64,000 nucleotides of DNA from Microbispora bryophytorum. Lineage in GTDB: Bacteria > Actinomycetota > Actinomycetes > Streptosporangiales > Streptosporangiaceae. The stretch covers positions 62,001-126,000 of the forward strand of contig NZ_VIRL01000020.1 of assembly GCF_006874465.1 (NCBI RefSeq). Reading direction: 5' to 3'. Of the stretch, positions 1 to 64,000 are shown one piece after another. The translations under genes were made by a program, and so were the position numbers. Numbering within the stretch: the stretch's first letter is position 1; each line of letters starts with the position of its first letter. Below the pieces are notes generated by a model that saw only the letters and a program-made list of their open reading frames with translations, did no database searches and had not been told where the DNA came from.

Positions 1-587
1 TGCGCGACGTGTCCGACGCGCTGGTGAACGGCGGCCGGGTCTACAGCTTCGCCCTGCCCGCCTCCTGCGGGTCGCAGTGCGGCGCGGACTACACCGAGGC
101 GAGCTACACCACGACGACGCCCAGCGGCTCGCCGTCGCCGTCGCCGTCCGCTTCGCCCTCGGCGTCCCCGTCCGCATCCCCGTCTCCGTCCGCATCCCCG
201 TCGGCGTCCCCGTCTGCGTCTCCGTCTGTGTCTCCGTCCCCGTCCCCGTCCGCGTCGCCCAGCCCCAGCGCTTCGCCGTCGGCGAAGCCCGGGACCTGCC
301 AGGTGACCTACCAGGTGGCCAGCTCGTGGCAGGGCGGGTTCACGGCGAACGTCACGGTCAAGAACACCGGCACGGCGGCCTGGCCGAACTGGACGGTCAC
401 CTGGGACATGCCGTCCGGAGTGGGCCTCGTCAGCGGCTGGTCCGCGACCGTGACCTCCAGCGGCACCCGCTGGACGGCCAAGGCGCCCTCGTGGGCGACG
501 AGCCTCGCGCCCGGCGCGTCGGCGAGCTTCGGCTTCCAGGGGTCCGGTTCCTCCTCGCCGGGGGCGAGTGGGTTCGCCTGCTCCTGA
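1..587 (+). CDS. C-terminal part of a secreted CBM2 carbohydrate-binding protein (5' end outside window)
   Basis: The reading frame is open from position 3, so the gene starts upstream of the window; the GTG at 9 is internal to a continuing frame. About 38 residues of an unidentified upstream domain come first. A roughly 55-residue Pro/Ser/Ala linker of PSASPS type follows (about 120-290), and then a family 2 carbohydrate-binding module of about 97 residues. CBM2 hallmarks are visible: a Cys near each end of the module, the GGFTANVTVKNTG core, spaced Trp residues (SSWQGG, NWTVTW, SGWSA) and the FGFQGSG end. CBM2 binds crystalline cellulose or xylan and tethers secreted hydrolases. The missing N-terminal part is probably a polysaccharide-degrading catalytic domain; its family cannot be told from what remains. 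Confidence 0.85.
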   Translation, partial: RDVSDALVNGGRVYSFALPASCGSQCGADYTEASYTTTTPSGSPSPSPSASPSASPSASPSPSASPSASPSASPSVSPSPSPSASPSPSASPSAKPGTCQVTYQVASSWQGGFTANVTVKNTGTAAWPNWTVTWDMPSGVGLVSGWSATVTSSGTRWTAKAPSWATSLAPGASASFGFQGSGSSSPGASGFACS

Positions 588-647
588 CCCTCCAACCCGC
601 TTCTGTCCTCAGACCCGCCTCTGCCCTCCACCCTGCTCCCGACCTCC

Positions 648-684
648 GGCCGGCTCGCGCGCCTCGGCGCCACGCGAGCCGGCC
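648..684 (+). terminator. Stem-loop terminator after the CBM2 gene
   Basis: Perfect 12-bp inverted repeat (GGCCGGCTCGCG / CGCGAGCCGGCC) with a 13-nt loop, 60 bp after the CBM2 stop codon. There is no T-run, which is common for terminators of high-GC actinomycetes. Confidence 0.6.
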
Positions 685-718
685 GCTCCGCGTGAGCACC
701 TCCGCACGATCTCTGCCT

Positions 719-790
719 GGGACCTCTGCTCTGGGACCCTGCCCTGAAATGTCTGCACTGGGAGGCGGAAGGTCCCCCGGGGCAGGGACC
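719..790 (+). promoter_or_regulatory. Cluster of GGGACC/GGTCCC boxes upstream of the stress-protein gene
   Basis: GGGACC occurs at 719-724, 733-738 and 785-790, and its complement GGTCCC at 771-776. The last two form an inverted repeat with an 8-bp spacer. DosR/DevR-type regulators of actinobacterial usp genes bind GGGAC-containing inverted sites, so this could be a hypoxia-type or dormancy-type control region. The match is partial and is an inference. Confidence 0.3.
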
Positions 791-853
791 AGCGGCCCTG
801 CCCCGGACGAGGTGGAGGCGGTCGGATAGGAGGCAGGAGCAGAAGGAGGAGCC

Positions 854-1711
854 ATGACCCAACCCGTCATCGTGGGCACCGACGGATCGCGCGCCGCGGC
901 CGCCGCGGTGGAATGGGCCGCGGGCGACGCGGCACGCAAGGGCCTGCCGCTGCGGATCGTCCACGCGGTGGACCGCCTGCCGTACGAGATCGCGCGCTAT
1001 CCGGTCCCGATCGAGGACCAGCTCGATCGGGCCGGCCGGCGGATCCTGGAGGAGGCCGAGCAGGCCGTACGGGAGAACCATCCGGCGGTCCGGGTGACCA
1101 CCACCATGATCGAGGGCGACCCGTCCCGGGTGCTGCGGCAGAGCGCCGGGAACGCAGCGGAGATCGTGATCGGCAGCAGGGGACACGGCGGGTTCGCCGG
1201 CATGCTGCTCGGGTCGGTGGGCATGCACGTCGCCGGGCAGGTCGACGTCCCCGTCGTCGTGGTGCGGGCCGGGGTGTCTGCGCTCCACGGGCTGGTCGTC
1301 GTCGGGATCGACGGCTCCGACGAGGCCGGAGCCGCCCTGACCTACGCGTTCGAGGAAGCGCGGCTGCGCGACTGCCGCCTGCTCGCCGTGTACGCCTGGC
1401 AGCTTCCGGTGCACCCCTTCGCGCCCGAGATCAGCTATGACCTCGACGAGGTGCGCAAGGCACAGGAGGACTACGTGGCGGGCGCACTGCGGACCCACCG
1501 CGACCGGTATCCCGACGTCACCGCAGAGATGCAGGCCGTCTGCACGCATCCGGTCGCCGCGCTGGTCGAGGCGGGGGAGAAGGCCGACCTGCTCGTCGTG
1601 GGATCACGAGGGCGCGGCGCCGTCGGCGCGGCGGTGCTCGGCTCGGTGAGCCGTGGGGTCCTGCACCACGCGCACTGCCCCGTCGCGGTGGTGCGGCCTC
1701 CCCGGGGCTGA
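854..1711 (+). CDS. Universal stress protein with two tandem Usp domains
   Basis: 285 residues, the usual length for a fused double Usp protein. Domain 1 (about 4-140) begins IVGTDGS and carries the nucleotide-binding loop GSRGHGGFAGMLLGSVG. Domain 2 (about 147-283) begins VVVGIDGS and carries GSRGRGAVGAAVLGSVS. Both match the G-x2-G-x9-G(S/T) ATP-binding pattern of ATP-binding UspA-like proteins. The ATG is preceded by a strong AAGGAGGA ribosome site. Such proteins are usually made in hypoxia or stationary phase and act in the cytoplasm as nucleotide-dependent stress modulators. It appears monocistronic, behind a terminator and the GGGACC box cluster. The exact physiological role is unknown. 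Confidence 0.93.
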   Translation: MTQPVIVGTDGSRAAAAAVEWAAGDAARKGLPLRIVHAVDRLPYEIARYPVPIEDQLDRAGRRILEEAEQAVRENHPAVRVTTTMIEGDPSRVLRQSAGNAAEIVIGSRGHGGFAGMLLGSVGMHVAGQVDVPVVVVRAGVSALHGLVVVGIDGSDEAGAALTYAFEEARLRDCRLLAVYAWQLPVHPFAPEISYDLDEVRKAQEDYVAGALRTHRDRYPDVTAEMQAVCTHPVAALVEAGEKADLLVVGSRGRGAVGAAVLGSVSRGVLHHAHCPVAVVRPPRG

Positions 1712-1844
1712 GGCCGAGCGCATGCGTTCGCATCCGCGAGTTGAGAGTTGGCAAGGGACCTCCAGCGGGAGTTGCGGCAAAAGTCTCACATAGGACTTGA
1801 ATGAGAAGCTTGAAGGAGGAAATCGGACGAGAAAGGGACCTCGT

Positions 1845-2330
1845 GTGACCGAGAACGACGTCATCGAATTCGTGACCGGCCTGCCGGGTGTCGTCGCCTT
1901 CACCGCCGCGCAGGACAACGGCGCCCCGCAGGCGGCATGGGGAGACACCTTCTTCTACTGCGATCCCGACGGCGAACCGGCCAACCGGAAGATGCCCTTC
2001 GCCACGATCGTCGTGAAGGACTACGAGGGGTTTGACACCGCCTCCGACCTGAACCGCCCCGGCGTCTTCCGGGTCAACATCGGGGTCGGCCGTGCCGCGT
2101 TCGAGGAACTGCTCGGGTATCCGCCGGCCGCGCACGCCGACCACCACGAGGCGCTGGACTACCGCGTGCCGGACCGCATCCTGCCGCACCCCGTGTATGC
2201 CGCCCAGTCGTGGATCTGCGTGCTCAACCCCGGCGACGCCACCGCCGCACGGGTGCGTGCCCTCCTCACCGGCGCGCACGCCCGTGCGGCCGCCCGCCAC
2301 GGGACGGGTGACCGGGCCACCCGCGCGTGA
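1845..2330 (+). CDS. DUF6194 family protein
   Basis: 161 residues from a GTG preceded by AAAGGGA at a suitable distance. An in-frame TTG at 1797 would add 16 residues, but its extension contains purine-rich leader sequence, so I prefer 1845. Family features are visible: an [13 protein letters not shown] segment, [11 protein letters not shown], a [17 protein letters not shown] block, and the C-terminal [22 protein letters not shown]6194 proteins are small soluble actinobacterial proteins of unknown biochemistry. No clear operon partner: the stress-protein gene ends 133 bp upstream and the next gene starts 73 bp downstream. Confidence 0.8.
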
Positions 2331-2403
2331 ACCACCCGCACCCGCTGCCGCCCGGCGGCGGGTGTTAGCGTGGCCCGAGGAATGCGATCTTCGAGGAGGT
2401 CAC

Positions 2404-2712
2404 ATGTCGGTTCTCGTCGCGTTCAGCGTCACGCCGATCGGCGCCGGTGAGGATGTCGGCGAGATGGTGGCGGAGGCGGTGCGCGTGGTCCGCGCGTCCG
2501 GACTGCCCAACCGCACCGACGCCATGTTCACCACCGTCGAGGGGGAGACGTGGGACGAGGTGCTCGGCGTCGTCAAGGACGCGGTCGCCGCCGTTGAGGC
2601 CCGCTGCTCCCGCGTCAGCCTGGTGCTCAAGGCCGACGCCCGCGCCGGGCAGGGCAGGCTCGACGCCAAGGTCGCCACCGTGGAACGCCACCTCGCCGAA
2701 GACGCCTCCTGA
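2404..2712 (+). CDS. MTH1187/YqgV family thiamine-binding protein (DUF77)
   Basis: 102 residues with an ATG behind GAGGAGG. The opening [17 protein letters not shown], the central region with paired aromatic and acidic positions ([16 protein letters not shown]) and the closing residues on ageing repeats typical of ferredoxin-like folds match the MTH1187/YqgV family. Members form tetramers and some bind thiamine or its precursors. It lies 73 bp downstream of the DUF6194 gene and may be co-transcribed with it. Function in this organism is inferred only from the family. Confidence 0.85.
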
Positions 2713-2813
2713 TCACGGCCGGGGGCACCTCGCCGCCACCGCGCGCGGGCGCACCTCGAATGGCCGCACCTTCTCCACCTTCTCCGCTTGGGTCGGCCGG
2801 CGTGAGGTGACGG

Positions 2814-3497
2814 TCAGGTGGAGGCGGCCAGGGCGGCCTTGAGCGCCGAGCGGGACAGGCGGTCGGCGGCGCGCGTCGTCTCGGGAAGCCGGTGACGTGG
2901 GGTCAGGGTAAGCACGTCGTGGCAGGCGGTCTCCAGGTCGACGCGGTGGCCGACGGAGACGAAGACCGGTTTGACCCCGTCCCGGGTGCGCAGCACCCGG
3001 CCGACCACCTGTCCGTCCAGGAGCAGCTCGCTCCATGAGCCGCGCTCCCGGCCGGGCGACTCGAAGGAGCCGACGAAGGCCGTCTTGCCGACGCCGATCG
3101 TGGGCAGGCCGGTGAGCACCCCGAGATGGCAGGCGAGGCCGAACCGCCGCGGATGCGCCAGGCCGTACCCGTCGCAGACGATCAGGTCGGGTGTGACAGT
3201 GAGCCGCTCCAGCGCGTCGACGAGGCTGGGCAGTTCGCGGAAGGCGAGCAGGCCGGGCACGTAGCCGAAGGCGGGCCGTCCCGGCACCGTCACCTGCTCG
3301 ACCACGTCCAGACTCGTCCCGTCGAGCACCACGACCGCGGCGGCCAGCAGGTCGTCGGCGTAGGCCACGTCCACCCCCGCGACCAGGGCGGGGTCACGGG
3401 GACCCGGGCCGGTCAGGTCCAGCCGGGGCCGCAGGGCGTCCTGGATCGCCTCCGCCTCCTGGGCCGTGGCCGGAGCGGCGATGGAACAGATCTTCAT
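2814..3497 (-). CDS. nfi: Endonuclease V (deoxyinosine 3'-endonuclease)
   Basis: 227 residues, full family length. Endonuclease V cuts DNA one base 3' of deoxyinosine and starts repair of deaminated adenine. Metal-binding acidic residues are visible: Asp43 in GVDVAY, Glu88 in GLLAFRELP and Asp109 in VCDGYGLAHP. The conserved HPRRFGLACHLGV and IGVGKTAF blocks and the C-terminal FVSVGHRVDL block follow. The ATG lies 27 bp from the start of the divergent pilus remnant, so a short shared promoter region is implied. The gene looks intact. Confidence 0.95.
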   Translation of the reverse strand: MKICSIAAPATAQEAEAIQDALRPRLDLTGPGPRDPALVAGVDVAYADDLLAAAVVVLDGTSLDVVEQVTVPGRPAFGYVPGLLAFRELPSLVDALERLTVTPDLIVCDGYGLAHPRRFGLACHLGVLTGLPTIGVGKTAFVGSFESPGRERGSWSELLLDGQVVGRVLRTRDGVKPVFVSVGHRVDLETACHDVLTLTPRHRLPETTRAADRLSRSALKAALAAST

Positions 3498-3523
3498 GCG
3501 GGAACGATAGACGCCACCGGCGA

Positions 3524-3862
3524 GTGTCCCGGAACGCCCCCGTCGATCCCGCGGCCGAATGGCGGGCCGAGCTGGTCAAGCGCTACCGCACTGTGCAGGG
3601 CTTGGATGAATCTGTTCCTGCTGGCCGGCGCCCTGATCGCTACGTCCCACCCGACACCAGTGGCGACCTGGCCCAGCGGCTCAGCCGCCTCACCGTGCCC
3701 GCACCGCGACTGGCCCTGCTCGGGCGGCCGGTCGAACGCTTCTTCGCCACCAAGCTCGGCCTGCTGCTGCCCGCCGCGATCACCGCGCTGATGACGGCAC
3801 GGGCGGCACCCCCGGGGTCGCGCTGCCCGCCGGTTCCCGGCGTGGAGGGAGAACTGCAATGA
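3524..3862 (+). pseudogene. Decayed TadB/TadC-type pilus-assembly gene remnant
   Basis: The open frame codes for 112 residues, but only its middle resembles a family. The segment APRLALLGRPVERF followed by a hydrophobic LGLLLPAAITALM helix is typical of actinobacterial TadC (type II secretion system F family) proteins. A separate frame from the ATG at 3606 reads MNLFLLAGALIA, which looks like the matching N-terminal membrane helix. The two halves are therefore out of frame. Normal TadC proteins are two to three times longer. I read this as a frameshifted and 3'-truncated remnant of a Tad/Flp locus; the family assignment is inference from short motifs. Confidence 0.45.
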
Positions 3863-4041
3863 CGAGGATCCGCCTGCTGGACGGGCTGCGGGCGCTGCTG
3901 GCCGCCACAGTCCTGACCGCGCTCAGCGCCTGCGTGCCCCTGGTGCTGTTTGCGCTGGCCGGATCCCCTCTGCCCGCCCATCTCCCACACTTAGGCGAGA
4001 TCGGCCACGCGCTGACACGAAGCGCACGTCGACGTAGTTGA
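3859..4041 (+). pseudogene. N-terminal stub of a LysM/BTAD-type membrane protein
   Basis: 60 residues starting at an ATG that overlaps the preceding stop (ATGA). It begins with MTRIRLLDGLRALLAATVL, has one membrane helix and ends in SPLPAHLPHLGEIGHALT before a short unrelated tail and stop. This pattern is the usual N-terminus of long actinobacterial LysM and BTAD-domain membrane proteins that sit downstream of Tad genes. The several hundred residues expected afterwards are missing; mobile-element sequence begins 62 bp later. It is probably the end of a deleted pilus locus. Confidence 0.4.
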
Positions 4042-4102
4042 GCGCGATGAGCACGGATCGGCGGGCCGCCATCCCCCAGCCGCCCAAGCCTCTCCGTTCT
4101 TA

Positions 4103-4181
4103 GAGCCTGCTGACAAAGGATTTGGTCGCTGAGGCCGGGACAGGGATGCCCTGGTCGAGCCCCATCTTCGAGCGATACGCC
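4103..4181 (+). repeat. Left inverted terminal repeat of the chimeric element
   Basis: 79 bp that match the complement of 6080-6157 with a few substitutions and small indels. The outer 12 bases (GAGCCTGCTGAC) are identical in both copies. Divergence begins abruptly after the shared CTTCGAGCGATACGCC block. Confidence 0.7.
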
Positions 4182-4245
4182 CGGCGGCGGGCAAGGTACG
4201 CGCGTACCCCGCAAAATCGGTTGCGGCGGTCGTCATGATGATGAC

Positions 4246-4773
4246 ATGACGTGGACAGCACCCGACGTAGAGCGGGGACCTCGGACGGACATGGCCTGTG
4301 GCGAACGCGAGATGCTGGATAACTGGTTGAAGCTCCGCCGGCTGTTCCTGCTGCGCAAATGCGCCGGCCTCACCTCCGAGCAACTGAAGACCGCCTCCGT
4401 GGAGCCGTCCAACCTGACGCTGCTCGGCCTCCTGCGACACATGACGGAAGTCGAGCGCTGGTGGTTCCGGGAGAAGTTCCTGCACGAAAACTTGCCCGAG
4501 CTGCACATCACGGAGGAGTACGAAGACGGCGACTTCGACCTGGTGGCCGACGCCGACGCCGAGGCCGACTACGCCGCCTTCCTCGCGGAGACGGCTGCCT
4601 GCGATGCCGCGGTTGCGGACATCGACCTCGAGGAGCTGGCCGACGACCCCCGGGCGCCGACCGGCAAGGTCAGCCTCCGCTGGATCTACATCCACCTCCT
4701 GGAGGAGTACGCGCAGCACACCGGGCACGCCGACCTGATCCGAGAGCGCATCGATGGGGCCACGGGAGCATAG
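4246..4773 (+). CDS. DinB family protein (DUF664, mini-circle protein type)
   Basis: 175 residues forming a four-helix-bundle DinB protein. His65 (LLRHMTEVE) plus His158 and His161 (AQHTGHADL) fit the three-histidine metal site. The actinobacterial members of this group are thought to be mycothiol-dependent transferases or related thiol enzymes. The DUF664 subgroup is also known from the Streptomyces mini-circle transposable element, which makes its position between inverted terminal repeats notable. There is no convincing ribosome site before the ATG at 4246. The substrate is unknown. It runs convergently toward the transposase gene, with 38 bp between the stops. Confidence 0.8.
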   Translation: MTWTAPDVERGPRTDMACGEREMLDNWLKLRRLFLLRKCAGLTSEQLKTASVEPSNLTLLGLLRHMTEVERWWFREKFLHENLPELHITEEYEDGDFDLVADADAEADYAAFLAETAACDAAVADIDLEELADDPRAPTGKVSLRWIYIHLLEEYAQHTGHADLIRERIDGATGA

Positions 4774-4811
4774 CGGCTCTCCCGGCTCACCCGTATCTAG
4801 GTCCTGCCACC

Positions 4812-5939
4812 TCACCGACGTATCCGCTGATCAGCTGAGCGGTGGTCAGCCGTAGCTCCAGGACGCCGAGCCGGCTGACGAAGGGTTAAGCGCTCGTGGG
4901 CATGGGACCGTAGAGGGCTGGCCCGATCTTGTTGATGTAGCCCTGGTGGGACCACTGGGACAGCTGGACGCGGAGCTGTTGACGTTCTCGATTCCGAGGA
5001 TGGCAGCCAGCTCGGTCCCTTTCCAGGCCCGCCAGGGCTGGCCGGCCAGAAGTTCCAGGACCTTGCCACGCCGGTCGGGGCTTGACAGGTCCGGAAGCGG
5101 CGGCGGGTCGGCCCAGCGGCCCGGGGTGGCTGGCCTGCCAGTTCGCGGGTCAGGCGGCGGGTCATCTGGTGCACCGTGGCCCACCAGATCAGGGCTTCGT
5201 GGTGCTCGGGCCTGCGTTCGTAGATCCGCACCAGCCGGCGGTAGCGGGTCAGCCAGGCGAAGGTTCGTTCTGCCACCCACCTGCGCGGCAGCACGACGAA
5301 GCCGCGGACGTCGTCGGAGCGCTTGACGATCGTGACGGTCAGGCGGAGCACGTCGCGCGCCCAGGTGAGCAGGCGCCCGGCGTAGCCGCCATCCGCCCAG
5401 ACCAGCGCAATGGTGGAGAACTTCTCCCGCAGCCGGGCCAGCAGCGGGTGGGCGCCGTCACGGTCTTGGACCGACGCGGCGGTGACGATCACGCACAACA
5501 GCAGCCCGAGCGTGTCGACCGCGATATGCCGCTTCTGCCCCTTGATCTTCTTGCCTGCGTCGTACCCGCAGGCTGCCGCGCCGACGATCTCGGCCGCCTT
5601 GACCGTCTGAGAATCGATGCACCCGGCCGTGGGCAGCTCGCCGTGTCCGGCCAGGATGCGCAGCCGGCCGCGTAACCGTCCGGCGAGCCGTTCGGGCAGA
5701 CCACGCCGGGACCATCGCAGGAAGAAGGCGTAGACCGCCTCGTGTGGCGGGAAGTCCACCGGCAGGGCCCGCCATTCGATTCCGTACCTGGTCACGTAGT
5801 TGACCGCGTCGAGTGTCGCGCGCAGGTCATGCACCATCGGCCTGCCAGCGGCCTGGACCATCTCGGCCATGACCACCCGTGCCTCGCCTTCGAGCAGCGC
5901 CCACTCGGCATCGGTCAGATCCGGCGGATATGACGGCAT
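4812..5939 (-). CDS. IS5-family transposase with an aberrant C-terminal extension
   Basis: The first 275 or so residues, from the ATG at 5939, are a complete IS5-type DDE transposase. Asp109 (CIDSQTVKAAE), Asp183 (WADGGYAGRL) and Glu224 (WVAERTFAWL) form the catalytic triad, with the usual GYDAGKKIKGQKRHIAVDTLG block between them. After LTRELAGQ the frame continues about 95 residues with no family similarity. That part is the wrong frame of a fragment of a different gene (4886-5115). The natural stop and left end of the original insertion sequence seem to have been lost in a fusion. Activity is uncertain. Confidence 0.8.
   Translation of the reverse strand: MPSYPPDLTDAEWALLEGEARVVMAEMVQAAGRPMVHDLRATLDAVNYVTRYGIEWRALPVDFPPHEAVYAFFLRWSRRGLPERLAGRLRGRLRILAGHGELPTAGCIDSQTVKAAEIVGAAACGYDAGKKIKGQKRHIAVDTLGLLLCVIVTAASVQDRDGAHPLLARLREKFSTIALVWADGGYAGRLLTWARDVLRLTVTIVKRSDDVRGFVVLPRRWVAERTFAWLTRYRRLVRIYERRPEHHEALIWWATVHQMTRRLTRELAGQPPRAAGPTRRRFRTCQAPTGVARSWNFWPASPGGPGKGPSWLPSSESRTSTAPRPAVPVVPPGLHQQDRASPLRSHAHERLTLRQPARRPGATADHRSADQRIRR
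4886..5115 (-). pseudogene. Frameshifted fragment of an actinobacterial DNA-binding-like protein
   Basis: In the frame other than that of the transposase tail, the minus strand reads RRGKVLELLAGQPW, then WKGTELAAILGIENVNS. After a one-base deletion it reads VQLSQWSHQGYINKIG to a TAA at 4886. This short winged-helix-like block is common at the C-terminus of actinobacterial hypothetical proteins. The N-terminal portion is absent and a frameshift splits the rest, so it is a captured gene fragment. Family placement is from memory of such sequences. Confidence 0.5.
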
Positions 5940-6015
5940 CCGGTCATGACATCGGCACCCCGGTGAGGGGCAACCACTGGCGCTCACGGACTCGGGCGTG
6001 TAAACAGACAACCAC

Positions 6016-6066
6016 GGGCTCCTGGTTGCCGAGTTGCGTAGACAACACCTCAGCTATCAGGAGCCC
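6016..6066. repeat. 51-bp imperfect hairpin resembling two abutting IS ends
   Basis: GGGCTCCTG at 6016-6024 is repeated inverted as CAGGAGCCC at 6058-6066. The complementarity continues inward (GCCGAG / CTCAGC) to about 18-bp imperfect arms around a 15-bp centre. It lies between the transposase start and the right terminal repeat, in the position of the transposase promoter. It may be the fused ends or excision scar of another element. Confidence 0.45.
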
Positions 6067-6079
6067 GCTCCTGTCCGCA

Positions 6080-6157
6080 GGCGTATCGCTCGAAGAGCTC
6101 GACCAGGGCATCCCCTGTGTTCCGGCCTCAGCGACCAAATCCTTCGTCAGCAGGCTC
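6080..6157 (-). repeat. Right inverted terminal repeat of the chimeric element
   Basis: Complement of the repeat at 4103-4181. It differs by a few bases, for example a 3-bp insertion near the middle. The sequence immediately outside is TTA, which supplies the TAA stop of the neighbouring minus-strand gene. Confidence 0.7.
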
Positions 6158-6649
6158 TTAGTGACGGTCAGGCCAAAACTGCAGGAGAAAGACTTCGGCC
6201 TCGTACTCTTCGGCCCCCAACTCGAAGTACTCGACATCCTCGGGATTCAATTCGACCTCGCGAGCCGACAACCTGACCCGCCAGTGCATGGCACGCGCGC
6301 CCAAGTCGACCTGAAGCGGACTCGCCATTTCGTCATCGTCCTCGAGATGGACGACTCCCGATGTCGTCCGAAGATGAACGACGATCTGCTTATCCCAGAC
6401 ATCGCTCGGCGTGGGCGGTGGCTCAGCAGTCCAAACCTCGAAGACGAACCTGCCCCTCATCAGTTCCATCACGTCGTCGCGCCCGACGATCGACTCGATA
6501 ACCATCAGGTTCTGAGTGGTGGAGCATAATTCGCCGCCCAAGAGCCGCGCATCCTCCGTGTCGATGGTCGGACCATCGGCGTCAGCGAGAAGGTAGCGTC
6601 CATATCTGCGCTGGAAGATGTCTTCTACGGTGATCAGCAGATCAGCCAT
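6158..6649 (-). CDS. Hypothetical protein, acidic, unknown family
   Basis: 163 residues from an ATG at 6649 (a TTG three bases upstream is also possible). Soluble, acidic, no signal peptide or membrane helix. The sequence is ordinary for a folded protein, with regular hydrophobic spacing and a C-terminal LNPEDVEYFELGAEEYEAEV segment, but I recognise no family. Base composition is lower in GC than the surrounding genes. The TAA stop codon is formed by the TTA target repeat of the adjacent mobile element, so insertion happened exactly at the gene's end and left the product whole. Similar small proteins are sometimes immunity or toxin-associated proteins, but nothing here shows that. Confidence 0.6.
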   Translation of the reverse strand: MADLLITVEDIFQRRYGRYLLADADGPTIDTEDARLLGGELCSTTQNLMVIESIVGRDDVMELMRGRFVFEVWTAEPPPTPSDVWDKQIVVHLRTTSGVVHLEDDDEMASPLQVDLGARAMHWRVRLSAREVELNPEDVEYFELGAEEYEAEVFLLQFWPDRH

Positions 6650-7227
6650 CAATTCTTATGCTGGCACAGACGACGGGATAACTCGACCAAGTCGGGTGGT
6701 TCCCTCGGCCCCGAGCCATGTCGCTGCGCGAAGTTGCCCCGGCCTTGTAGGCATCTGGGCGCTTGGGGCATGTGCCGCGCAGATTTCACCAGTGTCGATT
6801 TCCCGCCATATCCGCCCAAGTTCCGGCGCCAGATGGTGCGGACTGGTCCGCGTCGGCCGAACGTTCAGAGGAACTACTCAAAGGAGTCCGAGCCGACCAC
6901 GCATGTCATCCGGGAGTGCCCACGTCGGTGGCTATCCGAAGCCTTGAGGCAACTCCGAGCCGCCATGGAAGCCGCGGACTCCGCCAGGGCCATCGCGGCA
7001 CCGGTTGCCGAGGCGGCCGCCGCGGGGACCGCGACCAGGAGAGACGACGTCAGCACCGCCGAGACCAGCGCCAGGGGTCAGATGTTGTCGGTGGCGTAGT
7101 GCAGCATCGGACGGTGATCTCGGCGACCAGGGCCGACAGAACCAGATAGAGGGCGATCGCCCGCGGTGCCGGATGCCGCGGCCCCCGTCAGCCTCATCGG
7201 CACGACGGCCGCGTCAGTAGCCCCGCG
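6650..7227. other. Gene-poor stretch with degenerate sequence
   Basis: No convincing gene is visible on either strand. The minus strand contains short hydrophobic stretches (for example IALYLVLSALVAEIT near 7150, and a VSAVLTSSLLVAVPAAAAS stretch near 7040) in different frames. They suggest a decayed membrane-protein gene but cannot be assigned. Confidence 0.4.
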
Positions 7228-7238
7228 TCAGTAGCCCC
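7211..7238. repeat. 14-bp tandem duplication at the 3' end of the dehydrogenase gene
   Basis: GCGTCAGTAGCCCC occurs twice in direct succession. The unit contains the last codon and TGA stop of the minus-strand dehydrogenase gene, so the stop region is duplicated. It looks like a recent slippage event with no effect on the protein. Confidence 0.8.
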
Positions 7239-8133
7239 GCGCCGGATCGATCCGGCCCAGGAGCGGCTCCCCCCGAAGGTAGCGGGCGACGTTCTCGCGC
7301 ACGCGCTCGGCGAGGCTCTCGGTGAGGCGGGCCTGCGGGTTGGCGCTGTGCGAGGTGATGAGCACATTCGGCTCGGCCCACAGGCCGTGCCCGTCCGGCA
7401 GCGGCTCCGGGTCGGTGACGTCGAGGGCGGCGCCGCCGACCTCGCCGGCGCGCAGCGCGGCGAGCAGTGCGTCGGTGTCGACCAGCTCACCCCGGGCCAC
7501 GTTGACCAGCCACGCCTTCGGGCCCAGGGCGCGCAGTTCGTCCCGCCCGACCATCCGGTAGGTCTCGGGGGTGGCGGGCGCGGCCAGGATGACGTGATCG
7601 GCCCGTGGCCAGACGGCGGCCAGGTCCTCGAACGGCACGGTCGCGATCGCGCCCTCCACGGGCTCGCCCGAGCGGTTGACCGCGAGGACGTCCGCGCCGA
7701 GGGCGCGCAGCGCGGGGATGACCGCCCTGCCGATCCCGCCCGCGCCGACGACGGCCACCGTGCTCGCGCGCAGCGTGCCGGGCTGGTCACGCTGCCACGT
7801 ACGGCTCCGGGCGGCGGCGGGCAGCCGGTGCACCCCGGCCAGCAGCAGGGCGAGGGCGTGCTCGGCGACCTGCGGGGCGTAGGCACCTGCGGCCGAGCAC
7901 CACACGCGCGTGGAGTCGACGAGCCCCTCCCGGGTCCACCGTTCGATGCCCGCGGAGGGCAGCTGAACCCAGCGCACGCTCGGCGTCAGGTAGTCGCGCA
8001 CGCCCTCCGGCCGCGAGTCGGTCCAGACCAGCGCCTCCGCCCGGCGGGGATCGCCGACCACCTCACCACCGGCGGCGCGGACCGATTCGACGATCAGTGG
8101 CGGGTCCTCCGGGGCCACACAGACGGTGAGCAC
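7228..8133 (-). CDS. D-isomer-specific 2-hydroxyacid dehydrogenase
   Basis: 301 residues. NAD(P)-dependent oxidoreductase of the phosphoglycerate/glyoxylate-reductase-like group that interconverts 2-hydroxyacids and 2-oxoacids. The Rossmann loop GAGGIGRA, catalytic Arg in NVARGELVD, Glu in DPEPLPDGH and His in LITSHSANP are all present, so it should be active. Substrate-binding halves flank the NAD domain in the usual order. GTG start with an AGGAAGGGA ribosome site. Its specific substrate is not evident. It is transcribed away from the zinc dehydrogenase gene end, with a duplicated 18-bp sequence in the leader. Confidence 0.9.
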   Translation of the reverse strand: MLTVCVAPEDPPLIVESVRAAGGEVVGDPRRAEALVWTDSRPEGVRDYLTPSVRWVQLPSAGIERWTREGLVDSTRVWCSAAGAYAPQVAEHALALLLAGVHRLPAAARSRTWQRDQPGTLRASTVAVVGAGGIGRAVIPALRALGADVLAVNRSGEPVEGAIATVPFEDLAAVWPRADHVILAAPATPETYRMVGRDELRALGPKAWLVNVARGELVDTDALLAALRAGEVGGAALDVTDPEPLPDGHGLWAEPNVLITSHSANPQARLTESLAERVRENVARYLRGEPLLGRIDPARGY

Positions 8134-8182
8134 GCCTGTCCCTTCCTGGTCGCGCCGGGCGCCTCGGCGGCGCGGCTTTCCT

Positions 8183-8218
8183 CCCCAAGAGTATGGTCTG
8201 CCCCAAGAGTATGGTCTG
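8183..8218. repeat. 18-bp direct tandem repeat in the dehydrogenase promoter region
   Basis: CCCCAAGAGTATGGTCTG is present twice head to tail, 50 bp upstream of the dehydrogenase start. Read on the minus strand each copy contains CATACT, a possible -10 hexamer, so the repeat duplicates a promoter-like or operator-like element. Confidence 0.7.
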
Positions 8219-8277
8219 CGCGCTTCCGCCGATCACCGGACCGGCCCATGCCGATCAGGACGGGGGCCGCTGCGCGG

Positions 8278-9429
8278 TCAGCCGGCCTTGCCCGGGTGCA
8301 GGACCACCTTGGTCCAGCCCTTCTCCCGCGCGTCGAAGTGCGCGTACGCCTCGGGCGCGTCGTCGAGGTCCAGCTCGTGCGAGACGATCCAGGACGGCCG
8401 GGCGCCGCCCTCGTGGATGAGGGCGCACAGCTGCCGGTTGTAGTTCTTGACGTTGCACTGGCCGGTACTCATCGTCTGGCCCTTGTACCAGAAGGTCCCG
8501 TAGTCGATGGCCATTTCTCCCCGCTTGTACAGGTCGTTCCGGCCGGTCGGGTCGCGAGGGAGGAACAGGCCGACGACGGCGATGTTCCCGGTGAACTTCA
8601 CCGACTTGACCAGCGCGTTCAGCGTCATGTTGGGACGCTCCGAGCCCTCCGAGTCGTGCGCCTGGAAGCCCACGCACTCGCAGCCCCGGTCGGCGCCGAT
8701 CCCCTGCGTGAGCTCCAGGATCTGCTCGACAGGGGAGGAGCGGGAGTCGTCGATCGGAATCGCGCCGATCTCCTCCGCCTTGGTCAGCCGGTCCTGATGG
8801 TGGTCGATGACCATCACGCAGCTCGCGTTCCTGAGCAGGGCGGAGTACGCGGCCATAAGGCCGACCGGGCCCGCGCCGTAGATCGCGACGGTGTCGCCCG
8901 GCTGCACGCAGGCGAGCATGGTCGCGTGCCAGCCGGTGGGCCAGACGTCGGCCAGCATGACGTAGTCGGTCTGCTTGTCCCGCGCGTCCTCCGGCAGGAC
9001 GAGGCAGTTGAAGTCCCCGTACGGCACCCGCAGCAGCTCGGCCTGGCCGCCGTTGTACGGGCCCATGTCGGCATAGCCGTACGCGGCGCCGGCCAGGCAC
9101 GGATCGGGATTGGTGGTCAGGCAGAATGCTGTCAGGCCCTTCTCGCAGTTGGCGCAGAAGCCGCACGAGATGTTGAACGGCAGGCACACCATGTCGCCGA
9201 CCTTGACCCGGTCGACGGCGCTCCCGATCTCCACGACCTCGCCGAGGTTCTCGTGACCGAGGACCCGGCCCGGCGCGAAACTGGTTCGGCCCTCGTACAT
9301 GTGCAGGTCGGACCCGCAGATGTTCGAGGTGGTGACGCGGACGAGCACGTCGGTGTGCCGTTCGATCCGTGCGTCCGGAACGGTGGTGACTCTGACCTGT
9401 CGAGGCCCTACGTAGACCACGGCTTTCAT
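8278..9429 (-). CDS. Zinc-dependent MDR dehydrogenase, glutathione-independent formaldehyde dehydrogenase-like
   Basis: 383 residues from the ATG at 9429. Catalytic-zinc residues appear in NICGSDLHMYEG and GHENLGEV, and the structural-zinc loop is CGFCANCEKGLTAFC. The coenzyme loop is IYGAGPVGLMAAYSALL. The long insert after the structural loop (AAYGYADMGPYNGGQAE) and the YGTFWYKGQTMSTGQ segment are characteristic of the FdhA-type group that oxidises formaldehyde or alcohols with NAD. It could also act on other aldehydes or alcohols. The ribosome site is weak; an in-frame TTG four codons upstream is an alternative start. It stands alone between two same-strand genes. Confidence 0.88.
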   Translation of the reverse strand: MKAVVYVGPRQVRVTTVPDARIERHTDVLVRVTTSNICGSDLHMYEGRTSFAPGRVLGHENLGEVVEIGSAVDRVKVGDMVCLPFNISCGFCANCEKGLTAFCLTTNPDPCLAGAAYGYADMGPYNGGQAELLRVPYGDFNCLVLPEDARDKQTDYVMLADVWPTGWHATMLACVQPGDTVAIYGAGPVGLMAAYSALLRNASCVMVIDHHQDRLTKAEEIGAIPIDDSRSSPVEQILELTQGIGADRGCECVGFQAHDSEGSERPNMTLNALVKSVKFTGNIAVVGLFLPRDPTGRNDLYKRGEMAIDYGTFWYKGQTMSTGQCNVKNYNRQLCALIHEGGARPSWIVSHELDLDDAPEAYAHFDAREKGWTKVVLHPGKAG

Positions 9430-9590
9430 GGCTACTCTCAAAGGCGATCGTTACGGTAGGCGCGTGCGAAGCGACCCGCAGCACCCGCTTTCCGCGACGG
9501 TGGCCCGGCGCCGATGCGCTCCGGGCCTCCGTGCCGCGCTGTATCGATGTGGGTGGCGTACCCCGCCGGGTGGGGAGAAAACAAACAGGT

Positions 9591-10721
9591 CTAGGCGTGC
9601 GGGAATCGGAGGGGAAGCCAGGCGCTGAGTACGAAGCCGCCGTCGGGGGTCGGGCCGGAGAAGAACCGGCCCTGTGCGAGGGAGACGCGCTCTCTGATGC
9701 CGGCCAGGCCGTACCCGCCGCCGAGGGAGGGCGCGGCCCTGATCGTCTTCCCGCCGGGGTCGGCGCGGTCCGGCGTGTCGACCACGGAGACGGCCACCTG
9801 ATCGCCGCTGACCTCGCAGGTGACGTGCACGAGGGAGTCCGGTGCGTGCTTGTGCACGTTGCTGAGCCCCTCCTGCACCAGGCGGTAACACGCGTGCGAG
9901 ATCTGCCGGGGCAGCGCCCCCTGGGGAACGTCGAGGCGGAGATCGACCTTGAGCCCGCTCGCCTGCGCCTCGCCGACCAGCCGGGCGATCGCTTCGATGC
10001 CCTCGGCGAGGTCGCCTTCCTCGTGCCGGAGCACGGTGAGCAGGTGCCGCAGTTCGCCGAGCGCCTGCACGCCCTTGTCCTCGATGACCGCCGTCAGCTC
10101 CCGGATCTCGCCCGGCTCGGCGGCGTCACGGACCATGCCCGCGTTGAGCACCATGGCGGTGACCGCGTGGGTGACGGTGTCGTGCATCTCCCTGGCGATC
10201 TTGCGGCGCTCCTCGGAGGCGGCGATCTCCTCGCGTTCGCGCACGCCGATACGCAGGTCACGGATGAGCCGCCGGTAGGCGTGCACCCAGGTGCCGACCA
10301 CCGCGGGCAGGTAGATGAGGGTCAGCGCGCGGACGACGTTCAAGTAGATCGAGTGGTCGGAGTGAGGGTTGCGGTAGTCGACCGTGAAGTAGACCGCAGT
10401 CATGGCCAGGGCGACGTACTGCCACTGGCGCACCCGATGCTCGGCGGTCATCGAGAAGACGGCGAGGATCATCGGCACGACCTGCCCGGTGACGCAGGCG
10501 CACACGGCCGAGGCGACGATGGCGGGCCACGGGGTGCGGCGCCGCACCAGCATGGCCGCCGCGGTGATCACCCCTGTCGCGATCTCGAGCTCGTCCGGCG
10601 CGCCGCCCCAGATGGAGAAGCTGTAGCCGATGAGTGTGGTGGGGATCGTGAACGCGATGACAGCCGCGGCCAGCGCCGCGTCCACGAACCAGTCACCGCG
10701 CACGCCCGGTTTGTTCCACAT
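9591..10721 (-). CDS. Sensor histidine kinase (HisKA_3/NarL type), no adjacent response regulator
   Basis: 376 residues. The N-terminal half holds about five hydrophobic membrane helices with little extracytoplasmic sequence, and a cytoplasmic kinase core follows. The phosphoacceptor box reads RRKIAREMHDTVTHAV. The ATPase domain shows CYRLVQEGLSNVHKHAP (N box) and GGYGLAGIRERV (G box). Such kinases normally phosphorylate a LuxR/NarL-type regulator encoded next door, but the flanking genes are a dehydrogenase and a divergent TetR gene. It is therefore an orphan, or its partner is elsewhere. The signal is unknown. The C-terminus ends normally after the ATPase domain. Confidence 0.9.
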   Translation of the reverse strand: MWNKPGVRGDWFVDAALAAAVIAFTIPTTLIGYSFSIWGGAPDELEIATGVITAAAMLVRRRTPWPAIVASAVCACVTGQVVPMILAVFSMTAEHRVRQWQYVALAMTAVYFTVDYRNPHSDHSIYLNVVRALTLIYLPAVVGTWVHAYRRLIRDLRIGVREREEIAASEERRKIAREMHDTVTHAVTAMVLNAGMVRDAAEPGEIRELTAVIEDKGVQALGELRHLLTVLRHEEGDLAEGIEAIARLVGEAQASGLKVDLRLDVPQGALPRQISHACYRLVQEGLSNVHKHAPDSLVHVTCEVSGDQVAVSVVDTPDRADPGGKTIRAAPSLGGGYGLAGIRERVSLAQGRFFSGPTPDGGFVLSAWLPLRFPHA

Positions 10722-10954
10722 CCTGTCAGTTTGCGTCTTTTATCCCATGCTTGTCACATCGGCGGTCATCTTTGACGCAGCGGTCGGCGTCCGACGTCAC
10801 CGAGTTGACTCTGGGGCCCCGGACGGAACCGGACTGTCAGCAGATCGACGACAGCTCATCGCGAGGTGGCGGCGGGTGGTTCGCCATGCCAGGAACGCCA
10901 CAGCCGCACCCTAATCGCCGCCGATTCGCCGGAGCCCATCGGGCAGGCGCGGTC

Positions 10955-10984
10955 TTGACGCGATCAAATGAACGACCATTTAAT
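10955..10984 (+). promoter_or_regulatory. Promoter and overlapping operator of the TetR-ferredoxin-P450 operon
   Basis: TTGACG at 10955-10960 and TTTAAT at 10979-10984, with 18-bp spacing, make a good vegetative promoter. An AAATG-N6-CATTT inverted repeat (10966-10981) lies in the spacer and -10 region. The GTG start follows 6 bp after the -10 box, which implies a leaderless transcript repressed by its own TetR product. Confidence 0.6.
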
Positions 10985-10990
10985 TCCGTA

Positions 10991-11620
10991 GTGGGCCGGA
11001 TCGCGGGTGTCACCGCCGCCGAGACGCGGGAGCGGCTACTGCGCGCGGCCGTCGACGTGTTCGCCCGGCGCGGGTACGACGGCGCACGCGTGGCCGACAT
11101 CGCCGCGGCGGCCGGGGTGAGCAACGGCGCCCTGTACGCGCACTTCGACTCGAAGGCCGAGCTGATCGTGGCCGCACTGCGCGCCCACGGGCCGCGACTG
11201 CTGGCCGACCTGCTGGCCGCCGATCCCGACCGGCCGGTCGCCGAGCTACTGGTCGCCGTGGGCCGCCGCCTCCCTCGCCGTCCCGACGCCCGCGGCTCCC
11301 TGATCGTCGAGGCGCTGATCGCGGCCCGCCGCGACGAGGATGCGGCCCGTCCGATGCACGACTACGTGGGCGAGCGGGCCGGCTGGCTCGCCGGGCTCGT
11401 CCGCACCGCCCAGGACACCGGCGAGATCGATCCGGCGCTCTCGCCCGTCGCCGTCGCCCACCTCTGCCTCCTGCTCACGATGGGCAGCGCACTCCTCACG
11501 CCGGACCTGCACGCGGTCGGCGACGAGGAGTGGAGCGCGCTGCTCACCCGCCTCGTCGCCGCCATCGCCCCGACCGACCCCGCCCCGCGGACGCCACTGA
11601 GTAAAGGGGAGCACCAGTGA
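10991..11620 (+). CDS. TetR/AcrR family transcriptional regulator
   Basis: 209 residues from a GTG at 10991. N-terminal helix-turn-helix: ETRERLLRAAVDVFARRGYD, then VADIAAAAGVSNGALYAHF, the classical TetR pattern. The C-terminal ligand-binding region is divergent. It is the first gene of a tightly packed operon: its TGA overlaps the GTG of the ferredoxin gene. The likely role is control of the ferredoxin-P450 pair by a small hydrophobic ligand, with autoregulation through the palindrome overlapping its promoter. No ribosome site precedes the start, in keeping with leaderless translation. The start is inferred from promoter position and domain boundary. Confidence 0.9.
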   Translation: MGRIAGVTAAETRERLLRAAVDVFARRGYDGARVADIAAAAGVSNGALYAHFDSKAELIVAALRAHGPRLLADLLAADPDRPVAELLVAVGRRLPRRPDARGSLIVEALIAARRDEDAARPMHDYVGERAGWLAGLVRTAQDTGEIDPALSPVAVAHLCLLLTMGSALLTPDLHAVGDEEWSALLTRLVAAIAPTDPAPRTPLSKGEHQ

Positions 11621-11817
11621 AAGTGCAGATCGATCCCGAGCGCTGTCAGGGACACGGCCGTTGCTACGACCTGTCGCCCGACCTGTTCACCGAGGACGAC
11701 GAGGGCTATGGCCGGGTCGCCGGCGACGGCCTCGTGCCGGAGGGCGGCGAGCGCGCGGCGCGGGTCGCGGCCTCCAACTGCCCGGAGAAGGCGATCGTTC
11801 TCGTCGAGGAGGCATGA
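11617..11817 (+). CDS. Ferredoxin of the P450-associated 3Fe-4S type
   Basis: 66 residues. Cluster ligands Cys10, Cys16 and Cys55 (RCQGHGRC and NCPEKAI), with His13 at the position of the fourth ligand, mark the small actinobacterial ferredoxins that feed electrons to cytochromes P450. The GTG start overlaps the TetR stop codon and has an AAAGGGGAG ribosome site. The stop is separated by one base from the P450 start, so the two proteins are translationally coupled and very probably form one redox chain. A reductase is not encoded nearby and must be supplied from elsewhere. Confidence 0.95.
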   Translation: MKVQIDPERCQGHGRCYDLSPDLFTEDDEGYGRVAGDGLVPEGGERAARVAASNCPEKAIVLVEEA

Positions 11818-11818
11818 C

Positions 11819-13087
11819 ATGACCGTCGACGATCGCTTCGTCCGCGACTTCCGCGAGGGTCAGGAAGAGCCCCTCGGCACCCGCAACGAGATCATCACCG
11901 GCCCGGTCTCCGAGTGGGCCACCGACTTCTCCCACCTGGAGCCCGAGTGGGCCGCCGATCCGTACCCCATCCAGGACGATCTGCGGGGGCGCTGCCCGAT
12001 CGCGCACACCGAGAGGTTCGGCGGCGGATGGCTGCCGACGCGGTACGAGGACGTCGCGGCGATCGCCTACGACACCGAGCACTTCTCCTCCCGGGCGATC
12101 ATCATGAGCAACTACCGGCCGCCCAGGGACATCGCGCCGGTGGGAGCCGTGCCGCCGATCTCCTCCGACCCGCCGTTCCACCACGACGCGCGCAAACTGC
12201 TGCTCCCGGCGTTCACCAAGAAGGAGGTGGCGAAGCGGGAGGAGGCGGCGCGGGCGTTCTGCCACTCGCTGATCGACGGCTTCGAGGGCGCGGAGATCGT
12301 CGACGCCGCCCGTGACTACGCGCAGCACATCCCGATGCGGGTCATCGCCGACATGCTGGGCTTCCCGCCGGAGGACGGGCCGAGGTTCCGGGAGTTCGTC
12401 GAGCACGCGCTCGAAGGCGTCAACCTGCCGCCGGAGCAGCGGGTCGCGAACATGGGGGAGCTGTTCGACTACCTGCTGGAGCAGATCCGCGATCACGTCG
12501 CCGCCCCGCGCGACGACCTCACCACCTATCTCATCGACGCGGAGCTGTACGGCCGCAAGCTCGATCCCTCACACGTGGCCGGCACGATGGCCCTGCTGCT
12601 GATCGCCGGGATCGACACGACGTGGAGCGCGATCGGCGCATCACTGTGGCACCTGGCGAAGACACCGGCCGACCGCGATCGCCTGGTCGCCGAGCCGGAG
12701 CTGCTGCCGACCGCGATGGAGGAGTTACTCCGGGCGTACGCGCCGGTCACGATGGCGCGGCTGGTCAAGGAGGACATGCACTGGCGCGGCGTCGACATGA
12801 AGGCCGACGACTGGGTCCTGCTGTCGTTCCCGGCCGCCAATCGCGATCCCGCGCAGTTCGACCGGCCCGGCGAAGTGGTGATCGACCGGGAGATCAACCG
12901 GCACGCGGCGTTCGGGCTGGGCATCCACCGCTGCGTCGGTTCCCATCTTGCCCGCATGGAGCTCCGGGTCGCCCTGGAGGTCTGGCTGGAGCGGGTTCCC
13001 GTGTTCGGCCTCGCCGACCCCTCGACGGTGGCCTGGGCCCCCGGCCAGGTGCGGGGGCCGCGCACGCTTCCGCTCCGCATCGGCTGA
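11819..13087 (+). CDS. Cytochrome P450 monooxygenase
   Basis: 422 residues, soluble bacterial class I P450. I-helix oxygen-binding motif LLIAGIDTTWSA, K-helix EELLRAYAP, and heme loop FGLGIHRCVGSHLA with the thiolate ligand Cys372. The ATG at 11819 follows the ferredoxin stop by one base. Together with the ferredoxin and TetR regulator it forms an inducible hydroxylation module. The substrate cannot be read from the sequence; the N-terminal region (EEPLGTRNEIITGPVSEW) resembles P450s acting on terpenoid or aromatic small molecules, but that is weak. All key residues are intact. Confidence 0.96.
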   Translation: MTVDDRFVRDFREGQEEPLGTRNEIITGPVSEWATDFSHLEPEWAADPYPIQDDLRGRCPIAHTERFGGGWLPTRYEDVAAIAYDTEHFSSRAIIMSNYRPPRDIAPVGAVPPISSDPPFHHDARKLLLPAFTKKEVAKREEAARAFCHSLIDGFEGAEIVDAARDYAQHIPMRVIADMLGFPPEDGPRFREFVEHALEGVNLPPEQRVANMGELFDYLLEQIRDHVAAPRDDLTTYLIDAELYGRKLDPSHVAGTMALLLIAGIDTTWSAIGASLWHLAKTPADRDRLVAEPELLPTAMEELLRAYAPVTMARLVKEDMHWRGVDMKADDWVLLSFPAANRDPAQFDRPGEVVIDREINRHAAFGLGIHRCVGSHLARMELRVALEVWLERVPVFGLADPSTVAWAPGQVRGPRTLPLRIG

Positions 13088-13120
13088 CCGGTCGCCGGCC
13101 CGATCGCCGGGCCGACCGGT
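13087..13120 (+). terminator. Hairpin terminator of the P450 operon
   Basis: ACCGGTC...CGGGCC-type arms (13 paired bases with a 3-nt bulge, 5-nt loop) begin at the last base of the P450 stop codon. Confidence 0.55.
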
Positions 13121-13177
13121 GAGCCACCGTTCATGTTCACGTTGAACGTCGTCCTGCAGGGTTGTTAGCTTGCGCGC

Positions 13178-13708
13178 ATGTCAGATCTAGGAGATGTGGC
13201 TTGGCCGCCTGAGCCGATCCTGACCGAGCGGCTCGTGCTCCGTGAGCCCGAGGCGCGGGACCGGGCGACGTTCATCGAGATGCTCGCCTCGCCGGAGGTG
13301 CACACCTACCTCGGCGGTCCCCGGCCGCGTGACGAGCTCGAGCGTGAGATGCCCGAAGTGCCCGAGCGGTGGCCCGGGAGTTTCGTCGTCGAGCTCGACG
13401 GGGCGATGATCGGCCAGATCCTGCTCAGGAGAGCGACCGGGCACCGTCGCCCGGCCGCCGTGGGGAAGGCCGATCTCGGTTACCTGTTCCTGCCGAAGGC
13501 CTGGAGGCAGGGGTACGCCGCCGAGGCGTGCGCGGCGGCACTCGACTGGTTCGACGGTGCCCTTCCCGGCGAGCCGGTGGTGCTCACCACCCAGAGCGCC
13601 AACGCCGGCTCGATGCGCCTCGCGGCAAAGCTGGGGTTCACCGAGGTCGAGCGGTTCCAGGCCTGGGACGCCGAGCAGTGGCTCGGCCTGCGGCCCCCGG
13701 CCACGTGA
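13178..13708 (+). CDS. GNAT family N-acetyltransferase (RimJ/RimL-like)
   Basis: 176 residues. It starts with the LTERLVLREPEARD motif of the RimJ/RimL branch and has the acetyl-CoA-binding turn LPKAWRQGYAAEACAAAL (Q/R-x-x-G-x-A type). The C-terminal ANAGSMRLAAKLGFTEVERF segment is the usual motif B helix and strand. It acetylates an amino group on a protein N-terminus, antibiotic or metabolite; the substrate is unknown. The ATG is used; no strong ribosome site is seen just upstream. It is convergent with the glycoside hydrolase gene, with 67 bp between the stops. Confidence 0.88.
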   Translation: MSDLGDVAWPPEPILTERLVLREPEARDRATFIEMLASPEVHTYLGGPRPRDELEREMPEVPERWPGSFVVELDGAMIGQILLRRATGHRRPAAVGKADLGYLFLPKAWRQGYAAEACAAALDWFDGALPGEPVVLTTQSANAGSMRLAAKLGFTEVERFQAWDAEQWLGLRPPAT

Positions 13709-13775
13709 GCCACGGGAGGTCTCCACCGAGGCCCGGGGCGGTGCCCCCTTGCCGATGTCCCGCGGGCCTTCCCGG

Positions 13776-16325
13776 TCACTTGGCCGTGTTGTCGACCTCC
13801 AGCACGAGCCGCGCGAGTTCCAACCGGTCGAGGTTGGGGGCCTGCGCCGTGGCGTTGCCCAGGACGAGCGCGCCGGAGGCGGTCGTCAGGGTGAGCGGCG
13901 TCGCCTGGGACCAGAAGTTGTCCCAGGCGTAGGAGTGCCGGAACACGCCGCGCGTCGTGGCCCCGCCCGTCTCGGTGATGTCGAGGAACCGGCTGATGAC
14001 ATCGGTGTTGTACGGGTGACCGGTGTTCCGGTCGGCGTTGGCGTAGTGCGCCACGAGGACGTACTCGCCGGGGCCGAACCCGGCGGGCCGGATGAGGGTG
14101 AGCGTGTTGGCCGCGCCGTCGCCGAGGCCGCTGACGTAGGCGCCCCCGGAGGCGTTCGAGCCGCTCGTGGCGGGGACGGCGACCACGCGCGCCGTTCCGG
14201 CGCGCTGCGCATGCTCGGCCTCGATCCGGTGGACCGCCGCGTCCGCCTCCTCGGCCCTGACCGTGGTCAGCCCGCGTAACCGCAGGCCGGCCGGGCCGCC
14301 CACCTCGACCACCGAGACGCCGGCGGGGAGGTGGACGCGGGCACGGGAGGCCCCCTCACCGGGCCGAACCGCGCGCAGACCGGCGATCCGCCGTCCGTCG
14401 ACGCGGACGTCGAGGCTGCCGGCTTCGGCTGCCTCGTAGGAGAAGGTCAGGTCGTAGTAGCCGTCCTCGCTCACGGCGGCGAAGAACGTGGCCCGGGCGG
14501 CGCCGCCGAGGGTGACGGCGGCCCCCCTGCCCTCGCGGGTCACGCCCGCGCCCCCGGACAGCCGCGCCTCGTCGGCCGGGTACGCCGCCCGCTCGGGGCC
14601 GGTGAGCTCGGTGAGGTCGAACTTGTCCAGCGTGACGTCGCTGCCGGGCAGCAGGGCCGTCCCGTCCGCGCCGGCGCGCAGGGACAGCTCGTGGACGCCG
14701 GCGGTCAGCTCGACCTCCACATCGGTGCGGCCGCGGTAGGTCCAGCCGAGACCGGCCGAATACTGCACGATCTGGTCGAGCGCGCCGTCCACGAACAGCG
14801 CGTGCCTGCCGGGTGCCTTGTTCGCGCCCTGGAAGATGCCCAGGCGGTAGCGACCGTCGCGCGGCACGGTGACCGGGAACGTGACGGCGGAGCCGGCCCT
14901 GTTCATGGAGCCGACGTCCCGCTTGCCGGAGGTCGCGTAGAGCTGCGGGTCGGCCGTGGTGTTCTGGTCGTACGCCTGGGCCGAGGTGAGCGTGGCCGAC
15001 TCGGCCTCCACCGAGACGCTCCACGGCGCGCCGGCGGCGGGCGCGCCGCCGCTCGCGGGGACGATCACGACCCGGTAGGCGGCCATCACGTCGCCGCCCG
15101 GCAGGTCCACGCGCAGCGTGCCGTCGCGCAGGGTGGTCCGGGTGGCCGCGACGACCGGCGGCTGCAGGGCGTCGCCCTCGTATCCGGTCCACGTCGTCCT
15201 GGACACGACGACGTCGACCTGCTTGCCGAAGATCGCGGGGTCGAGCCCGGAGACGTCGAGCCGGACCGGCGCGGCGCCGCCGCCGACCAGCACGGTGCCC
15301 CGCCGTACGGAGGGATTGACGGCCGCGAGGGCCTGGACCGTGTCGGGGACCCCCGGCTGCGGCGGGGTCGCCCTCACCGTCTGCCCGGTCAGATCCGCGT
15401 ACCACTTGAGCAGCCACCATGCGCCGTTGGCCTGACGGGTGCGCACCGCGTGGTCGGAGAGGTTGCCGGCGTAGGTCCAGAACGCCATGTCGGCGTCCAC
15501 CTTGGTGTCCTCGAACATGGTGATCCACTGGACCATCTGGCCGGGGACGGACATGTCGCGCCGGTTGCCGTACTCGTCGATGGTGATCGGCAGCGGGCCG
15601 ACGCCGAGGTCGCGCTCCATCTGCCGGTAGTTCTCGTAGTGGTCCCGGTAGGCGGCGAGGCTGTCGCGCGACAGTTCATGCCAGGCCATGATGTCCGGCA
15701 GGTAACTCCTCGCGCCGCAGGTGGCGTCCCTGGCCCAGGTGAGGAAGTCGCGCAGGCGGCCGGGGTTGTAGCCGGCCTCGTTGGGGCCGACGATGCGGGC
15801 GCCGGGGTCGATGGAGCGGATGCGCTCGACGACCGCCTTCCAGTCGTCGAAGAACTTCTGCTTCATCGTGGACCAGTCCTCGTACCAGATGAAGTCGGGC
15901 TCGTTGAACGGCACCCAGACGAACTTGCGCTTGTCCTGCGGACGCTCCGTGACGACCTTGCGCACCATCGCGCCGACCTTGGCGAGGTAGTCGTCGATGC
16001 CGAGGTTCTCGTAGGGCCAATTGCTGTAGACGTCCTGCATGTAGACGACGATTTCCTCGCCGCCCGCCGCGAAGAAGCCGTCCGCGATCCGGAGCGCGTC
16101 GCCGTTGGGGTGCTGGTCGCCGTCCGGGGCCTTCTGGGCGACCGTACGCGGCCGGGCGCCTGCGACGAGGGGATCTCCCGGGACCCCCGGGTCGGACAGG
16201 CCGTACAGCATGCCGGTCGCGCCGCCGTGGACCGGCCCGGTGCGCTGCGCGAAGTCCACCGCGACGACGTCGGCCGCGGTCGCGGCCGTCTCGCGGGTAC
16301 GCCGGAGTGACCTTTGTCGGTGCAT
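13776..16325 (-). CDS. Clan GH-A glycoside hydrolase with C-terminal CBM35-like module, lacking a signal peptide
   Basis: 849 residues. The catalytic (beta/alpha)8 domain (about 25-330) shows the acid/base Glu in VPFNEPDFIWY and the likely nucleophile Glu in LPITIDEYGNRR, typical of GH39/GH5-like clan GH-A enzymes. A beta-sandwich region follows, then a middle carbohydrate-binding-like module (about 430-580, VSVEAESATLTSAQAY) and a C-terminal CBM35-like module (about 680-849, HRIEAEHAQRAGTARVV). Homologues are secreted, yet this protein starts MHRQRSLRRTRETAATAADV with no hydrophobic core, although a good GGAGAGG ribosome site fixes the ATG. It lies 129 bp after the alpha-galactosidase gene and probably shares its operon and LacI control. 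Confidence 0.8.
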   Translation of the reverse strand: MHRQRSLRRTRETAATAADVVAVDFAQRTGPVHGGATGMLYGLSDPGVPGDPLVAGARPRTVAQKAPDGDQHPNGDALRIADGFFAAGGEEIVVYMQDVYSNWPYENLGIDDYLAKVGAMVRKVVTERPQDKRKFVWVPFNEPDFIWYEDWSTMKQKFFDDWKAVVERIRSIDPGARIVGPNEAGYNPGRLRDFLTWARDATCGARSYLPDIMAWHELSRDSLAAYRDHYENYRQMERDLGVGPLPITIDEYGNRRDMSVPGQMVQWITMFEDTKVDADMAFWTYAGNLSDHAVRTRQANGAWWLLKWYADLTGQTVRATPPQPGVPDTVQALAAVNPSVRRGTVLVGGGAAPVRLDVSGLDPAIFGKQVDVVVSRTTWTGYEGDALQPPVVAATRTTLRDGTLRVDLPGGDVMAAYRVVIVPASGGAPAAGAPWSVSVEAESATLTSAQAYDQNTTADPQLYATSGKRDVGSMNRAGSAVTFPVTVPRDGRYRLGIFQGANKAPGRHALFVDGALDQIVQYSAGLGWTYRGRTDVEVELTAGVHELSLRAGADGTALLPGSDVTLDKFDLTELTGPERAAYPADEARLSGGAGVTREGRGAAVTLGGAARATFFAAVSEDGYYDLTFSYEAAEAGSLDVRVDGRRIAGLRAVRPGEGASRARVHLPAGVSVVEVGGPAGLRLRGLTTVRAEEADAAVHRIEAEHAQRAGTARVVAVPATSGSNASGGAYVSGLGDGAANTLTLIRPAGFGPGEYVLVAHYANADRNTGHPYNTDVISRFLDITETGGATTRGVFRHSYAWDNFWSQATPLTLTTASGALVLGNATAQAPNLDRLELARLVLEVDNTAK

Positions 16326-16454
16326 GTGTCCTCTCCTGTTGCCGGGACGAATGAGCGCCCTGGAGCGATGGCTGGAGGGGTGATAGGGCAGAGACGATCA
16401 TGTGATGGGCGACGGAGAAGACCATGTGGGGGTCCAAGACCGCAGGTCCGGGAC

Positions 16455-18668
16455 TCAGAGCAGGAGGGACGAATGGGCTGAGGATGGCGAGGCGGCCGAA
16501 ACGCGAAAGATCCGGGCGGAAGGGCCGGGCACCGGCTTGCCGAGGATGAGCCGGCCCGTCTCCTGATCCCACTCCCCGTCCCAGGCGGGCAGGTGGCGGG
16601 GGTAGACGACCTCGACATCGACCTGTCGTCCGGCGAGGTGCGGGAGCGACAGCGAGGCCGTCGCCCGCTTGTCCGCGCGGCACCAGACCCCCACGTACGT
16701 GTGGTCAGGCGTGGTCAGGCCGAGGCTGAGCCAGGGGTCGGCCCAGCCCGGAAGTCCCAGCGGCCAGACGGGGACGGCCGCGGCCAGGTCGGTGCGGAGG
16801 TCCCGGTAGGCGGCGACGGCCGACCTGACCGCCTCGCGCTGCGCGCCGGTCATGGTGGGCAGGTGGCCGGACAGGTAGAGGCGGCCCAGCATGCCGGTGC
16901 ACAGGCTGTAGGCGACCCGCTCGTCGTCCATGCCGGGCTGGGGATAGGCCCAGCTCGCCGACTGCTCCGGCAGGACGGACAGCGGAGCGGCCACCGCGAT
17001 CGGGGGATAAAGCAGGGGGTCCTGCTGGTCGCTGGTCGACTGGAGTTGCATGCGCGACAGCAGGGCGTAGTCCATGCGCATCGCGCCGGAGGCGCAGTTC
17101 TCCAGGATCAGGTCCGGATGACGGTCGAGGACCGCCTCCAGCCACGCCTGATGCGCCCGGTTGCAGGCGAGCAGCCCCGCGCCCGGGCTCGCGGCGTCCA
17201 CGTCGGTGCCCGCGCCGGGGTCGATGTTGTAGTCGAGCTTGAAGTAGCCCACGCCGAGCTGTTCCACGAGCCGGTCGACGACCTCGTCGAGATGGGCGAC
17301 GGCGGCGGGGTGGCGCAGGTCGAGGTGGTAGCGGCCGTGCTCCACGATCCTCGTGCCGCCCCGCTGCAGGAACGCCTCGGCGGGCAGCTTGCCGGCCATG
17401 GGGCTGCGCACGCCGATCACCTCGGGCTCCAGCCACAGGCCCGGGACCATGCCGCGCCTCCTGATGTGGGACAGGACCTCCTCGATGCCCTGCGGGAAGC
17501 GCGTCCGGGACGGCTGCCACTCGCCGACGCTGTCCCACCAGTCGCCGTCGTCGTCGTACCAGCCGGCGTCGATGCAGAACACCTCGGCGCCCGCCTCGGC
17601 GGCGGCGTCGATCAGCGGGACCAGCTTCGCGGTCGTCGGATCGCCCATGAGGGTGTTCATGTAGTCGTTGAACACAACGGGCAGGCGGGCCCGGTCCGGA
17701 TGGGGGCGCACCAGGGCGCGGCGGTGGGCGGTCAGTGCCGCCGCCGCACTGTGTAACGCAGCGTAGGCGCTGTGCATCGCACCGGAGGCGCTGTGCAAGC
17801 CACCGGGGGCGCCGTGCATCGCGCCGGGGGTGCTGTGCGGCCGGAAGGAGGAGACCGCCACGGACGCCGGGACCGCGGTGAACGATTCGCCGGGGGCGAG
17901 GACGGCGTGCCACTGGTGGTCGATGTCGGTGGGGCCGAGCAGCGCGACGTAGGCGCCGTCCCTGCGCTCGCCCACCTCCCACCGCCACGGGCCGTTGTGC
18001 TCGACCTGCCACAGCCATGCCCGGCCGGAGTCCGGGTCGAGCAGGGCCGCCGTGGGCAGGTGCTGCCCCGTCGACCAGGTGCCGGTGCTGGTGACCGCGA
18101 GACGGCCCCGGCCGTCCTGGCCGTGCAGCGGCAGGTTGAGGTCCGCCATCTCCTCGCGCAGCGGCCGCAGGCGCCAGCGGCTCTCGCCCAGCCACTCGCT
18201 GTCGGCGCGCACGACCTGCAGCCCGCCCACCGAGCCGGACGGGAACGCGGCGGCGAACGAGGTCACGCCCAGCACGACCACCTCTGCGGCGCCGCGGTTG
18301 ACGATCGTCGTCCAGGACCGCACGGCCGGCACGTCCTCGGCCGAGCGCAGGTGCGCGTGCACCTCCAGGCCGGTCTGCTCGTCCCGCAGGGTGACCCGCA
18401 ACTCGTGCCACCGCCCGTCGCGGACCCGCTCGGCCCCTGCGTAGGTGAGACGGCGGCCGACCGCGGTGTCGGAGAAGCGGTGGGACGCCCGCGCCCGTCC
18501 GTGACCGGCCAGCAGCACCTCCACGAGAGGCTGCGCGGGCGGCTTCGGCCCCGGATCGCCCGTGCCCAGCTCGCGGATGCTCGCCACACCGTCGGGTGAT
18601 ATGGCGATAACCACCCGCAGCGCCGAGTGCCCCCACTCCAGGCTGGTCTCGGTGGGCGGTGAGTCCAA
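16455..18668 (-). CDS. GH36 alpha-galactosidase
   Basis: 737 residues, the usual length. Hydrolyses terminal alpha-galactosides such as melibiose or galactomannan side chains. The N-terminal beta-sandwich is followed by the catalytic barrel (about 320-620): FNDYMNTLMGDPTTAKL, then FCIDAGWYDDDGDWWDSVG, the nucleophile Asp in YFKLDYNID and the acid/base Asp in LQSTSDQQDPL. No signal peptide, so it acts on imported oligosaccharides or is intracellular. TTG start with an AGGAG site six bases upstream. A five-fold 7-residue repeat is inserted just before the barrel. It is controlled by the two LacI operators 80-130 bp upstream. Confidence 0.92.
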   Translation of the reverse strand: MDSPPTETSLEWGHSALRVVIAISPDGVASIRELGTGDPGPKPPAQPLVEVLLAGHGRARASHRFSDTAVGRRLTYAGAERVRDGRWHELRVTLRDEQTGLEVHAHLRSAEDVPAVRSWTTIVNRGAAEVVVLGVTSFAAAFPSGSVGGLQVVRADSEWLGESRWRLRPLREEMADLNLPLHGQDGRGRLAVTSTGTWSTGQHLPTAALLDPDSGRAWLWQVEHNGPWRWEVGERRDGAYVALLGPTDIDHQWHAVLAPGESFTAVPASVAVSSFRPHSTPGAMHGAPGGLHSASGAMHSAYAALHSAAAALTAHRRALVRPHPDRARLPVVFNDYMNTLMGDPTTAKLVPLIDAAAEAGAEVFCIDAGWYDDDGDWWDSVGEWQPSRTRFPQGIEEVLSHIRRRGMVPGLWLEPEVIGVRSPMAGKLPAEAFLQRGGTRIVEHGRYHLDLRHPAAVAHLDEVVDRLVEQLGVGYFKLDYNIDPGAGTDVDAASPGAGLLACNRAHQAWLEAVLDRHPDLILENCASGAMRMDYALLSRMQLQSTSDQQDPLLYPPIAVAAPLSVLPEQSASWAYPQPGMDDERVAYSLCTGMLGRLYLSGHLPTMTGAQREAVRSAVAAYRDLRTDLAAAVPVWPLGLPGWADPWLSLGLTTPDHTYVGVWCRADKRATASLSLPHLAGRQVDVEVVYPRHLPAWDGEWDQETGRLILGKPVPGPSARIFRVSAASPSSAHSSLLL
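17746..17838 (-). repeat. 21-bp tandem repeat inside the alpha-galactosidase gene
   Basis: Four to five imperfect 21-bp units, with boundaries at 17746, 17767, 17788, 17809 and 17830. They encode heptapeptides of the form (P/S/Y)-(G/A)-(A/G)-(M/L)-H-(S/G)-A. They sit in the linker between the N-terminal sandwich and the catalytic barrel, and being multiples of three they keep the frame. Confidence 0.85.
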
Positions 18669-18750
18669 CTGCGTCTCCTGACGATCGAGCCGGGTTCTCC
18701 GGAGGTCGTGCGGCGTGCGGGCCGCGATGATGGGCTCTCCCTTGCCTGCG

Positions 18751-18794
18751 TGTGACCGGTCACATCCGCATAAATCAGAGTGTGACCGGTCACA
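18751..18794. promoter_or_regulatory. Twin LacI-family operators upstream of the alpha-galactosidase gene
   Basis: TGTGACCGGTCACA is present as a perfect 14-bp palindrome at 18751-18764 and again at 18781-18794. Centre-to-centre spacing is exactly 30 bp, about three helical turns, so two repressor dimers would sit on the same face. An AT-rich TTTATG lies between them on the minus strand and may be the -10 box. The CG-centred palindrome is the LacI-family type and the LacI gene is next door. Confidence 0.85.
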
Positions 18795-18909
18795 CGAGTG
18801 AGGAGAAGGCCCCGTTACGTTGTTGTTATCAACACCCGGCGTCCAGCCCGGTTCGGCCGCCTCCGGCCGTACGGCCTCCTACGGGCCGGCCGGGCGGCGC
18901 CGATGCGGC

Positions 18910-19956
18910 TCACGTGCGCGGGGGCGCCGTGGACTCGCGCACCACCAGCCGCGGCGGCGTCAGCGACACCGCGGGCTGAGACGCCCCCGCGAGCTCGGCC
19001 AGCACCGCCGCCACCGTTGCGCGGCCCAGCCCGGCGAAGTCCATCTCCACCGTCGTCAGCGCCGGTGTCCAATACTCCGCGCCGGGCACCCCGTCGAAGC
19101 CCACGATGCTCACGTCCCCCGGCACGTCCTTGCCCGCCTCGAACAGCGCGCGCCGCACCGCCAGGGCGATGTGGTCGTTGCCGCACAGGATCGCGGTCAC
19201 ACCGGCGTCGGCGGCCAGGACCCGTCCCGCCTCGTACGCCGATCGCACGTCCCAGCCCACCGGCACCACCGGCGGGACTGCCGCTCCGGCTTCGGCCAGC
19301 GCACGGCGCCAGCCCGCCTGACGTCCGCTGTGCTCCGACTCCGAGGGGATCGCCACGTGATGGACGGTCCGGTGTCCCAGGGCCAGCAGGTGCCGCGTCG
19401 CCTCGGCCGACGCTTGCTGCTCGTCCAGGCAGATCGCGGGCCGCGCCACACCGCGCACGCCCGGCTCGACGGCGGCCGCCGCGGGCAGGGACTCGGGGAG
19501 CGCGCGCAGCACCGCGATGCCGGCCGCGTCGAACGCGATCACGATCACGCCCCCGGCGCTCGGATCGCTGACGTAGTCGGCGGCGCTGCGCACGTCGCCC
19601 TCGCGGTCCGATTCGACCACCCGCACCCCGACGGCCAGGCCCTCGACCCGGGCCGCCTCCTCGATGCCCTGTAGCGTCGAGGCGTAGCCGTACAGCATGG
19701 TGTCGGAGGTGACCACCGTCACGCCCCGCGCCCGCCCCGTTCCCAGCGCCCGCGCCACCCGGTTGGGCCGGTACCGCAGCCGTTCGATGACCTCCATGAC
19801 GGTCTGCCGCGTCTCGGCGCTCACCTTGGGCGAGGCGTTGAGCACCCGCGACACCGTCTGCCTGGACACGCCCGCCGCCGCCGCGACGTCGCGGATGCTC
19901 GGCGCCGTCTCCCGGCCGGGACGCGGAGAGGGCATCTCAACAGGGGTTGCGTTCAC
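18910..19956 (-). CDS. LacI family transcriptional repressor
   Basis: 348 residues from a GTG at 19956; an ATG at 19936 is an alternative start. The N-terminal headpiece SIRDVAAAAGVSRQTVSRVL, then RYRPNRVARAL hinge, is complete. A periplasmic-binding-protein-like sensor domain follows, with CLDEQQASAEATRHLLALGH, ILCGNDHIALAVRRALFEAG and VSIVGFDGVPGAEYW motifs. It is transcribed in the same direction as, and just upstream of, the alpha-galactosidase gene. Twin palindromes in the intervening space make that gene the obvious target, with a galactoside as likely inducer. A further inverted repeat at its own start may allow autoregulation. Confidence 0.93.
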   Translation of the reverse strand: MNATPVEMPSPRPGRETAPSIRDVAAAAGVSRQTVSRVLNASPKVSAETRQTVMEVIERLRYRPNRVARALGTGRARGVTVVTSDTMLYGYASTLQGIEEAARVEGLAVGVRVVESDREGDVRSAADYVSDPSAGGVIVIAFDAAGIAVLRALPESLPAAAAVEPGVRGVARPAICLDEQQASAEATRHLLALGHRTVHHVAIPSESEHSGRQAGWRRALAEAGAAVPPVVPVGWDVRSAYEAGRVLAADAGVTAILCGNDHIALAVRRALFEAGKDVPGDVSIVGFDGVPGAEYWTPALTTVEMDFAGLGRATVAAVLAELAGASQPAVSLTPPRLVVRESTAPPRT

Positions 19957-19977
19957 GCACCCATCGTGATCGGTGCG
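19956..19977. promoter_or_regulatory. Inverted repeat at the LacI gene start
   Basis: CGCACC-N10-GGTGCG abuts the proposed GTG start. Its sequence differs from the twin operators, so it may be a site for another regulator or chance in GC-rich DNA. Confidence 0.25.
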
Positions 19978-20084
19978 GCGAGCCGGGGTCAAAACCGCCG
20001 TGCGGGCTCGCGACGCGGGGCCCGGCCGTGGTCACGGCGGCCGGCGGCTCCTACGACGGCCGCGAGCGCCTGTAGTCTCGGCGC

Positions 20085-20984
20085 GTGCGCTACGAGCCAC
20101 CGGAGGACGGTGCGGGCCTGCGCCGGCATCTGCGGGACGGCGGGGACCGGCCCGGCCATCGGCTGCGGTTCGGCTCCGGCGCGGCGGGCATCGAGCGGCT
20201 GGAGGCGTCGCTCACCGGCGAGGGGTTCGCCACGCACCGCCACGACACGTACGCGATCGGGATGACGCTGCGGGGCGTGCAGACGTTCCGCTACCGCGGG
20301 GAGCCGCGGCACTGCCTGCCGGGGGAGTGGCACGTCCTGCATCCCGACGAGCCGCACGACGGTGCGGCGGGCACCGACGAGGGGTTCGGCTACCGGATCA
20401 TCTACCTCGACCCCTCCCTCGTGCAGGAGGCGCTGGGCGGGGCGCCGCTGCCGTTCGTCGCCGATCCCGTGATCGGGCGGCGCGACGCCGACCCCGCGCT
20501 CGCGGCGTGCCTGCGGGACATCGACGAGCCGCTGGACGAGGCCGGACGGCTGACGCTCACCCTGCGGGTGGTCCACATGCTCGTGCGGCACTCCTCCGCG
20601 CGGGACTCCTCTGTGCGGCACTCCTCCGCGGGAAGCACCGTGCGGCCGGGCGCGCGGGCTCCGCTGGCGCTGGAGGCGCTGGCCCGCGTGCGCGACCTGA
20701 TCGCCGACGACCCGACGGTGCGGCACACGCTCGCCGAGTTCGAGCAGATCGCGGGCCTGGACCGGTGGACGGTCGCACGCCAGTTCCGCGTCGCGTTCGG
20801 CACCAGCCCGACCCGCTTCCGCACGATGCGGCAACTCGACCTGGCCCGCCGGCTGCTGCGCGGTGGCGTGCCCCTGGCCGGGGCGGCCCAGCTCGCGGGC
20901 TTCGCCGACCAGGCCCACATGTCGCGCATGTTCAAACGGGCCTACGGCCTCACGCCCGCGAAGTGGACCGCCGCGCTCGCCTGA
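20085..20984 (+). CDS. AraC family regulator with N-terminal cupin domain
   Basis: 299 residues from a GTG. The N-terminal cupin-like sensor domain (about 35-130) has FATHRHDTYAIGMTLRG and GEWHVLHPDEPHDG histidine motifs. The C-terminal double helix-turn-helix (about 200-298) has FEQIAGLDRWTVARQFR, then PTRFRTMRQLDLARRLL and AAQLAGFADQAHMSRMFK. The linker contains a short imperfect repeat (RHSSARDSSVRHSSAG). It is divergent from the LacI gene with about 128 bp between the starts, which gives a shared control region. AraC proteins with this layout often control transporters or exporters of small metabolites; the target is not evident here. Confidence 0.9.
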   Translation: MRYEPPEDGAGLRRHLRDGGDRPGHRLRFGSGAAGIERLEASLTGEGFATHRHDTYAIGMTLRGVQTFRYRGEPRHCLPGEWHVLHPDEPHDGAAGTDEGFGYRIIYLDPSLVQEALGGAPLPFVADPVIGRRDADPALAACLRDIDEPLDEAGRLTLTLRVVHMLVRHSSARDSSVRHSSAGSTVRPGARAPLALEALARVRDLIADDPTVRHTLAEFEQIAGLDRWTVARQFRVAFGTSPTRFRTMRQLDLARRLLRGGVPLAGAAQLAGFADQAHMSRMFKRAYGLTPAKWTAALA

Positions 20985-21083
20985 CGATGGGCCGCTCTGC
21001 GTCTCGCGGAGCACTGCCTCGGGCTCCTCGCCGGTGATCTCAGCGCATCGTTCGCCCGGCGTCAGCCGAGGCCGCCCGAACCG

Positions 21084-22031
21084 TCACTCGGCGAGTACGT
21101 AGCCTCCCACCGAGGACGGGATGACGAAGGAGTCGAGCCGGCGCAGTTGGTGTGTGGCGCGGTTCACCCGATACCAGGTGTGCGTCCTGCGCAGGTCACC
21201 GTTCACGTGACGATCGGAGCGGGTCAGGACATCGAGGTGGCCGGCCTTGTCCCAGCGTGTCGTCAAGGCGGTCTCACCGGCGCGGAGCCGGATGGGGATG
21301 CTGGTCTTCTTCGCGGTGGCGAGGTTGCGGGTGAGGACCACGTTCTTGACGGAACCGCCGGTCTTCGTCCATTTCGGCGCGGCCACGGTGACGCCGTCGG
21401 GGCCGAGGTCGCCCCGCATGTACACCGACCGCCGTAACTTCACCGACCACGTGCCGGTCGCGTAGAGCACCGCCGTGCGGTTGTCGCCCGCCATCATGCG
21501 CGTCCCGTCCGGGCTGAAGTCCCAGGTCTGGTATCCCCTCGGCAGGGTGAACACCTTCCCCGTGGTCGTGTCCGCCACTCGGTCGACCTCCCGTTCGGAG
21601 GCGTTAACCCCGCGCAGGCTGAGAAACCGGCCACCCGGAGAGAGGGTGAGCGCGTCCATCCGGAGGTCGTCCGGCCATGCCACCGTGGGAACCTCGCGCG
21701 CCCTGCCGGTGGCGGCGTTCCAGATCGTGAGCACGCCGTCCTTCCCCGCGAAGTACGCGGCCTGCGCGCCATCCTGGGAGACGGCGATGACGCCGGCGAC
21801 GGTGTACTCGTCGGCCGCCACGGTCCTGCGGGCGCCGGGGAGCGCGACGACACGGCCGTTGCTCAGCCAGATCTTCAACGGGCCGCAGGGATGACGGCCG
21901 CCGTCGGCCTGGAGGCAGGACCCGAGACCCGCGTAACGGATCACGGGTGGGGTCGCCGCTGCCTCGGCCTGGGGGGTGGTCATGAACGCCGCGGCGGCCA
22001 GCACCGCGGCCGACGCTACTCGGGACAGCAT
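21084..22031 (-). CDS. Secreted beta-propeller-like protein of unknown function
   Basis: 315 residues. A clear signal peptide (MLSRVASAAVLAAAAFMTTP, cleavage after AEA near residue 24) precedes repeats of WD40/TolB-like strands: SQDGAQAAYFAGKDG, LSPGGRFLSL, FSPDGTRMMAGD and LGPDGVTV, each with a DG turn and ending with a short beta segment. Two Cys residues near the mature N-terminus (GSCLQADGGRHPCG) could form a disulphide. No enzyme motif is visible, so it is probably a binding or scaffold protein outside the cell. It is convergent with the AraC gene. Family placement is by repeat pattern only. Confidence 0.7.
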   Translation of the reverse strand: MLSRVASAAVLAAAAFMTTPQAEAAATPPVIRYAGLGSCLQADGGRHPCGPLKIWLSNGRVVALPGARRTVAADEYTVAGVIAVSQDGAQAAYFAGKDGVLTIWNAATGRAREVPTVAWPDDLRMDALTLSPGGRFLSLRGVNASEREVDRVADTTTGKVFTLPRGYQTWDFSPDGTRMMAGDNRTAVLYATGTWSVKLRRSVYMRGDLGPDGVTVAAPKWTKTGGSVKNVVLTRNLATAKKTSIPIRLRAGETALTTRWDKAGHLDVLTRSDRHVNGDLRRTHTWYRVNRATHQLRRLDSFVIPSSVGGYVLAE

Positions 22032-22229
22032 CCCGACATCTTCGCATTGATGCCGACATCATGGATGGTGGTCGCGCGATCCGGCTTCTGAGGCCGGTCA
22101 CAGAATCAGGGCGCGTAACGGATTGTGATCTATCCGTACCCCGAGCGGCTGCGGCAGCAGTTCTAGGGCGACCTGGCGGTTCAGGACGGGCGGGCAGTGG
22201 CGGGAGATGTCCGAGGAATTAGGAGCCCG

Positions 22230-22334
22230 CGGACCGTTCACAATCGCTTCCGGCAGTGGAGGGATGCCGACGTCTTCGACGCCTTGCTGGAGGGGGTGAT
22301 CGCGGAAGCCCGCGCGACACGGTCGAGCGCCTGA
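22230..22334 (+). pseudogene. Fragment of an IS5-type transposase N-terminus
   Basis: Thirty-four codons reading RTVHNRFRQWRDADVFDALL, followed by EGVIAEA before a stop. This is the conserved N-terminal block of IS5-family transposases. No start, no DDE residues and no continuation are present, so only a scar of an old insertion remains. It lies in a 430-bp gene-free stretch (22032-22463) in which I see nothing else. Confidence 0.7.
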
Positions 22335-22463
22335 TCAACTGGCTGCTCGATGGATGCGGCTCTGAAGCACCTTCGAATCGCGGCGGGATGAACCGGTTGT
22401 CCCTTCGCGGCTGGACAGGCATGATCGCGTGGAGTTCTGGACTACAGGGAGCGCGACGGGGAC

Positions 22464-23066
22464 ATGCGGCTGCTGGGGCGTAGACGGAAGTCGCAGGATG
22501 TCTGCCACGGAGGGACGCATATCATCCAAGCTGGAAGGCTGCAGTTCCGGAGTACGACCGAGAATGAGATGTTAGTGGGACTCGCCTCGGCGAGCGACTA
22601 TGAGGCGCAATACCGGCTCGGTTGGAACGCGACGCACATCGTCTCCGAGCCACGGCGTTCGCAACTCCTGGACACCGGGTCGCGGCGGAGGGGCCGCATC
22701 ATGCAGTTCAAAGATGCCTGGTACTTGCACGGGGTCGACAGTTACACCGGTCAGCATGCTGGAATGGTCTCTGTAGGGCGCCAGCCGCATGGTTACGAGA
22801 TCGGCGGCTGGCTAGCTCCCGCATTTCGTCGGCATCGCTTGGGCAGCGAGCTGTACGGGGCGGCGCTGACACTGGCTCACGAGCACCTTGGCATCGCTAC
22901 GGTCGTAGCGGGAGCGGAGAACACCAACACGGCCTGTAGGCGTGCTCTGGAGACGGCCGGATTCGTCGCCATGCAGAGGGCCCCCGTTCACGTTCTTCCG
23001 AACGGCCGAATGGTAAACTCATCATGGTATGCACACACAGCGAGCACCCCAAGACGGTGCAGTTGA
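22464..23066 (+). CDS. GNAT family N-acetyltransferase
   Basis: 200 residues. The core contains GYEIGGWLAPAFRRHRLGSE (acetyl-CoA-binding Q/R-x-x-G-like turn) followed by LYGAALTLAHEHLG and ENTNTACRRALETAGFVAMQ, the usual motif A and B of GNAT enzymes. Composition is lower in GC than the metabolic genes nearby, as for the rest of the 22-26.8 kb stretch. ATG start; the true start could be a little downstream. The substrate is unknown. It runs in the same direction as the DUF2716 protein gene. Confidence 0.78.
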   Translation: MRLLGRRRKSQDVCHGGTHIIQAGRLQFRSTTENEMLVGLASASDYEAQYRLGWNATHIVSEPRRSQLLDTGSRRRGRIMQFKDAWYLHGVDSYTGQHAGMVSVGRQPHGYEIGGWLAPAFRRHRLGSELYGAALTLAHEHLGIATVVAGAENTNTACRRALETAGFVAMQRAPVHVLPNGRMVNSSWYAHTASTPRRCS

Positions 23067-23390
23067 TAGGTGCAACTGTCGCGGGCGAATCGGTCGCAGT
23101 CGGTCAGGAAATGCTTTTGAGGCGAAGACCTTCTTGGCGCATTCAGTCCTGTAGCCACGCTCGTCCCCGCTTGGATATTCAATGGCGAGCAGCCCGAACG
23201 CAGGGGGCCATCAAGGATCGAGGACTGGGTGGCGCGCGGGGGTATGACCGCTCGACTTTCAGGCGTGGCGATCACCCTGCCCATCGGCTGCGAACTCGGC
23301 GCAGAAGGGTGTCTACGGTGCTCGGCGGGTGCTCGTGGCGGCAGACGTCGCCGCATAAGGTTTGATCGAGACTGGTTTGGGGTGGAGGGA
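23067..23390. other. Intergenic stretch without recognisable gene
   Basis: 324 bp between the GNAT and DUF2716 genes. Frames are broken on both strands and no family motif, hairpin or clear promoter was recognised. Confidence 0.4.
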
Positions 23391-24701
23391 GTGACCGGAG
23401 CAACTGAGGTGCTGTTAGCCGAATACGAGAATCAGTTACGGGGCCTGCTGCCGCAGGAGCTGCCGTGGGGAGCCGTAGTCGAGCGGGATGGACCGTTGGT
23501 GCGAACCCACTACGGAACCCACGGGATTGTCGAGCACACCGCTCTCCTCCGCGGCGATCTGGCGGGACTGATCCGCCGCCAACAGGAGATCTTCGCCGCC
23601 CGCTGCGAACCGATCGAGTGGAAGGTCCACTCCCACGACTCACCCCTGCTCGCAGAATCGCTGCGAGTTGCAGCATTCACGCCAGGGCCGGAACGCACTC
23701 TCCTGGCGGCCGACATCGCCGATATTCCGGCACCCGAAGGCCTACGGAGCGGCGCACGCGTACGACCCCACCTCCACGGGGAGCAGGAGCGGCTGCGCCG
23801 CATGGCCGCGGCCGCGCCCGAGCAACGACGGCCGCTCACGGAGTTGGAGGCTGATGGAACGGCCCGCGGTACGGGATCGGAGATGGAGGTCCTGGTGCTG
23901 GAGTACGACGGGCGGATCCTGGACGCAGTCTGGGTCGAGCGTGTGGGCGGCACTGACTTCGCGGCCATCGGCGGGATCACCCGCCCGCGGCCTGAGCTAC
24001 TCCACGCCGCGGGCGCCTGGGCAGCGCGGCGCGGTCACCGGTACGTGATTCCCGGAAACACGCCACGTCATCTTGTCGCCGAAGCAGTTGACGCCTTTGT
24101 CCCCGCCTACGTCGCGGCTGGTTTTCATGAGATCGCCCGGGTGAGCACGTACCGCTGGGCGCCGCCCGGTGAGCCGGCCCGGGAGCGTCCCGCGAAGCAA
24201 CTCCTGTCCGAACCGGAGCATGACGAGATCTGGATTCGTTTCGAAGCACGGTTCGATGTGACCTACGAGACGGCCGACCGTGGCTTCGCCGAACCTCCGG
24301 CTTCCGCCACGTGGCACCTCTACACCGCCGTCCGTCAGGACGACCCGCTGCTCGCCGAGGTGGAGGCGATCGTCGCGCGCGGACTACGGGCCGGCGCCCG
24401 GCCCGGCGATTGGCTCTACCGCCTCAAGTGGTACATCAGCGGCTCCCGTATCGACCCGAACCGCGTCGGCGGTCCGGGCCAGCCCCCCTGGTCGAGCTAC
24501 GCGTACCTTGTCGACGAATACGTGGTCCAAGTCACCGAGGACCTTCGGATGGGCACGTTCGGTAACTGGCGGGAATCTTCCCTCTGTGTCTTCGGCGAGG
24601 AACTTCTCGCCCACGTGGACGAGGACCTCACTAACCTCCTCGGCACGGTGCTGCGGCGTGGCGGCCGTCCCGTCGGCAATATTTGGAGCTTCGGCCCCTG
24701 A
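23391..24701 (+). CDS. Two-domain protein: GNAT-like N-terminus and DUF2716 C-terminus
   Basis: 436 residues from a GTG at 23391 with a GGTGGAGG ribosome site. The first 260 residues resemble a diverged GNAT-type fold: a central VLVLEYDGRILDAVWVERVG, then AAGAWAARRGHRYVIPGNTP and AAGFHEIARVSTYRWAPP. The acetyl-CoA turn is not convincing. From about residue 280 the sequence is DUF2716: WIRFEARFDVTYE, LYRLKWYISGSRIDPNRVG, then MGTFGNWRESSLCVFGEELL and a closing RRGGRPVGNIW. DUF2716 is a small actinobacterial domain of unknown role. Linkage of the two suggests a sensor-modifier arrangement, which is inference. Confidence 0.7.
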   Translation: MTGATEVLLAEYENQLRGLLPQELPWGAVVERDGPLVRTHYGTHGIVEHTALLRGDLAGLIRRQQEIFAARCEPIEWKVHSHDSPLLAESLRVAAFTPGPERTLLAADIADIPAPEGLRSGARVRPHLHGEQERLRRMAAAAPEQRRPLTELEADGTARGTGSEMEVLVLEYDGRILDAVWVERVGGTDFAAIGGITRPRPELLHAAGAWAARRGHRYVIPGNTPRHLVAEAVDAFVPAYVAAGFHEIARVSTYRWAPPGEPARERPAKQLLSEPEHDEIWIRFEARFDVTYETADRGFAEPPASATWHLYTAVRQDDPLLAEVEAIVARGLRAGARPGDWLYRLKWYISGSRIDPNRVGGPGQPPWSSYAYLVDEYVVQVTEDLRMGTFGNWRESSLCVFGEELLAHVDEDLTNLLGTVLRRGGRPVGNIWSFGP

Positions 24702-25054
24702 GACCTGCCCCGCGAAGGTGTTGGCAAGATCTCCGAGATTGTCCTGACATGTCCATCACCTCCGGCCGACAGCGGACCAGGTACGGCATGCGCTTCCGGT
24801 CGCTGTCCCACAGTTCCTCTACCGACTTCTGAAGGGCGAAACGCTCGCGGACGTTGGTGAAGAACACCGCCGATGCGGGTAGCCCGCCTGATCCAGAGTG
24901 AAAGGAGAGCACTCCACGGCGGAGCGCCCTTTACGATCTTGCCTGCTTACCCGTTCCGTCCACCGTCAGCGCATCTGGCACCCGTGCCTGCCGCCGCACG
25001 TGACCAGGCTCGGTACGTGCGGTCGGGGCGGCTCCTCGTCAATCGGTTCGCGAC
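24702..25054. other. Intergenic stretch with a possible degenerate coding fragment
   Basis: On the minus strand near 24747-24870 the sequence SAVFFTNVRERFALQKSVEE and then LWDSDRKRMPYLVR looks protein-like, but it has no sensible start or continuation and I cannot assign it. Otherwise nothing is seen in this 353-bp gap. Confidence 0.35.
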
Positions 25055-26773
25055 CTACTCGGCATCGCAGGTGGTGGCTACGGACCCAGTCGGTTCCGTG
25101 GACCTCGTGCCAGTACCTTCGCCCTTCTTGCCTGCCTCGATGGGAGCGTAGCGCCGCCGTTGAAGCTCATCGCGTTCGACGTCCGGGATCGTCATCGATT
25201 CAGCAAGCACGGCGGCGAGCGCGTCCACTTGAGTGTTGTCGATGTCAGTGTGGAAGAGCCACCGGATATTCTCATCGCGCGTGATGAGGTCGATCGCCAA
25301 GCGCCCGTTTTTGTCCTGTGGGGTCGCTGCTCGGACGTATCGCACTCGGTCAATCGGGATGTCCTGACGGATCTCGCCTTGCTCAAGGAATGCGCTCGTC
25401 TTGGCCGTGATGATGCGGCGATCCGTGACGGCGACGAGTGTCTTTGCCGCCGCCTTGTCCATCGCTGCCGCCAACTTCTCCTTCGCCACGCTGAAGATCG
25501 CGGAAACTGGATCGAGGGCATCGAGCTGGTCGGGGAAGCCGAGGACACGTAAAGTCTCACCGTCCTCGAGGAACCACCGCAGAATGCGAAGGTACGGCTC
25601 GAGATCCAGCGATTTGGGTGCGCAGGCGACGCCCGGAGCCTCGAGCGGAGGGGCTGGTGGATGGAGAGCATCGGCAAGAGGCTCGAGCGCTTCTAGAAGA
25701 CGGGCGGAGGTTTGGCGGGCTGCCTTCGAATCCTTCCGCTTCCCCGTCAGTGGCAGTGTGTCGCGTCCGGGGAGCTCGGCGATGATTCGTAGCTCCCGCG
25801 TCAGCGAGCCGACGAGGCTCGTCGTCTCGGCGAGAGCGGAGTCGAGCTCCGTGCGAGTGTCGTGCGCGATGGTGTCGACCAGCCGGGCCTCGCCGGCGTC
25901 TTCGAGTCCAGCGGCTCTCGCCCGCGCGGCGTGGAGCGCCTGGTATCCGGTCCACGCCTTGAGGGAAGACAGGAGGGCGTTGGCGTCGAAAAGGATCGCC
26001 TCGGCGTTCGTCTCGAGATACTCACGGCGGGCGTGTGTGTCGAGCCGGTGGATCTGCCGGATGTGATTGCCGACGTTCAGTCGGTACAGGTCAAGCTGCT
26101 TACGCAGGTCCGCCCTTTTGCCCGCGACGGTGTCCCACAGGGACGTCGGGACCGATCCGACCTCTCGCGCCTGGTCAACTACGTGATCGACGGTGGCGAC
26201 GAGTGCCGTCAGTTCGGCCCACTGTCCGTGGCGGATAGTGGTGAGTACCTGGCTTGTCAACGCGATGTTGGTCCTGACAAGCCCCGTGACCTCACTCAGC
26301 TGCATCTGAAGGGCGACCATGGCCAGCGCTGGCCCGATCGCGGCCACGGTCTGTGCCACGCTCACCGCGTTCAAGGGAATGAGGCGGGCCTGGCCGACTA
26401 TCTTGCCGTTGGCGAACACTGCTCCGAGGTTCGCGCCGTCCTTGACGGCGAGCGATCCGCCGGCCTTCAGCAGGGCCTGTGTCGCGTCGCTGATCCTGTA
26501 GAGCCCCTGCACGCTGGCGAATGCGTTTCCGAGGTTGCCCGCCACGGTCGCCGTGTTTCCGATTGAGGCGAGGACTGTGGAGATCTGCGTGCGGTCGGCG
26601 GCCGGCACGAGCCCAAAGTCGATCAAATCGAGTTTGAGTTCCACCGGGACCTCACCGAAGACGACAGCAACCCCTGGGAGCACCTCCGCCAGGACCGTCG
26701 ATGCCGTCGTTGAGTCGAGGTCTGAGTTGGGCGTCGGATCATCCGAAATAGGTGAGTCGGCGGTATTGCCCAT
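25055..26773 (-). CDS. Large hypothetical protein with a C-terminal PH-like domain
   Basis: 572 residues with a clear ATG behind AAAGGGAGAG. Layout: a short polar N-terminus; a Gly/Ala-rich hydrophobic region (about 65-165) with repeated small residues (GNTATVAGNLGNAFASVQG, then VAAIGPALAMVALQMQL) that could insert in or lie on membranes; a long helical, probably coiled-coil middle (about 165-400); and a bacterial PH-like domain (about 425-520: LVAVTDRRIITAK, then IPIDRVRYVRA). No enzyme motif is seen. GC content is below that of its neighbours and the flanks are gene-poor, so transfer is likely. It could be a membrane-associated sensor or a defence effector, but nothing proves this. Confidence 0.65.
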   Translation of the reverse strand: MGNTADSPISDDPTPNSDLDSTTASTVLAEVLPGVAVVFGEVPVELKLDLIDFGLVPAADRTQISTVLASIGNTATVAGNLGNAFASVQGLYRISDATQALLKAGGSLAVKDGANLGAVFANGKIVGQARLIPLNAVSVAQTVAAIGPALAMVALQMQLSEVTGLVRTNIALTSQVLTTIRHGQWAELTALVATVDHVVDQAREVGSVPTSLWDTVAGKRADLRKQLDLYRLNVGNHIRQIHRLDTHARREYLETNAEAILFDANALLSSLKAWTGYQALHAARARAAGLEDAGEARLVDTIAHDTRTELDSALAETTSLVGSLTRELRIIAELPGRDTLPLTGKRKDSKAARQTSARLLEALEPLADALHPPAPPLEAPGVACAPKSLDLEPYLRILRWFLEDGETLRVLGFPDQLDALDPVSAIFSVAKEKLAAAMDKAAAKTLVAVTDRRIITAKTSAFLEQGEIRQDIPIDRVRYVRAATPQDKNGRLAIDLITRDENIRWLFHTDIDNTQVDALAAVLAESMTIPDVERDELQRRRYAPIEAGKKGEGTGTRSTEPTGSVATTCDAE

Positions 26774-27351
26774 ATCTCTCCCTTTATGCGAGTTCGGACA
26801 CTCCGGTCTTCTGGCGGGGAAATCTTATTGGAACGGTCTATCCACGCCCCACGGTTCACATGATCACAGTTGCGTCACGATGGCACTATCCGTTCGCTCG
26901 CGCGAAACGTGCGCCCGGCTCGCCGTGCAAGTCAACGCACAATCGATTCCCGGCTATCTGGCCAGGGCAACTCCCTGCGGAACTGGCATCCCTGCGTTCC
27001 GTCGCTCCGCGGACGTCAGGATTCACCGCGCCACGACGGGGCGTTTGAGGCCGGCTGGCTCTATCGACCCGCGCACGGCCATGCCGCATTGCGTGCGCAT
27101 CTCGAGGTACATCATTCCGCGAAAGAACCGGCCACACATGCCGCGAGTCGCACCCCTGGCCATCCGGACATGCCCCCGAGTGGCACAGCCGGCACGACTC
27201 CGGGTTACGGGTGGTCAGCGAAGCGGTTCGGCGGTGGTCCAGGCGCGTTCGAGGCTGGTGAAATAGATGGCTGTGCTGTCTTCGTCCTTGGCCGCCGTCA
27301 GGTACGGCACGGGGGCTTGGGCTGCCGGGGTGCCGTAGGCGTGGACGTCTA
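26774..27351. other. Gene-poor gap upstream of the PH-like protein gene
   Basis: 578 bp without a supported gene. The minus strand just after the SDR stop reads [20 protein letters not shown] and then AKDEDSTAIYFTSLERAW to a stop at 27215; this may be the end of a lost gene but is too short to identify. The promoter of the PH-like protein gene should lie near 26774-26850. Confidence 0.4.
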
Positions 27352-28101
27352 CTAGAGACCGCCGCCGACGTCGAGGACGGTGCCGGTGACATAGGACGCC
27401 TGGTCCGACAGCAACCAGGCGACCGCATCGGCGATCTCCTCCGGTCTGCCGGGGCGTCCCATCGGGATGCGGGCCGCCACCCGCTCCGCTCGCCCCGGCT
27501 CTCCGGCGCGGGCGTGGATCGTGGTGTCGATGGTTCCCGGCGAGACGGCGTTGACCCGGATGCTCGCCGGGGCGAGCTCCCGGGCCAGTCCCACGGTCAG
27601 CGTCTCGACCGCCGCCTTGGTCGCGGCGTAGGCGACGTACTCGTGCGGCGAGCCGGTGCGGGCCGCGATCGAGGAGACGTTGACGATGGCGGGCGGGGGC
27701 ACCGGTGTGCGTCCGGTCCAGCGCCGCGCCGCCTCCCGGCACAGCCGTACGGGCGCCACCAGGTTCACCTCGACGACCCGCCGCAGATCGGCGTCGGTCA
27801 GGTCGGTGAACGGCCCGATCCTGCCGGTCACCCCCGCGTTGTTCACCAGGCCCGCGACCTCGCCGACGGACTCGGCCAGCTCGAACAGCCTCTCCGGTGC
27901 GTCCTGTTCGGTCACGTCGAGCCGTATGCCGCGGGCGAGGGCGCCGGAGCGGCCGAGCTCGGCCTCCAGCGTCTCGGCCTCAGCGTCCGAGCTCGAGTGC
28001 GTGAAGACGACGCCGTATCCGTCCGCGCACAGGCGCCGCACCGTGCTCCGGCCGATCCCGCGCGTCCCTCCGGTGACGATGACGATCGGGCGAGAGGTCA
28101 T
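27352..28101 (-). CDS. SDR family NAD(P)-dependent oxidoreductase (FabG-like)
   Basis: 249 residues, classical short-chain dehydrogenase. Coenzyme loop [15 protein letters not shown] motif ([11 protein letters not shown]), catalytic Ser in IVNVSSIAA, and Tyr/Lys in [12 protein letters not shown], followed by [10 protein letters not shown] and the C-terminal [13 protein letters not shown]. Fully competent 3-oxoacyl- or alcohol-type reductase; the substrate is unknown. The ATG overlaps the stop of the upstream 3-hydroxyisobutyrate-dehydrogenase-like gene (ATGA), so the two are co-translated and probably act on one pathway. Confidence 0.94.
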
Positions 28102-28985
28102 CCGCGTGCTTCTTCCTCGTCTGTCCTGGCCTCGATCGCGTGGACGACGGCGGCCATGTCCAGATCGGCGTGGCCCAGCGCGAGGGTCTCGCCGAAGAGG
28201 GTATGGCAGACGTCCAGCAGCGGCGAGGCGATGCCGGCCCGGCGTGCCGCCTCGGCGATGAGCCGGTTGTTCTTCAGCACGTCGGCGATGGCGGCCTGGG
28301 CGGCGAAGTCACGCCCGGCCAGCTTGACCGCCTTCACCCGCGACACGTCGCTCGCCATCTGGCCCGAGTTCAGCACGTCCACGAGCAGCCCGACATCGAG
28401 GCCCTGGCGCTCACCGAAGTGAAGCGACTCCGCGAGGCCGGTGACCGTGGTGATCAGGAAGATATTGACGGCGAGCTTCGTCAGCAGCGCCTTGGGGGCG
28501 GGCCCGCACACCACCGTCTTGACGCACATCGGCTTCAGCAGCGGGCGGACCTCCTCCACGGTGTCCGGCCGGCCGGCGAGCATGGCCACCAGCCGCCCCT
28601 GCTCGGCCGGCACGCGGGAGCCGGAGATCGGCGCCTCGACGTAGCCGCCTCCGGCCGCGAGCACGTCGGCCTCCAGCCCCGCCGAGTAGACGGGAGAGGT
28701 CGTGCCCATGTGCACCACGACCCGGTCCGCGACGTTGCGGCCGAAGGCGGGCGTGCCCCGCTCCAGCACCGCGTCGATCGCGGCCTCGTCGGCCAGCATG
28801 AGGATCACCACCCGAGCCCGCCGGAACACCTCGGCCGCGCTGCCGGCCACCTCCGCGCCCGCGGCGCGCAGCGGCTCGCTCCTGGCGGCCGTGCGGTTCC
28901 ACACCACGAGCGGGGTTCCGGCGCGGACCAGGTTCAGCGCCATGGGCTGCCCCATGATCCCGAGACCGACGAAACCCACGTCCAT
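28098..28985 (-). CDS. 3-hydroxyisobutyrate dehydrogenase-like NAD(P)-binding oxidoreductase
   Basis: 295 residues from an ATG at 28985 behind GGGGAGGCG. N-terminal Rossmann motif [19 protein letters not shown], the substrate loop [17 protein letters not shown], and the helix with catalytic Lys in [11 protein letters not shown] match the beta-hydroxyacid dehydrogenase family (3-hydroxyisobutyrate, tartronate semialdehyde or imine reductase relatives). The C-terminal all-helical domain is complete. It overlaps the downstream SDR gene by four bases. The precise substrate cannot be chosen from sequence alone. Confidence 0.9.
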
Positions 28986-29118
28986 CCGTTCGCCTCCCCG
29001 CGCACGTCCCGTGCCGCCTGACGGCACGCCGGAACCGTTGTAGCCGATGGCGCGGCGGTGGTCTTGAACGATTGTGCTCGTCAGGGGTTCTGTCACTCCG
29101 CGCCGGCCACGGCCCCCG

Positions 29119-30372
29119 TCACGAACCGGCCGGCTCGCGCCGGCTCAGCGCCTCGTAGACGAGGGTGCCGGCGGCCACAAGGGCGACCACGACACCGTAG
29201 ACCAGTGCGGTTTCCCGCAGGCCCTGCGTGGTGATGGCTATCCCGGCGATCAACGCCGGGATACTGAAAGCCAGGTAGCTCACCACGTAGATCGCGGAGA
29301 TCAGCGCGCCTCGCTCATGCGGCGCCGCGAGCTGGCTGACCGTCCGGAAGGCGCCGAGGTAGGCCGGCCCCCACCCGGCGCCGGCGACGAGCGTCGCCGC
29401 GACGAAGACGGTCAGCGAAGACGACGCCACGGCGACGATCAGCAGAATCGTTCCGAGGAGGAGCAGCAGCGTTCCCTCGCGCTGGAGGCGCTCCGGTGCA
29501 CGCTTCCTGAGCAGCACGGACGCCAACGCCGAGACTGCGGCGAGCGCTCCGAGCGTGAGGCCGATCGCCGCGTGGTTGTGCTCGTCGAACACCGCGGCGA
29601 GCAGCGAGGCCCCGACGGAGAGGATCAGCCCGCCGAGCATCCACGTGGAGACCATGACGGGGACCGCGCGCAGGAACGCACGCTTGGCCGGCGCGGGGAC
29701 GAGCACCTTCGGGCGCAGCGCGGCGGCGGCGCCGGGGGTCCGGGCGACGGTCTCGGGAAGCACCGCCGTCGCGATCGCGAGGACGATGAACGCCGCCGTG
29801 AGAATCACGAAGATCAGCTGGGTGGGGTGCGGGGCGTACTGGATCAGCACCCCGGTCCCGATCGTGCCGATGCTCAAGCCTGCGGTAGTGGCCGCGCCGT
29901 TGACGAGCGATCCGAGCCGCGAGCCGTCGGCGGGTTGCAGGTCGAGCAGGTACGCGCCGACCACACCGATCGCGGCACCGGTCGCGAGGCCCTGGACGAC
30001 GCGGGCGGCGAAGAGGGCGGCGACGCCGTGCGCGCCGAGGAAGACGGCCATCGCGGCCGCCTCGGCGACCAGCGCCGCGGCGAGGACCGGGCGGCGGCCG
30101 AGGAAGTCGGAGAGCCGTCCCACCGTGAGCAGGCTGACGAGCAGTGCGAGCACGTAGACGGCGAAGATCCCCGTGAGCGTGAGGGCGCTGAAGCCGAACT
30201 CGGCCTGGTACACGGGATAGAGGGGGCTCGGCGCGCTCGACGCGGACAGCAGGATGGCGGTGGTGCCCGCCACCAGCCAGAAGGCCGCGGCGCGCGGCAG
30301 CGCCGGGAGGCCGCGGCGTCTCACCGCCGGGGTGTCGAGGGCGTGCTGTCGTTCGTGCAGGCGACTTGTCAT
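29119..30372 (-). CDS. MFS transporter (drug/sugar exporter-like)
   Basis: 417 residues from an ATG at 30372 with a GGAG site. Twelve hydrophobic helices are visible. The loop after helix 2 carries the MFS signature [17 protein letters not shown], and helix 4 has the [20 protein letters not shown] motif of proton-driven antiporters. The N-terminal cytoplasmic tail of about 25 residues is basic. It probably exports a small hydrophobic compound. It is transcribed as a single gene; an inverted repeat 18 bp upstream of the start suggests regulation by a repressor encoded elsewhere. Confidence 0.92.
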
Positions 30373-30389
30373 CGTGGCTCCGGGCTGGC

Positions 30390-30407
30390 GTTCGAAATAG
30401 ATCGAAC
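30390..30407. promoter_or_regulatory. Operator-like inverted repeat before the MFS gene
   Basis: GTTCGA-AATAGA-TCGAAC, perfect 6-bp arms with an AT-rich 6-bp spacer, 18 bp upstream of the MFS ATG. The arms and spacing suit a TetR- or MarR-family site. The cognate regulator is not adjacent. Confidence 0.5.
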
Positions 30408-30595
30408 GGTTGTAACCGCCCCGCCCCGCATTTAGTTCCAAAAATCTCGAAATGTTCGCCCGCCGTGACGCGTGAGCTTTCCCACTACCCGAGCCGACGA
30501 TGCCGATCACGGTGACAGGTTGGCCGCGGAAGGGGGAGCCGGCTGGGAACAGGTCCCGCGGGTACGGCTGGTCACGCCGCGGGTCGCCGGCGCCG

Positions 30596-32362
30596 TCAGG
30601 ACAGCAGCTCGTTGATCTTGTCGCGGGCGACCGTGGCGAGGACGCCCGCCCTGTGCGGCTGGCCGCGCAGGAACGCCTCGGTGAAGTGCTTGGCCTGCTC
30701 GTACTTCACCTTGCCCGGCATCGGCGGCTCGTTGGGATTGACGTCGCAGTCCACCAGGGCCGGCCCGTCGTGCGCCAGGGCCTCGCGGATCGCCCCCGGC
30801 AGGTCCTTCGGGTCCTTGATCTTCGCGCCGTACGCTCCGCAGGCGCGGGCCCAGGCGGAGAAGTCGGCCTCGGGCTGCCGGTGCCGCACGGCGTACTCGG
30901 GGTAGCCGAGGATGATCTGCTCCCACAGAATCTGCCCGTAGCTGTTGTTGTTGTTGACCACGACCTTGATGGGCAGGTCGTGCCGCACGGCGGTGAGGAA
31001 GTCGGCCATGAGCATGGCGAAGCCTCCGTCGCCCACGAAGGCGATCACCTGGCGGCCGGGGAAGGCGTGCTGGATGCCGATGGCGTACGGCAGGCCCGGG
31101 GCCATGGTGGCGAGGTTGCCCGACAGGTAGAACTCCCGTCCGCCGCGGATCGTCCAGTGCCGCGCGGCCCACGTCGCGATCGTCCCGGAGTCGCAGGTCA
31201 GTACGGCGTCGTCGGAGGCCGCCTCGTCGACGCAGCCCATGAGGTACTGCGGTGCGATGGGGTCGCGCGAGGGGTCCTGCAGCGCCTTCATGTCCTTCCG
31301 CCAGGTGTCCATCTTGCGCTGGTACTTCTCCAGGAACGACCGGTCCTTCGCCGGTTCGAGCATGGGCAGCAGTGCCTGCAACGCCAGTTTGGCGTCGGCG
31401 GCGACCGGGGCCTGCGTCGGCCGCCGGATGCCGAGCAGGGTGGGGTCGACGTCGATCTGCACCACCCGCGCATGTCCCTCGGGCGGCAGGAACGTGCCGT
31501 AGGGGAAGGACGTGCCGACCATGAACAGCGTGTCGCACTCCTCCATCAGCTCCTCGCTCGGCGCGGTGCCGAGCAGGCCGAGCCCGCCGGTGGTGAGCGG
31601 GTGGTCGTCGGGCACCACGAACTTGCCCGGCAGGCTCTTGACGATGGGGCTGGCCAGCCTGTCGGCGACCGCCAGCACCTCCTCGCGGGCGTGCCGCGCG
31701 CCGACGCCGACGAGCATGGCGATCTTCTTGCCCTGCCGCAGCACCTCGGCCGCCCTGGTCAGGTCCTCCTCGACCGGCCGTAGCGGCGGGTCGGAACAGG
31801 TCGTCAGGCTCGAGGGCGGGGTGCCGGGGCCGACGTGCCGGTACGGGTCCTCGCTCGCAGGCGCCACCTGGATGTCGTTGGGGAAGGTCAGGTGCGACAC
31901 CGTCCGCCTGGTCAGCGCGTTGCGCACCGCGAGGTCGACCACGCCGGGCATCTGCTGTGGATTGGTGACCATCAGGTTGTAGGCGGCCAGGTCCTGGTAG
32001 AGGCGGTCGAGGTGGACCTCCTGCTGGTAATGGGTCCCCAGCACCGCGGTCTCCTGCATGCCGGTCAGGGCCAGCACGGGGACGTGGTCGAGCTTGGCGT
32101 CGTACAGGCCGTTCAGCAGGTGGATGGCACCCGGCCCGGAGGTCGCGGCGCACACGCCGAGACGGCCGGTCGCCTTCGCGTAGCCGGTCGCCATGAACGC
32201 GGCGGCCTCCTCGTGGTGCACCAGGATGAACCGCAGCTCCTTCCGGTGCCGGCGGAAGCCCTCCATCAGGCCGTTGATCCCGTCACCGGGGAGCCCGAAG
32301 ATCGTGTCGACCCCCCACTCCACCAGCCGCCGGGCCAGGCTCTCACCCACGATCTCGGTCAT
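30596..32362 (-). CDS. Thiamine-diphosphate enzyme, pyruvate oxidase/dehydrogenase (PoxB)-like
   Basis: 588 residues with the three domains of the acetolactate synthase/pyruvate oxidase family. The N-terminal Pyr domain has FGLPGDGINGLMEGF and the catalytic Glu in VHHEEAAAFMATGYAK. The middle FAD/NAD-like domain follows (about 200-330). The C-terminal PP domain has the ThDP-Mg motif VGDGGFAMLMADF ending in VVNNNNSYGQI. This version is close to PoxB-like pyruvate dehydrogenases that decarboxylate pyruvate to acetate or acetyl phosphate at the membrane; acetolactate synthase is less likely from the C-terminus. Small upstream gene 32417-32650 is on the same strand and may be co-transcribed. Confidence 0.9.
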   Translation of the reverse strand: MTEIVGESLARRLVEWGVDTIFGLPGDGINGLMEGFRRHRKELRFILVHHEEAAAFMATGYAKATGRLGVCAATSGPGAIHLLNGLYDAKLDHVPVLALTGMQETAVLGTHYQQEVHLDRLYQDLAAYNLMVTNPQQMPGVVDLAVRNALTRRTVSHLTFPNDIQVAPASEDPYRHVGPGTPPSSLTTCSDPPLRPVEEDLTRAAEVLRQGKKIAMLVGVGARHAREEVLAVADRLASPIVKSLPGKFVVPDDHPLTTGGLGLLGTAPSEELMEECDTLFMVGTSFPYGTFLPPEGHARVVQIDVDPTLLGIRRPTQAPVAADAKLALQALLPMLEPAKDRSFLEKYQRKMDTWRKDMKALQDPSRDPIAPQYLMGCVDEAASDDAVLTCDSGTIATWAARHWTIRGGREFYLSGNLATMAPGLPYAIGIQHAFPGRQVIAFVGDGGFAMLMADFLTAVRHDLPIKVVVNNNNSYGQILWEQIILGYPEYAVRHRQPEADFSAWARACGAYGAKIKDPKDLPGAIREALAHDGPALVDCDVNPNEPPMPGKVKYEQAKHFTEAFLRGQPHRAGVLATVARDKINELLS

Positions 32363-32416
32363 GTCCGCCTCCGATCGACAGCGGCCGTACGGGCGCCCCG
32401 GCGTCCGCGCGTGCCT

Positions 32417-32650
32417 TCAGCGGCCCCGGGCTCCGCGCCCCTTGGCCAGTGCGGTCCGGTGACCGCCCCGCCGGCCGAGGGCGTACGCGGCGACGAGGCC
32501 GGCGGCGACGGCGAGCCGCTTCGGGGACGACAGCGCGGACTTCAGCTGTTTCGCGCCGCCCTTCGGGTCGGCCACGGCGCCCGCGACACTGCCGATCGCC
32601 GACGCCAGTCTGTCGCCGGCGCTCTTCACCGCGTTGCTCCGAACATTCAT
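32417..32650 (-). CDS. Small hypothetical protein with one membrane-like helix
   Basis: 77 residues from the ATG at 32650, which has GGAG six bases upstream. A soluble helical N-terminus (RSNAVKSAGDRLASAIGSVA) is followed by one hydrophobic helix (RLAVAAGLVAAYALGRRGG) and a basic tail. Similar short proteins appear next to stress or membrane genes in actinomycetes, but I know no function. It lies 54 bp upstream of the ThDP-enzyme gene in the same direction. Confidence 0.6.
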   Translation of the reverse strand: MNVRSNAVKSAGDRLASAIGSVAGAVADPKGGAKQLKSALSSPKRLAVAAGLVAAYALGRRGGHRTALAKGRGARGR

Positions 32651-32908
32651 GATCGACTCCGGCATCGAACGGCTCGCGTCACCCGATCGGCTCGCGGCTT
32701 CCGAACGGCTCGCGCGACGAGCCCTTCCCGCCCCCCGAACCCGTAAACGACGCCCCAGGTCACGGCGGCTTTGTCCGCAGCAGACCCGGATGTCGCGCGG
32801 CCTGCGCCAGCACGAACCCGGCCGACACGTCGGTCTCCAACGCCTCCAGGGCGGCTGCGACCGCCTTATCGATTCAAGCCGGATGAATCGAGCTTTTCGA
32901 TCAGCGAT

Positions 32909-33391
32909 TTACCGGATGGAGAAACTCTCCGGCCGCCAGCTCCAGTTGCAGGCACGGACTCCCAGTAAGTGGGCCCCGAAGGTCATGGAATAGATGCATC
33001 TGTACGTGCTCCTGTTGCTAATGCCCCATCCTTTGGAGCCCCAGTTGCTGAAGTACCACATCTGCTTGTAGGAGCCATTGCAGCGAGCGGCGCGGATGCC
33101 CGAGGACGCGTCCTCCACACATCGGCCGGTGGAACGGTTCACCAGATAATGAGTGCCGTCAGGGTTGTTGATGACGTCGAACTTCTGGAACACGAGGCCG
33201 TTGCACGGGAAGGTGCGCAGGCCGTAGGCGCTGTCGTCGAGACATCTCCCGGTCTCGTTGCTCTTGATGACGCGGGTTCCGCCGAGGCCCACATACCCTG
33301 GGCTCGAAGCCGCGGCATCGGCCGTTGTCGCGGTGACGGCTGCCGTCGCCGTGACGAGAAGAACGACGACGACACCGGTTGAGCTCTTCAT
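32909..33391 (-). CDS. Secreted ricin-type beta-trefoil protein
   Basis: 160 residues. A signal peptide (about 1-27, ending TTADAAA) precedes three similar beta-trefoil repeats, each with a conserved Cys pair: GRCLDDSAYGLRTFPCNG, GRCVEDASSGIRAARCNG, then YRCIYSMTFGAHLLGVRAC. A Trp- or Phe-containing strand follows each (FQKFDV, KQMWYF, WRPESFSI). The protein consists only of this one lectin fold, so it probably binds a sugar outside the cell; no catalytic domain is attached. GC is somewhat lower than average. The 243-bp gap upstream of the ThDP-enzyme accessory gene shows nothing else. Confidence 0.72.
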   Translation of the reverse strand: MKSSTGVVVVLLVTATAAVTATTADAAASSPGYVGLGGTRVIKSNETGRCLDDSAYGLRTFPCNGLVFQKFDVINNPDGTHYLVNRSTGRCVEDASSGIRAARCNGSYKQMWYFSNWGSKGWGISNRSTYRCIYSMTFGAHLLGVRACNWSWRPESFSIR

Positions 33392-33493
33392 AGCACTTTC
33401 CTTTCACTGGCGGCCGCTGCCAGCCGAGGGTCGATGACCAGGTGAAACCAGGGGCAGAACACTGTCTTCTGGCACGACAGCCGCCGCGGGCGG

Positions 33494-34138
33494 TCATTTC
33501 CGGGTCACCGCCATCACTCCGGCAGCGGCGGCCCAGATGCCGATGAGCGACCCGACCGGGAACAGGGGGTCGAACCGGTCGGTGAACGCGATCGTGGCGG
33601 AGGCGAGCGCATAGGCCAGCCCGCCGGCCAGGCCGAGCGCGAGCGTGATGCGGTTGCCGACCGTCCGGGTGAGGCCGCCGGCGACGGCGAGGAACGCGAT
33701 GCTCAGGCCCCGGAGCGTGTCGATGATCGTCTCGTTCCACGTTTGCATCGTGGAGATGATCGTCGGCTGACCCGCCGCGAGGGAGTCGGCCTCCAGCGCG
33801 GCGAACAGGTGCGCGGCCATACCGACGGTGGCGAGGGCGCCGATGCCGGCGACGACCTTGGTCGCCGCGGCCATGCTCCTGCCGACGTCGCGGCGTGAGA
33901 TCGCGAAGATCCCGGCGGCGAACAGGCCCATCGAGAGCAGCAGCAGCGCGTGGGAGGGATACCAGCTCGGCTGCACGAGCATCTCGTGCAGCTGCTGGAC
34001 CTTGTCGCCCTCGCCGCTGTCGCCGGGATGGGTGGCGCCGCCGGCGATGAAGGTGATGCCGCCCAGCACCAGGCAGCTGCCACTGACCCGGTTGAGCCGC
34101 GAGACGGTGGAAGGGCGCGTCGTGACCGGCGTGCTCAT
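33494..34138 (-). CDS. Integral membrane protein of unknown function
   Basis: 214 residues from an ATG at 34138 with GGAGG eight bases upstream. Six hydrophobic helices are apparent, including GSCLVLGGITFIAGGATHP, then SHALLLLSMGLFAAGIFAI and GLAGGLAYALASATIAF. A conserved-looking ATHPGD motif follows helix 1. No transporter or enzyme signature is recognised. It is divergent from the two-component kinase gene, with about 134 bp between the starts, so it is a plausible target of that system. Confidence 0.7.
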   Translation of the reverse strand: MSTPVTTRPSTVSRLNRVSGSCLVLGGITFIAGGATHPGDSGEGDKVQQLHEMLVQPSWYPSHALLLLSMGLFAAGIFAISRRDVGRSMAAATKVVAGIGALATVGMAAHLFAALEADSLAAGQPTIISTMQTWNETIIDTLRGLSIAFLAVAGGLTRTVGNRITLALGLAGGLAYALASATIAFTDRFDPLFPVGSLIGIWAAAAGVMAVTRK

Positions 34139-34272
34139 GGTTGCCTCCTCGTGCATGCCGTTGATGGGTCAACGGTGGCCGACAGGCGTCCTTCGCGGAT
34201 GCGTGCAGACCCTGCTCTTCCGCAGGGAAAACCCTCATTCGCAGGGGCGTTCGGCTGTGTCACCATTCCGGT

Positions 34273-36291
34273 GTGGCCGCAGCGGCGAACGCGTACGAGG
34301 AGGCCCCGCCGGCCGCCCGTGAGGCGGGACTCGGCGTGGTGGCGCTGGTGGTCGCCGTGCTCGTCGGCTACGGGTGGCATCTCGGGTTCCACCTCGCGAA
34401 CGCCCACAACGGGCTGATCGCGGCGTCGTGGACGGCGGTCGGGCTCTACGTCGTCCGGATGCGGCCCCGGCACCGGGAGGGCTGGCTGTTCGTGGCCACC
34501 GGTGTGGTGCACGCCGTGATGTTCTTCGGCCGGCAGTACGGCCTGCACGAAGGTCCGCTGCCGGCGGCGTCATGGCTGGGGTGGGTCGGCGTCTGGCCGC
34601 TGCCGCTCGCGATCGCGGCGTTCGGCTGGATGCTGATGGCGTTCCCCGACGGCAGGCTGCTCTCCCGGAGATGGCTCGGTGCCGCATGGGGCATGGCCGC
34701 GGTGGCGGTCGCGATGGCGACGGCCTCCGCGTTGTGGCCGGTGGAGTACGACCGGACCGGTCTGGTCGCGCCGCACCCGTTCGATGTGCCGGGGGCCGCG
34801 GCGGCCGCCCGGGTGTGGGAGTACGCGCAGTTCGGCTACCTGCTCTTCCAGGCGCTCGGGACGGCCGCGATCGTGATCCGCCTGCGGCGCACCGGCGGCG
34901 ACGAGGCGCGCCGGATGCGGTGGCTGGCGTTCGCGGTCGTGATGGACCTCCTGATCCTGGCGACCGGCGTGGTGATCCTCGGCAGCCCGGTGCCGGGGTT
35001 GCTCGTCTTGCCGCTCGTGCCGGTCGCCGCCGCGTTCGGGATCTTGAGGCACCGGCTCTACGACATCGATCCGGTCATCAACAAGACCATCGTCGTCGGA
35101 GCAATGCTGCTGCTCATCACCGCCGGCTACGTCGCGCTCGTGGTCGGCGTCGGCGGGCTGGTGCCGGTAGAGGAACGCTGGCGGTCGCTGTTCGCGACCG
35201 CCGTCGTCGCAGTGGTGTTCGAGCCGTTGCGGCGACGTGCCCAGCGTCTGGCCGACCGCCTCGTCTACGGGCCGCGGGCGACGCCGTACGAGGCGCTGTC
35301 CCGGCTGTCGGCTCAGCTCACCGCGGCACCTGAGGAGCTGCTGGACGGGATCGCCGCGACGGTCGCGAGCGCGCTCGGCGCAAGAGAGGTGGTCGTCTGG
35401 GTCGGCGACGAGGCGTGCATGGTCCCGCGGGCGGGCTGGCCTCACCCCGTGGGCCGGGTCGATCCTGCGCCTCTGAGCGGCCTGCACCATGGACTGCATC
35501 ACGGGGGGCCGCGCTGGCACGTGCGGCCGATCGTCGACCAGGGCACTGCCCGTGGCGCGATCGCCGTCCGCAAACCGCCCGGTGAGCCCCTGACCGCGGC
35601 CGAGGAGCGGCTGCTGACGGACCTGGTCGCGCAGACCGGTCTGGTGATCGTCCAGCAGGAGCAGGCTCAGCAGTTGCAGGCGGCCGCGCGGCGCATCGTC
35701 TCCGCGGAGGACGCGGCCCGGCGGCGCTTGGAGCGTGACCTCCATGACGGCGTGCAACTCCGGCTGGTGACGCTGGGGCTGGAGCTCGGCGCTCTCGCCG
35801 AGCAGGCGAAGGCGTCCGGCGACGGCCTCCTCGCGTCCAGGGCCAAAGACGCTCGCGCGCACCTGCTGGAGGCCACTGCAGATCTTCGCGAACTGGCCCG
35901 CGGCCTGCATCCCATGGTGCTCGCGCAGGACGGTTTGGAAGCCGCGCTGGCCGCCGTGGCCGACCGGTCCGCCATCCCCGTGCGGCTGCGGGTGAGTGTC
36001 GGGAGCAGACTGCCACGCGAGATCGAGGCGACGGCGTACTACCTGGTCAGCGAGTCGATCACGAACGCGGCGCGGCACTCGGCGGCGAGCGTGGTGACCG
36101 CCGACGTCACCATAGGTGGCGATGGGCTGCGGATCGTGGTGACCGACGACGGTCGCGGCGGTGCACGGCCCGCGGCGGGCAGCGGGCTGCAAGGGCTCGC
36201 GGACCGGGTCGCCGCGTTGGGAGCCAGGCTCGAACTCGACAGTCCTGCCGGTGGTGGGACGCGGCTCAGGACGGTTCTGCCATGCGGGTGA
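34273..36291 (+). CDS. Membrane sensor histidine kinase (GAF + HisKA_3 + HATPase)
   Basis: 672 residues. The N-terminal region (about 1-310) has about eight hydrophobic helices, a GAF-like domain spans about 325-465, and the kinase core is C-terminal. The dimerisation box reads RRRLERDLHDGVQLRLVTLG, then ATADLRELARGLHP; the ATPase N box is YYLVSESITNAARHS and the G region GSGLQGLADRVAALG. The last 10 bp overlap the response-regulator gene, so the pair is translationally coupled. GTG start without a clear ribosome site; the promoter lies in the divergent gap shared with the membrane protein gene. The ligand is unknown. Confidence 0.92.
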   Translation: MAAAANAYEEAPPAAREAGLGVVALVVAVLVGYGWHLGFHLANAHNGLIAASWTAVGLYVVRMRPRHREGWLFVATGVVHAVMFFGRQYGLHEGPLPAASWLGWVGVWPLPLAIAAFGWMLMAFPDGRLLSRRWLGAAWGMAAVAVAMATASALWPVEYDRTGLVAPHPFDVPGAAAAARVWEYAQFGYLLFQALGTAAIVIRLRRTGGDEARRMRWLAFAVVMDLLILATGVVILGSPVPGLLVLPLVPVAAAFGILRHRLYDIDPVINKTIVVGAMLLLITAGYVALVVGVGGLVPVEERWRSLFATAVVAVVFEPLRRRAQRLADRLVYGPRATPYEALSRLSAQLTAAPEELLDGIAATVASALGAREVVVWVGDEACMVPRAGWPHPVGRVDPAPLSGLHHGLHHGGPRWHVRPIVDQGTARGAIAVRKPPGEPLTAAEERLLTDLVAQTGLVIVQQEQAQQLQAAARRIVSAEDAARRRLERDLHDGVQLRLVTLGLELGALAEQAKASGDGLLASRAKDARAHLLEATADLRELARGLHPMVLAQDGLEAALAAVADRSAIPVRLRVSVGSRLPREIEATAYYLVSESITNAARHSAASVVTADVTIGGDGLRIVVTDDGRGGARPAAGSGLQGLADRVAALGARLELDSPAGGGTRLRTVLPCG

Positions 36292-36929
36292 TCGTCGCCG
36301 ACGATGCGCTGCTGTTCCGGGAGGGGATGACGCGCATCCTCACCGAGATGGGTTTCGAGGTGATCGGTCAGGCGCGCCACGGTGCCGAGCTGGTCGGTCT
36401 GGTGCGCCGGGATCCACCCGCCGTGGTCATCACCGACCTGCGAATGCCGCCGGGCTTCGCCGACGAAGGCATCGAGGCTGCCACCGAGATCCGGTGTTTC
36501 GCACCGCAGGTGGGACTCATGCTGCTGTCGCAGTACGTCGAGGTGCACCACGCACTGCGGCTCATGAACGAGTTCGACGGCGCGGTCGGTTATCTCCTCA
36601 AGGACCGGGTGTCGGATCTCGGAGCGTTCGCCGTCGACATCCGCCGGGTCGCGGCCGGCGAGGTCGTCATCGACCCGGAGCTGGTGTCGCGGCTGGTCGG
36701 CCGCCGCAGGGAACACGACCCCCTCGCCGAGCTGACCGATCGCGAGCGCGAGGTCCTGGCGCTGATGGCCCAGGGACTGACGAACGCGGCACTGGCCAAG
36801 GAGCTTTTCGTCAGCCCGAAGACCGTCGAGGGCTACGTGCGCAGCGTCTTCACCAAACTCGGTCTGGCGCCGGGCGAGCGGGAGCACCGGCGCGTGCTGG
36901 CGGTGTTGCAGTTCCTGCGCAAGCCCTGA
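36282..36929 (+). CDS. NarL/LuxR-type response regulator
   Basis: 215 residues. Receiver domain: acidic pair DDALLFREGM at the N-terminus, phosphoacceptor Asp in VVITDLRMPPG, and Lys in YLLKDRV. The C-terminal LuxR helix-turn-helix reads LTDREREVLALMAQGLTNAA, then SPKTVEGYVRSVFTKLGL. It is the partner of the upstream kinase (10-bp overlap) and should act as a DNA-binding dimer when phosphorylated. The regulon is unknown; the divergent membrane gene is the nearest candidate. Confidence 0.95.
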   Translation: MRVIVADDALLFREGMTRILTEMGFEVIGQARHGAELVGLVRRDPPAVVITDLRMPPGFADEGIEAATEIRCFAPQVGLMLLSQYVEVHHALRLMNEFDGAVGYLLKDRVSDLGAFAVDIRRVAAGEVVIDPELVSRLVGRRREHDPLAELTDREREVLALMAQGLTNAALAKELFVSPKTVEGYVRSVFTKLGLAPGEREHRRVLAVLQFLRKP

Positions 36930-36948
36930 CCCATCGTCGGCGACATGC

Positions 36949-36965
36949 CCGGACGGCTCGTCCGG
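36949..36965. terminator. Small hairpin between convergent genes
   Basis: CCGGACG-GCT-CGTCCGG, perfect 7-bp stem with 3-nt loop, in the 45-bp space between the response regulator and PP2C genes. It could end transcription from both sides. Confidence 0.45.
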
Positions 36966-36974
36966 AGCGCCGAC

Positions 36975-38015
36975 TCATCCGGGATGACGGCGCAGCAGGA
37001 GCATGGCGGCGTCGTCGGGGAAGGGGCCGCCGGCGTGGCGCAGCATGTCGGCGCGTAGTTCGTCGAGGGCCGCCTGCGGATCGTCGCTCCGCAGGAGATG
37101 CGCCCGCTCCGCGAGCGGATAGAAGCGGCCCTGACGGTCGCGGCACTCGATCACGCCGTCGGTGTAGAAGAGGATTTGGTCACCCTCCTCGAACGGCACC
37201 CGGTGGGGCTTGGGCCGTGGCGACCCGAGCGCGCCGAGCCCGAGCGGGAGGGCCTCCTCCTGCGGCTCCGCGAAGTGGACGCCGCCGTCGCGCCGCAGCA
37301 CGAGAGGGGCGGGGTGGCCGCAGTTGAGCAGGGAGATCTCCCCCTCATGCACCTCCGCGAGTATGGCGGTGACGAACTTCTCGCCGCTCAGGTGCCGGGC
37401 CAGACTGGTCTCCACGCGCTCGACCACACCGGCGAGTTCGGACTGGTCGTAGGCGGCCTCACGGAACGCGCCGAGCACCCACGCCGCAGTTTCGACCGCC
37501 TCCAGGCCCTTGCCCTGCACGTCGCCGATGAGAATCCGTACGCCCTCCGGGGTGGTCACCACCTCGTAGAGGTCGCCGCCGATCTGGGCCTCCGCGGCGG
37601 CGGAGGTGTAGGAGAGCGCGATCCGCAGGTCGCTCGCGCGGCGGGGGACCGGGCGCAGGAGCACCCTCTGGGCCGCCTCGGCGACGAGGCGGACATTGGC
37701 CAGCTCGCGCTCGCGCCGGTTGCGCAGTCTGCTGGCCAGCATGCTCGCGGCGGTGACGCCGACGATCGCGGCGAGAGTGAGGTAGTTGCTCGTCCGGCCG
37801 AGCAGGCCGTCGTACACGGCGAGGGGGACGCAGATGGCGAGGGCCAGCACCCCCACCAGGGCCGTGCGGCGCACGCTGCCCGTCACCGAGGCGAAGGCCG
37901 GGCCCAGCGTGAGGAGCGCCAGGAAGCCCACACGGGGTCCGGTGATCAGGTCGACCACGACGACCAGGAGAATCGCGATGAACGGCAACGCACGCAGGAC
38001 GCTCTGGGAACTCAT
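36975..38015 (-). CDS. SpoIIE/PP2C-type serine/threonine phosphatase, membrane-bound
   Basis: 346 residues from the ATG at 38015, which has GGAG five bases upstream. Three to four membrane helices (about 10-95) are followed by a short linker helix (RRERELANVRLVAEAAQRVL) and a SpoIIE-type phosphatase domain (about 135-345). Metal ligands appear in IGGDLYEVV, LIGDVQGKGLEA, and FPDDAAMLLLRR; FYTDGVIE is also present. Such proteins dephosphorylate anti-anti-sigma factors and tune stress sigma factors. No anti-sigma partner is in the window. Confidence 0.92.
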   Translation of the reverse strand: MSSQSVLRALPFIAILLVVVVDLITGPRVGFLALLTLGPAFASVTGSVRRTALVGVLALAICVPLAVYDGLLGRTSNYLTLAAIVGVTAASMLASRLRNRRERELANVRLVAEAAQRVLLRPVPRRASDLRIALSYTSAAAEAQIGGDLYEVVTTPEGVRILIGDVQGKGLEAVETAAWVLGAFREAAYDQSELAGVVERVETSLARHLSGEKFVTAILAEVHEGEISLLNCGHPAPLVLRRDGGVHFAEPQEEALPLGLGALGSPRPKPHRVPFEEGDQILFYTDGVIECRDRQGRFYPLAERAHLLRSDDPQAALDELRADMLRHAGGPFPDDAAMLLLRRHPG

Positions 38016-38160
38016 CGCGACTCCATAGCCGGCCCCCACCGTCAGCACATGATTCCTTTGATGGCTTTACTCCTTCCCGCGTAGTGAACGGGGCACTCCC
38101 CCTTGCCCGCCGCGGATGCCATGTCGGGCGGGCCGGTCAAGTTGGGCACGTCCCTCCCGA

Positions 38161-38176
38161 TCACTATCAGTAGTGA
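38161..38176. promoter_or_regulatory. Palindrome upstream of the PP2C gene
   Basis: TCACTA-TCAG-TAGTGA, perfect 6-bp arms, in an AT-richer island 145 bp upstream of the PP2C start and downstream of trkA. It suits a repressor or activator site; the regulator is unknown. Confidence 0.4.
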
Positions 38177-38238
38177 CGTTACTCGAATACGTGAGGCGGT
38201 TGCCGGTAAAGCCGGACATCTGGCTCCCGCCCACGCCG

Positions 38239-38892
38239 TCACGGCAGCTCCGCGAAGCGCTCGACCTGGTCCGTACGGCCCGACACGATGATGACGTCGC
38301 CATAGCCGAGCTCGGTCTCGGCGGTGGCGTAGGTGAACTCCTCGCCCGGCCGCTTGACCGCCACCACCGTCACCCCGCACTTTCGGCGCAGGCTCGACTC
38401 GCCGAGGGGGACTCCGACGTACTCCTTGGGCGGAAGGGTCTTGACCAGGGCGAAGTTCTCGTCGACCTCCATGTAGTCGAGCATCCGCCCGCTCACCAGG
38501 TGGGCCACGCGCTCACCCATGTCGTGCTCGGGGAAGACCACGTGCTGGACGCCGATCCGGCTGAGGATACGGCCGTGCTGCCGGCTGACGGCCTTGGCCC
38601 AGATGTCGTCGATCTCCATCTCCACCAGCAGCGACGAGGTGAGGATGCTGGCCTCGAGGTCGTTGCCGATGGCGCACACCGCGCGGTAGAAGTCCGGCAG
38701 GCCGAGCTGGCGCAACGCCTCGGGGTCGGTGGCGTCGGCGGTGGCGATGTGCGTGATCTGTCCCGCGAGGCTCTGCACCACCTTGGGGCGATGGTCGATG
38801 GCGAGCACCTCGGTGCCGCGCCGCACCAGCTCCAGGGCGAGCGCGGTGCCGAAGCGGCCCAGACCGATCACGGCCACGGGGTCGTTTCTCAT
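38239..38892 (-). CDS. trkA: TrkA-type potassium uptake regulatory subunit (RCK_N and RCK_C)
   Basis: 217 residues. The RCK_N domain (1-135) begins VAVIGLGRFGTALALELV with the NAD-binding glycine pattern, has an acidic residue at the end of strand 2 (LAIDHRP), and contains TADATDPEALRQLGL. The RCK_C domain (about 140-217) includes GVPLGESSLRRK and GDVIIVSGR. It forms the cytosolic ring that gates the TrkH pore by nucleotide binding. The ATG is one base after the trkH stop; a TTG at 38901 is an overlapping alternative. Single-copy RCK proteins of this size are the KtrA/TrkA half-length type. Confidence 0.94.
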   Translation of the reverse strand: MRNDPVAVIGLGRFGTALALELVRRGTEVLAIDHRPKVVQSLAGQITHIATADATDPEALRQLGLPDFYRAVCAIGNDLEASILTSSLLVEMEIDDIWAKAVSRQHGRILSRIGVQHVVFPEHDMGERVAHLVSGRMLDYMEVDENFALVKTLPPKEYVGVPLGESSLRRKCGVTVVAVKRPGEEFTYATAETELGYGDVIIVSGRTDQVERFAELP

Positions 38893-38893
38893 G

Positions 38894-40243
38894 TCAGCCA
38901 ACGATGACGTCCTCTTCCGGTAATTCGTAGCGGCGGGTGCGCTCCTTGAGCGCCAGGGCGGAGCCCAGCGTGAGCGGGCCGATCCGGCCGACGAACATCA
39001 GCAGCGTGAGCAGCATCTGCGCGGCGGGGGAGACGGTGGAGGCGACGCCGACGGACAGCCCGGTCGTGCCGAAGGCGGAGACGACCTCGAAGAGCACCCG
39101 GTCCGGGGAGTGCGGCGTCAGAACCAGCAGGGTGTAGCTGAACAGCGCGACCAGGGCCACGCTCAGCACGGTCAGCGAGACCGCCTGCCGCTGCGCCGCC
39201 TCGGTGAGGCGGCGGTGGCCGATGTTCACCCGGCTCTCGCCGCGCAGCTCCGCCCAGACGATGAACGTGAGCAGGCCCAGCGTGGTGACCTTGATCCCGC
39301 CGGCGGTGCCCGCGCTGCCGCCGCCGACGAACATCAGCAGCTCGGTGACGAGCCAGCTGGAGGGGTGCATCTGCGTGATGTCGATGCTGTTGAACCCGGC
39401 GCTGCGTGGCATGACGGCGGTGAAGAACGCGGTGAGCAGCTTGCCCTGCTCGTCCATCGGCCCGAGCGTGCGGGGGTTGGTCCACTCTGTGAGGAGGAAC
39501 AGCAGAGTGCCGCTCGCCAGCAGGACGGTGGTGACCGTGAGCGTGATGCGGGTGAGCAGCGACCAGCGGCCGGGGCGGCGCCAGGAACGGCGCAGCTCGA
39601 ACACCACGGGGTAGCCGAGCCCGCCCACGATCACCGCCGTCGCGACGGTCAGGCAGACCCACGGATCGGCGGCGAACCGGACCAGGCTGTCGGGCCACAG
39701 CGCGAAACCGGCGTTGTTGAACGACGAGACCGCGTGGAACAGGCCCAGATACAGCCCTCGCCCGACGGGCTCGCCGTATCCGAGCACGAACCTGAGCGTG
39801 AGAACGGTTCCCACGACGGCCTCGCAGAGCAGGTTGAAGAGCACGACCTTGCCCACCACGCGCCGCAGGTCGCTGCCGTTGAGCACCCTGGTCTCGGCCT
39901 GCGCGGACAACCGGGCCCGCAGGCCCAGCCTGCGGGAGACGAGCAGGGTGAAGACGGTCGCCAGGGTCATGATGCCGAGGCCGCCCACCTGGATGAGGAC
40001 GGCGATGACCACCTCGCCGAACACCGACCAGTGCGTGGCCGTGTCGACGACGGTCAGCCCGTTCACGCACACCGCCGACGTCGCGGTGAACAGGGCGGTG
40101 ATCCAGGTCGCGGGCTTGCCCGAGGTCGTGGCGAGCGGACTGGACAGCAGGGCGGTTCCCAGGAGGACCGTCACCCCGAACACTGTCGTGATGACCTGCG
40201 CCGGCTGGTGGAAACGCGCCACCATGGCCCAAAACAGCCTCAT
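38894..40243 (-). CDS. trkH: TrkH/KtrB family potassium transporter pore protein
   Basis: 449 residues from the ATG at 40243 (MRLFWAMVARF). Four pore-loop repeats of the Trk/Ktr family are recognisable by their filter glycines: TATSAVCVNGLTVVDT, then SSFNNAGFALW, AVMPRSAGFNSID and SAFGTTGLSVGV. Helical segments between them give the usual eight membrane helices plus half-helices, with the family-conserved GGGSAGTAGGIKVTTLGLL block. It imports K+ (or Na+) with the TrkA ring encoded one base downstream. An upstream small open frame overlaps its ATG. Confidence 0.95.
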   Translation of the reverse strand: MRLFWAMVARFHQPAQVITTVFGVTVLLGTALLSSPLATTSGKPATWITALFTATSAVCVNGLTVVDTATHWSVFGEVVIAVLIQVGGLGIMTLATVFTLLVSRRLGLRARLSAQAETRVLNGSDLRRVVGKVVLFNLLCEAVVGTVLTLRFVLGYGEPVGRGLYLGLFHAVSSFNNAGFALWPDSLVRFAADPWVCLTVATAVIVGGLGYPVVFELRRSWRRPGRWSLLTRITLTVTTVLLASGTLLFLLTEWTNPRTLGPMDEQGKLLTAFFTAVMPRSAGFNSIDITQMHPSSWLVTELLMFVGGGSAGTAGGIKVTTLGLLTFIVWAELRGESRVNIGHRRLTEAAQRQAVSLTVLSVALVALFSYTLLVLTPHSPDRVLFEVVSAFGTTGLSVGVASTVSPAAQMLLTLLMFVGRIGPLTLGSALALKERTRRYELPEEDVIVG

Positions 40244-40407
40244 GCAGGCTTCTCTCCGTCGTCGCGGCCCCCTGTGCGTTCGCGCAGGTGGCCGTGCCAG
40301 GCGGGGAGCTCGCGTTCGTCGTCTAACGGGCGGGGCGTCTGCGATACCACCGAGAACCTCCGTGTGGGCACCGGAACCACGTCCGCCGACCCGACTTCCC
40401 GGAACAC
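40240..40407 (-). CDS. Possible 55-residue leader protein coupled to trkH
   Basis: A GTG at 40407, preceded by GGTAGG, opens a frame of 55 codons. Its TGA overlaps the trkH ATG in an ATGA arrangement. The peptide is polar and basic-acidic mixed: VPVPTRRFSVVSQTPRPL, then DDERELPAWHGHLRERTGG. Codon third positions are GC-rich, and overlap with the next start is typical of genuine coupled genes here. No family is recognised. It might be a conserved microprotein or a translational-coupling leader; with this length, chance cannot be excluded. Confidence 0.4.
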   Translation of the reverse strand: MFREVGSADVVPVPTRRFSVVSQTPRPLDDERELPAWHGHLRERTGGRDDGEKPA

Positions 40408-40454
40408 CGCGGCCTACCGTAACAGCACATTTCCCGCACGGCACATCAGGGCTC

Positions 40455-41630
40455 TCACCCCGTGGTGACGGCGAACGGGCCACCGGCGCCGAACACGAGG
40501 CGGGCGAAGTTCTCGCCGATGCGGCGATGTCCCTCGGGGCCGGGGTGCACCTCGTCGGGCAGCGGCAGTTCCGCGTAGTCCGCCTCGCCGTAGAGGTCGC
40601 GACCGTCGAGGTAGTGCAGGTTCGGGTCGTCGGCCGCCCGCTGTCGCACGATCCGGGCGAGTTCGTCGCGGATGACGTTGAGGGTCAGACGCCCGGCGGC
40701 GCGCTCGGCGGGATCGCCCGTGGCCGTGAATCGCACGGTCCCGCCGTCGAAGCGGGGCGCGAGCGGGCCGGGGGTGTCCTCCTGGACCGGGCACAGGATG
40801 GAGGACACGACCAGCAGCGGCGTGGCCGGATGCCCCTCGCGAATGGTGTCGAGGAAGCCGTGGACCGCGGGGGTGAAGGCACGCAGGCGCATCACGTCGC
40901 CGTTGACGATGTTGATGCCGATCTTGACGCTGATCAGGTCGGCGGGGGTGTCCCGCATCGCGCGGGCGGTGAACGGGTCGAGTAGCGCGCTGCCGCCGAA
41001 CCCCAGATTGATCAGCTCCACTCCGCCCAGGGCGGCGGCCAGGGCCGGCCAGATGGCGGTCGGGTGGGCGGCGTTCGAGCCGTGGCTGATGGAACTGCCG
41101 TGGTGCAGCCACACCCGGGGTCCGCCGTCCGGCGCCGGCTCGATCGGGGTGTCGGTGCGCAGGGCGATCAGCTCGGTGATCTCCGTATGCGGCAGCCAGA
41201 TCTCGACGTTCTTGTCACGCGCGGGGAGATCGGCGAACCGGGCGGTGCCGGGAGGCCCTTCGCGCAGCTCGGCGGCCTGGGAGGCCAGGTCGATCAGGCG
41301 GACGTTGCCGCCGGTCACCGTGGCCTGGGCCGTGAGGCGGCCGTCGACGAGCAGGTCGTACACACCGTCCGCCGGGGCGGGAAGACCCCGGTAGGCCCTC
41401 TTGGTGGGCAGCGTGTCGAGTTCGATGGTGGTGGCCCGGGTCCGGAACGCCAGGCGTACGCCGGACGGCTGGGCCTCGGCCATGGCCAGTTGCCCGTCGG
41501 GGATCTGCCGGCGGGCCCAGGCGGGCAGCCGGTGCGGCAGCAGGCCGTGCGCCGTGCGTTCCACGTCGAGGGCGCCGCGCACGATGTCCGGGGTGACGGG
41601 TGTGGTGATCCAGTCGTGTTCGACACTCAT
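40455..41630 (-). CDS. SGNH/GDSL-type hydrolase with N-terminal carbohydrate-esterase-like domain
   Basis: 391 residues from an ATG at 41630. The N-terminal beta-sandwich (about 20-160) resembles the accessory domain of carbohydrate esterases. In the SGNH domain the nucleophile Ser lies in LHHGSSISHGSN, Gly in INLGFGGSALL, Asn in IGINIVNGDVM and the Asp/His pair in LPDEVHPGPEGHRRIG. All four catalytic blocks are present. No signal peptide, so intracellular. It probably deacylates sugars or a small ester. It follows the TetR gene by 87 bp on the same strand and may be under its control. Confidence 0.88.
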   Translation of the reverse strand: MSVEHDWITTPVTPDIVRGALDVERTAHGLLPHRLPAWARRQIPDGQLAMAEAQPSGVRLAFRTRATTIELDTLPTKRAYRGLPAPADGVYDLLVDGRLTAQATVTGGNVRLIDLASQAAELREGPPGTARFADLPARDKNVEIWLPHTEITELIALRTDTPIEPAPDGGPRVWLHHGSSISHGSNAAHPTAIWPALAAALGGVELINLGFGGSALLDPFTARAMRDTPADLISVKIGINIVNGDVMRLRAFTPAVHGFLDTIREGHPATPLLVVSSILCPVQEDTPGPLAPRFDGGTVRFTATGDPAERAAGRLTLNVIRDELARIVRQRAADDPNLHYLDGRDLYGEADYAELPLPDEVHPGPEGHRRIGENFARLVFGAGGPFAVTTG

Positions 41631-41680
41631 CGCCTCAGCCTGTTGATCGGGATTTCCGGGTGTTGCGCCGCGTCGGTGCG

Positions 41681-41712
41681 GCCCCTGGTGGTCACGGCCC
41701 CTGGTGGTCACG
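41681..41712. repeat. 16-bp tandem repeat between the TetR and SGNH genes
   Basis: GCCCCTGGTGGTCACG occurs twice in direct succession, with a third partial copy (GGTGGTCACGG) running into the 3' end of the TetR gene. Confidence 0.8.
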
Positions 41713-41717
41713 GGTGG

Positions 41718-42287
41718 TCACGGCGTCGTCCGGTCGCGCAGCATGGCGTCGAGGGAGTCCACGATCCAGGACCAGGATTCCTCCGGGTCGACGGCGGTGT
41801 GGCTGAAGCCTCCGCTCATCTCCAGGCTGACGTAGCCGTGGAACACGCTGCCCAGCATCCGGACCGCGTGCGTCTGGTCCGGCTCGGCGATGTCGTAGCC
41901 GCGCAGGATGGCCCGCGTCATCTGCGCGTGCCTGACTCCGGCGCTGGCGGCCGCCGTCTCGGGGTCGAGCCTGAGCCGGGCGGCGTCGTAGCGGCCGGGA
42001 TGCTCCCGGGCGTAGCCGCGATAGGCGTCCGCGAAGGCGGCCAGGGCGTCCTTGCCGGCGCGCCCGGCCAGCGCGTCCGCGACCCGGTCGGCGAGTTCCT
42101 CCAGCGCGAACAGGGCGATCGCGGTCTTCAGGTCCTGGGAGCTCTTCAGATGGGAGTAGAGACTCGCGACCTTGACGCCGAACCGCCGGGCCAGCGCCGA
42201 GATAGTCACCTGGTCGAAGCCGACCTCGTCGGCCAGCTCCGCCCCCGCCCTGATCAGACGTTCCGTGGTCAGTCCCGCTCGCGCCAT
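41718..42287 (-). CDS. TetR/AcrR family regulator (WHG-type C-terminal domain)
   Basis: 189 residues from an ATG at 42287 with GGGGAGAGGG just upstream. Helix-turn-helix: TTERLIRAGAELADEVGFDQ, then VTISALARRFGVKVASLYSH. The C-terminal domain includes FADAYRGYAREHPGRYD and FHGYVSLEMSGGFSH, as in WHG-domain TetR proteins. The 47-bp palindrome 24 bp upstream is its likely operator, so autoregulation is expected. The downstream SGNH hydrolase gene, on the same strand, is the probable co-regulated target. Confidence 0.92.
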   Translation of the reverse strand: MARAGLTTERLIRAGAELADEVGFDQVTISALARRFGVKVASLYSHLKSSQDLKTAIALFALEELADRVADALAGRAGKDALAAFADAYRGYAREHPGRYDAARLRLDPETAAASAGVRHAQMTRAILRGYDIAEPDQTHAVRMLGSVFHGYVSLEMSGGFSHTAVDPEESWSWIVDSLDAMLRDRTTP

Positions 42288-42310
42288 AACCCTCTCCCCG
42301 CTCCGCCTGG

Positions 42311-42357
42311 ACTCATTATGGATTTGCCTAACACGTTTAGGCAAATCCATAATGAGT
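42311..42357. promoter_or_regulatory. 47-bp perfect palindrome, likely TetR operator
   Basis: Two perfect 21-bp arms (left arm begins ACTCATTATGG and ends TTTGCCTAA) around the 5-bp centre CACGT. It is AT-rich in a GC-rich genome and lies 24 bp upstream of the TetR start. The core TTGCCTAA-CACGT-TTAGGCAA is the size of a TetR operator; the extra perfect flanks are unusually long. Confidence 0.8.
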
Positions 42358-42444
42358 GTCGCGAGGCTGTCCAGCGCATACCCGGCTACGGCGTCGCGCA
42401 GGAGGTCGGGCGGCCGCGGCTCAGGCATGTGCCGCACGGGCGTC

Positions 42445-42504
42445 GCGGACGGGGTGGGTGCGGACGGGGCGGGTGCGGACGGGGCGGGTGCGTACAGGGT
42501 GGGC
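42445..42504. repeat. 15-bp tandem repeat upstream of the TetR gene
   Basis: Four units of GCGGACGGGGYGGGT type at 42445, 42460, 42475 and 42490, the last degenerate. They lie in the gap between the TetR promoter and the GH43 terminator and are not part of a supported gene. Confidence 0.8.
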
Positions 42505-42565
42505 GAGGTGGCCATCGGCGGGCTCGCCGGGCTCGCCGGGCTCCAGGATCTGCCCCACGACAACC

Positions 42566-42598
42566 GGGCGGGCCGGCGAGGAGCTCGCCGGCCCGCCC
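42566..42598 (-). terminator. Strong hairpin terminator of the LamG-GH43 gene
   Basis: Perfect 15-bp stem (GGGCGGGCCGGCGAG / CTCGCCGGCCCGCCC) with a 3-nt loop, 22 bp past the GH43 stop on the minus strand. Confidence 0.8.
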
Positions 42599-42619
42599 AG
42601 GCCGCTCGTCACCTGCCGG

Positions 42620-45580
42620 CTACCGCACCCTCAACTTCTGGTAGTCGGCGGCGTGGGGCTGGTAGGTCGGGTTGCCGGAGTAGGCGACGTGGACCGTGTA
42701 CCCCCCGGGCTGCAGATCGGCGGTCCGCAGTGTGACGACGGCCTCGCCGTCCGCCAGGGGCACGACCTGCACGGTGCCGCCGAAGCTGACGGTGACCTCG
42801 CCGGTCGGGGTCGGAGCGCTCTTCTTCTGCCCGCCCGCCGGCCCGACGGTCACGTCCAGCTTGAACGTGTCGCCGCGGACAACCGACGCCGGCGCCGTTT
42901 TCGCCTTCACCTTGACGGCGTTCGGGCCGGAGGGCACCTGGAACGACGCCGTGCCCTCCGACGCCCCCAGGTAGTCGAAGCCGAGGTACTCGGCCTTGAC
43001 CGTCCGGGCGCCCGCGGGCAGATCCGCGGGCAGCGTGACCGTGGCCACGCCGTCGTCCAGGTGGGCGAGCTTCGACCACGAGCCGATGCTGAACCGCACC
43101 TGACCGCCGGTCTCGAACCCGTCGGCCGCCTTGACGGTGGCGGTGGCCGTGGTCGTCTGGGCCCCGCTCGCGTACGGCGCGACGGCCACCTCGGTGGTGG
43201 TCGTGACGTCGCTGTTCGGGATCCCGCGGATGTCGTTCCACTCGCGGACGGTGATCGGGATCACGGTGCCGTGACGCGGACGGACGACGCCCGCGTTGGT
43301 CATCGTGATCGCCTTGGCGTTCCAGGTCGGAGCCTCGATGTTGTCGTGGCACGCGGCCTGGTATCCACCACCGTTGGTGTACCGGTCACCCCAGAGGTAG
43401 AACTGGCCGGGGCAGGAGGTGTCACCGGGGTTGGCCTTGAAGATGATCGGCCCCTCGTACCCCTGGTTGGCGACCCACGTCGTGCGCCCCAGAGCCGGAG
43501 CGACCAACGTCCAGTTGTTGATGTTGCTGTCGAGGAAGTCGGTGTGCTTCTCCGAGAAGATGTCCGAGCCCTGGTTGCCGGCCTCGTTCTTGGTCACGCG
43601 GTAGTAGTTGTCACCGACCCGGATCGCGGTCGTGTCGATCCGCGACAGAGGGGCCGGGTTCTGCCAGACCTTGGGACCGGAGAACGTCTGGAAGTCGCGC
43701 GTCGTGGCGTACCACATCTGCGCGTTCCCCTGACCGGTGCGGTTCACGGGGTCGTTCCACATCGACTGTGCCCAGAAGACGGCGTAGGCGCCGATCTCCT
43801 CGACCCACAGCGACTCGGGTGCGAAGGCGTTGCCCGCGTTGTCGGGCGCGACTTTCACGTGCCGCTGAGGAGTCCAGTGCACGAGGTCGTGCGACTCGAA
43901 CACCTCGATGTACTGGGTGTCGTTGATGGCGTATCCGCCCTGGTCGTACCAGTTCAGGTCGGTGGCGATCATGTAGAACGTGTCGCCGTCCGGGGAGCGG
44001 ACGATGTGCGGGTCACGAAGGCCCTGGTCGCCCAGCTGGGAGATGAGCGACGGCCGGCCTCCGGTCAGACCGGTCCAGTCCAGAGCGGTGTTCCCGTTGG
44101 ACGTCGCGAACATGATCTGCTCGCCGTCGGCGATTCCCTCGCCCTTGAAGTACCCCATGAAGTACCGCTCGTACTCCTCGGAACGGGGCATGGCGGTGAT
44201 GGTCACCGGGAACGACTTCGTCTGCGAGGCCGAACCCTTGGTGATGGTCGCCGTCAGGACGGCCTCGACATTCGCGCGGCCGAAGGCCGGGCGGGTCACC
44301 TTGCCCGTCGGAGTGACGAGGTCGCTGGTCGACTTCCAGCTGATCGTGGATCCGAACTCGCCGGTGGCAGGGAGGTCGATGTTTCCGCGTACGTCGTCGA
44401 TGGCGTGCAGGCTCAGGTCGAACGTGTCACGGCCGACCGCCTGCGCGTCGTCGAACTCGGCCTTCACCACGATGGGGATCTCCCGTGTGGTGACCTCCTG
44501 GGCGCCCTTGCGGACCGTCGCCGTGAGCGTGGCCGTCGCGTCGGGCTGCCCCTTCGCGGGCCGGGTGATCCTGCCGGTCACCGCGACCTTGCGTGCGCTG
44601 GGGAGGGCCGGCGGGGTGGAGACCTCGACGACCGACGGGTCCGAACTCGTCCACGTGATGGCCGAGCCCGCCACGGAGCCCACCTTGGGCAGAACGATGT
44701 CACGGACGATCGCACTGGTCAGGCCGAGGTCGATGGCGTCGGCGTCGGCGTGAACGCCGGTGGAGACGGTCTTTCCCGCCAGGGCGAGCGTCTCGTCGAG
44801 GCTCACCGCCCGGTCGTAGACCCGGAAGTCCCGGATCGTTCCGCGGAATGAGTAGTTGCCCGACGTCTGGGAGCGAGCGAGGAAGTTGCAGTTGGTCCCC
44901 GCGGCGTTCACCGACGGCGCCGTGGTCAGGTTCGTCGACGTCGCGTGCAGCACGCCGTCGAGGTAAAGCCTGCCGGTCCAGCTCGTGCCGTTCGCGTTCT
45001 GCGACTGGGTGTAGGTGACGTGCGTCCACGCCGCCTCGGGCATGCGGACCCGGTTCTGCTGGAGGTTCGCCGAACCCACCGCGATGCGGAACCGCTGGGT
45101 GTTCGACGCGAAGATGGAGCCCTGGGCGCCGGTGTCGGCGTCGCACGAGCCGGACTTCGCGCCGAAGCCCCACATCTGGTGCTCGCCGACGTTCGCCGGG
45201 TCGATCCACACGTCATAGTCGACGGTGAGGTTCGACATGCCGGCGGTGATGTCGTTCGGCAGCGCCACGTACGCACCGGTGAGGGCGCTCTCGTAGGAGT
45301 CGGGGTTGAACCTGACTCCATCCCCGGTCAAGGTGGCCTTCTCCGGATTCACGAGCGTGGCGTTCGCCGCCGAGCCCGCGCTGCCCGAGTTGACCAGCGT
45401 CGTCCCACTCGTCTCGTTGAGGACGAAGTGGTGCACCAGCCCCTCGTTGAGGTTCTCCTCGGCGGCGTGCGAGGGCGTCGCCGCGAACGAGACCGAGACA
45501 AGCGCACCCAGCACCAGGCCCGCGACACCTCTACCCTTGCGACTCAGCCTGGGACGTGACCTTCGCTGTCGCAATCTCAA
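42620..45580 (-). CDS. Secreted GH43 enzyme with LamG and Ig-like domains
   Basis: 986 residues. Signal peptide about 1-39 (SRKGRGVAGLVLGALVSVSF to a SHA cleavage site). Then a LamG/concanavalin-like module (about 47-265), two atrophied bacterial Ig-like repeats (about 290-460, each with ITRPAKGQPDATATLTATV-type sequence), a GH43 five-bladed propeller (about 470-755) and two C-terminal Ig-like repeats (about 765-985). In the GH43 domain, Asp of GLRDPHIVRSPDG and Glu of AFAPESLWVEE fit catalytic positions. It likely removes arabinose or xylose units from plant polysaccharides outside the cell. It begins the arabinan-degrading block. Confidence 0.88.
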   Translation of the reverse strand: MRLRQRRSRPRLSRKGRGVAGLVLGALVSVSFAATPSHAAEENLNEGLVHHFVLNETSGTTLVNSGSAGSAANATLVNPEKATLTGDGVRFNPDSYESALTGAYVALPNDITAGMSNLTVDYDVWIDPANVGEHQMWGFGAKSGSCDADTGAQGSIFASNTQRFRIAVGSANLQQNRVRMPEAAWTHVTYTQSQNANGTSWTGRLYLDGVLHATSTNLTTAPSVNAAGTNCNFLARSQTSGNYSFRGTIRDFRVYDRAVSLDETLALAGKTVSTGVHADADAIDLGLTSAIVRDIVLPKVGSVAGSAITWTSSDPSVVEVSTPPALPSARKVAVTGRITRPAKGQPDATATLTATVRKGAQEVTTREIPIVVKAEFDDAQAVGRDTFDLSLHAIDDVRGNIDLPATGEFGSTISWKSTSDLVTPTGKVTRPAFGRANVEAVLTATITKGSASQTKSFPVTITAMPRSEEYERYFMGYFKGEGIADGEQIMFATSNGNTALDWTGLTGGRPSLISQLGDQGLRDPHIVRSPDGDTFYMIATDLNWYDQGGYAINDTQYIEVFESHDLVHWTPQRHVKVAPDNAGNAFAPESLWVEEIGAYAVFWAQSMWNDPVNRTGQGNAQMWYATTRDFQTFSGPKVWQNPAPLSRIDTTAIRVGDNYYRVTKNEAGNQGSDIFSEKHTDFLDSNINNWTLVAPALGRTTWVANQGYEGPIIFKANPGDTSCPGQFYLWGDRYTNGGGYQAACHDNIEAPTWNAKAITMTNAGVVRPRHGTVIPITVREWNDIRGIPNSDVTTTTEVAVAPYASGAQTTTATATVKAADGFETGGQVRFSIGSWSKLAHLDDGVATVTLPADLPAGARTVKAEYLGFDYLGASEGTASFQVPSGPNAVKVKAKTAPASVVRGDTFKLDVTVGPAGGQKKSAPTPTGEVTVSFGGTVQVVPLADGEAVVTLRTADLQPGGYTVHVAYSGNPTYQPHAADYQKLRVR

Positions 45581-45946
45581 TTGGTCCTCCTTGATGCGGT
45601 CACTGTGAACACGTGGGGCGCGGCCCCGTTCGGGGCGGGCCCGACCGCACTCGCGGGGGACTGGTCTCGTCGAGCGCTTCGACGAGACAAGGGCAGCACA
45701 GACAAAGGTTCACCTCGGCGTGTGATGGGGGGACGGAGTGAACGGGGGGATGAGCTATATGTCACAGGTGTCCGGTCTTGAATGCAGACACTAACCTCCA
45801 GTCCTAGCGAAAGATAGCTTCACTAGAAGCAAACTTCGCGAGTTAACTGGTGAAAGGTAGGCGAGGCCCGGATAAAGGTCTCATCCTTGCGACTAATCTG
45901 ACCCTGTCCCGCGGTCGGTCGCCCGGAAGAGTCGCGCAAGAAGACG

Positions 45947-45977
45947 GGAGCCGCCCCCGGTGTCCGGGGGCGGCTCC
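45947..45977 (-). terminator. Hairpin terminator of the GH54 gene
   Basis: Perfect 14-bp stem (GGAGCCGCCCCCGG / CCGGGGGCGGCTCC) with a TGT loop, 17 bp after the GH54 stop on the minus strand. The rest of the 413-bp gap to 45581 is the GH43 leader region; no clear operator was seen there. Confidence 0.8.
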
Positions 45978-45993
45978 GCTCACGCCGTTGGGC

Positions 45994-47553
45994 CTATGCC
46001 CAGGGCTGGGAGACGACCCAGCTCACGTCGGCGTTCCATGCGGTGGCGTTGTCGAAGGCGTTCGAGCCGCCGTTGCTGGCGATGTAGACGACGTTGTTGT
46101 AATGGCGGATGAACCGGGTCGGGAAGTTGTAGGAGGCGAACGACGTGCCCTGACCGCTCTTCCCCGCCTGCGGGCAGAAGGTGGCGTCGGAGGCGAACAG
46201 TGAACTGCCGTCGTTGGGCTGCCGGTGGAGCTGGTAGTTCTGGTGGCGCAGGAAGTCGCCGGGGTAGTTCCGCGACTCGAACGACACGCACGAACTGCTG
46301 GCCAGGCCGCTGCGCACGATCCAGGTGGCGTCGTTCTTGTCCAGTGTGGAGCTGGACGAGGTGATCACCGACGTGATGGCGTCGTCTTCATAGTGTCGGA
46401 TGTAGCGGTCGGTGTAGCCGGACGTCGTCGCGCGCAGCGAGATCGACGAGCCGGGGGTGAGCGTCCCACCGGGGGTGCCGGTGCCCGACGTCGAGTATCC
46501 GGCGGCGACGATGTTGGCCTGGACCGCGTTCTCGGTGGCGTCGGTCGGATAGCCCGAAGTCATCACGCCCTCGTAGAAGGTGCCCCTGGCGCCCACGCTG
46601 TTGTCACCGCCGATGCCGAGGATGATGGCGCCTTCCTTTTTCATCGGGTTGTAGCCCGAGACGTTGGGCCGTACCCCGTTGTAGAAGGTCGACAGGCTGC
46701 CCGACTGGGCGTTGCCGCCGCGGATGGCCCAGTGGTTGGGCTCACCCTTGATGATGGCGGTCAGGAACCGGTGGCTGATGCTCGGGTCGCCCGCGTTGTA
46801 GTGCTGGTTCACGCCCGAGAACAGGCCGTTCTCCAGGTCGGCCATGATCCAGGGGCCGTTGCCGGCGCCGTATCCCCAGACCTTGATGTTGCCGAAGTAG
46901 ATGGCCTCCATCGTGCCGTTGCCGTTGTCGCGGCTGTTGGTCTCGGCGTTGCCGTAGTCGAAGCAGCAGCCGCCGTTGTAGTGGGTGCCGTCGAAGATGG
47001 CGTACATGCCCTCCGGCTGGTCGCCCTTGGCGACGCCGTTGGTGTTGTTGTTGCGGTAGCCGGTGCCGGGGGCCACGTAGACGCCGTAGGCCTTGTGACC
47101 ACCGACCGTGATCGGCGCCGCGGTGGCGACCGCGAGGTTGTCGTAGCCGCCCGCGGCCGGGCCGGCGAACCCGCCGGGAGGCGCCTGCGTGAGCCGGTTG
47201 TTGCGGCCGGACTGGTCGTAGATGATCGTGATCAGGCAGGTGGTGCCGGAGCAGAACGAGTCCTGCGCGGAAGCGTCGGCCACCCCGCCCGTGCTCAGCA
47301 CGCCGATGTCGCGGGTGGCGTTGTCCGAGGTGCGGCGCACCTGATAGAGCGGACCGTTGTAGTTGCCGTAGAGCGCACGGGTCGTGCTGTGCGCCGCGAC
47401 GCACGGTGTGCCGCCCGCCGCGTAGATGTCACACGGCCCCTGCCCGGCCGCCTCCGACGGTGCCGCGAGGCCGGCCAGCAGGCCCGCGGCGAGCGTGATC
47501 GCCGCGCCCGCGGACAGCGCCACCCGCTTCAGACGCCCTGATCGGAAAATCAT
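45994..47553 (-). CDS. GH54 alpha-L-arabinofuranosidase with C-terminal CBM42 (AbfB type)
   Basis: 519 residues from an ATG at 47553. Signal peptide about 1-36 (KRVALSAGAAITLAAGLLAG, then APSEA). The mature protein begins with the GH54 catalytic sandwich (GPCDIYAAGGTPCVAAHSTT). The nucleophile Glu lies in GCCFDYGNAETNS and the acid/base Asp region near YNGVRPNVSGYN; the paired Cys are those of the fungal AbfB fold. The C-terminal CBM42 beta-trefoil (about 385-519) contains repeated RYIRHYEDD and RFIRHYNNV blocks that bind arabinofuranose side chains. The enzyme releases arabinose from arabinoxylan. A LacI-type operator lies 46 bp upstream. Confidence 0.94.
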   Translation of the reverse strand: MIFRSGRLKRVALSAGAAITLAAGLLAGLAAPSEAAGQGPCDIYAAGGTPCVAAHSTTRALYGNYNGPLYQVRRTSDNATRDIGVLSTGGVADASAQDSFCSGTTCLITIIYDQSGRNNRLTQAPPGGFAGPAAGGYDNLAVATAAPITVGGHKAYGVYVAPGTGYRNNNTNGVAKGDQPEGMYAIFDGTHYNGGCCFDYGNAETNSRDNGNGTMEAIYFGNIKVWGYGAGNGPWIMADLENGLFSGVNQHYNAGDPSISHRFLTAIIKGEPNHWAIRGGNAQSGSLSTFYNGVRPNVSGYNPMKKEGAIILGIGGDNSVGARGTFYEGVMTSGYPTDATENAVQANIVAAGYSTSGTGTPGGTLTPGSSISLRATTSGYTDRYIRHYEDDAITSVITSSSSTLDKNDATWIVRSGLASSSCVSFESRNYPGDFLRHQNYQLHRQPNDGSSLFASDATFCPQAGKSGQGTSFASYNFPTRFIRHYNNVVYIASNGGSNAFDNATAWNADVSWVVSQPWA

Positions 47554-47598
47554 GAGGCTTTCCGTGCCTTCCTGGTGGGGGGTGTCTCTGAGAGAGAG

Positions 47599-47612
47599 TG
47601 TTAGCGTTAACA
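47599..47612. promoter_or_regulatory. LacI-family operator upstream of the GH54 gene
   Basis: TGTTAGCGTTAACA, a near-perfect palindrome of the LacI class, 46 bp upstream of the ATG. It matches the site at 52994-53007 at 12 of 14 positions. Confidence 0.75.
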
Positions 47613-48356
47613 ATTGCAGTTGTGAGCCTGCCGTCTCACAGTCGTGCACGGGGGATCGGTGCGCTCAGTTTTTGCTTCTGACCCGTCTCCGTCAAGGCCC
47701 GAATTCGTGGGGAAGGCCTTCACCCGCGCCGTCCGGGTCTCGTCCGGGATCGGCTTACCGCGCGGGAGGCTGCGACCCGCCTGTATTGATCAGCGCCGCG
47801 TTGTGCTGCTCGGGAGATATTCCGCGGCGCTCGCCCGGCGCCGCGACATCCCGATCCGTCCGGCCGCGCGGGCGTGGAACGGAAAGCCCTGAAAGTTTCA
47901 CGATCGACGCTCACGCGCCGCGTCTCGACGCCCGGACGCTGCTGTGCGGCTTGGGTGACAGTGCGGCGCGGTCAGCGCGAGCTGACCTGCACACCGGAAA
48001 CACCGCACTCATGGCGCGACGGCCGACGGCCGCCGCGCCATCCTGGTGCCGACGGCGACCGCCACGCGAGGCGGACACGTCTCATCGACGATTCCCCGGT
48101 GGTCGGCCCGCAGTCGCGACGGCGTCTCCTGCGGACGGCCGGCGCCCGGTCTGGATCAGGGTGTAGCCGGTCTTGCGCGTCGGTGCGGTCGCGGTACCAA
48201 AAAAATGTGTGTGCGCCTGACGGCATGTGCGCTTCGAGCGAGGGCGGATGAAGATCAAGGCCCTGGCCGGGGAGGGCGCCTGCGCGTGGACGCCCGCCGA
48301 CGTGCCGCCGAGGGAGCGGTACTCGCATGAGGCGCTTCCTCGACGGGGCGTCCGCC
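47613..48356. other. Intergenic stretch between the GH54 and small tudor-like genes
   Basis: About 740 bp without a supported gene. Frames are either short or shadow-like. A short plus-strand frame beginning MKIKALAGEGACAWTPADV near 48248 is noted, but it overlaps nothing known and is unsupported. No further operator or hairpin was recognised. Confidence 0.4.
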
Positions 48357-48584
48357 TCAGAGTTTGTGCAGTTTCTTGAATGGGGCAGTGATGCGTTCCT
48401 GCTGTGATCGGAAATCGACGAGCACCGCCACCCCGTCCTCTACTTCCAGGACCACACCGAGACCGTATCGGTCGTGGGTGACCTGGTCGTTCACACTGAA
48501 CTTCTCAAGAGGCGGGGCGGGGGGCGGGGGCTTGAAGGGACTGGTGGGCAGGTGACGGCGGGACGCGCCGCTGGCTGGCTTCAT
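48357..48584 (-). CDS. Small conserved protein with a UvrD/PcrA C-terminal tudor-like domain
   Basis: 75 residues. A polar, Pro-rich N-terminus is followed by the conserved block FSVNDQVTHDRYGLGVVLEV, then EDGVAVLVDFRSQQ. This resembles the tudor/KOW-like C-terminal domain of UvrD helicases, which begins with a V/GDxVxHxxYGxGxV motif. In actinomycetes such stand-alone domains are widespread and unstudied; they may touch RNA polymerase or nucleic acid. The ATG is the natural start. It has no operon partner. Confidence 0.7.
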   Translation of the reverse strand: MKPASGASRRHLPTSPFKPPPPAPPLEKFSVNDQVTHDRYGLGVVLEVEDGVAVLVDFRSQQERITAPFKKLHKL

Positions 48585-48806
48585 TCCCTCCAGTATGGGC
48601 CGCTCGCAGAGCCGCTCACAACCAACCCAGGGCCTTGACCCGCTGTCTTCGTCCTGGCAGCGGTCTGTTTCGGTGATCTATGGCGGTGCGAGGACGCTCA
48701 CCGCAAGCGCCGGCGCGGCGATTCGCAGTCCCACCTGCCTGCGGGGAAGCCCCTGAACGTGCTCCAGCCGACGGCCACTGTGCGCCTGGCCGGGCTGGAC
48801 GTGGAC

Positions 48807-48840
48807 GCCCGCCGGGGAGGGAAAGTCCTCCCCGGCGGGC
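48807..48840 (-). terminator. Strong hairpin terminator of the amidase gene
   Basis: Perfect 14-bp stem (GCCCGCCGGGGAGG / CCTCCCCGGCGGGC) with loop GAAAGT, 8 bp past the frame-restored amidase stop at 48848. Its position supports 48848 as the original end of the gene. Confidence 0.8.
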
Positions 48841-48847
48841 CGCACCA

Positions 48848-51327
48848 TCAGGGGGTGACCGGCCGGGTCGCCGCCGAGGTGGCGACGGCCTTCGCGTAGG
48901 CCTTCGCCGGCACGGTCACCCGTACGGCGACGCGGGCGCCGCGGTCGTGGCCCGTGAGGTGATAGGTCCGCCCGTGGCGCCCGTGACCGCAACGCCGTCG
49001 CGCAGCCACTGGTAGGTGACCTTCTCGGGCGACGGCGTCCACGTGCCGGGGGACGCCGTCAGCGTGCGGCCGATCTTCGGTGTCCCGCTCACGGCGGGCG
49101 GCTGGGCCGAGGTGAACGTTCCCGGCGCGACCGGCGCGGTCGCCGCCGACCGTGCGGAGGCGGCGGTGAGGTACGGGTCGTCGACGGTCACCTCGACGAC
49201 CACGCTCCTGCCGAGGTCCGCGACGCCCGGCCGGTACGTCGGCTCGGTGGCCCCCGGGACCTTCGCACCGTCTGCGTACCACTGGTAGGTGAAGCCTGCC
49301 ACCTGCCGCGACCAGGTCCCCGAGGAGGCGCTGAGCTCACCGCCGACCTTGGCGGGCCCGCTGATCGTCGGCGGCGTGGTGGTGCTCACCGGCGACCGCT
49401 GCGCGTCGTGGAGGTCCACCTCGGCCGTGCGGACGAAGACCTGGCGGTGGGCGTACCAGAGTTGGTAGTAGCGGTCCTGTCCTTTGAGGTCGGTGCGGTC
49501 GCCGGGGGCCGATCCGTCGAATGTGGTGGCTCGGTAGTAGTCGGTGACCACGTCGTCGTCGCTCACGGCGTACGTCTGGCCGGCCGGGATCTTGTACTCC
49601 AGCGGAGACAGGGCCTGGACGGGGATGCCGGTGCCGGCGTAGGCGCTCGACTCGGGGTAGGCCCGGCCGTAGACGGCGGCGGGGCCGGCCGCCCCGGCCT
49701 TCACGGTGACGGTCTTGGCCCGGGTGCGGACCACGACCGGATGGTCGGCGGGGTTGTGCAGCCAGGCCAGGGAGCCGGCCCACCACACGCCGAGCCAGTC
49801 GCCCTGCACCTGGGCGACGACGAGCTTGTGGCCGGAGACGACGCGGGCGCTGATGTCGCTCGCGTACGTCGAGCCCGCGGTGGAGCCGGGCTTCCAGCCG
49901 GGGTCGGCGGCGAGGGGCGCCGTCTCGGACGGCGACTGGTAGAGGGGCAGGAAGTTGGTGCCGGCCCCGGTGACGCAGTCGGGGGAGGGCGGGGAGGCGG
50001 CGGCGCAGCCGGTCACCGGCTGCGGGTTGTCCCGGTAGCCGGTGCGGACCTCCACGACGTCGCCCGGGGCGACGTCGGCGGTGGTCTTCAGGTCGCCGCC
50101 GATGGGGGCGCCGAGCAGCTCGAAGTAGTGGTCCCAGTCCCAGTAGGGGCCCGGGTCCCAGTGCATGCTCCTGGTGGCGCCGAGGACGGTTCCGGGCACC
50201 TGGTCGTGGCCGATGACGTGCGCCCGGTCGAGGGGGATGCCGTATTTCTGCGCGAGGTGTTTCACCAGCGTGGCCGAGGTCTGGTACATCGACTCGGTGA
50301 ACCAGCCGGCGGTCCCGGCGAAGCCCTCGTGTTCGATGCCGATGGAGTGCATGTTGACGTACCAGTTGCCGGCGTGCCAGCCGACGTCCCCGGCGTCGAG
50401 GTGCTGGGCGATGTGGCCGTCGGAGGACCGGATGGTGTAGTTCCACGCGAGGTACGTCGGGTCCTGGGCCAGCCGCACCGACGGGTCGTAGTAGCCCTCG
50501 GTGTCGTGGATGACTATGTAGTCGAGCGTGGGCCCGCCCGGCCCGGTCCGGTCGGCGAGGTCGTGGTTGCCGTAGTCGGTCGTGTCGTCCGGCTCGCCGG
50601 CCGAACCCGCGGCGTACGGCGCCTCCAGCCATTCGCAGTCGAGGCCGGACGGGCAGTCGACGCCGGCATCGGCGGCGAGCCGCGCGGCGGGCAGGGCGAC
50701 GGAGTCGTCGGCGGCGAGGGTGACCCGCCCGCCGTCGGCGGTGACGCGGCTCTGACCGGTGCGGAGGGTCTGGTAGACCTGCCGGACGAAGTCGTTCCTC
50801 GCCCCGAACCGTGCCACCGCGTCCCGCCAGGAGCCCAGGTCGCCGCCGTCGTCGCTGTCGCCGCGGTCGTGGTAGCACGCCAGCAGCGCGGCGCCGCCGC
50901 AGATGCCGGCGTTCGGCTCCCGGCGCAGCGCGTCGGCCGTGAGCCCGGTCAGCCCGGACGCCGCCGCGATCTGGCTCGTGGCCCCGACCGGGCGCCCCTT
51001 GTCCGCGCCGTCCCCTGCCTCGGGCGCCCGGTCGCTCAGGTCGAACACGCCGTAGCCGCCGTCGGCGCTCGGCCTGCCCTGGTGGTCGTCCCAGCGGGAC
51101 AGCATGTACGCCACGGCCTTCAGCAGCGGTTCCGGCACGCCCGTCGCCGTGGCCGCCTCGCCGAAGGCGGCTTCGCGCGTGGGCGCCGACAGCGTCCCCG
51201 TGCAGGAGACTTCCGGCCCGGCAGTGGAGGTGGAGGCGGAGGTGGAGGCCAGGACGGACGGCGCGGCGGGGCACAGCACCGCCGCCGCGACGACCGCGAC
51301 GGCGATGCCGCGATGTGGAGTTCTCAA
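48848..51327 (-). CDS. Secreted N-acetylmuramoyl-L-alanine amidase with Ig-like repeats, 3' frameshift
   Basis: About 830 residues. Signal peptide about 1-28, then an unclassified helical domain (about 50-215). The Amidase_2 domain (about 275-425) has zinc ligands in IHDTEGYYD and IGIEHEGFAG and the HVIGHDQVPG block. An SH3-like region and two Ig-like domains of APxVSGxxxVGxxLxxxxGTW type close the protein. The open frame ends at a premature stop (48916). Near 48971 one base appears lost (GGCGG for GGCCGG), and in the shifted frame the last Ig domain continues with YHLTGHDRGARVAVRVTV to a natural stop at 48848, right before a terminator. It cleaves peptidoglycan outside the cell. Confidence 0.85.
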
Positions 51328-51522
51328 CGTGTGCGACCCCTTCTCGAATGCCTGCGGGGGGATCAGGCCGGGGCAATCACACCGCCGCGCGCCGCCCTAC
51401 GCCAGAGCGGCACGCGAATCTCGTCGAGATCGTAACTTTTCGCCGGACAGGCCGAGTCAGATGAAAATCATCGCCGGTGGCGCACCTCCACCGGACGCCG
51501 GTCTTCGTGCCTGTCCGGGAAC

Positions 51523-52953
51523 TCAGTAGACGTAGGGCCAGCCGGCGCCGTCCCAGCCGAGCTTGTTGATGCCGAGGCGGGAGGAGCCGTCGTCGGCGTA
51601 CCAGTGGTAGAAGAGGATGTCTCCGTCGTTGTCGGCGAGGACGGCCTGGTGGCCGGGGCCGTGGATGCTTCCGTGCCCGGCCAGCACCTGCGTGCCGCCC
51701 CCTGACGTCATCGCCGTCCCGTTCCGGTCGACGTACGGGCCGGTGACCGAGGTGGAGCGGCCGACCATGATGCGGTAGGTGCTGGACGCGCCCTTGCAGC
51801 ACAGGTCGAAGGAGACGAACTGGTAGTAGTAACCGCCGTGCCGGTAGATGAACGGCGCCTCGGTCGCACCGCCGTTGCGGCCGGAGATGCTGACGATGGT
51901 GCTGTTCAGCCGCTTTCCGGTCGCCGGGTCGAGTTGGACCATCTTGATCCCGGACCAGAACGAGCCGAAGTCGAGCCACCAGCGGCCCTGGTCGTCGACG
52001 ACCAGGTTGGGATCGATGGCGTTCCAGTTGTCGGAGGTGTTCGACTCGATGACCAGGCCCTGGTTGGTCCACGACCCGGACGCGCCGGTCGTGCTGGTGG
52101 CCAGGAAGATGCCCGAGTGGTTGGAGCCGAAGGTCGAGGCCGCGTAGTACATGAAGTACTTGCCGTTGACGTAGGTGATGTCCGGCGCCCACAGCGTGTT
52201 GCTGCCGTTGGTGTAGGCGTGCGTCCAGGAGGCCCCGCCGGGGAAGGCCACGCCCGCGTTGCGCCAGGCGGTCCGGTCGGACGAGGTCTTGAGCGTGATG
52301 TTGTCGCCCGTGTGCGCGAGGAGGTAGGTGCCGTCCGGCTTCTTGGTCACCTCGGGGTCGTGGACGGTGACGTCACCGGTGACGTAGCCCGGGCCGGGGT
52401 AGGAGGTGAGCTTGACGAGCTGCCACTGCTGGTTGGCGCCGTTGAGGTCGGCGTACTGGGAGACGCGGCCGCCGTCGGCGGTGGACCACTCCCAGATTTC
52501 GAGGGCCTTGCCGCTGTTGCGGTTGATCAGCTTGACGTAGCCGCTGTCGGTGTCGACGACCCGGAACTGCTGGTTGGTGGCGTTCTTGTCGGTGTACTGG
52601 ATGACGTCGGCGCCGTCGGCGGTGGAGCGGCCGGAGATGTCGGCGACCTTGCCGCTGAGACTCGACCTGAGGCGGTAGTAGCCGCCGCCGGAGTCGACGA
52701 ACTGCCACTGCTGGTTGGTGCCGTCGTTGCGGGACCACTGCACCAGGGGCGCGCCGTCGTTCGTCGCCCTGTTGTAGACGTCCAGCGCCTTGCCGCTGTT
52801 GCGGTTGACCAGCACGTACGACGCGCTCGTGTCGATGGTCGCCGCATGGGCGGGGCCGGCGGCCACAAGGGACGGACAGACCGCGAGCAGCGCCAGGATC
52901 GCCAGGGCGAGGACGCGGCGCGGCCATGCGGGAGAACGTGCGGAGGTGTCCAT
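51523..52953 (-). CDS. Secreted ricin/CBM13-GH43 arabinan endo-1,5-alpha-L-arabinosidase
   Basis: 476 residues from an ATG at 52953. Signal peptide about 1-38 (RVLALAILALLAVCPSLVAA). N-terminal ricin-type CBM13 (about 40-180) with three QXW-like repeats (NDGTNQQWQF, NATNQQFRVV, LNGANQQWQL). C-terminal GH43 propeller with catalytic Asp in TVHDPEV, Asp in NWNAIDPNLV and Glu in GGATEAPFIYRH. This matches endo-arabinanases that cut alpha-1,5-arabinan. A LacI-type operator 41 bp upstream matches that of the GH54 gene, so the two enzymes are probably induced together. Confidence 0.93.
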   Translation of the reverse strand: MDTSARSPAWPRRVLALAILALLAVCPSLVAAGPAHAATIDTSASYVLVNRNSGKALDVYNRATNDGAPLVQWSRNDGTNQQWQFVDSGGGYYRLRSSLSGKVADISGRSTADGADVIQYTDKNATNQQFRVVDTDSGYVKLINRNSGKALEIWEWSTADGGRVSQYADLNGANQQWQLVKLTSYPGPGYVTGDVTVHDPEVTKKPDGTYLLAHTGDNITLKTSSDRTAWRNAGVAFPGGASWTHAYTNGSNTLWAPDITYVNGKYFMYYAASTFGSNHSGIFLATSTTGASGSWTNQGLVIESNTSDNWNAIDPNLVVDDQGRWWLDFGSFWSGIKMVQLDPATGKRLNSTIVSISGRNGGATEAPFIYRHGGYYYQFVSFDLCCKGASSTYRIMVGRSTSVTGPYVDRNGTAMTSGGGTQVLAGHGSIHGPGHQAVLADNDGDILFYHWYADDGSSRLGINKLGWDGAGWPYVY

Positions 52954-52993
52954 GGGGGGTGCCTCTCGTCGGGACGGGACGGTACGGGACAAA

Positions 52994-53007
52994 TGTGAGC
53001 GCTAACA
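52994..53007. promoter_or_regulatory. LacI-family operator upstream of the ricin-GH43 gene
   Basis: TGTGAGCGCTAACA, nearly palindromic, matching the site at 47599-47612 at 12 of 14 positions. It lies just before the gene's leader. Confidence 0.75.
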
Positions 53008-53412
53008 AACGCGGTTGGGGGCGCCCTCGATCACGCTGTCGTTCACCGGGGATTGCCGCTCAGTGTCAGCGCCGGTTCCCGGGTCGTCAAGGATCCCGTC
53101 ACGCGGCGCCGATGCGTCGGCGCTCGCCCGGCCGCGTACGCGCGTGATGAAGACGCTTGCGCCGGCTCGGGCCGCGGGCGGGAATCGCCCGTTCGGCCTG
53201 CTCCCGGCGCCCCGGACCGGTCGTCGCCGTCTCCCGGTGCGACGAGGCGTCCTGACGCGCCGGGAACCCGGCGATGGCGGTGAAAGTTTCTTCCGGCCGG
53301 GCGTGGCCCGGCTTCCCGATCCGCCGGGCTTTCGCCCAGGGCAGTGAGATCGCCGTACGCGAGCGCGGGCCGTCACGTCGCCGGCGCCTCTCCGTATTTG
53401 TGAGTCGGTCAA

Positions 53413-53466
53413 CTGACTGGGAGTGGACAAGTGGCCCCGCGGACGACTACGGTTCTTCCCAGTCAG
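53413..53466 (+). promoter_or_regulatory. Promoter framed by an inverted repeat upstream of the NmrA-like gene
   Basis: CTGACTGGG at 53413-53421 is repeated inverted as CCCAGTCAG at 53458-53466. Between them TGGACA (53424) and TACGGT (53448) form a promoter with an 18-bp spacer. A repressor binding both arms would cover the promoter; HxlR-family regulators often use such half-sites with GTTAGT-like flanks. The remainder of the 53008-53412 gap shows no gene. Confidence 0.5.
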
Positions 53467-53491
53467 CCAACTAACTAACAAGGGAGCAACG

Positions 53492-54307
53492 ATGATCGTG
53501 GTAACGGGTGCCAGCGGAAACGTCGGTGGCCAGGTGGTCGCCCTGCTCGCCACCGCGGGGGAGCGGGTGACCGCCGTCTCCCGGCGGACTGCCGAACTCC
53601 CCGAGGGCGTACGGCAGGTGCGCGCCGACCTGGACGACCCCGCCGGGCTGAAGGACGCCTTCGACGGTGCGGAGGCGCTGTTCCTGCTGGTGGCCGGTCA
53701 GGACCCGCAGGCGATCCTCGACGCCGCCCGGGCGGGCGGAGTCCGGCGGGTCGTCCTGCTGTCCTCGCAGGGGGCGGGGACCAGACCGGAGTTCTACCGT
53801 CACCCTGTCGCCTTCGAGGACGCGGTGCGCCGGTCCGGTCTGGAGTGGACGATCCTGCGGCCTGGCGGCTTCCACTCCAACGCCTACGCCTGGGCGGAGT
53901 CCGTCCGCGGCGGCCGCACGGCCGCCGCGCCGTTCGGTGACATCGGCCTGCCGACCGTCGACCCGGCCGACATCGCCGAGGTCGCCGCGACCGTCCTGCG
54001 CGAGGACGGGCACGCCGGCCGCGTCTACGAGCTGACCGGCCCCGCGCCGACCACGCCGAGGGATCGCGCGGCGGCGATCGGCGCCGCGCTCGGCACGCCG
54101 GTGCGGTTCGCCGAGCAGACCGGGGAGGAGGCCCGGGCGCAGATGCTGCGGTTCATGCCCGAGCAGGTGGTGGAGGGCACGCTCGCCATCCTGGGGGAGC
54201 CGACGGACGCCGAGCGGCGGGTCAGCCCGGACGTCGAGCGCGTCCTCGGCCGTGCTCCCCGGTCCTTCGCCGACTGGGCGGGCCGCAACGTCGCCGCCTT
54301 CCGATGA
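53492..54307 (+). CDS. NmrA-like NAD(P)-binding oxidoreductase (atypical SDR)
   Basis: 271 residues from an ATG at 53492 behind AAGGGAGC. N-terminal NAD(P) loop VVTGASGNVGGQVVALL, then LDDPAGLKDAFDGAEALFLL, VVLLSSQGAGTRP and LEWTILRPGGFHSNAYAWAE, all marks of the NmrA/QOR2 branch of atypical SDR proteins. Many members are redox sensors or quinone reductases. The usual SDR Tyr-x3-Lys motif is absent, as expected for this group. It is probably regulated by a HxlR-like repressor through the flanking inverted repeat. It is the last gene before the Jet operon; 176 bp separate them. Confidence 0.9.
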   Translation: MIVVTGASGNVGGQVVALLATAGERVTAVSRRTAELPEGVRQVRADLDDPAGLKDAFDGAEALFLLVAGQDPQAILDAARAGGVRRVVLLSSQGAGTRPEFYRHPVAFEDAVRRSGLEWTILRPGGFHSNAYAWAESVRGGRTAAAPFGDIGLPTVDPADIAEVAATVLREDGHAGRVYELTGPAPTTPRDRAAAIGAALGTPVRFAEQTGEEARAQMLRFMPEQVVEGTLAILGEPTDAERRVSPDVERVLGRAPRSFADWAGRNVAAFR

Positions 54308-54429
54308 GCCTGATCGAGGCGTTCCCGGCGCACGTGACGGCCGTGCGTTTCACCTGAGACCCGGTCCCCCTCCTCACGCAGGTCGCAACTGTCGGTGCCC
54401 TCCAATACGGTCTTCTCGGCACGGGGAGC

Positions 54430-54455
54430 CCCGCCCACCTCTCCTGGTGGGCGGG
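54430..54455 (+). promoter_or_regulatory. Hairpin in the Jet operon leader
   Basis: CCCGCCCACC-TCTCCT-GGTGGGCGGG, perfect 10-bp stem ending 28 bp before the jetA ATG. It may be the terminator of the NmrA-like gene or an attenuator in the leader of the Jet operon. No T-run follows. Confidence 0.5.
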
Positions 54456-54483
54456 ACTGCGCGACATGGATCGGGGGGACCGG

Positions 54484-56100
54484 ATGGCGGACCGCAGGGC
54501 GTTGGACCTCGACTCGCTGGCGATCAGCGATCGTTTCAGGCTGTTCAACTTCACCAGGCGCGACGACCATGTGGCCTATCTCTGGGTCCTGCGGGCGATG
54601 GACCGGCTGCGGGAGGTGCACCAGGTCCAGGTGGACGCCGGTGAGGTGCAGGCGGCCCTGAACGAGCTGGCCCGGCTCCACGACGAGGTCCCGACGTTCG
54701 ACGGCAACCTGCGCGACCGGCTGGACGCCCTGTACGAGGACGGGGTGGTGCACCGGTTCGACGACGCGTCCCGGGCCGGCAACCTCGTCCGCTACCGCAA
54801 CAGGCAGTCGGTCTACCAGTTCAGTGAGCTCGGCTACTGGGCGTACACGTCGGTCGAGGGGCTGCTCGCGGCCCGCATCCAGGACGCCAACCTGTCGCGG
54901 CTGGTCTTCTCCGACATCCTGGAGGACCTCAAGGCGCTCGCGGCGGCCAACCGCGCGGGGGAGGGCGAGCAGGTCTACCGCCGGCTGTCGCGGCTGGACT
55001 CGGTGATGGAGGACATGGGACGCCGCTCCGCGCACTTCCACGTGACGCTCGGCGAGATCATCCGGTCCACCGACGCCTCTCCCGAGACGTTCCTTCGCCA
55101 CAAGAACGCCCTGCTGACGCACATGTCGGAGTTCATGGCGGAGCTCGACCGCTACCTGCCCCGCCTGGCCACGGCCGTACGGGACGTCGAGGCGAGCGGT
55201 CTGGCCTCCCTGCTCGACCGCGCGGCGGCCGCGGACGAGCGGCCCTTCGTGGACCGCCACGAGCGGCTGGAGGACTGGCGCCGCCGCTGGTCGGCCCTGC
55301 GGGCGTGGTTCGCCCCGGAGGGATCGCAGGAGTCCCGCGCCGGGGAGCTGCGCAACGCCACGCGCATCGCGGTCTCGGGGGTGATCGCGCTGCTGCGGCA
55401 GATCTCGGAGGCGCAGCGCGGCGGCGTCAACCGGGCCACCCAGCTGCGGCATCTGGCCGAGTGGGTCTGGAACGCGCCGGACGAGGGCGCCGCCCACGCG
55501 CTGATGGGCGCGGCGTTCAACCTGCGGAGCGCACGGCACCTCGGCGCCGCCCACGAGGACGCCGAACAGATCTCGCCCCGGGCGACCTGGTGGGACGCGC
55601 CGGGGGTGGAGGTGTCGGTCACGCTCTTCCGCAGCGGCAAGGCGCCGACCCCGGGCGTGCCCGCGCCGGTGCGCGGCAACCCCGGCGCGCGGGCGGCGCT
55701 GCGCCGCGAGCAGGCCGGACAACGCGCGGCCGAGCGCGAGGCCGCCGGTCACCTGACGGATCTCGGCGCGTACGGGCGGGTGCTCGACGAGTCGGAGACC
55801 CGGGTCCTGCTGAAGCTGATGACGCGGGCGCTGGAGGGACGAACGGTCGTCGCCGGCCGCCTGAAGAGAGGATCCGGCGCCGACGACGCCGTGATGATCC
55901 GGCTCGTGCCGAGCGACACCGGAAGCGCCGTGCGCACCGCGCAGGGGCTGCTCCACCTGCCCGGGTTCCGGGTCGAGCTCGCCGGACGGACGCCGGTGAC
56001 AGGCCCCGGCGCACGCTCGGAGACGGGTTCGGGGACACGGGCCAAGGCGGGTTCGAAAGCAGGTTCGGAAGCAGGTTCGGAAGCAGGGGGTGGCAGGTGA
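54484..56100 (+). CDS. jetA: JetA-like subunit of a Wadjet-type SMC defence system (DUF2397/TIGR02677)
   Basis: 538 residues from the ATG at 54484 with GGGGGGA a few bases upstream. The family start FRLFNFTRRDDHVAYLWVLR is clear, followed by winged-helix and long helical segments (RYRNRQSVYQFSELGYWAYT; then ARWDAPG-like core WWDAPGVEVSVTLFRSGKAP) and a central ARAALRREQAGQRAAERE segment. These belong to DUF2397/TIGR02677, equivalent to the kleisin-like JetA of type II Wadjet (as I recall that nomenclature). The last 30 residues are a 4-residue repeat (KAGS/EAGS). The TGA overlaps the GTG of the next gene. Confidence 0.85.
   Translation: MADRRALDLDSLAISDRFRLFNFTRRDDHVAYLWVLRAMDRLREVHQVQVDAGEVQAALNELARLHDEVPTFDGNLRDRLDALYEDGVVHRFDDASRAGNLVRYRNRQSVYQFSELGYWAYTSVEGLLAARIQDANLSRLVFSDILEDLKALAAANRAGEGEQVYRRLSRLDSVMEDMGRRSAHFHVTLGEIIRSTDASPETFLRHKNALLTHMSEFMAELDRYLPRLATAVRDVEASGLASLLDRAAAADERPFVDRHERLEDWRRRWSALRAWFAPEGSQESRAGELRNATRIAVSGVIALLRQISEAQRGGVNRATQLRHLAEWVWNAPDEGAAHALMGAAFNLRSARHLGAAHEDAEQISPRATWWDAPGVEVSVTLFRSGKAPTPGVPAPVRGNPGARAALRREQAGQRAAEREAAGHLTDLGAYGRVLDESETRVLLKLMTRALEGRTVVAGRLKRGSGADDAVMIRLVPSDTGSAVRTAQGLLHLPGFRVELAGRTPVTGPGARSETGSGTRAKAGSKAGSEAGSEAGGGR
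56044..56091 (+). repeat. 12-bp tandem repeat at the 3' end of jetA
   Basis: Units of RAAGCAGGTTCG type at 56044, 56056, 56068 and 56080 encode (K/E)-A-G-S in frame. They immediately precede the stop. Confidence 0.85.
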
Positions 56101-57575
56101 CGAGTCCCCGCGCGGGGGCCGCCGCCGGTGTCTCCGTCGCCGACCTCGGCTCCTACCAGCAGGCGGTCCGCCGCGTGCTGACCTGCGATCTGATCACCAA
56201 GGAGCGGCCGCGGCCCGGCGTGCTCGACCAGGTGCTGCGCTGGGCCGACGAGATGGCGCGCGACTTCCGTGAGCTGCTCGGCTACACGCTGATCGCCACC
56301 ACCCACCATGTGCGGCTGGTCCGCCATCTCGACGTCCTCGACGAGACGCAGCGCTCGATCTTCTCCCGCAAGGGCAAGCCGTTCGACCGCCGCCGGCTGG
56401 CCTACCTGTGCCTGGTCCTCGGGTCGTTCCAGCGCTCCCGCATCGAGATCAGCCTGGCGGACCTGGTGCGGATCTTCACGCCGCTGGCCAACGCCATCGA
56501 CGGCCTCGGCTTCGACCCCGCGATCGGATCGCACAAGGCGGCCCTCGTCGACGTGCTGGGCTGGCTGGTGGACCGCGGCGCGCTCCGGCTGTCCGACGGC
56601 AGCCTGGAGTGGTGGGCCCGCGACACCGAACGCGGCGACGCGCTGTACGACATCGACCATGACATCTGCGCGGTGCTGTTCAAACCGGCCCGGCCCGTCC
56701 AGCACCTCACCAGCGCGGCCGGCCTGGTGCACGAGCCGCCGCACTCGAACCCGGCCCGCAGGGCGCGGCGGCTGCTCGTCGAGTTCCCCGTGGTGTACTA
56801 CGCGGACGTCGAGCCGCAGGTGGCCGACGCGCTGCGCGCCCCGGGTCTCGCCGAGGACCTCGTCCGGTTCACCGGACTGGTCCTGGAGCAGCGTGCGGAG
56901 GGCGTCATGCTCGCCGATCCGGGCGGCGTCTTCACCGACCGGCCGTTCCCGGGCCGGGGCAACGCGGTGAGCCGGGCGGCGGGGCTGCTGCTGGCGAAGA
57001 TCGCCGACCTGCTGGAGGACCCCGAGCACGTGCCGGAGCCGCTGCCCGTGCCCGCGCTCGCCGACGACCAGGCCGGCCTTGTGGCGCGGATGGACGCGGG
57101 CCTGCCCCGGGACGGAATCGTCGCGCAGCTCGCCTGGTCCCCGTCCGAGGCCGAGCCGCCGTCCCCCGACGACCGGCCCGCGCCCGCGCAGGCGCCGTTC
57201 GTGGAGCGCAGCCGCCTGCAGACGATGACGACCGAGCTGTACGACGAGTTCGGGGCGGCCTCGTTCACCACATCCTGGCAGCAGGATCCCCGCGGGCTGC
57301 TCGACGCCGTCATCGGCTTCCTCGCGGACCTGACGCTGCTCAGGCCGGTGCCCGGCGGCGTGCTCGTCCTGCCCGCCGCGCTGCGGTACCGCAACATCCG
57401 GGCCGCTCTGCCCACCCGGACATCGGGCGGCCAGATGGCGCTGGTGGCCCTGCCCGAGCCGGCGGCGCAGCAGGATCCGTCCGGCCAGCAGGGTTCGTCC
57501 GGGCAGCAGGATCCGTCCGGGCAGCACGGTTCGTCCGGCCAGGAGGTTTCGTTCACGCAGGAGGAGGAGCGATGA
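56097..57575 (+). CDS. jetB: JetB-like subunit of a Wadjet-type SMC defence system (DUF2398/TIGR02678)
   Basis: 492 residues from a GTG that overlaps the jetA stop (GTGA). The family region begins YQQAVRRVLTCDLITKERPR, then YTLIATTHHVRLVRHL, FDRRRLAYLCLVLGSFQRSR, EFPVVYYADVEPQ and ends in FLADLTLLRPVPGGVLVLPA, matching DUF2398/TIGR02678, the KITE-like partner of the SMC complex. The C-terminus carries a 6-residue Gln/Ser/Gly repeat (QQDPSG/QQGSSG). The ATGA overlap with jetC shows translational coupling, so JetA, JetB and JetC are made in step. Confidence 0.85.
   Translation: MTSPRAGAAAGVSVADLGSYQQAVRRVLTCDLITKERPRPGVLDQVLRWADEMARDFRELLGYTLIATTHHVRLVRHLDVLDETQRSIFSRKGKPFDRRRLAYLCLVLGSFQRSRIEISLADLVRIFTPLANAIDGLGFDPAIGSHKAALVDVLGWLVDRGALRLSDGSLEWWARDTERGDALYDIDHDICAVLFKPARPVQHLTSAAGLVHEPPHSNPARRARRLLVEFPVVYYADVEPQVADALRAPGLAEDLVRFTGLVLEQRAEGVMLADPGGVFTDRPFPGRGNAVSRAAGLLLAKIADLLEDPEHVPEPLPVPALADDQAGLVARMDAGLPRDGIVAQLAWSPSEAEPPSPDDRPAPAQAPFVERSRLQTMTTELYDEFGAASFTTSWQQDPRGLLDAVIGFLADLTLLRPVPGGVLVLPAALRYRNIRAALPTRTSGGQMALVALPEPAAQQDPSGQQGSSGQQDPSGQHGSSGQEVSFTQEEER
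57468..57539 (+). repeat. 18-bp tandem repeat at the 3' end of jetB
   Basis: Four 18-bp units at 57468, 57486, 57504 and 57522 encode QQDPSG, QQGSSG, QQDPSG and QHGSSG. Alternate units are most alike, so the array may have grown as a 36-bp pair. Confidence 0.88.
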
Positions 57576-60500
57576 CGCCGCCGAGCGACCGGTTCCAGCC
57601 CAGCAGGGCCGGTGTGATCAACGTCTGGGACTACGTGGACGAGGAGTTCGCCTTCGCGGACGGGCGCCTGGTGCTGCGCGGGCACAACGGCTCGGGCAAG
57701 ACCAAGGCGCTGGAGGTGCTCTTCCCGTTCATCCTCGACGGCGTGGCGGACGCCCGGCGGCTCGACCCGTTCAGCGGAGAGAACCGCACCATGAAGTCCA
57801 ACCTGCTCTACCGGGGGCAGGAGGCCGAGTACGGCTACGTGTGGATGGAGTTCGCCCGGCGGGAGATCGGGGCGGAGCCCGCCGCGACCGACGAGACCGT
57901 CACCCTCGTCATCGGCATCCGCGCGCACCGGCACAGGGACGGGGTGCGGACCTCGTTCTTCGTCACCGGCAAGCGCCTCGGCGTCGACTTCGGGCTGCTT
58001 GCGCCCGACTCCCGGCCGCTCACCGAGCGGCAGCTCAAGGCCGTCCTCGGGCCGGACGCCCACAGCGAGACCGCCACCCAGTATCGGGACGCGGTGGACG
58101 CCCGGCTGTTCGGGCTCGGCAGGGAGCGCTACACCCAGCTCCTCGATCTGCTGCTGGCGCTGCGCCGCCCGCTGCTGGCCAAGGACCTCGACCCCGACAA
58201 GGTCTCGGGCACGCTCACCTCGGGTCTCAGCCCCATCGACGAGGAGCTCGTCGACCAGGCGGCCCGCGACTTCGAGAACCTGGCGGCGGTTCAGAAGCAG
58301 TTCGACGACTTCGCGGTCGCCGACGCGGCCGTGCGGGCGTTCCTGACCGACTACGTGGCGTACCTGCGCACCCATGCGAAGGCCCGGCTCGCCCGCATCC
58401 AGACCGAGAGGGACGGCGCGGAGGAGCACGCCCGCACGCTCGTGCGCGCCGAGGAGGCGCGCAGGGAAGCGGCCGCCGCACGCGAGGCCGCCTCGGCGGC
58501 GGCCACCGCGGCCGAGGCCGAACGCGAAGGGCTGGAGCGCCGCCTCGCCGTGTTGCGCGCGGACGACGCCTACCGCGCCCGGGGCGAGCTGGAGCTGCGC
58601 CGCCGTCAGATCGTCAGGACCGGCGAGGAGATCGAGCGGGAGCGCGCCCGGCTGGCGGACGGCGCCGAGCACCTGACCGCCCTCGAAGGCGAGGCGGGCG
58701 AACTCGCGGAGCGGCTGGAGGGCGCACGGACGGCGATCGTCCGTCACGCCACCGATCTCGCCGACGCGGCGGAGCGGGCCGGAGTCTCCCACGACGGGGA
58801 CGGCCCGGCCGACACGGGGGACGACCTGCTCACGACGGCGAGGGCACGCGCCACCGCCCGCCGGGACGACGTCGCGAAGGTCCGCGACGAGATCGCCAGG
58901 GTGTCGGGCGCGGAGCGGGACCGCCTGCGGGCGGAGACCGACAGGGACAAGGCGGACAAGGACGTCGAGGAACGGGAAGCGCGGTGCGAGGCCGCCGACG
59001 CCGCGCTGACGACGGCGCGCCGCCTCGCGCACGAGGCGCTCGACGTCTGGGCCGCCCGCTGGGCCCGCTCGTCGGAGTCCCTGGAAGATGAGTCCCCGGG
59101 AGACGAGTCCCCGAAAGACGAGTCCTCGGCAGACGAGCCTTCAGGAGACCTGCATCCGGAGGACGGCGAGGCGGTGGCCGAGCCCGCCGATGTGGCGGCG
59201 CTGGCGGAGGCCCTCGCCCACGCCGGAGACGCCGGGGCGCCGTCCCTGGCCGAGGTCTACAGCGTGCGGACCGAGGAACGGCGGACGGAGGCGGCCAGGT
59301 CCGCCGAGCGCCTGTCCGCGCGGGTGCGCGAGCTCGCCGCCGACCTCGTCCGCCTGCGCCGCGAGCGGGAGGAGATCGCGGCGGAACGCGACGAGGCGCC
59401 GCCGCACGACGACCGCAGGACGGCGGACCGCGACGGACGCCCGGGGGCGCCTCTGTGGCGGCTCGTCCGGTTCGCCGACGGTCTCGACGAGAAGGAGGCG
59501 GCCGGCCTCGAAGGCGCACTGTACGGCGCGGGACTGCTGACCGCCTGGGTGCATCCGGAGGCGCGCCACACACTCGACGCCGTCGCGCTCCTGGAATCCG
59601 ACGGCTACCTGCTCCCGCTTCCCGAGGAGAGCCGCCCGTCCGGCCGTACACTCGCCGACGTCCTCGTGCCGGAGAAGCAGGACCTGGTGCCGGCGGCGGT
59701 CGTCGCGGACGTGCTGCGGTCGGTCGCGGTCGCCGACACGATCACGCCCTGCCGGGAGCGGCAGGGCGGACCGGCGCCGACGGTGACCGGCCTGGCCCAG
59801 TTCGGCCTCGGGCTCCTCCTCGGCGCCCTGCCCAAGCCGTCGCCCGAGTACATCGGCGCCACGAACCGGGCCAACCGCCGCGCGGCCAGGCTCGCCGAGT
59901 ATGACGAGACGATCGGCGAGACGAGCCGGGCGCACGAGGACGCCGAGCGCGACCTGGCACGCGCGAACCGCCGCCTGGAGGACTTCGCCCGCGCCCGGCG
60001 GGAGCTTCCGCCCGCCACGGCGGTCGTCGAAGCGGTCACCCGCGTGTCGCAGGAGTCCGCGCTGCTGGCCCAGGCGCGGTCGGCGCTCGCGGACCGCCGC
60101 CGCGACCTCGACGCCGCGGTGGCCCAGGTCGACGCGGCGCGCCGGCGGCTGCGGCAGGTCGCGGCGGAACGGAGCATGCCCGTCGCGGAACCGGAGGTCG
60201 ACGCGATCGCGCGAGCCGTGGACGACTTCCTCACGACGGCGCAGCGGCTGCACGACGGCCGCGAGCGGGCCGCGTCCGAGGAGCGGGACCTCGCGTCGCG
60301 GCAGGCCGCCATCGCCCGGCAGCGTGAGCGGCACGACGCGGACTCCCGCGCCCTGGAGGACAAGGAGCGGGAGCATCGGGCCGACGCCGAGGAGCTCAGG
60401 ACGGGCGAGGAGGCCTTGGACGCGCCGCTGCGCGAGGTGCTCGCCCAGATCGCCGAGGCTGAGCAGCGCCTCGCCGAGACCCGCCGGCGGTGCGAGGAGC

Positions 60501-61978
60501 ATGCCGCGACGGCGGCGCGGGAGAACGAGGCGCTGATCGTCGCCCAGGCCGACCTCAGGCACGGCCAGGCTTCCCTCGGCCAGGCGCTCGGGCACCTCTT
60601 CGAGCACGTGGCGGCGTTCGGGCCGTACGCGCATCCGGAGCTGCGCCCGCTGCTCGGCGTCACCGCCACCGCGCCGTGGCCCGCCGACGTCGGCTGGCCC
60701 GAACCGGCGGAGGCGGCCGCGTCGGCGGCGGCGGAGCTGTCGGCCCACCCCGGCGCCGGGCAGGCAGGCGGACCGCCGCCCGATGCCGCCGCCCTGGTCG
60801 GCCGGATGCTGCCGGGGGACGTGTCCGCGCTGCTGGACGCCTTCGCCGCGGGGACGGCCGACATCCGCGTGCCCGGGGAGAGCACGCTCAAGAGCGCCGC
60901 GACCCGGCTGTCGGCCTCGCTGCGGACCTTCCAGGACGCGCTCGACGGCTGCGCCGAGGACTACCGCCTGGAGCACGACCCCACCGGCGTCGTCATGGTC
61001 TACGTCAGCGACGAGGGCGGCCGCAATCCGGTCGCCGCGTTCGCCCGGCGGGTCGCCGACCGCGTCCAGGAACAGGGAACGCTGCTGGAGGAGCGGGAGC
61101 GGACCGTGCTGGAGGACGAGTTGCTCACCGCGCTCGCCCAGCAGGTGCACGACCGGGTCCGCACCGCACGCGACCTGGTGCGCGGGATGAACGAGGACAC
61201 CCGGTCACGGCCCATGTCGTCCGGCACCAGGATCGGCATCCGATGGGGCCGCTCCGACCGGCTGAACGACCGGCAGGTCGCGGTGTCGCGGCTCCTCGAC
61301 CGGGACGCGCAGGGGCTCGGCGCGGCCGGGCTGGCCGAGCTGCGCGGCCTGCTGCGGGAGATGATCCGCGACTACCGGGCCGCCCATCCGCGCGCCACCT
61401 ACAAGCAGGCCCTGGCCGACGTGCTCGACTACCGCACCTGGTACGGCTTCGAGCTGGTGCTCGCCGTGCCGGGGGACAAGGAGGTGAAGCTCACCCGGGC
61501 CAAGCACGAGGAGATGTCCGGCGGGGAGAAGTCCGCGGCCATCCACCTCCCGCTGTTCGCCGCGGCCAACGCCCTCTACTCGTCCGCCAAGCCCACGTGC
61601 CCGCGCGTGATCGCGCTGGACGAGGCGTTCGCCGGCATCGACGACCGGTACAAGCCCGAGCTGCTGGGCCTGACCGTGAAGTTCGGCCTCGACCTGTTCA
61701 TGACCGGCCACGACCTGTGGGTCCACTTCGACACCGTGCCGATGGCCGCGCACTACGACATGCACCACGACAAGAGCGCGCACGCGGTGTCGGCGATGCT
61801 GATGCTCTGGGACGGCGCCCAGACCATCGACGCCGACGCCGGTTTCTCCGGCAACGAGGAGCTGGCCGAAACACTGCTCGGCCTCCGGCCGAGCCGCCGC
61901 GCCCCCGCCCTCACCGAGGGCACCCTCCTCGCCGCCGACGGCGACGAGGAACCCGACGACGCGGAGGCCGGGATGTGA
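57572..61978 (+). CDS. jetC: JetC-like SMC/Rad50-type ATPase of a Wadjet-type system (TIGR02680)
   Basis: 1468 residues. N-terminal ATPase lobe with Walker A GHNGSGKT (37-44) after INVWDYVDEEFAFADG; long Glu/Ala/Arg-rich coiled coils (about 270-500 and 760-990); a central hinge-like domain (about 625-740, WRLVRFADGLDEKEAAGLEG). The C-terminal lobe has signature MSGGEKS (from 1315) and Walker B VIALDEAFAGID (Asp1350, Glu1351). These fit the TIGR02680 SbcC/MukB-like motor, JetC. The ATG overlaps jetB's stop. It powers DNA loop extrusion in related systems, which recognise circular plasmids. An in-frame repeat is inserted near residues 505-525. Confidence 0.9.
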   Translation: MTPPSDRFQPSRAGVINVWDYVDEEFAFADGRLVLRGHNGSGKTKALEVLFPFILDGVADARRLDPFSGENRTMKSNLLYRGQEAEYGYVWMEFARREIGAEPAATDETVTLVIGIRAHRHRDGVRTSFFVTGKRLGVDFGLLAPDSRPLTERQLKAVLGPDAHSETATQYRDAVDARLFGLGRERYTQLLDLLLALRRPLLAKDLDPDKVSGTLTSGLSPIDEELVDQAARDFENLAAVQKQFDDFAVADAAVRAFLTDYVAYLRTHAKARLARIQTERDGAEEHARTLVRAEEARREAAAAREAASAAATAAEAEREGLERRLAVLRADDAYRARGELELRRRQIVRTGEEIERERARLADGAEHLTALEGEAGELAERLEGARTAIVRHATDLADAAERAGVSHDGDGPADTGDDLLTTARARATARRDDVAKVRDEIARVSGAERDRLRAETDRDKADKDVEEREARCEAADAALTTARRLAHEALDVWAARWARSSESLEDESPGDESPKDESSADEPSGDLHPEDGEAVAEPADVAALAEALAHAGDAGAPSLAEVYSVRTEERRTEAARSAERLSARVRELAADLVRLRREREEIAAERDEAPPHDDRRTADRDGRPGAPLWRLVRFADGLDEKEAAGLEGALYGAGLLTAWVHPEARHTLDAVALLESDGYLLPLPEESRPSGRTLADVLVPEKQDLVPAAVVADVLRSVAVADTITPCRERQGGPAPTVTGLAQFGLGLLLGALPKPSPEYIGATNRANRRAARLAEYDETIGETSRAHEDAERDLARANRRLEDFARARRELPPATAVVEAVTRVSQESALLAQARSALADRRRDLDAAVAQVDAARRRLRQVAAERSMPVAEPEVDAIARAVDDFLTTAQRLHDGRERAASEERDLASRQAAIARQRERHDADSRALEDKEREHRADAEELRTGEEALDAPLREVLAQIAEAEQRLAETRRRCEEHAATAARENEALIVAQADLRHGQASLGQALGHLFEHVAAFGPYAHPELRPLLGVTATAPWPADVGWPEPAEAAASAAAELSAHPGAGQAGGPPPDAAALVGRMLPGDVSALLDAFAAGTADIRVPGESTLKSAATRLSASLRTFQDALDGCAEDYRLEHDPTGVVMVYVSDEGGRNPVAAFARRVADRVQEQGTLLEERERTVLEDELLTALAQQVHDRVRTARDLVRGMNEDTRSRPMSSGTRIGIRWGRSDRLNDRQVAVSRLLDRDAQGLGAAGLAELRGLLREMIRDYRAAHPRATYKQALADVLDYRTWYGFELVLAVPGDKEVKLTRAKHEEMSGGEKSAAIHLPLFAAANALYSSAKPTCPRVIALDEAFAGIDDRYKPELLGLTVKFGLDLFMTGHDLWVHFDTVPMAAHYDMHHDKSAHAVSAMLMLWDGAQTIDADAGFSGNEELAETLLGLRPSRRAPALTEGTLLAADGDEEPDDAEAGM
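59084..59148 (+). repeat. 15-bp tandem repeat inside jetC
   Basis: Four to five 15-bp units at 59084, 59099, 59114 and 59129 encode acidic DES-P(G/K)-like pentapeptides between the first coiled coil and the hinge region. The frame is kept throughout. Confidence 0.85.
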
Positions 61979-62003
61979 CAACGGTCTGCGCGGCGGTGGA
62001 GCG

Positions 62004-62759
62004 CTACCGTTCGAGCGTGAGCAGAGGCGCAGGATCCGCAGGCGCCGACGCCCCGGGATCTGTGGCAACAGCCTGCTCCAGGCGGCGGAAACCGACTTCC
62101 AGCTCGTCCGGAGTGAAGTGAGCGAAGACGGAATGGGTGCGCAGGCGCAGCCGTTCGAGCGCCTCACCACGGGTGCCGGAGGACGGCTCTGTGACCGTGT
62201 CGAAGCCGGCGACGCGCCAGCCGGCCGAAGTGAATGTTTCGATCACCTCGTGCAGCGGCTGAAACAGGGAGGCGTCCACCTCGAAGCCGCGGGGGAAATA
62301 CTCCAGCCACCAGATCCTGGGCATGTGGTCGCTGAACCCGGAGCGCAGTAGCAGCCGCCCGCCGGGCCTGAGCACCCTGGCCAGCTCCCGGGCTGCCCGT
62401 GGCTTGTCCTGGACGTGGTGCCAGGCCTGCAGCATGACGGCGTAGTCCGCGCCGGCGGACGGGACCGGAATGTCCTCGGCGCAGCCTGCCAGGTATCGCA
62501 CACCGGGATGCTGTGACTGCGCCTGCGCGATCTCGCGCATGCGGACCGACGGCTCGACGCCGGTCACCGGCCCGAACGCTCGTGCCAGCGCGGGGGTGAA
62601 CCTGCCGGTCCCCGAGCCGACGTCCAACCCGGCCAGCGGGCGCTGCTCGGGCAGCAGAGCTTCGAATGCGGTCATCCACGCCTGCAACTGCTGCTCGGTG
62701 AGCGCGCGGCCGCGCGCGTAGTCCTGGTATTGCTCCGTGTCGTAGTCGGTCCGTCTCAT
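62004..62759 (-). CDS. Class I SAM-dependent methyltransferase (UbiE/Methyltransf_11 type)
   Basis: 251 residues from an ATG at 62759 with GGGGCGGGG upstream. SAM motif I GLDVGSGTGRFTPALA, post-I acidic residue in VTGVEPSVRMREIA, motif II ADYAVMLQAWHHVQDK, motif III LARVLRPGGRLLLRSGF. The N-terminal YDTEQYQDYARGRALTEQQ segment is common in this group. It methylates a small molecule or lipid; the substrate is unknown. It faces the Jet operon with only 25 bp between the stop codons, occupying the position where jetD would normally be. Probably an unrelated chromosomal gene. Confidence 0.92.
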   Translation of the reverse strand: MRRTDYDTEQYQDYARGRALTEQQLQAWMTAFEALLPEQRPLAGLDVGSGTGRFTPALARAFGPVTGVEPSVRMREIAQAQSQHPGVRYLAGCAEDIPVPSAGADYAVMLQAWHHVQDKPRAARELARVLRPGGRLLLRSGFSDHMPRIWWLEYFPRGFEVDASLFQPLHEVIETFTSAGWRVAGFDTVTEPSSGTRGEALERLRLRTHSVFAHFTPDELEVGFRRLEQAVATDPGASAPADPAPLLTLER

Positions 62760-62960
62760 CCCCGCCCCTTTCGCCTGCGGGCTCCGCTGGGCGGCGCAGC
62801 CCGGTCCTGCCACGTGCGGCGCCGCGGCGCGAAGCCCCGGCGCACGACCGTCGCCGGCGCGCTGGTGGCGGATCTTCGGGGGTGACATGACGCGAGCGAC
62901 GGTCGTACGTTGACCTCCGTGGCCTGCGCGACAGTGGCCTGCGCGACAGAGGGAGTCACC

Positions 62961-64000
62961 GTGAGCGAGACGACCAGCACCCATGTCTTCAGGCAAGCCC
63001 GCGACCTGCTGCTCAGCCTGAGGGAGGAGCCCGAGCGGGCGGCACGCGAGTTCGCCTGGCCGGTCTTCGGCGACAGGTTCAACTGGGCCACGGACTGGTT
63101 CGACGCGATCGCCCGGGGCAACCCCCGCACGGCGTTGTGGATCGTGGAGGAGGACGGCTCCGAGCGGCGCTACTCCTTCGACGAGATGGCCCGCCGTTCC
63201 GACCAGGTGGCGGCCTGGCTGGCCGCCCAGGGGGTCGGCAAGGGCGACCACGTGCTGCTGATGCTCGGCAACCAGGTCGAACTGTGGGAGTCGATGCTGG
63301 CGGTGATGAAGCTCGGCGCGGTGATCATGCCGGCGACCACCGCCCTGGGCGCGGCGGACCTCGCCGACCGCATAGGGCGGGGACGCGCCCGGCACGTCAT
63401 CGTCAACGCGGCCGACACGCACAAGTTCGACGGCGTGCCGGGAGAGTACGGCCGGGTGTGCGTGGGCGAGGCGATCGGGTGGCTCCGGTACGGCGACGCC
63501 TACGCGACGCCGGAGCCGGGCCCCTTCGAGGCCCGGACCTCTCCCGGCGACCCGCTTCTGCTGTACTTCACCTCGGGGACGACGAGCAGGCCCAAGCTCG
63601 TGCGGCACACCCAGGTGTCCTATCCGGTGGGGCACCTGACGACGATGTACTTCATCGGGGTGCGGCCGGGCGACGTCCACCTCAACATCAGCTCGCCCGG
63701 CTGGGCCAAGCACGCCTGGAGCTGCCTGTTCGCGCCGTGGAACGCCGAGGCGACGGTGTTCGTGCACAACTACTCCCGCTTTGACGCCGCCGCCCTGCTC
63801 GGGCAGATCCGCCGCGCCGGGGTCACCACGTTCTGCGCGCCGCCCACGGTCTGGCGGATGCTCATCCAGGCCGACCTCGGAGACGGGCCGGGCGGCCTGC
63901 GTGAGGCGGTCGCCGCGGGGGAGCCGCTGAATCCCGAGGTCATCACCCAGGTGGAGCGGGCCTGGGGGCTGACGGTGCGGGACGGGTACGGCCAGACGGA
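62961..64000 (+). CDS. AMP-dependent acyl-CoA synthetase, truncated by the window end
   Basis: Open from a GTG at 62961 (GGGAG site) to the window edge; the visible 346 residues are the N-terminal two thirds. Features: WNATD-type acyl-CoA synthetase opening FNWATDWFDAIARGNP, the AMP-binding P-loop LLYFTSGTTSRPKLVRHT, NISSPGWAKHAWSCLFAPW (A4-like) and the end of the window reaching RDGYGQTE, the conserved A5 motif. This is the medium-chain acyl-CoA synthetase (ACSM) type, which activates short or medium fatty acids. The C-terminal lid domain lies beyond the window. Confidence 0.92.
   Translation, partial: MSETTSTHVFRQARDLLLSLREEPERAAREFAWPVFGDRFNWATDWFDAIARGNPRTALWIVEEDGSERRYSFDEMARRSDQVAAWLAAQGVGKGDHVLLMLGNQVELWESMLAVMKLGAVIMPATTALGAADLADRIGRGRARHVIVNAADTHKFDGVPGEYGRVCVGEAIGWLRYGDAYATPEPGPFEARTSPGDPLLLYFTSGTTSRPKLVRHTQVSYPVGHLTTMYFIGVRPGDVHLNISSPGWAKHAWSCLFAPWNAEATVFVHNYSRFDAAALLGQIRRAGVTTFCAPPTVWRMLIQADLGDGPGGLREAVAAGEPLNPEVITQVERAWGLTVRDGYGQT

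Follow-up and report, generated by a model that had tools for sequence, protein, structure and literature searches.

The 47-bp perfect palindrome that precedes a TetR-family repressor gene in the 64-kb stretch of Microbispora bryophytorum DNA analysed here (the window) is probably an ordinary autoregulatory operator placed over the promoter of a TetR and GDSL hydrolase gene pair, with an outer symmetry that appears to be recent, species-specific and templated by the opposite arm. Comparison with relatives separates a conserved core (23 bp and a −10 box) from the outer symmetry, which is probably a by-product of copying; a striking perfect palindrome need not mean selection along its full length. 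The same comparison provides a predicted operator for the TetR–GDSL hydrolase operon of many genera of the family, as well as of Streptomyces. The palindrome and the genes next to it are as follows.

42311..42357, no strand: 47-bp perfect palindrome with 21-bp arms around the 5-nt centre CACGT
41718..42287, minus strand: gene for a TetR-family repressor of 189 aa (TetR_N and TetR_C_33, from a Pfam scan)
42290..42299, minus strand: likely ribosome-binding site of the TetR gene, purine-rich GGGGAGAGGG, read from the sequence
40455..41630, minus strand: gene for a GDSL/SGNH hydrolase of 391 aa (Lipase_GDSL_2 and SsfX3_N, from a Pfam scan)

The first-pass annotation had described a 47-bp perfect palindrome before a TetR gene, and the description holds: the arms (42311-42331 and 42337-42357) are 21 nt each, 100% complementary and 5 nt apart. 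This is the longest close inverted repeat of the window, where such repeats were counted with perfect arms of at least 12 and spacers of up to 10; three further ones have arms of 14–15 bp, all 93% GC. The palindrome arm, at 33% GC, contrasts with the 70.6% GC of the window as a whole. From base composition, arms of such length are expected 4.3e-6 times per window, and in 20 simulated first-order Markov windows the longest arms reached 9–12 bp. Folded as single-stranded DNA, the segment 42300-42368 has an energy of −24.5 kcal/mol, and shuffled versions average −6.5 (z −8.7). A chance origin of the palindrome is excluded by this composition and folding. Neither the arm nor the 23-bp core has a second copy, with up to three mismatches, across the 7.85-Mb draft genome; since these own-genome pattern searches gave this site alone, no wider regulon is proposed. 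The inner 39 bp of the palindrome, searched as a pattern with up to three mismatches, occur in two of 341 family genomes: the one to which the window belongs and that of a relative, G007, which has three mismatches.

On the minus strand, the palindrome is followed by 23 bp, the ATG of the TetR gene and, further downstream, the GDSL hydrolase gene. Both domains of the TetR protein pass the Pfam cut-off (PF00440, E 5.4e-8; PF13305, E 4.8e-26), and the solved structure that it matches best by sequence is that of a TetR-family regulator, 1zk8_A (E 9e-28). The start codon of the hydrolase gene was picked by eye, the Pfam scan having taken a longer open reading frame from 41711. Both genes likely form one operon. 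Of 87 loci compared, 68 have a GDSL hydrolase gene downstream of the TetR gene; among the 76 with TetR proteins at least 73% identical the count is 67, and the other nine closer loci show none in the stretch examined, which in one of them (L008) is shortened by a contig end.

These loci come from a search of 100 genomes (own included), 98 of which gave a match with E ≤0.001, many being merely other TetR proteins, and of 341 family genomes (own included), 74 of which gave a match with E ≤1e-85. The upstream regions of 87 loci were compared, including the window and two loci from Streptomyces; conservation was scored in 75 relatives with a TetR protein at least 73% identical, and counts out of 76 include the window. 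In these 75 relatives, the central 23 bp, TTTGCCTAAAnnnnTTAGGCAAA, here named O1, are conserved with the exception of one C at 0.24 bits, and are followed towards the gene by a conserved CATAAT −10 box and by a weaker TTTAGGCAA. On the far flank, columns −3 to −12 hold 0.00–0.46 bits each. The symmetry of the core is perfect (9/9 pairs) in 17 of 76 loci, while outer symmetry amounts to 12/12 in the window and to 0–7 in the remaining 75 loci. The gene-side CATAAT is matched at five or more of its six positions in 44 of the 76 loci, window included, and one loose rule recovered the TetR-ward promoter in 57 of them, again with the window, and failed in 19. A further 14 less similar relatives (54–68% identical), in one of which (L125) the start codon is misplaced, have best core matches of 14–15/19 in four cases and 9–12 in ten, and for this reason were left out of the operator analysis.

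42323..42345, minus strand: core operator O1, TTTGCCTAAACGTGTTAGGCAAA on the TetR-ward strand, conserved in relatives
42339..42344, minus strand: −35-like TTGCCT of the predicted TetR promoter, within O1, from a promoter scan
42315..42320, minus strand: −10-like CATAAT of the predicted TetR promoter, from a promoter scan, conserved in relatives

The conservation of this core makes it very probable that the palindrome contains a TetR operator, as the first-pass annotation had assumed, and that this operator is the 23-bp O1. At the sequence level, a conserved inverted repeat overlaps the hexamers of the promoter from which the regulator itself would be transcribed. The promoter scan detected TTGCCT-18-CATAAT on both strands within the palindrome (mean of 0.0 in 50 shuffles), TTGCCT being a poor match to the −35 consensus TTGACA. 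Since the TetR-ward −10 box ends at 42315, transcription of the TetR gene is predicted to start at about 42308, just beyond the palindrome. According to this model, the TetR-family repressor would bind O1 and, as this site overlaps the predicted promoter of the TetR gene, would keep the TetR–GDSL hydrolase operon from being transcribed until its release by a ligand. In the part of the MAB_4384 report available (PMC5895659), a similar arrangement is found, with an inverted repeat of similar core length beside the TetR gene and proposed self-repression. Unlike MAB_4384 as portrayed there, promoter-like hexamers lie inside the palindrome in our case, the 47-bp symmetry is found in one species, and a GDSL hydrolase gene, instead of an efflux pump, is the typical neighbour. 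A search of the open-licence literature with the letters TTAGGCAAA gave no TetR title among the matches listed.

The most informative relative for the outer symmetry is G007, in which the inverted repeat is present but imperfect (core 9/9 pairs, outer symmetry 7/12).

42346..42357, no strand: far outer arm, a proposed templated patch, from comparison with G007

The far arm of the window differs from that of G007 at 42348, 42349, 42351, 42355, and 42356 (5 of 12 positions), and all five differences pair with the window's gene-side arm, restoring the symmetry. Two hallmarks of quasipalindrome correction, an imperfect form in a relative and clustered changes complementary to the other arm, are thus found. 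On the gene side, the outer arm is the same in the window and in another relative, G013, and is therefore probably ancestral. Elsewhere in the palindrome, G007 and the window disagree at two gene-side positions and at one central position, for an overall identity of 39/47. Starting from a G007-like state, five random changes among 12 positions would produce the perfect outcome with a probability of 5.2e-6, a figure that takes the G007 far arm as ancestral and includes no correction for the visual selection of the palindrome. In a tree built from the TetR proteins of 24 loci, the window is sister to G007 (support 96/88), with G013 and G014 beside this pair in an unresolved fork; the bootstrap had not converged.

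We infer that the far flank, already partly symmetrical, was rewritten in this species and now complements the gene-side flank at every position, probably as the result of one template-switch (quasipalindrome-correction) event. On this view, the perfect 47-bp palindrome would have arisen by mutation around an operator that is itself conserved. A single event is indistinguishable from several, since the comparison covers one strain of this species, and the identity with G007 immediately to the right of the palindrome is only 14/26, so the far arm may sit at a rearrangement junction rather than being a clean patch. Arm homogenisation by template switching is known in E. coli and yeast, where the available parts of the reports (PMC7202029, PMC8604942) likewise describe how clustered changes, copied from one arm to the other, turn an imperfect repeat into a perfect one. 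Contrary to the cases described in those parts, the present one concerns a bacterial operator and is known from species comparison alone, without a parent strain. In the open-licence literature, nothing was found on a Streptomyces TetR–GDSL operator, on two TetR dimers, or on template switching with operators.

The proposed patch also lies where homology with relatives is lost. Homology with seven relatives from the same genus ends at 42346-42370, and resumes near 45940 in five of them. Six of the seven hold a divergent PadR gene (as do 6 of the 87 loci in total), of which the window appears to retain a fragment.

42383..42414, plus strand: apparent 32-bp remnant of the divergent PadR gene, matched to six same-genus relatives

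This remnant is 94% identical to five of the relatives, and 92% identical over 26 bp to the sixth. The seventh, G014, is also devoid of PadR, as its next homologous stretch is just ~23 bp away, yet it has no perfect palindrome. The gene now adjoining TetR (42620-45580) encodes LamG and Ig-like domains and has a GH43 match (E 5.8e-7) below the Pfam cut-off; in G005, G010, and G012, this GH43-like gene adjoins DNA that matches positions 2000-3500 of the window, ~40 kb away. These breaks in homology, together with the displaced GH43-like gene, place the palindrome on the border of a rearranged stretch. With the PadR gene lost, the far flank may have become free to change, and the rewriting of the arm perhaps coincided in time with the decay of that gene. 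Tandem 15-bp repeats of the type GCGGACGGGGCGGGT occupy 42445-42504, between the palindrome and the GH43-like gene. Directly past the stop codon of the latter, a GC-rich perfect inverted repeat with 15-bp arms (42566-42598) seems to have moved with the gene, as the homology of the GH43-like segment starts at 42567 in several relatives. The GH43-like gene is also adjoined by a gene for an alpha-L-arabinofuranosidase B with an ABFB domain (45997-47649), suggesting an arabinan-degrading pair.

The first-pass annotation had attributed the perfect arms to recent origin or strong selection. Symmetry in a single species argues for the recent origin, while selection on all 42 paired positions is at odds with the 0.00–0.46 bits of the far arm. 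Relatives keep the central 23 bp and the gene-side −10 box, essentially the pattern that the annotation itself had named as a sign that the outer arms are chance or recent inversion. Selection could still have made the outer arms symmetrical if this species profits from a stronger site or from a divergent promoter under TetR control, and the far arm now holds a mirror −10 box at the gene-side spacing. This explanation is improbable: the outermost GAGT of the far arm (plus strand) is symmetrical even though three of the four gene-side columns are free (0.01–0.18 bits; the fourth, a T, is at 1.62 bits), and no rightward gene is evident, the palindrome being followed by the apparent PadR remnant and then by the GH43-like gene, which has the opposite orientation and is reached at its 3' end.

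A slightly less probable proposal is that the palindrome region serves as a single extended operator to which at least two TetR dimers bind. Binding by two dimers is the model for some TetR proteins, among them MAB_4384 on its 27-bp palindrome, according to the available part of that report (PMC5895659), and a candidate second site is present next to O1.

42303..42323, minus strand: candidate degenerate second site O2, its centre 21 bp closer to the gene than that of O1; weak in this species

For each of the two O1 half-sites, the strongest recurrence is shifted by +21 bp in the gene-ward direction (75 loci, window included), with a mean of 4.53/8 for the right half (next best 3.39) and of 4.23 for the left half (versus 3.60). 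In a set of nine more distant loci, this offset again ranks first for the two halves, and 35 of 73 loci score highest there among offsets 5-49. Against several dimers stand the unconserved far outer arm and the degeneracy of O2, whose left half overlaps the −10 box and whose right half matches at 4/8 in the window. Pairwise covariation between O1 and O2 was not significant (p 0.11), and the same test gave smaller p values at six other offsets (17, 38, 43, 42, 9, and 32), so covariation lends no support to O2. The earlier idea of two overlapping operators gains some weak backing as a degenerate gene-ward site and none as a site formed by the outer arms; O2 is a lead only. On tandem operators, nothing on point was found in the open-licence literature.

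The first-pass annotation had also considered a hairpin that controls the transcript. Although the fold is very stable (with DNA parameters only), the TetR mRNA is unlikely to contain such a hairpin, because the predicted promoter is inside the palindrome and the predicted RNA start lies outside it. Moreover, no terminator-like site was detected in 42200-42700, no Rfam match reached the gathering threshold in 41600-42800, and the upstream gene has its own GC-rich repeat at 42566-42598, albeit without a T-run acceptable to the scan. A role in RNA as terminator or attenuator is therefore the least credible of these explanations. Hardly more credible is a mobile-element fragment or an assembly error: the palindrome does adjoin a rearranged stretch in a draft assembly of 137 contigs, but it is single-copy in the genome, and its core and gene-side arm align with, and are common to, relatives.

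If the far arm was templated, as favoured above, the copied arm brings a second −10 box, so that two back-to-back promoter-like sites share the operator.

42324..42329, plus strand: −35-like TTGCCT of the putative mirror-image promoter, from a promoter scan (consensus match)
42348..42353, plus strand: −10-like CATAAT of the putative mirror-image promoter, from a promoter scan, in 1 of 76 loci

By the loose rule used for the TetR-ward promoter, the mirror promoter is found in the window alone (1/76 loci); promoter elements occur on both strands of one site, by consensus match only. It is conceivable, though doubtful, that one template switch mirror-copied the −10 box and turned a one-way promoter into a symmetrical divergent promoter under the same repressor. 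If true, this would represent a direct mutational path from directional to bidirectional promoters, and an active mirror promoter would be a clean natural example of the birth of a symmetrical promoter. For bidirectional promoters of E. coli, the available part of a report (PMC12825309) describes starts around a shared −10 element; as there, the DNA is symmetrical and RNA polymerase could bind either way. Unlike the promoters in that part of the report, the window has two whole predicted promoters back to back, with the −35 elements inside and the −10 elements outside. Judging from titles and the beginnings of abstracts, none of the open-licence literature on template switching with bidirectional promoters was on point.

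Other loci show further variation around the operator. A gene for an FBP_C-like (treble-clef zinc-finger) protein is divergent from TetR and near the operator in 17 of the 87 loci (L002, L024, L027-L035, L037, L042, L051, L052, L055, L089), suggesting that the operator may control that gene there; the identities of the FBP_C-like and PadR neighbours come from a Pfam scan of one representative of each. One of the 14 less similar loci, L112, is a TetR copy from the own genome (C63:14889-15746, 54% identical). Upstream of it, CCTAGG-type letters are found in place of TTAGGCA, which suggests a diverged operator specificity.
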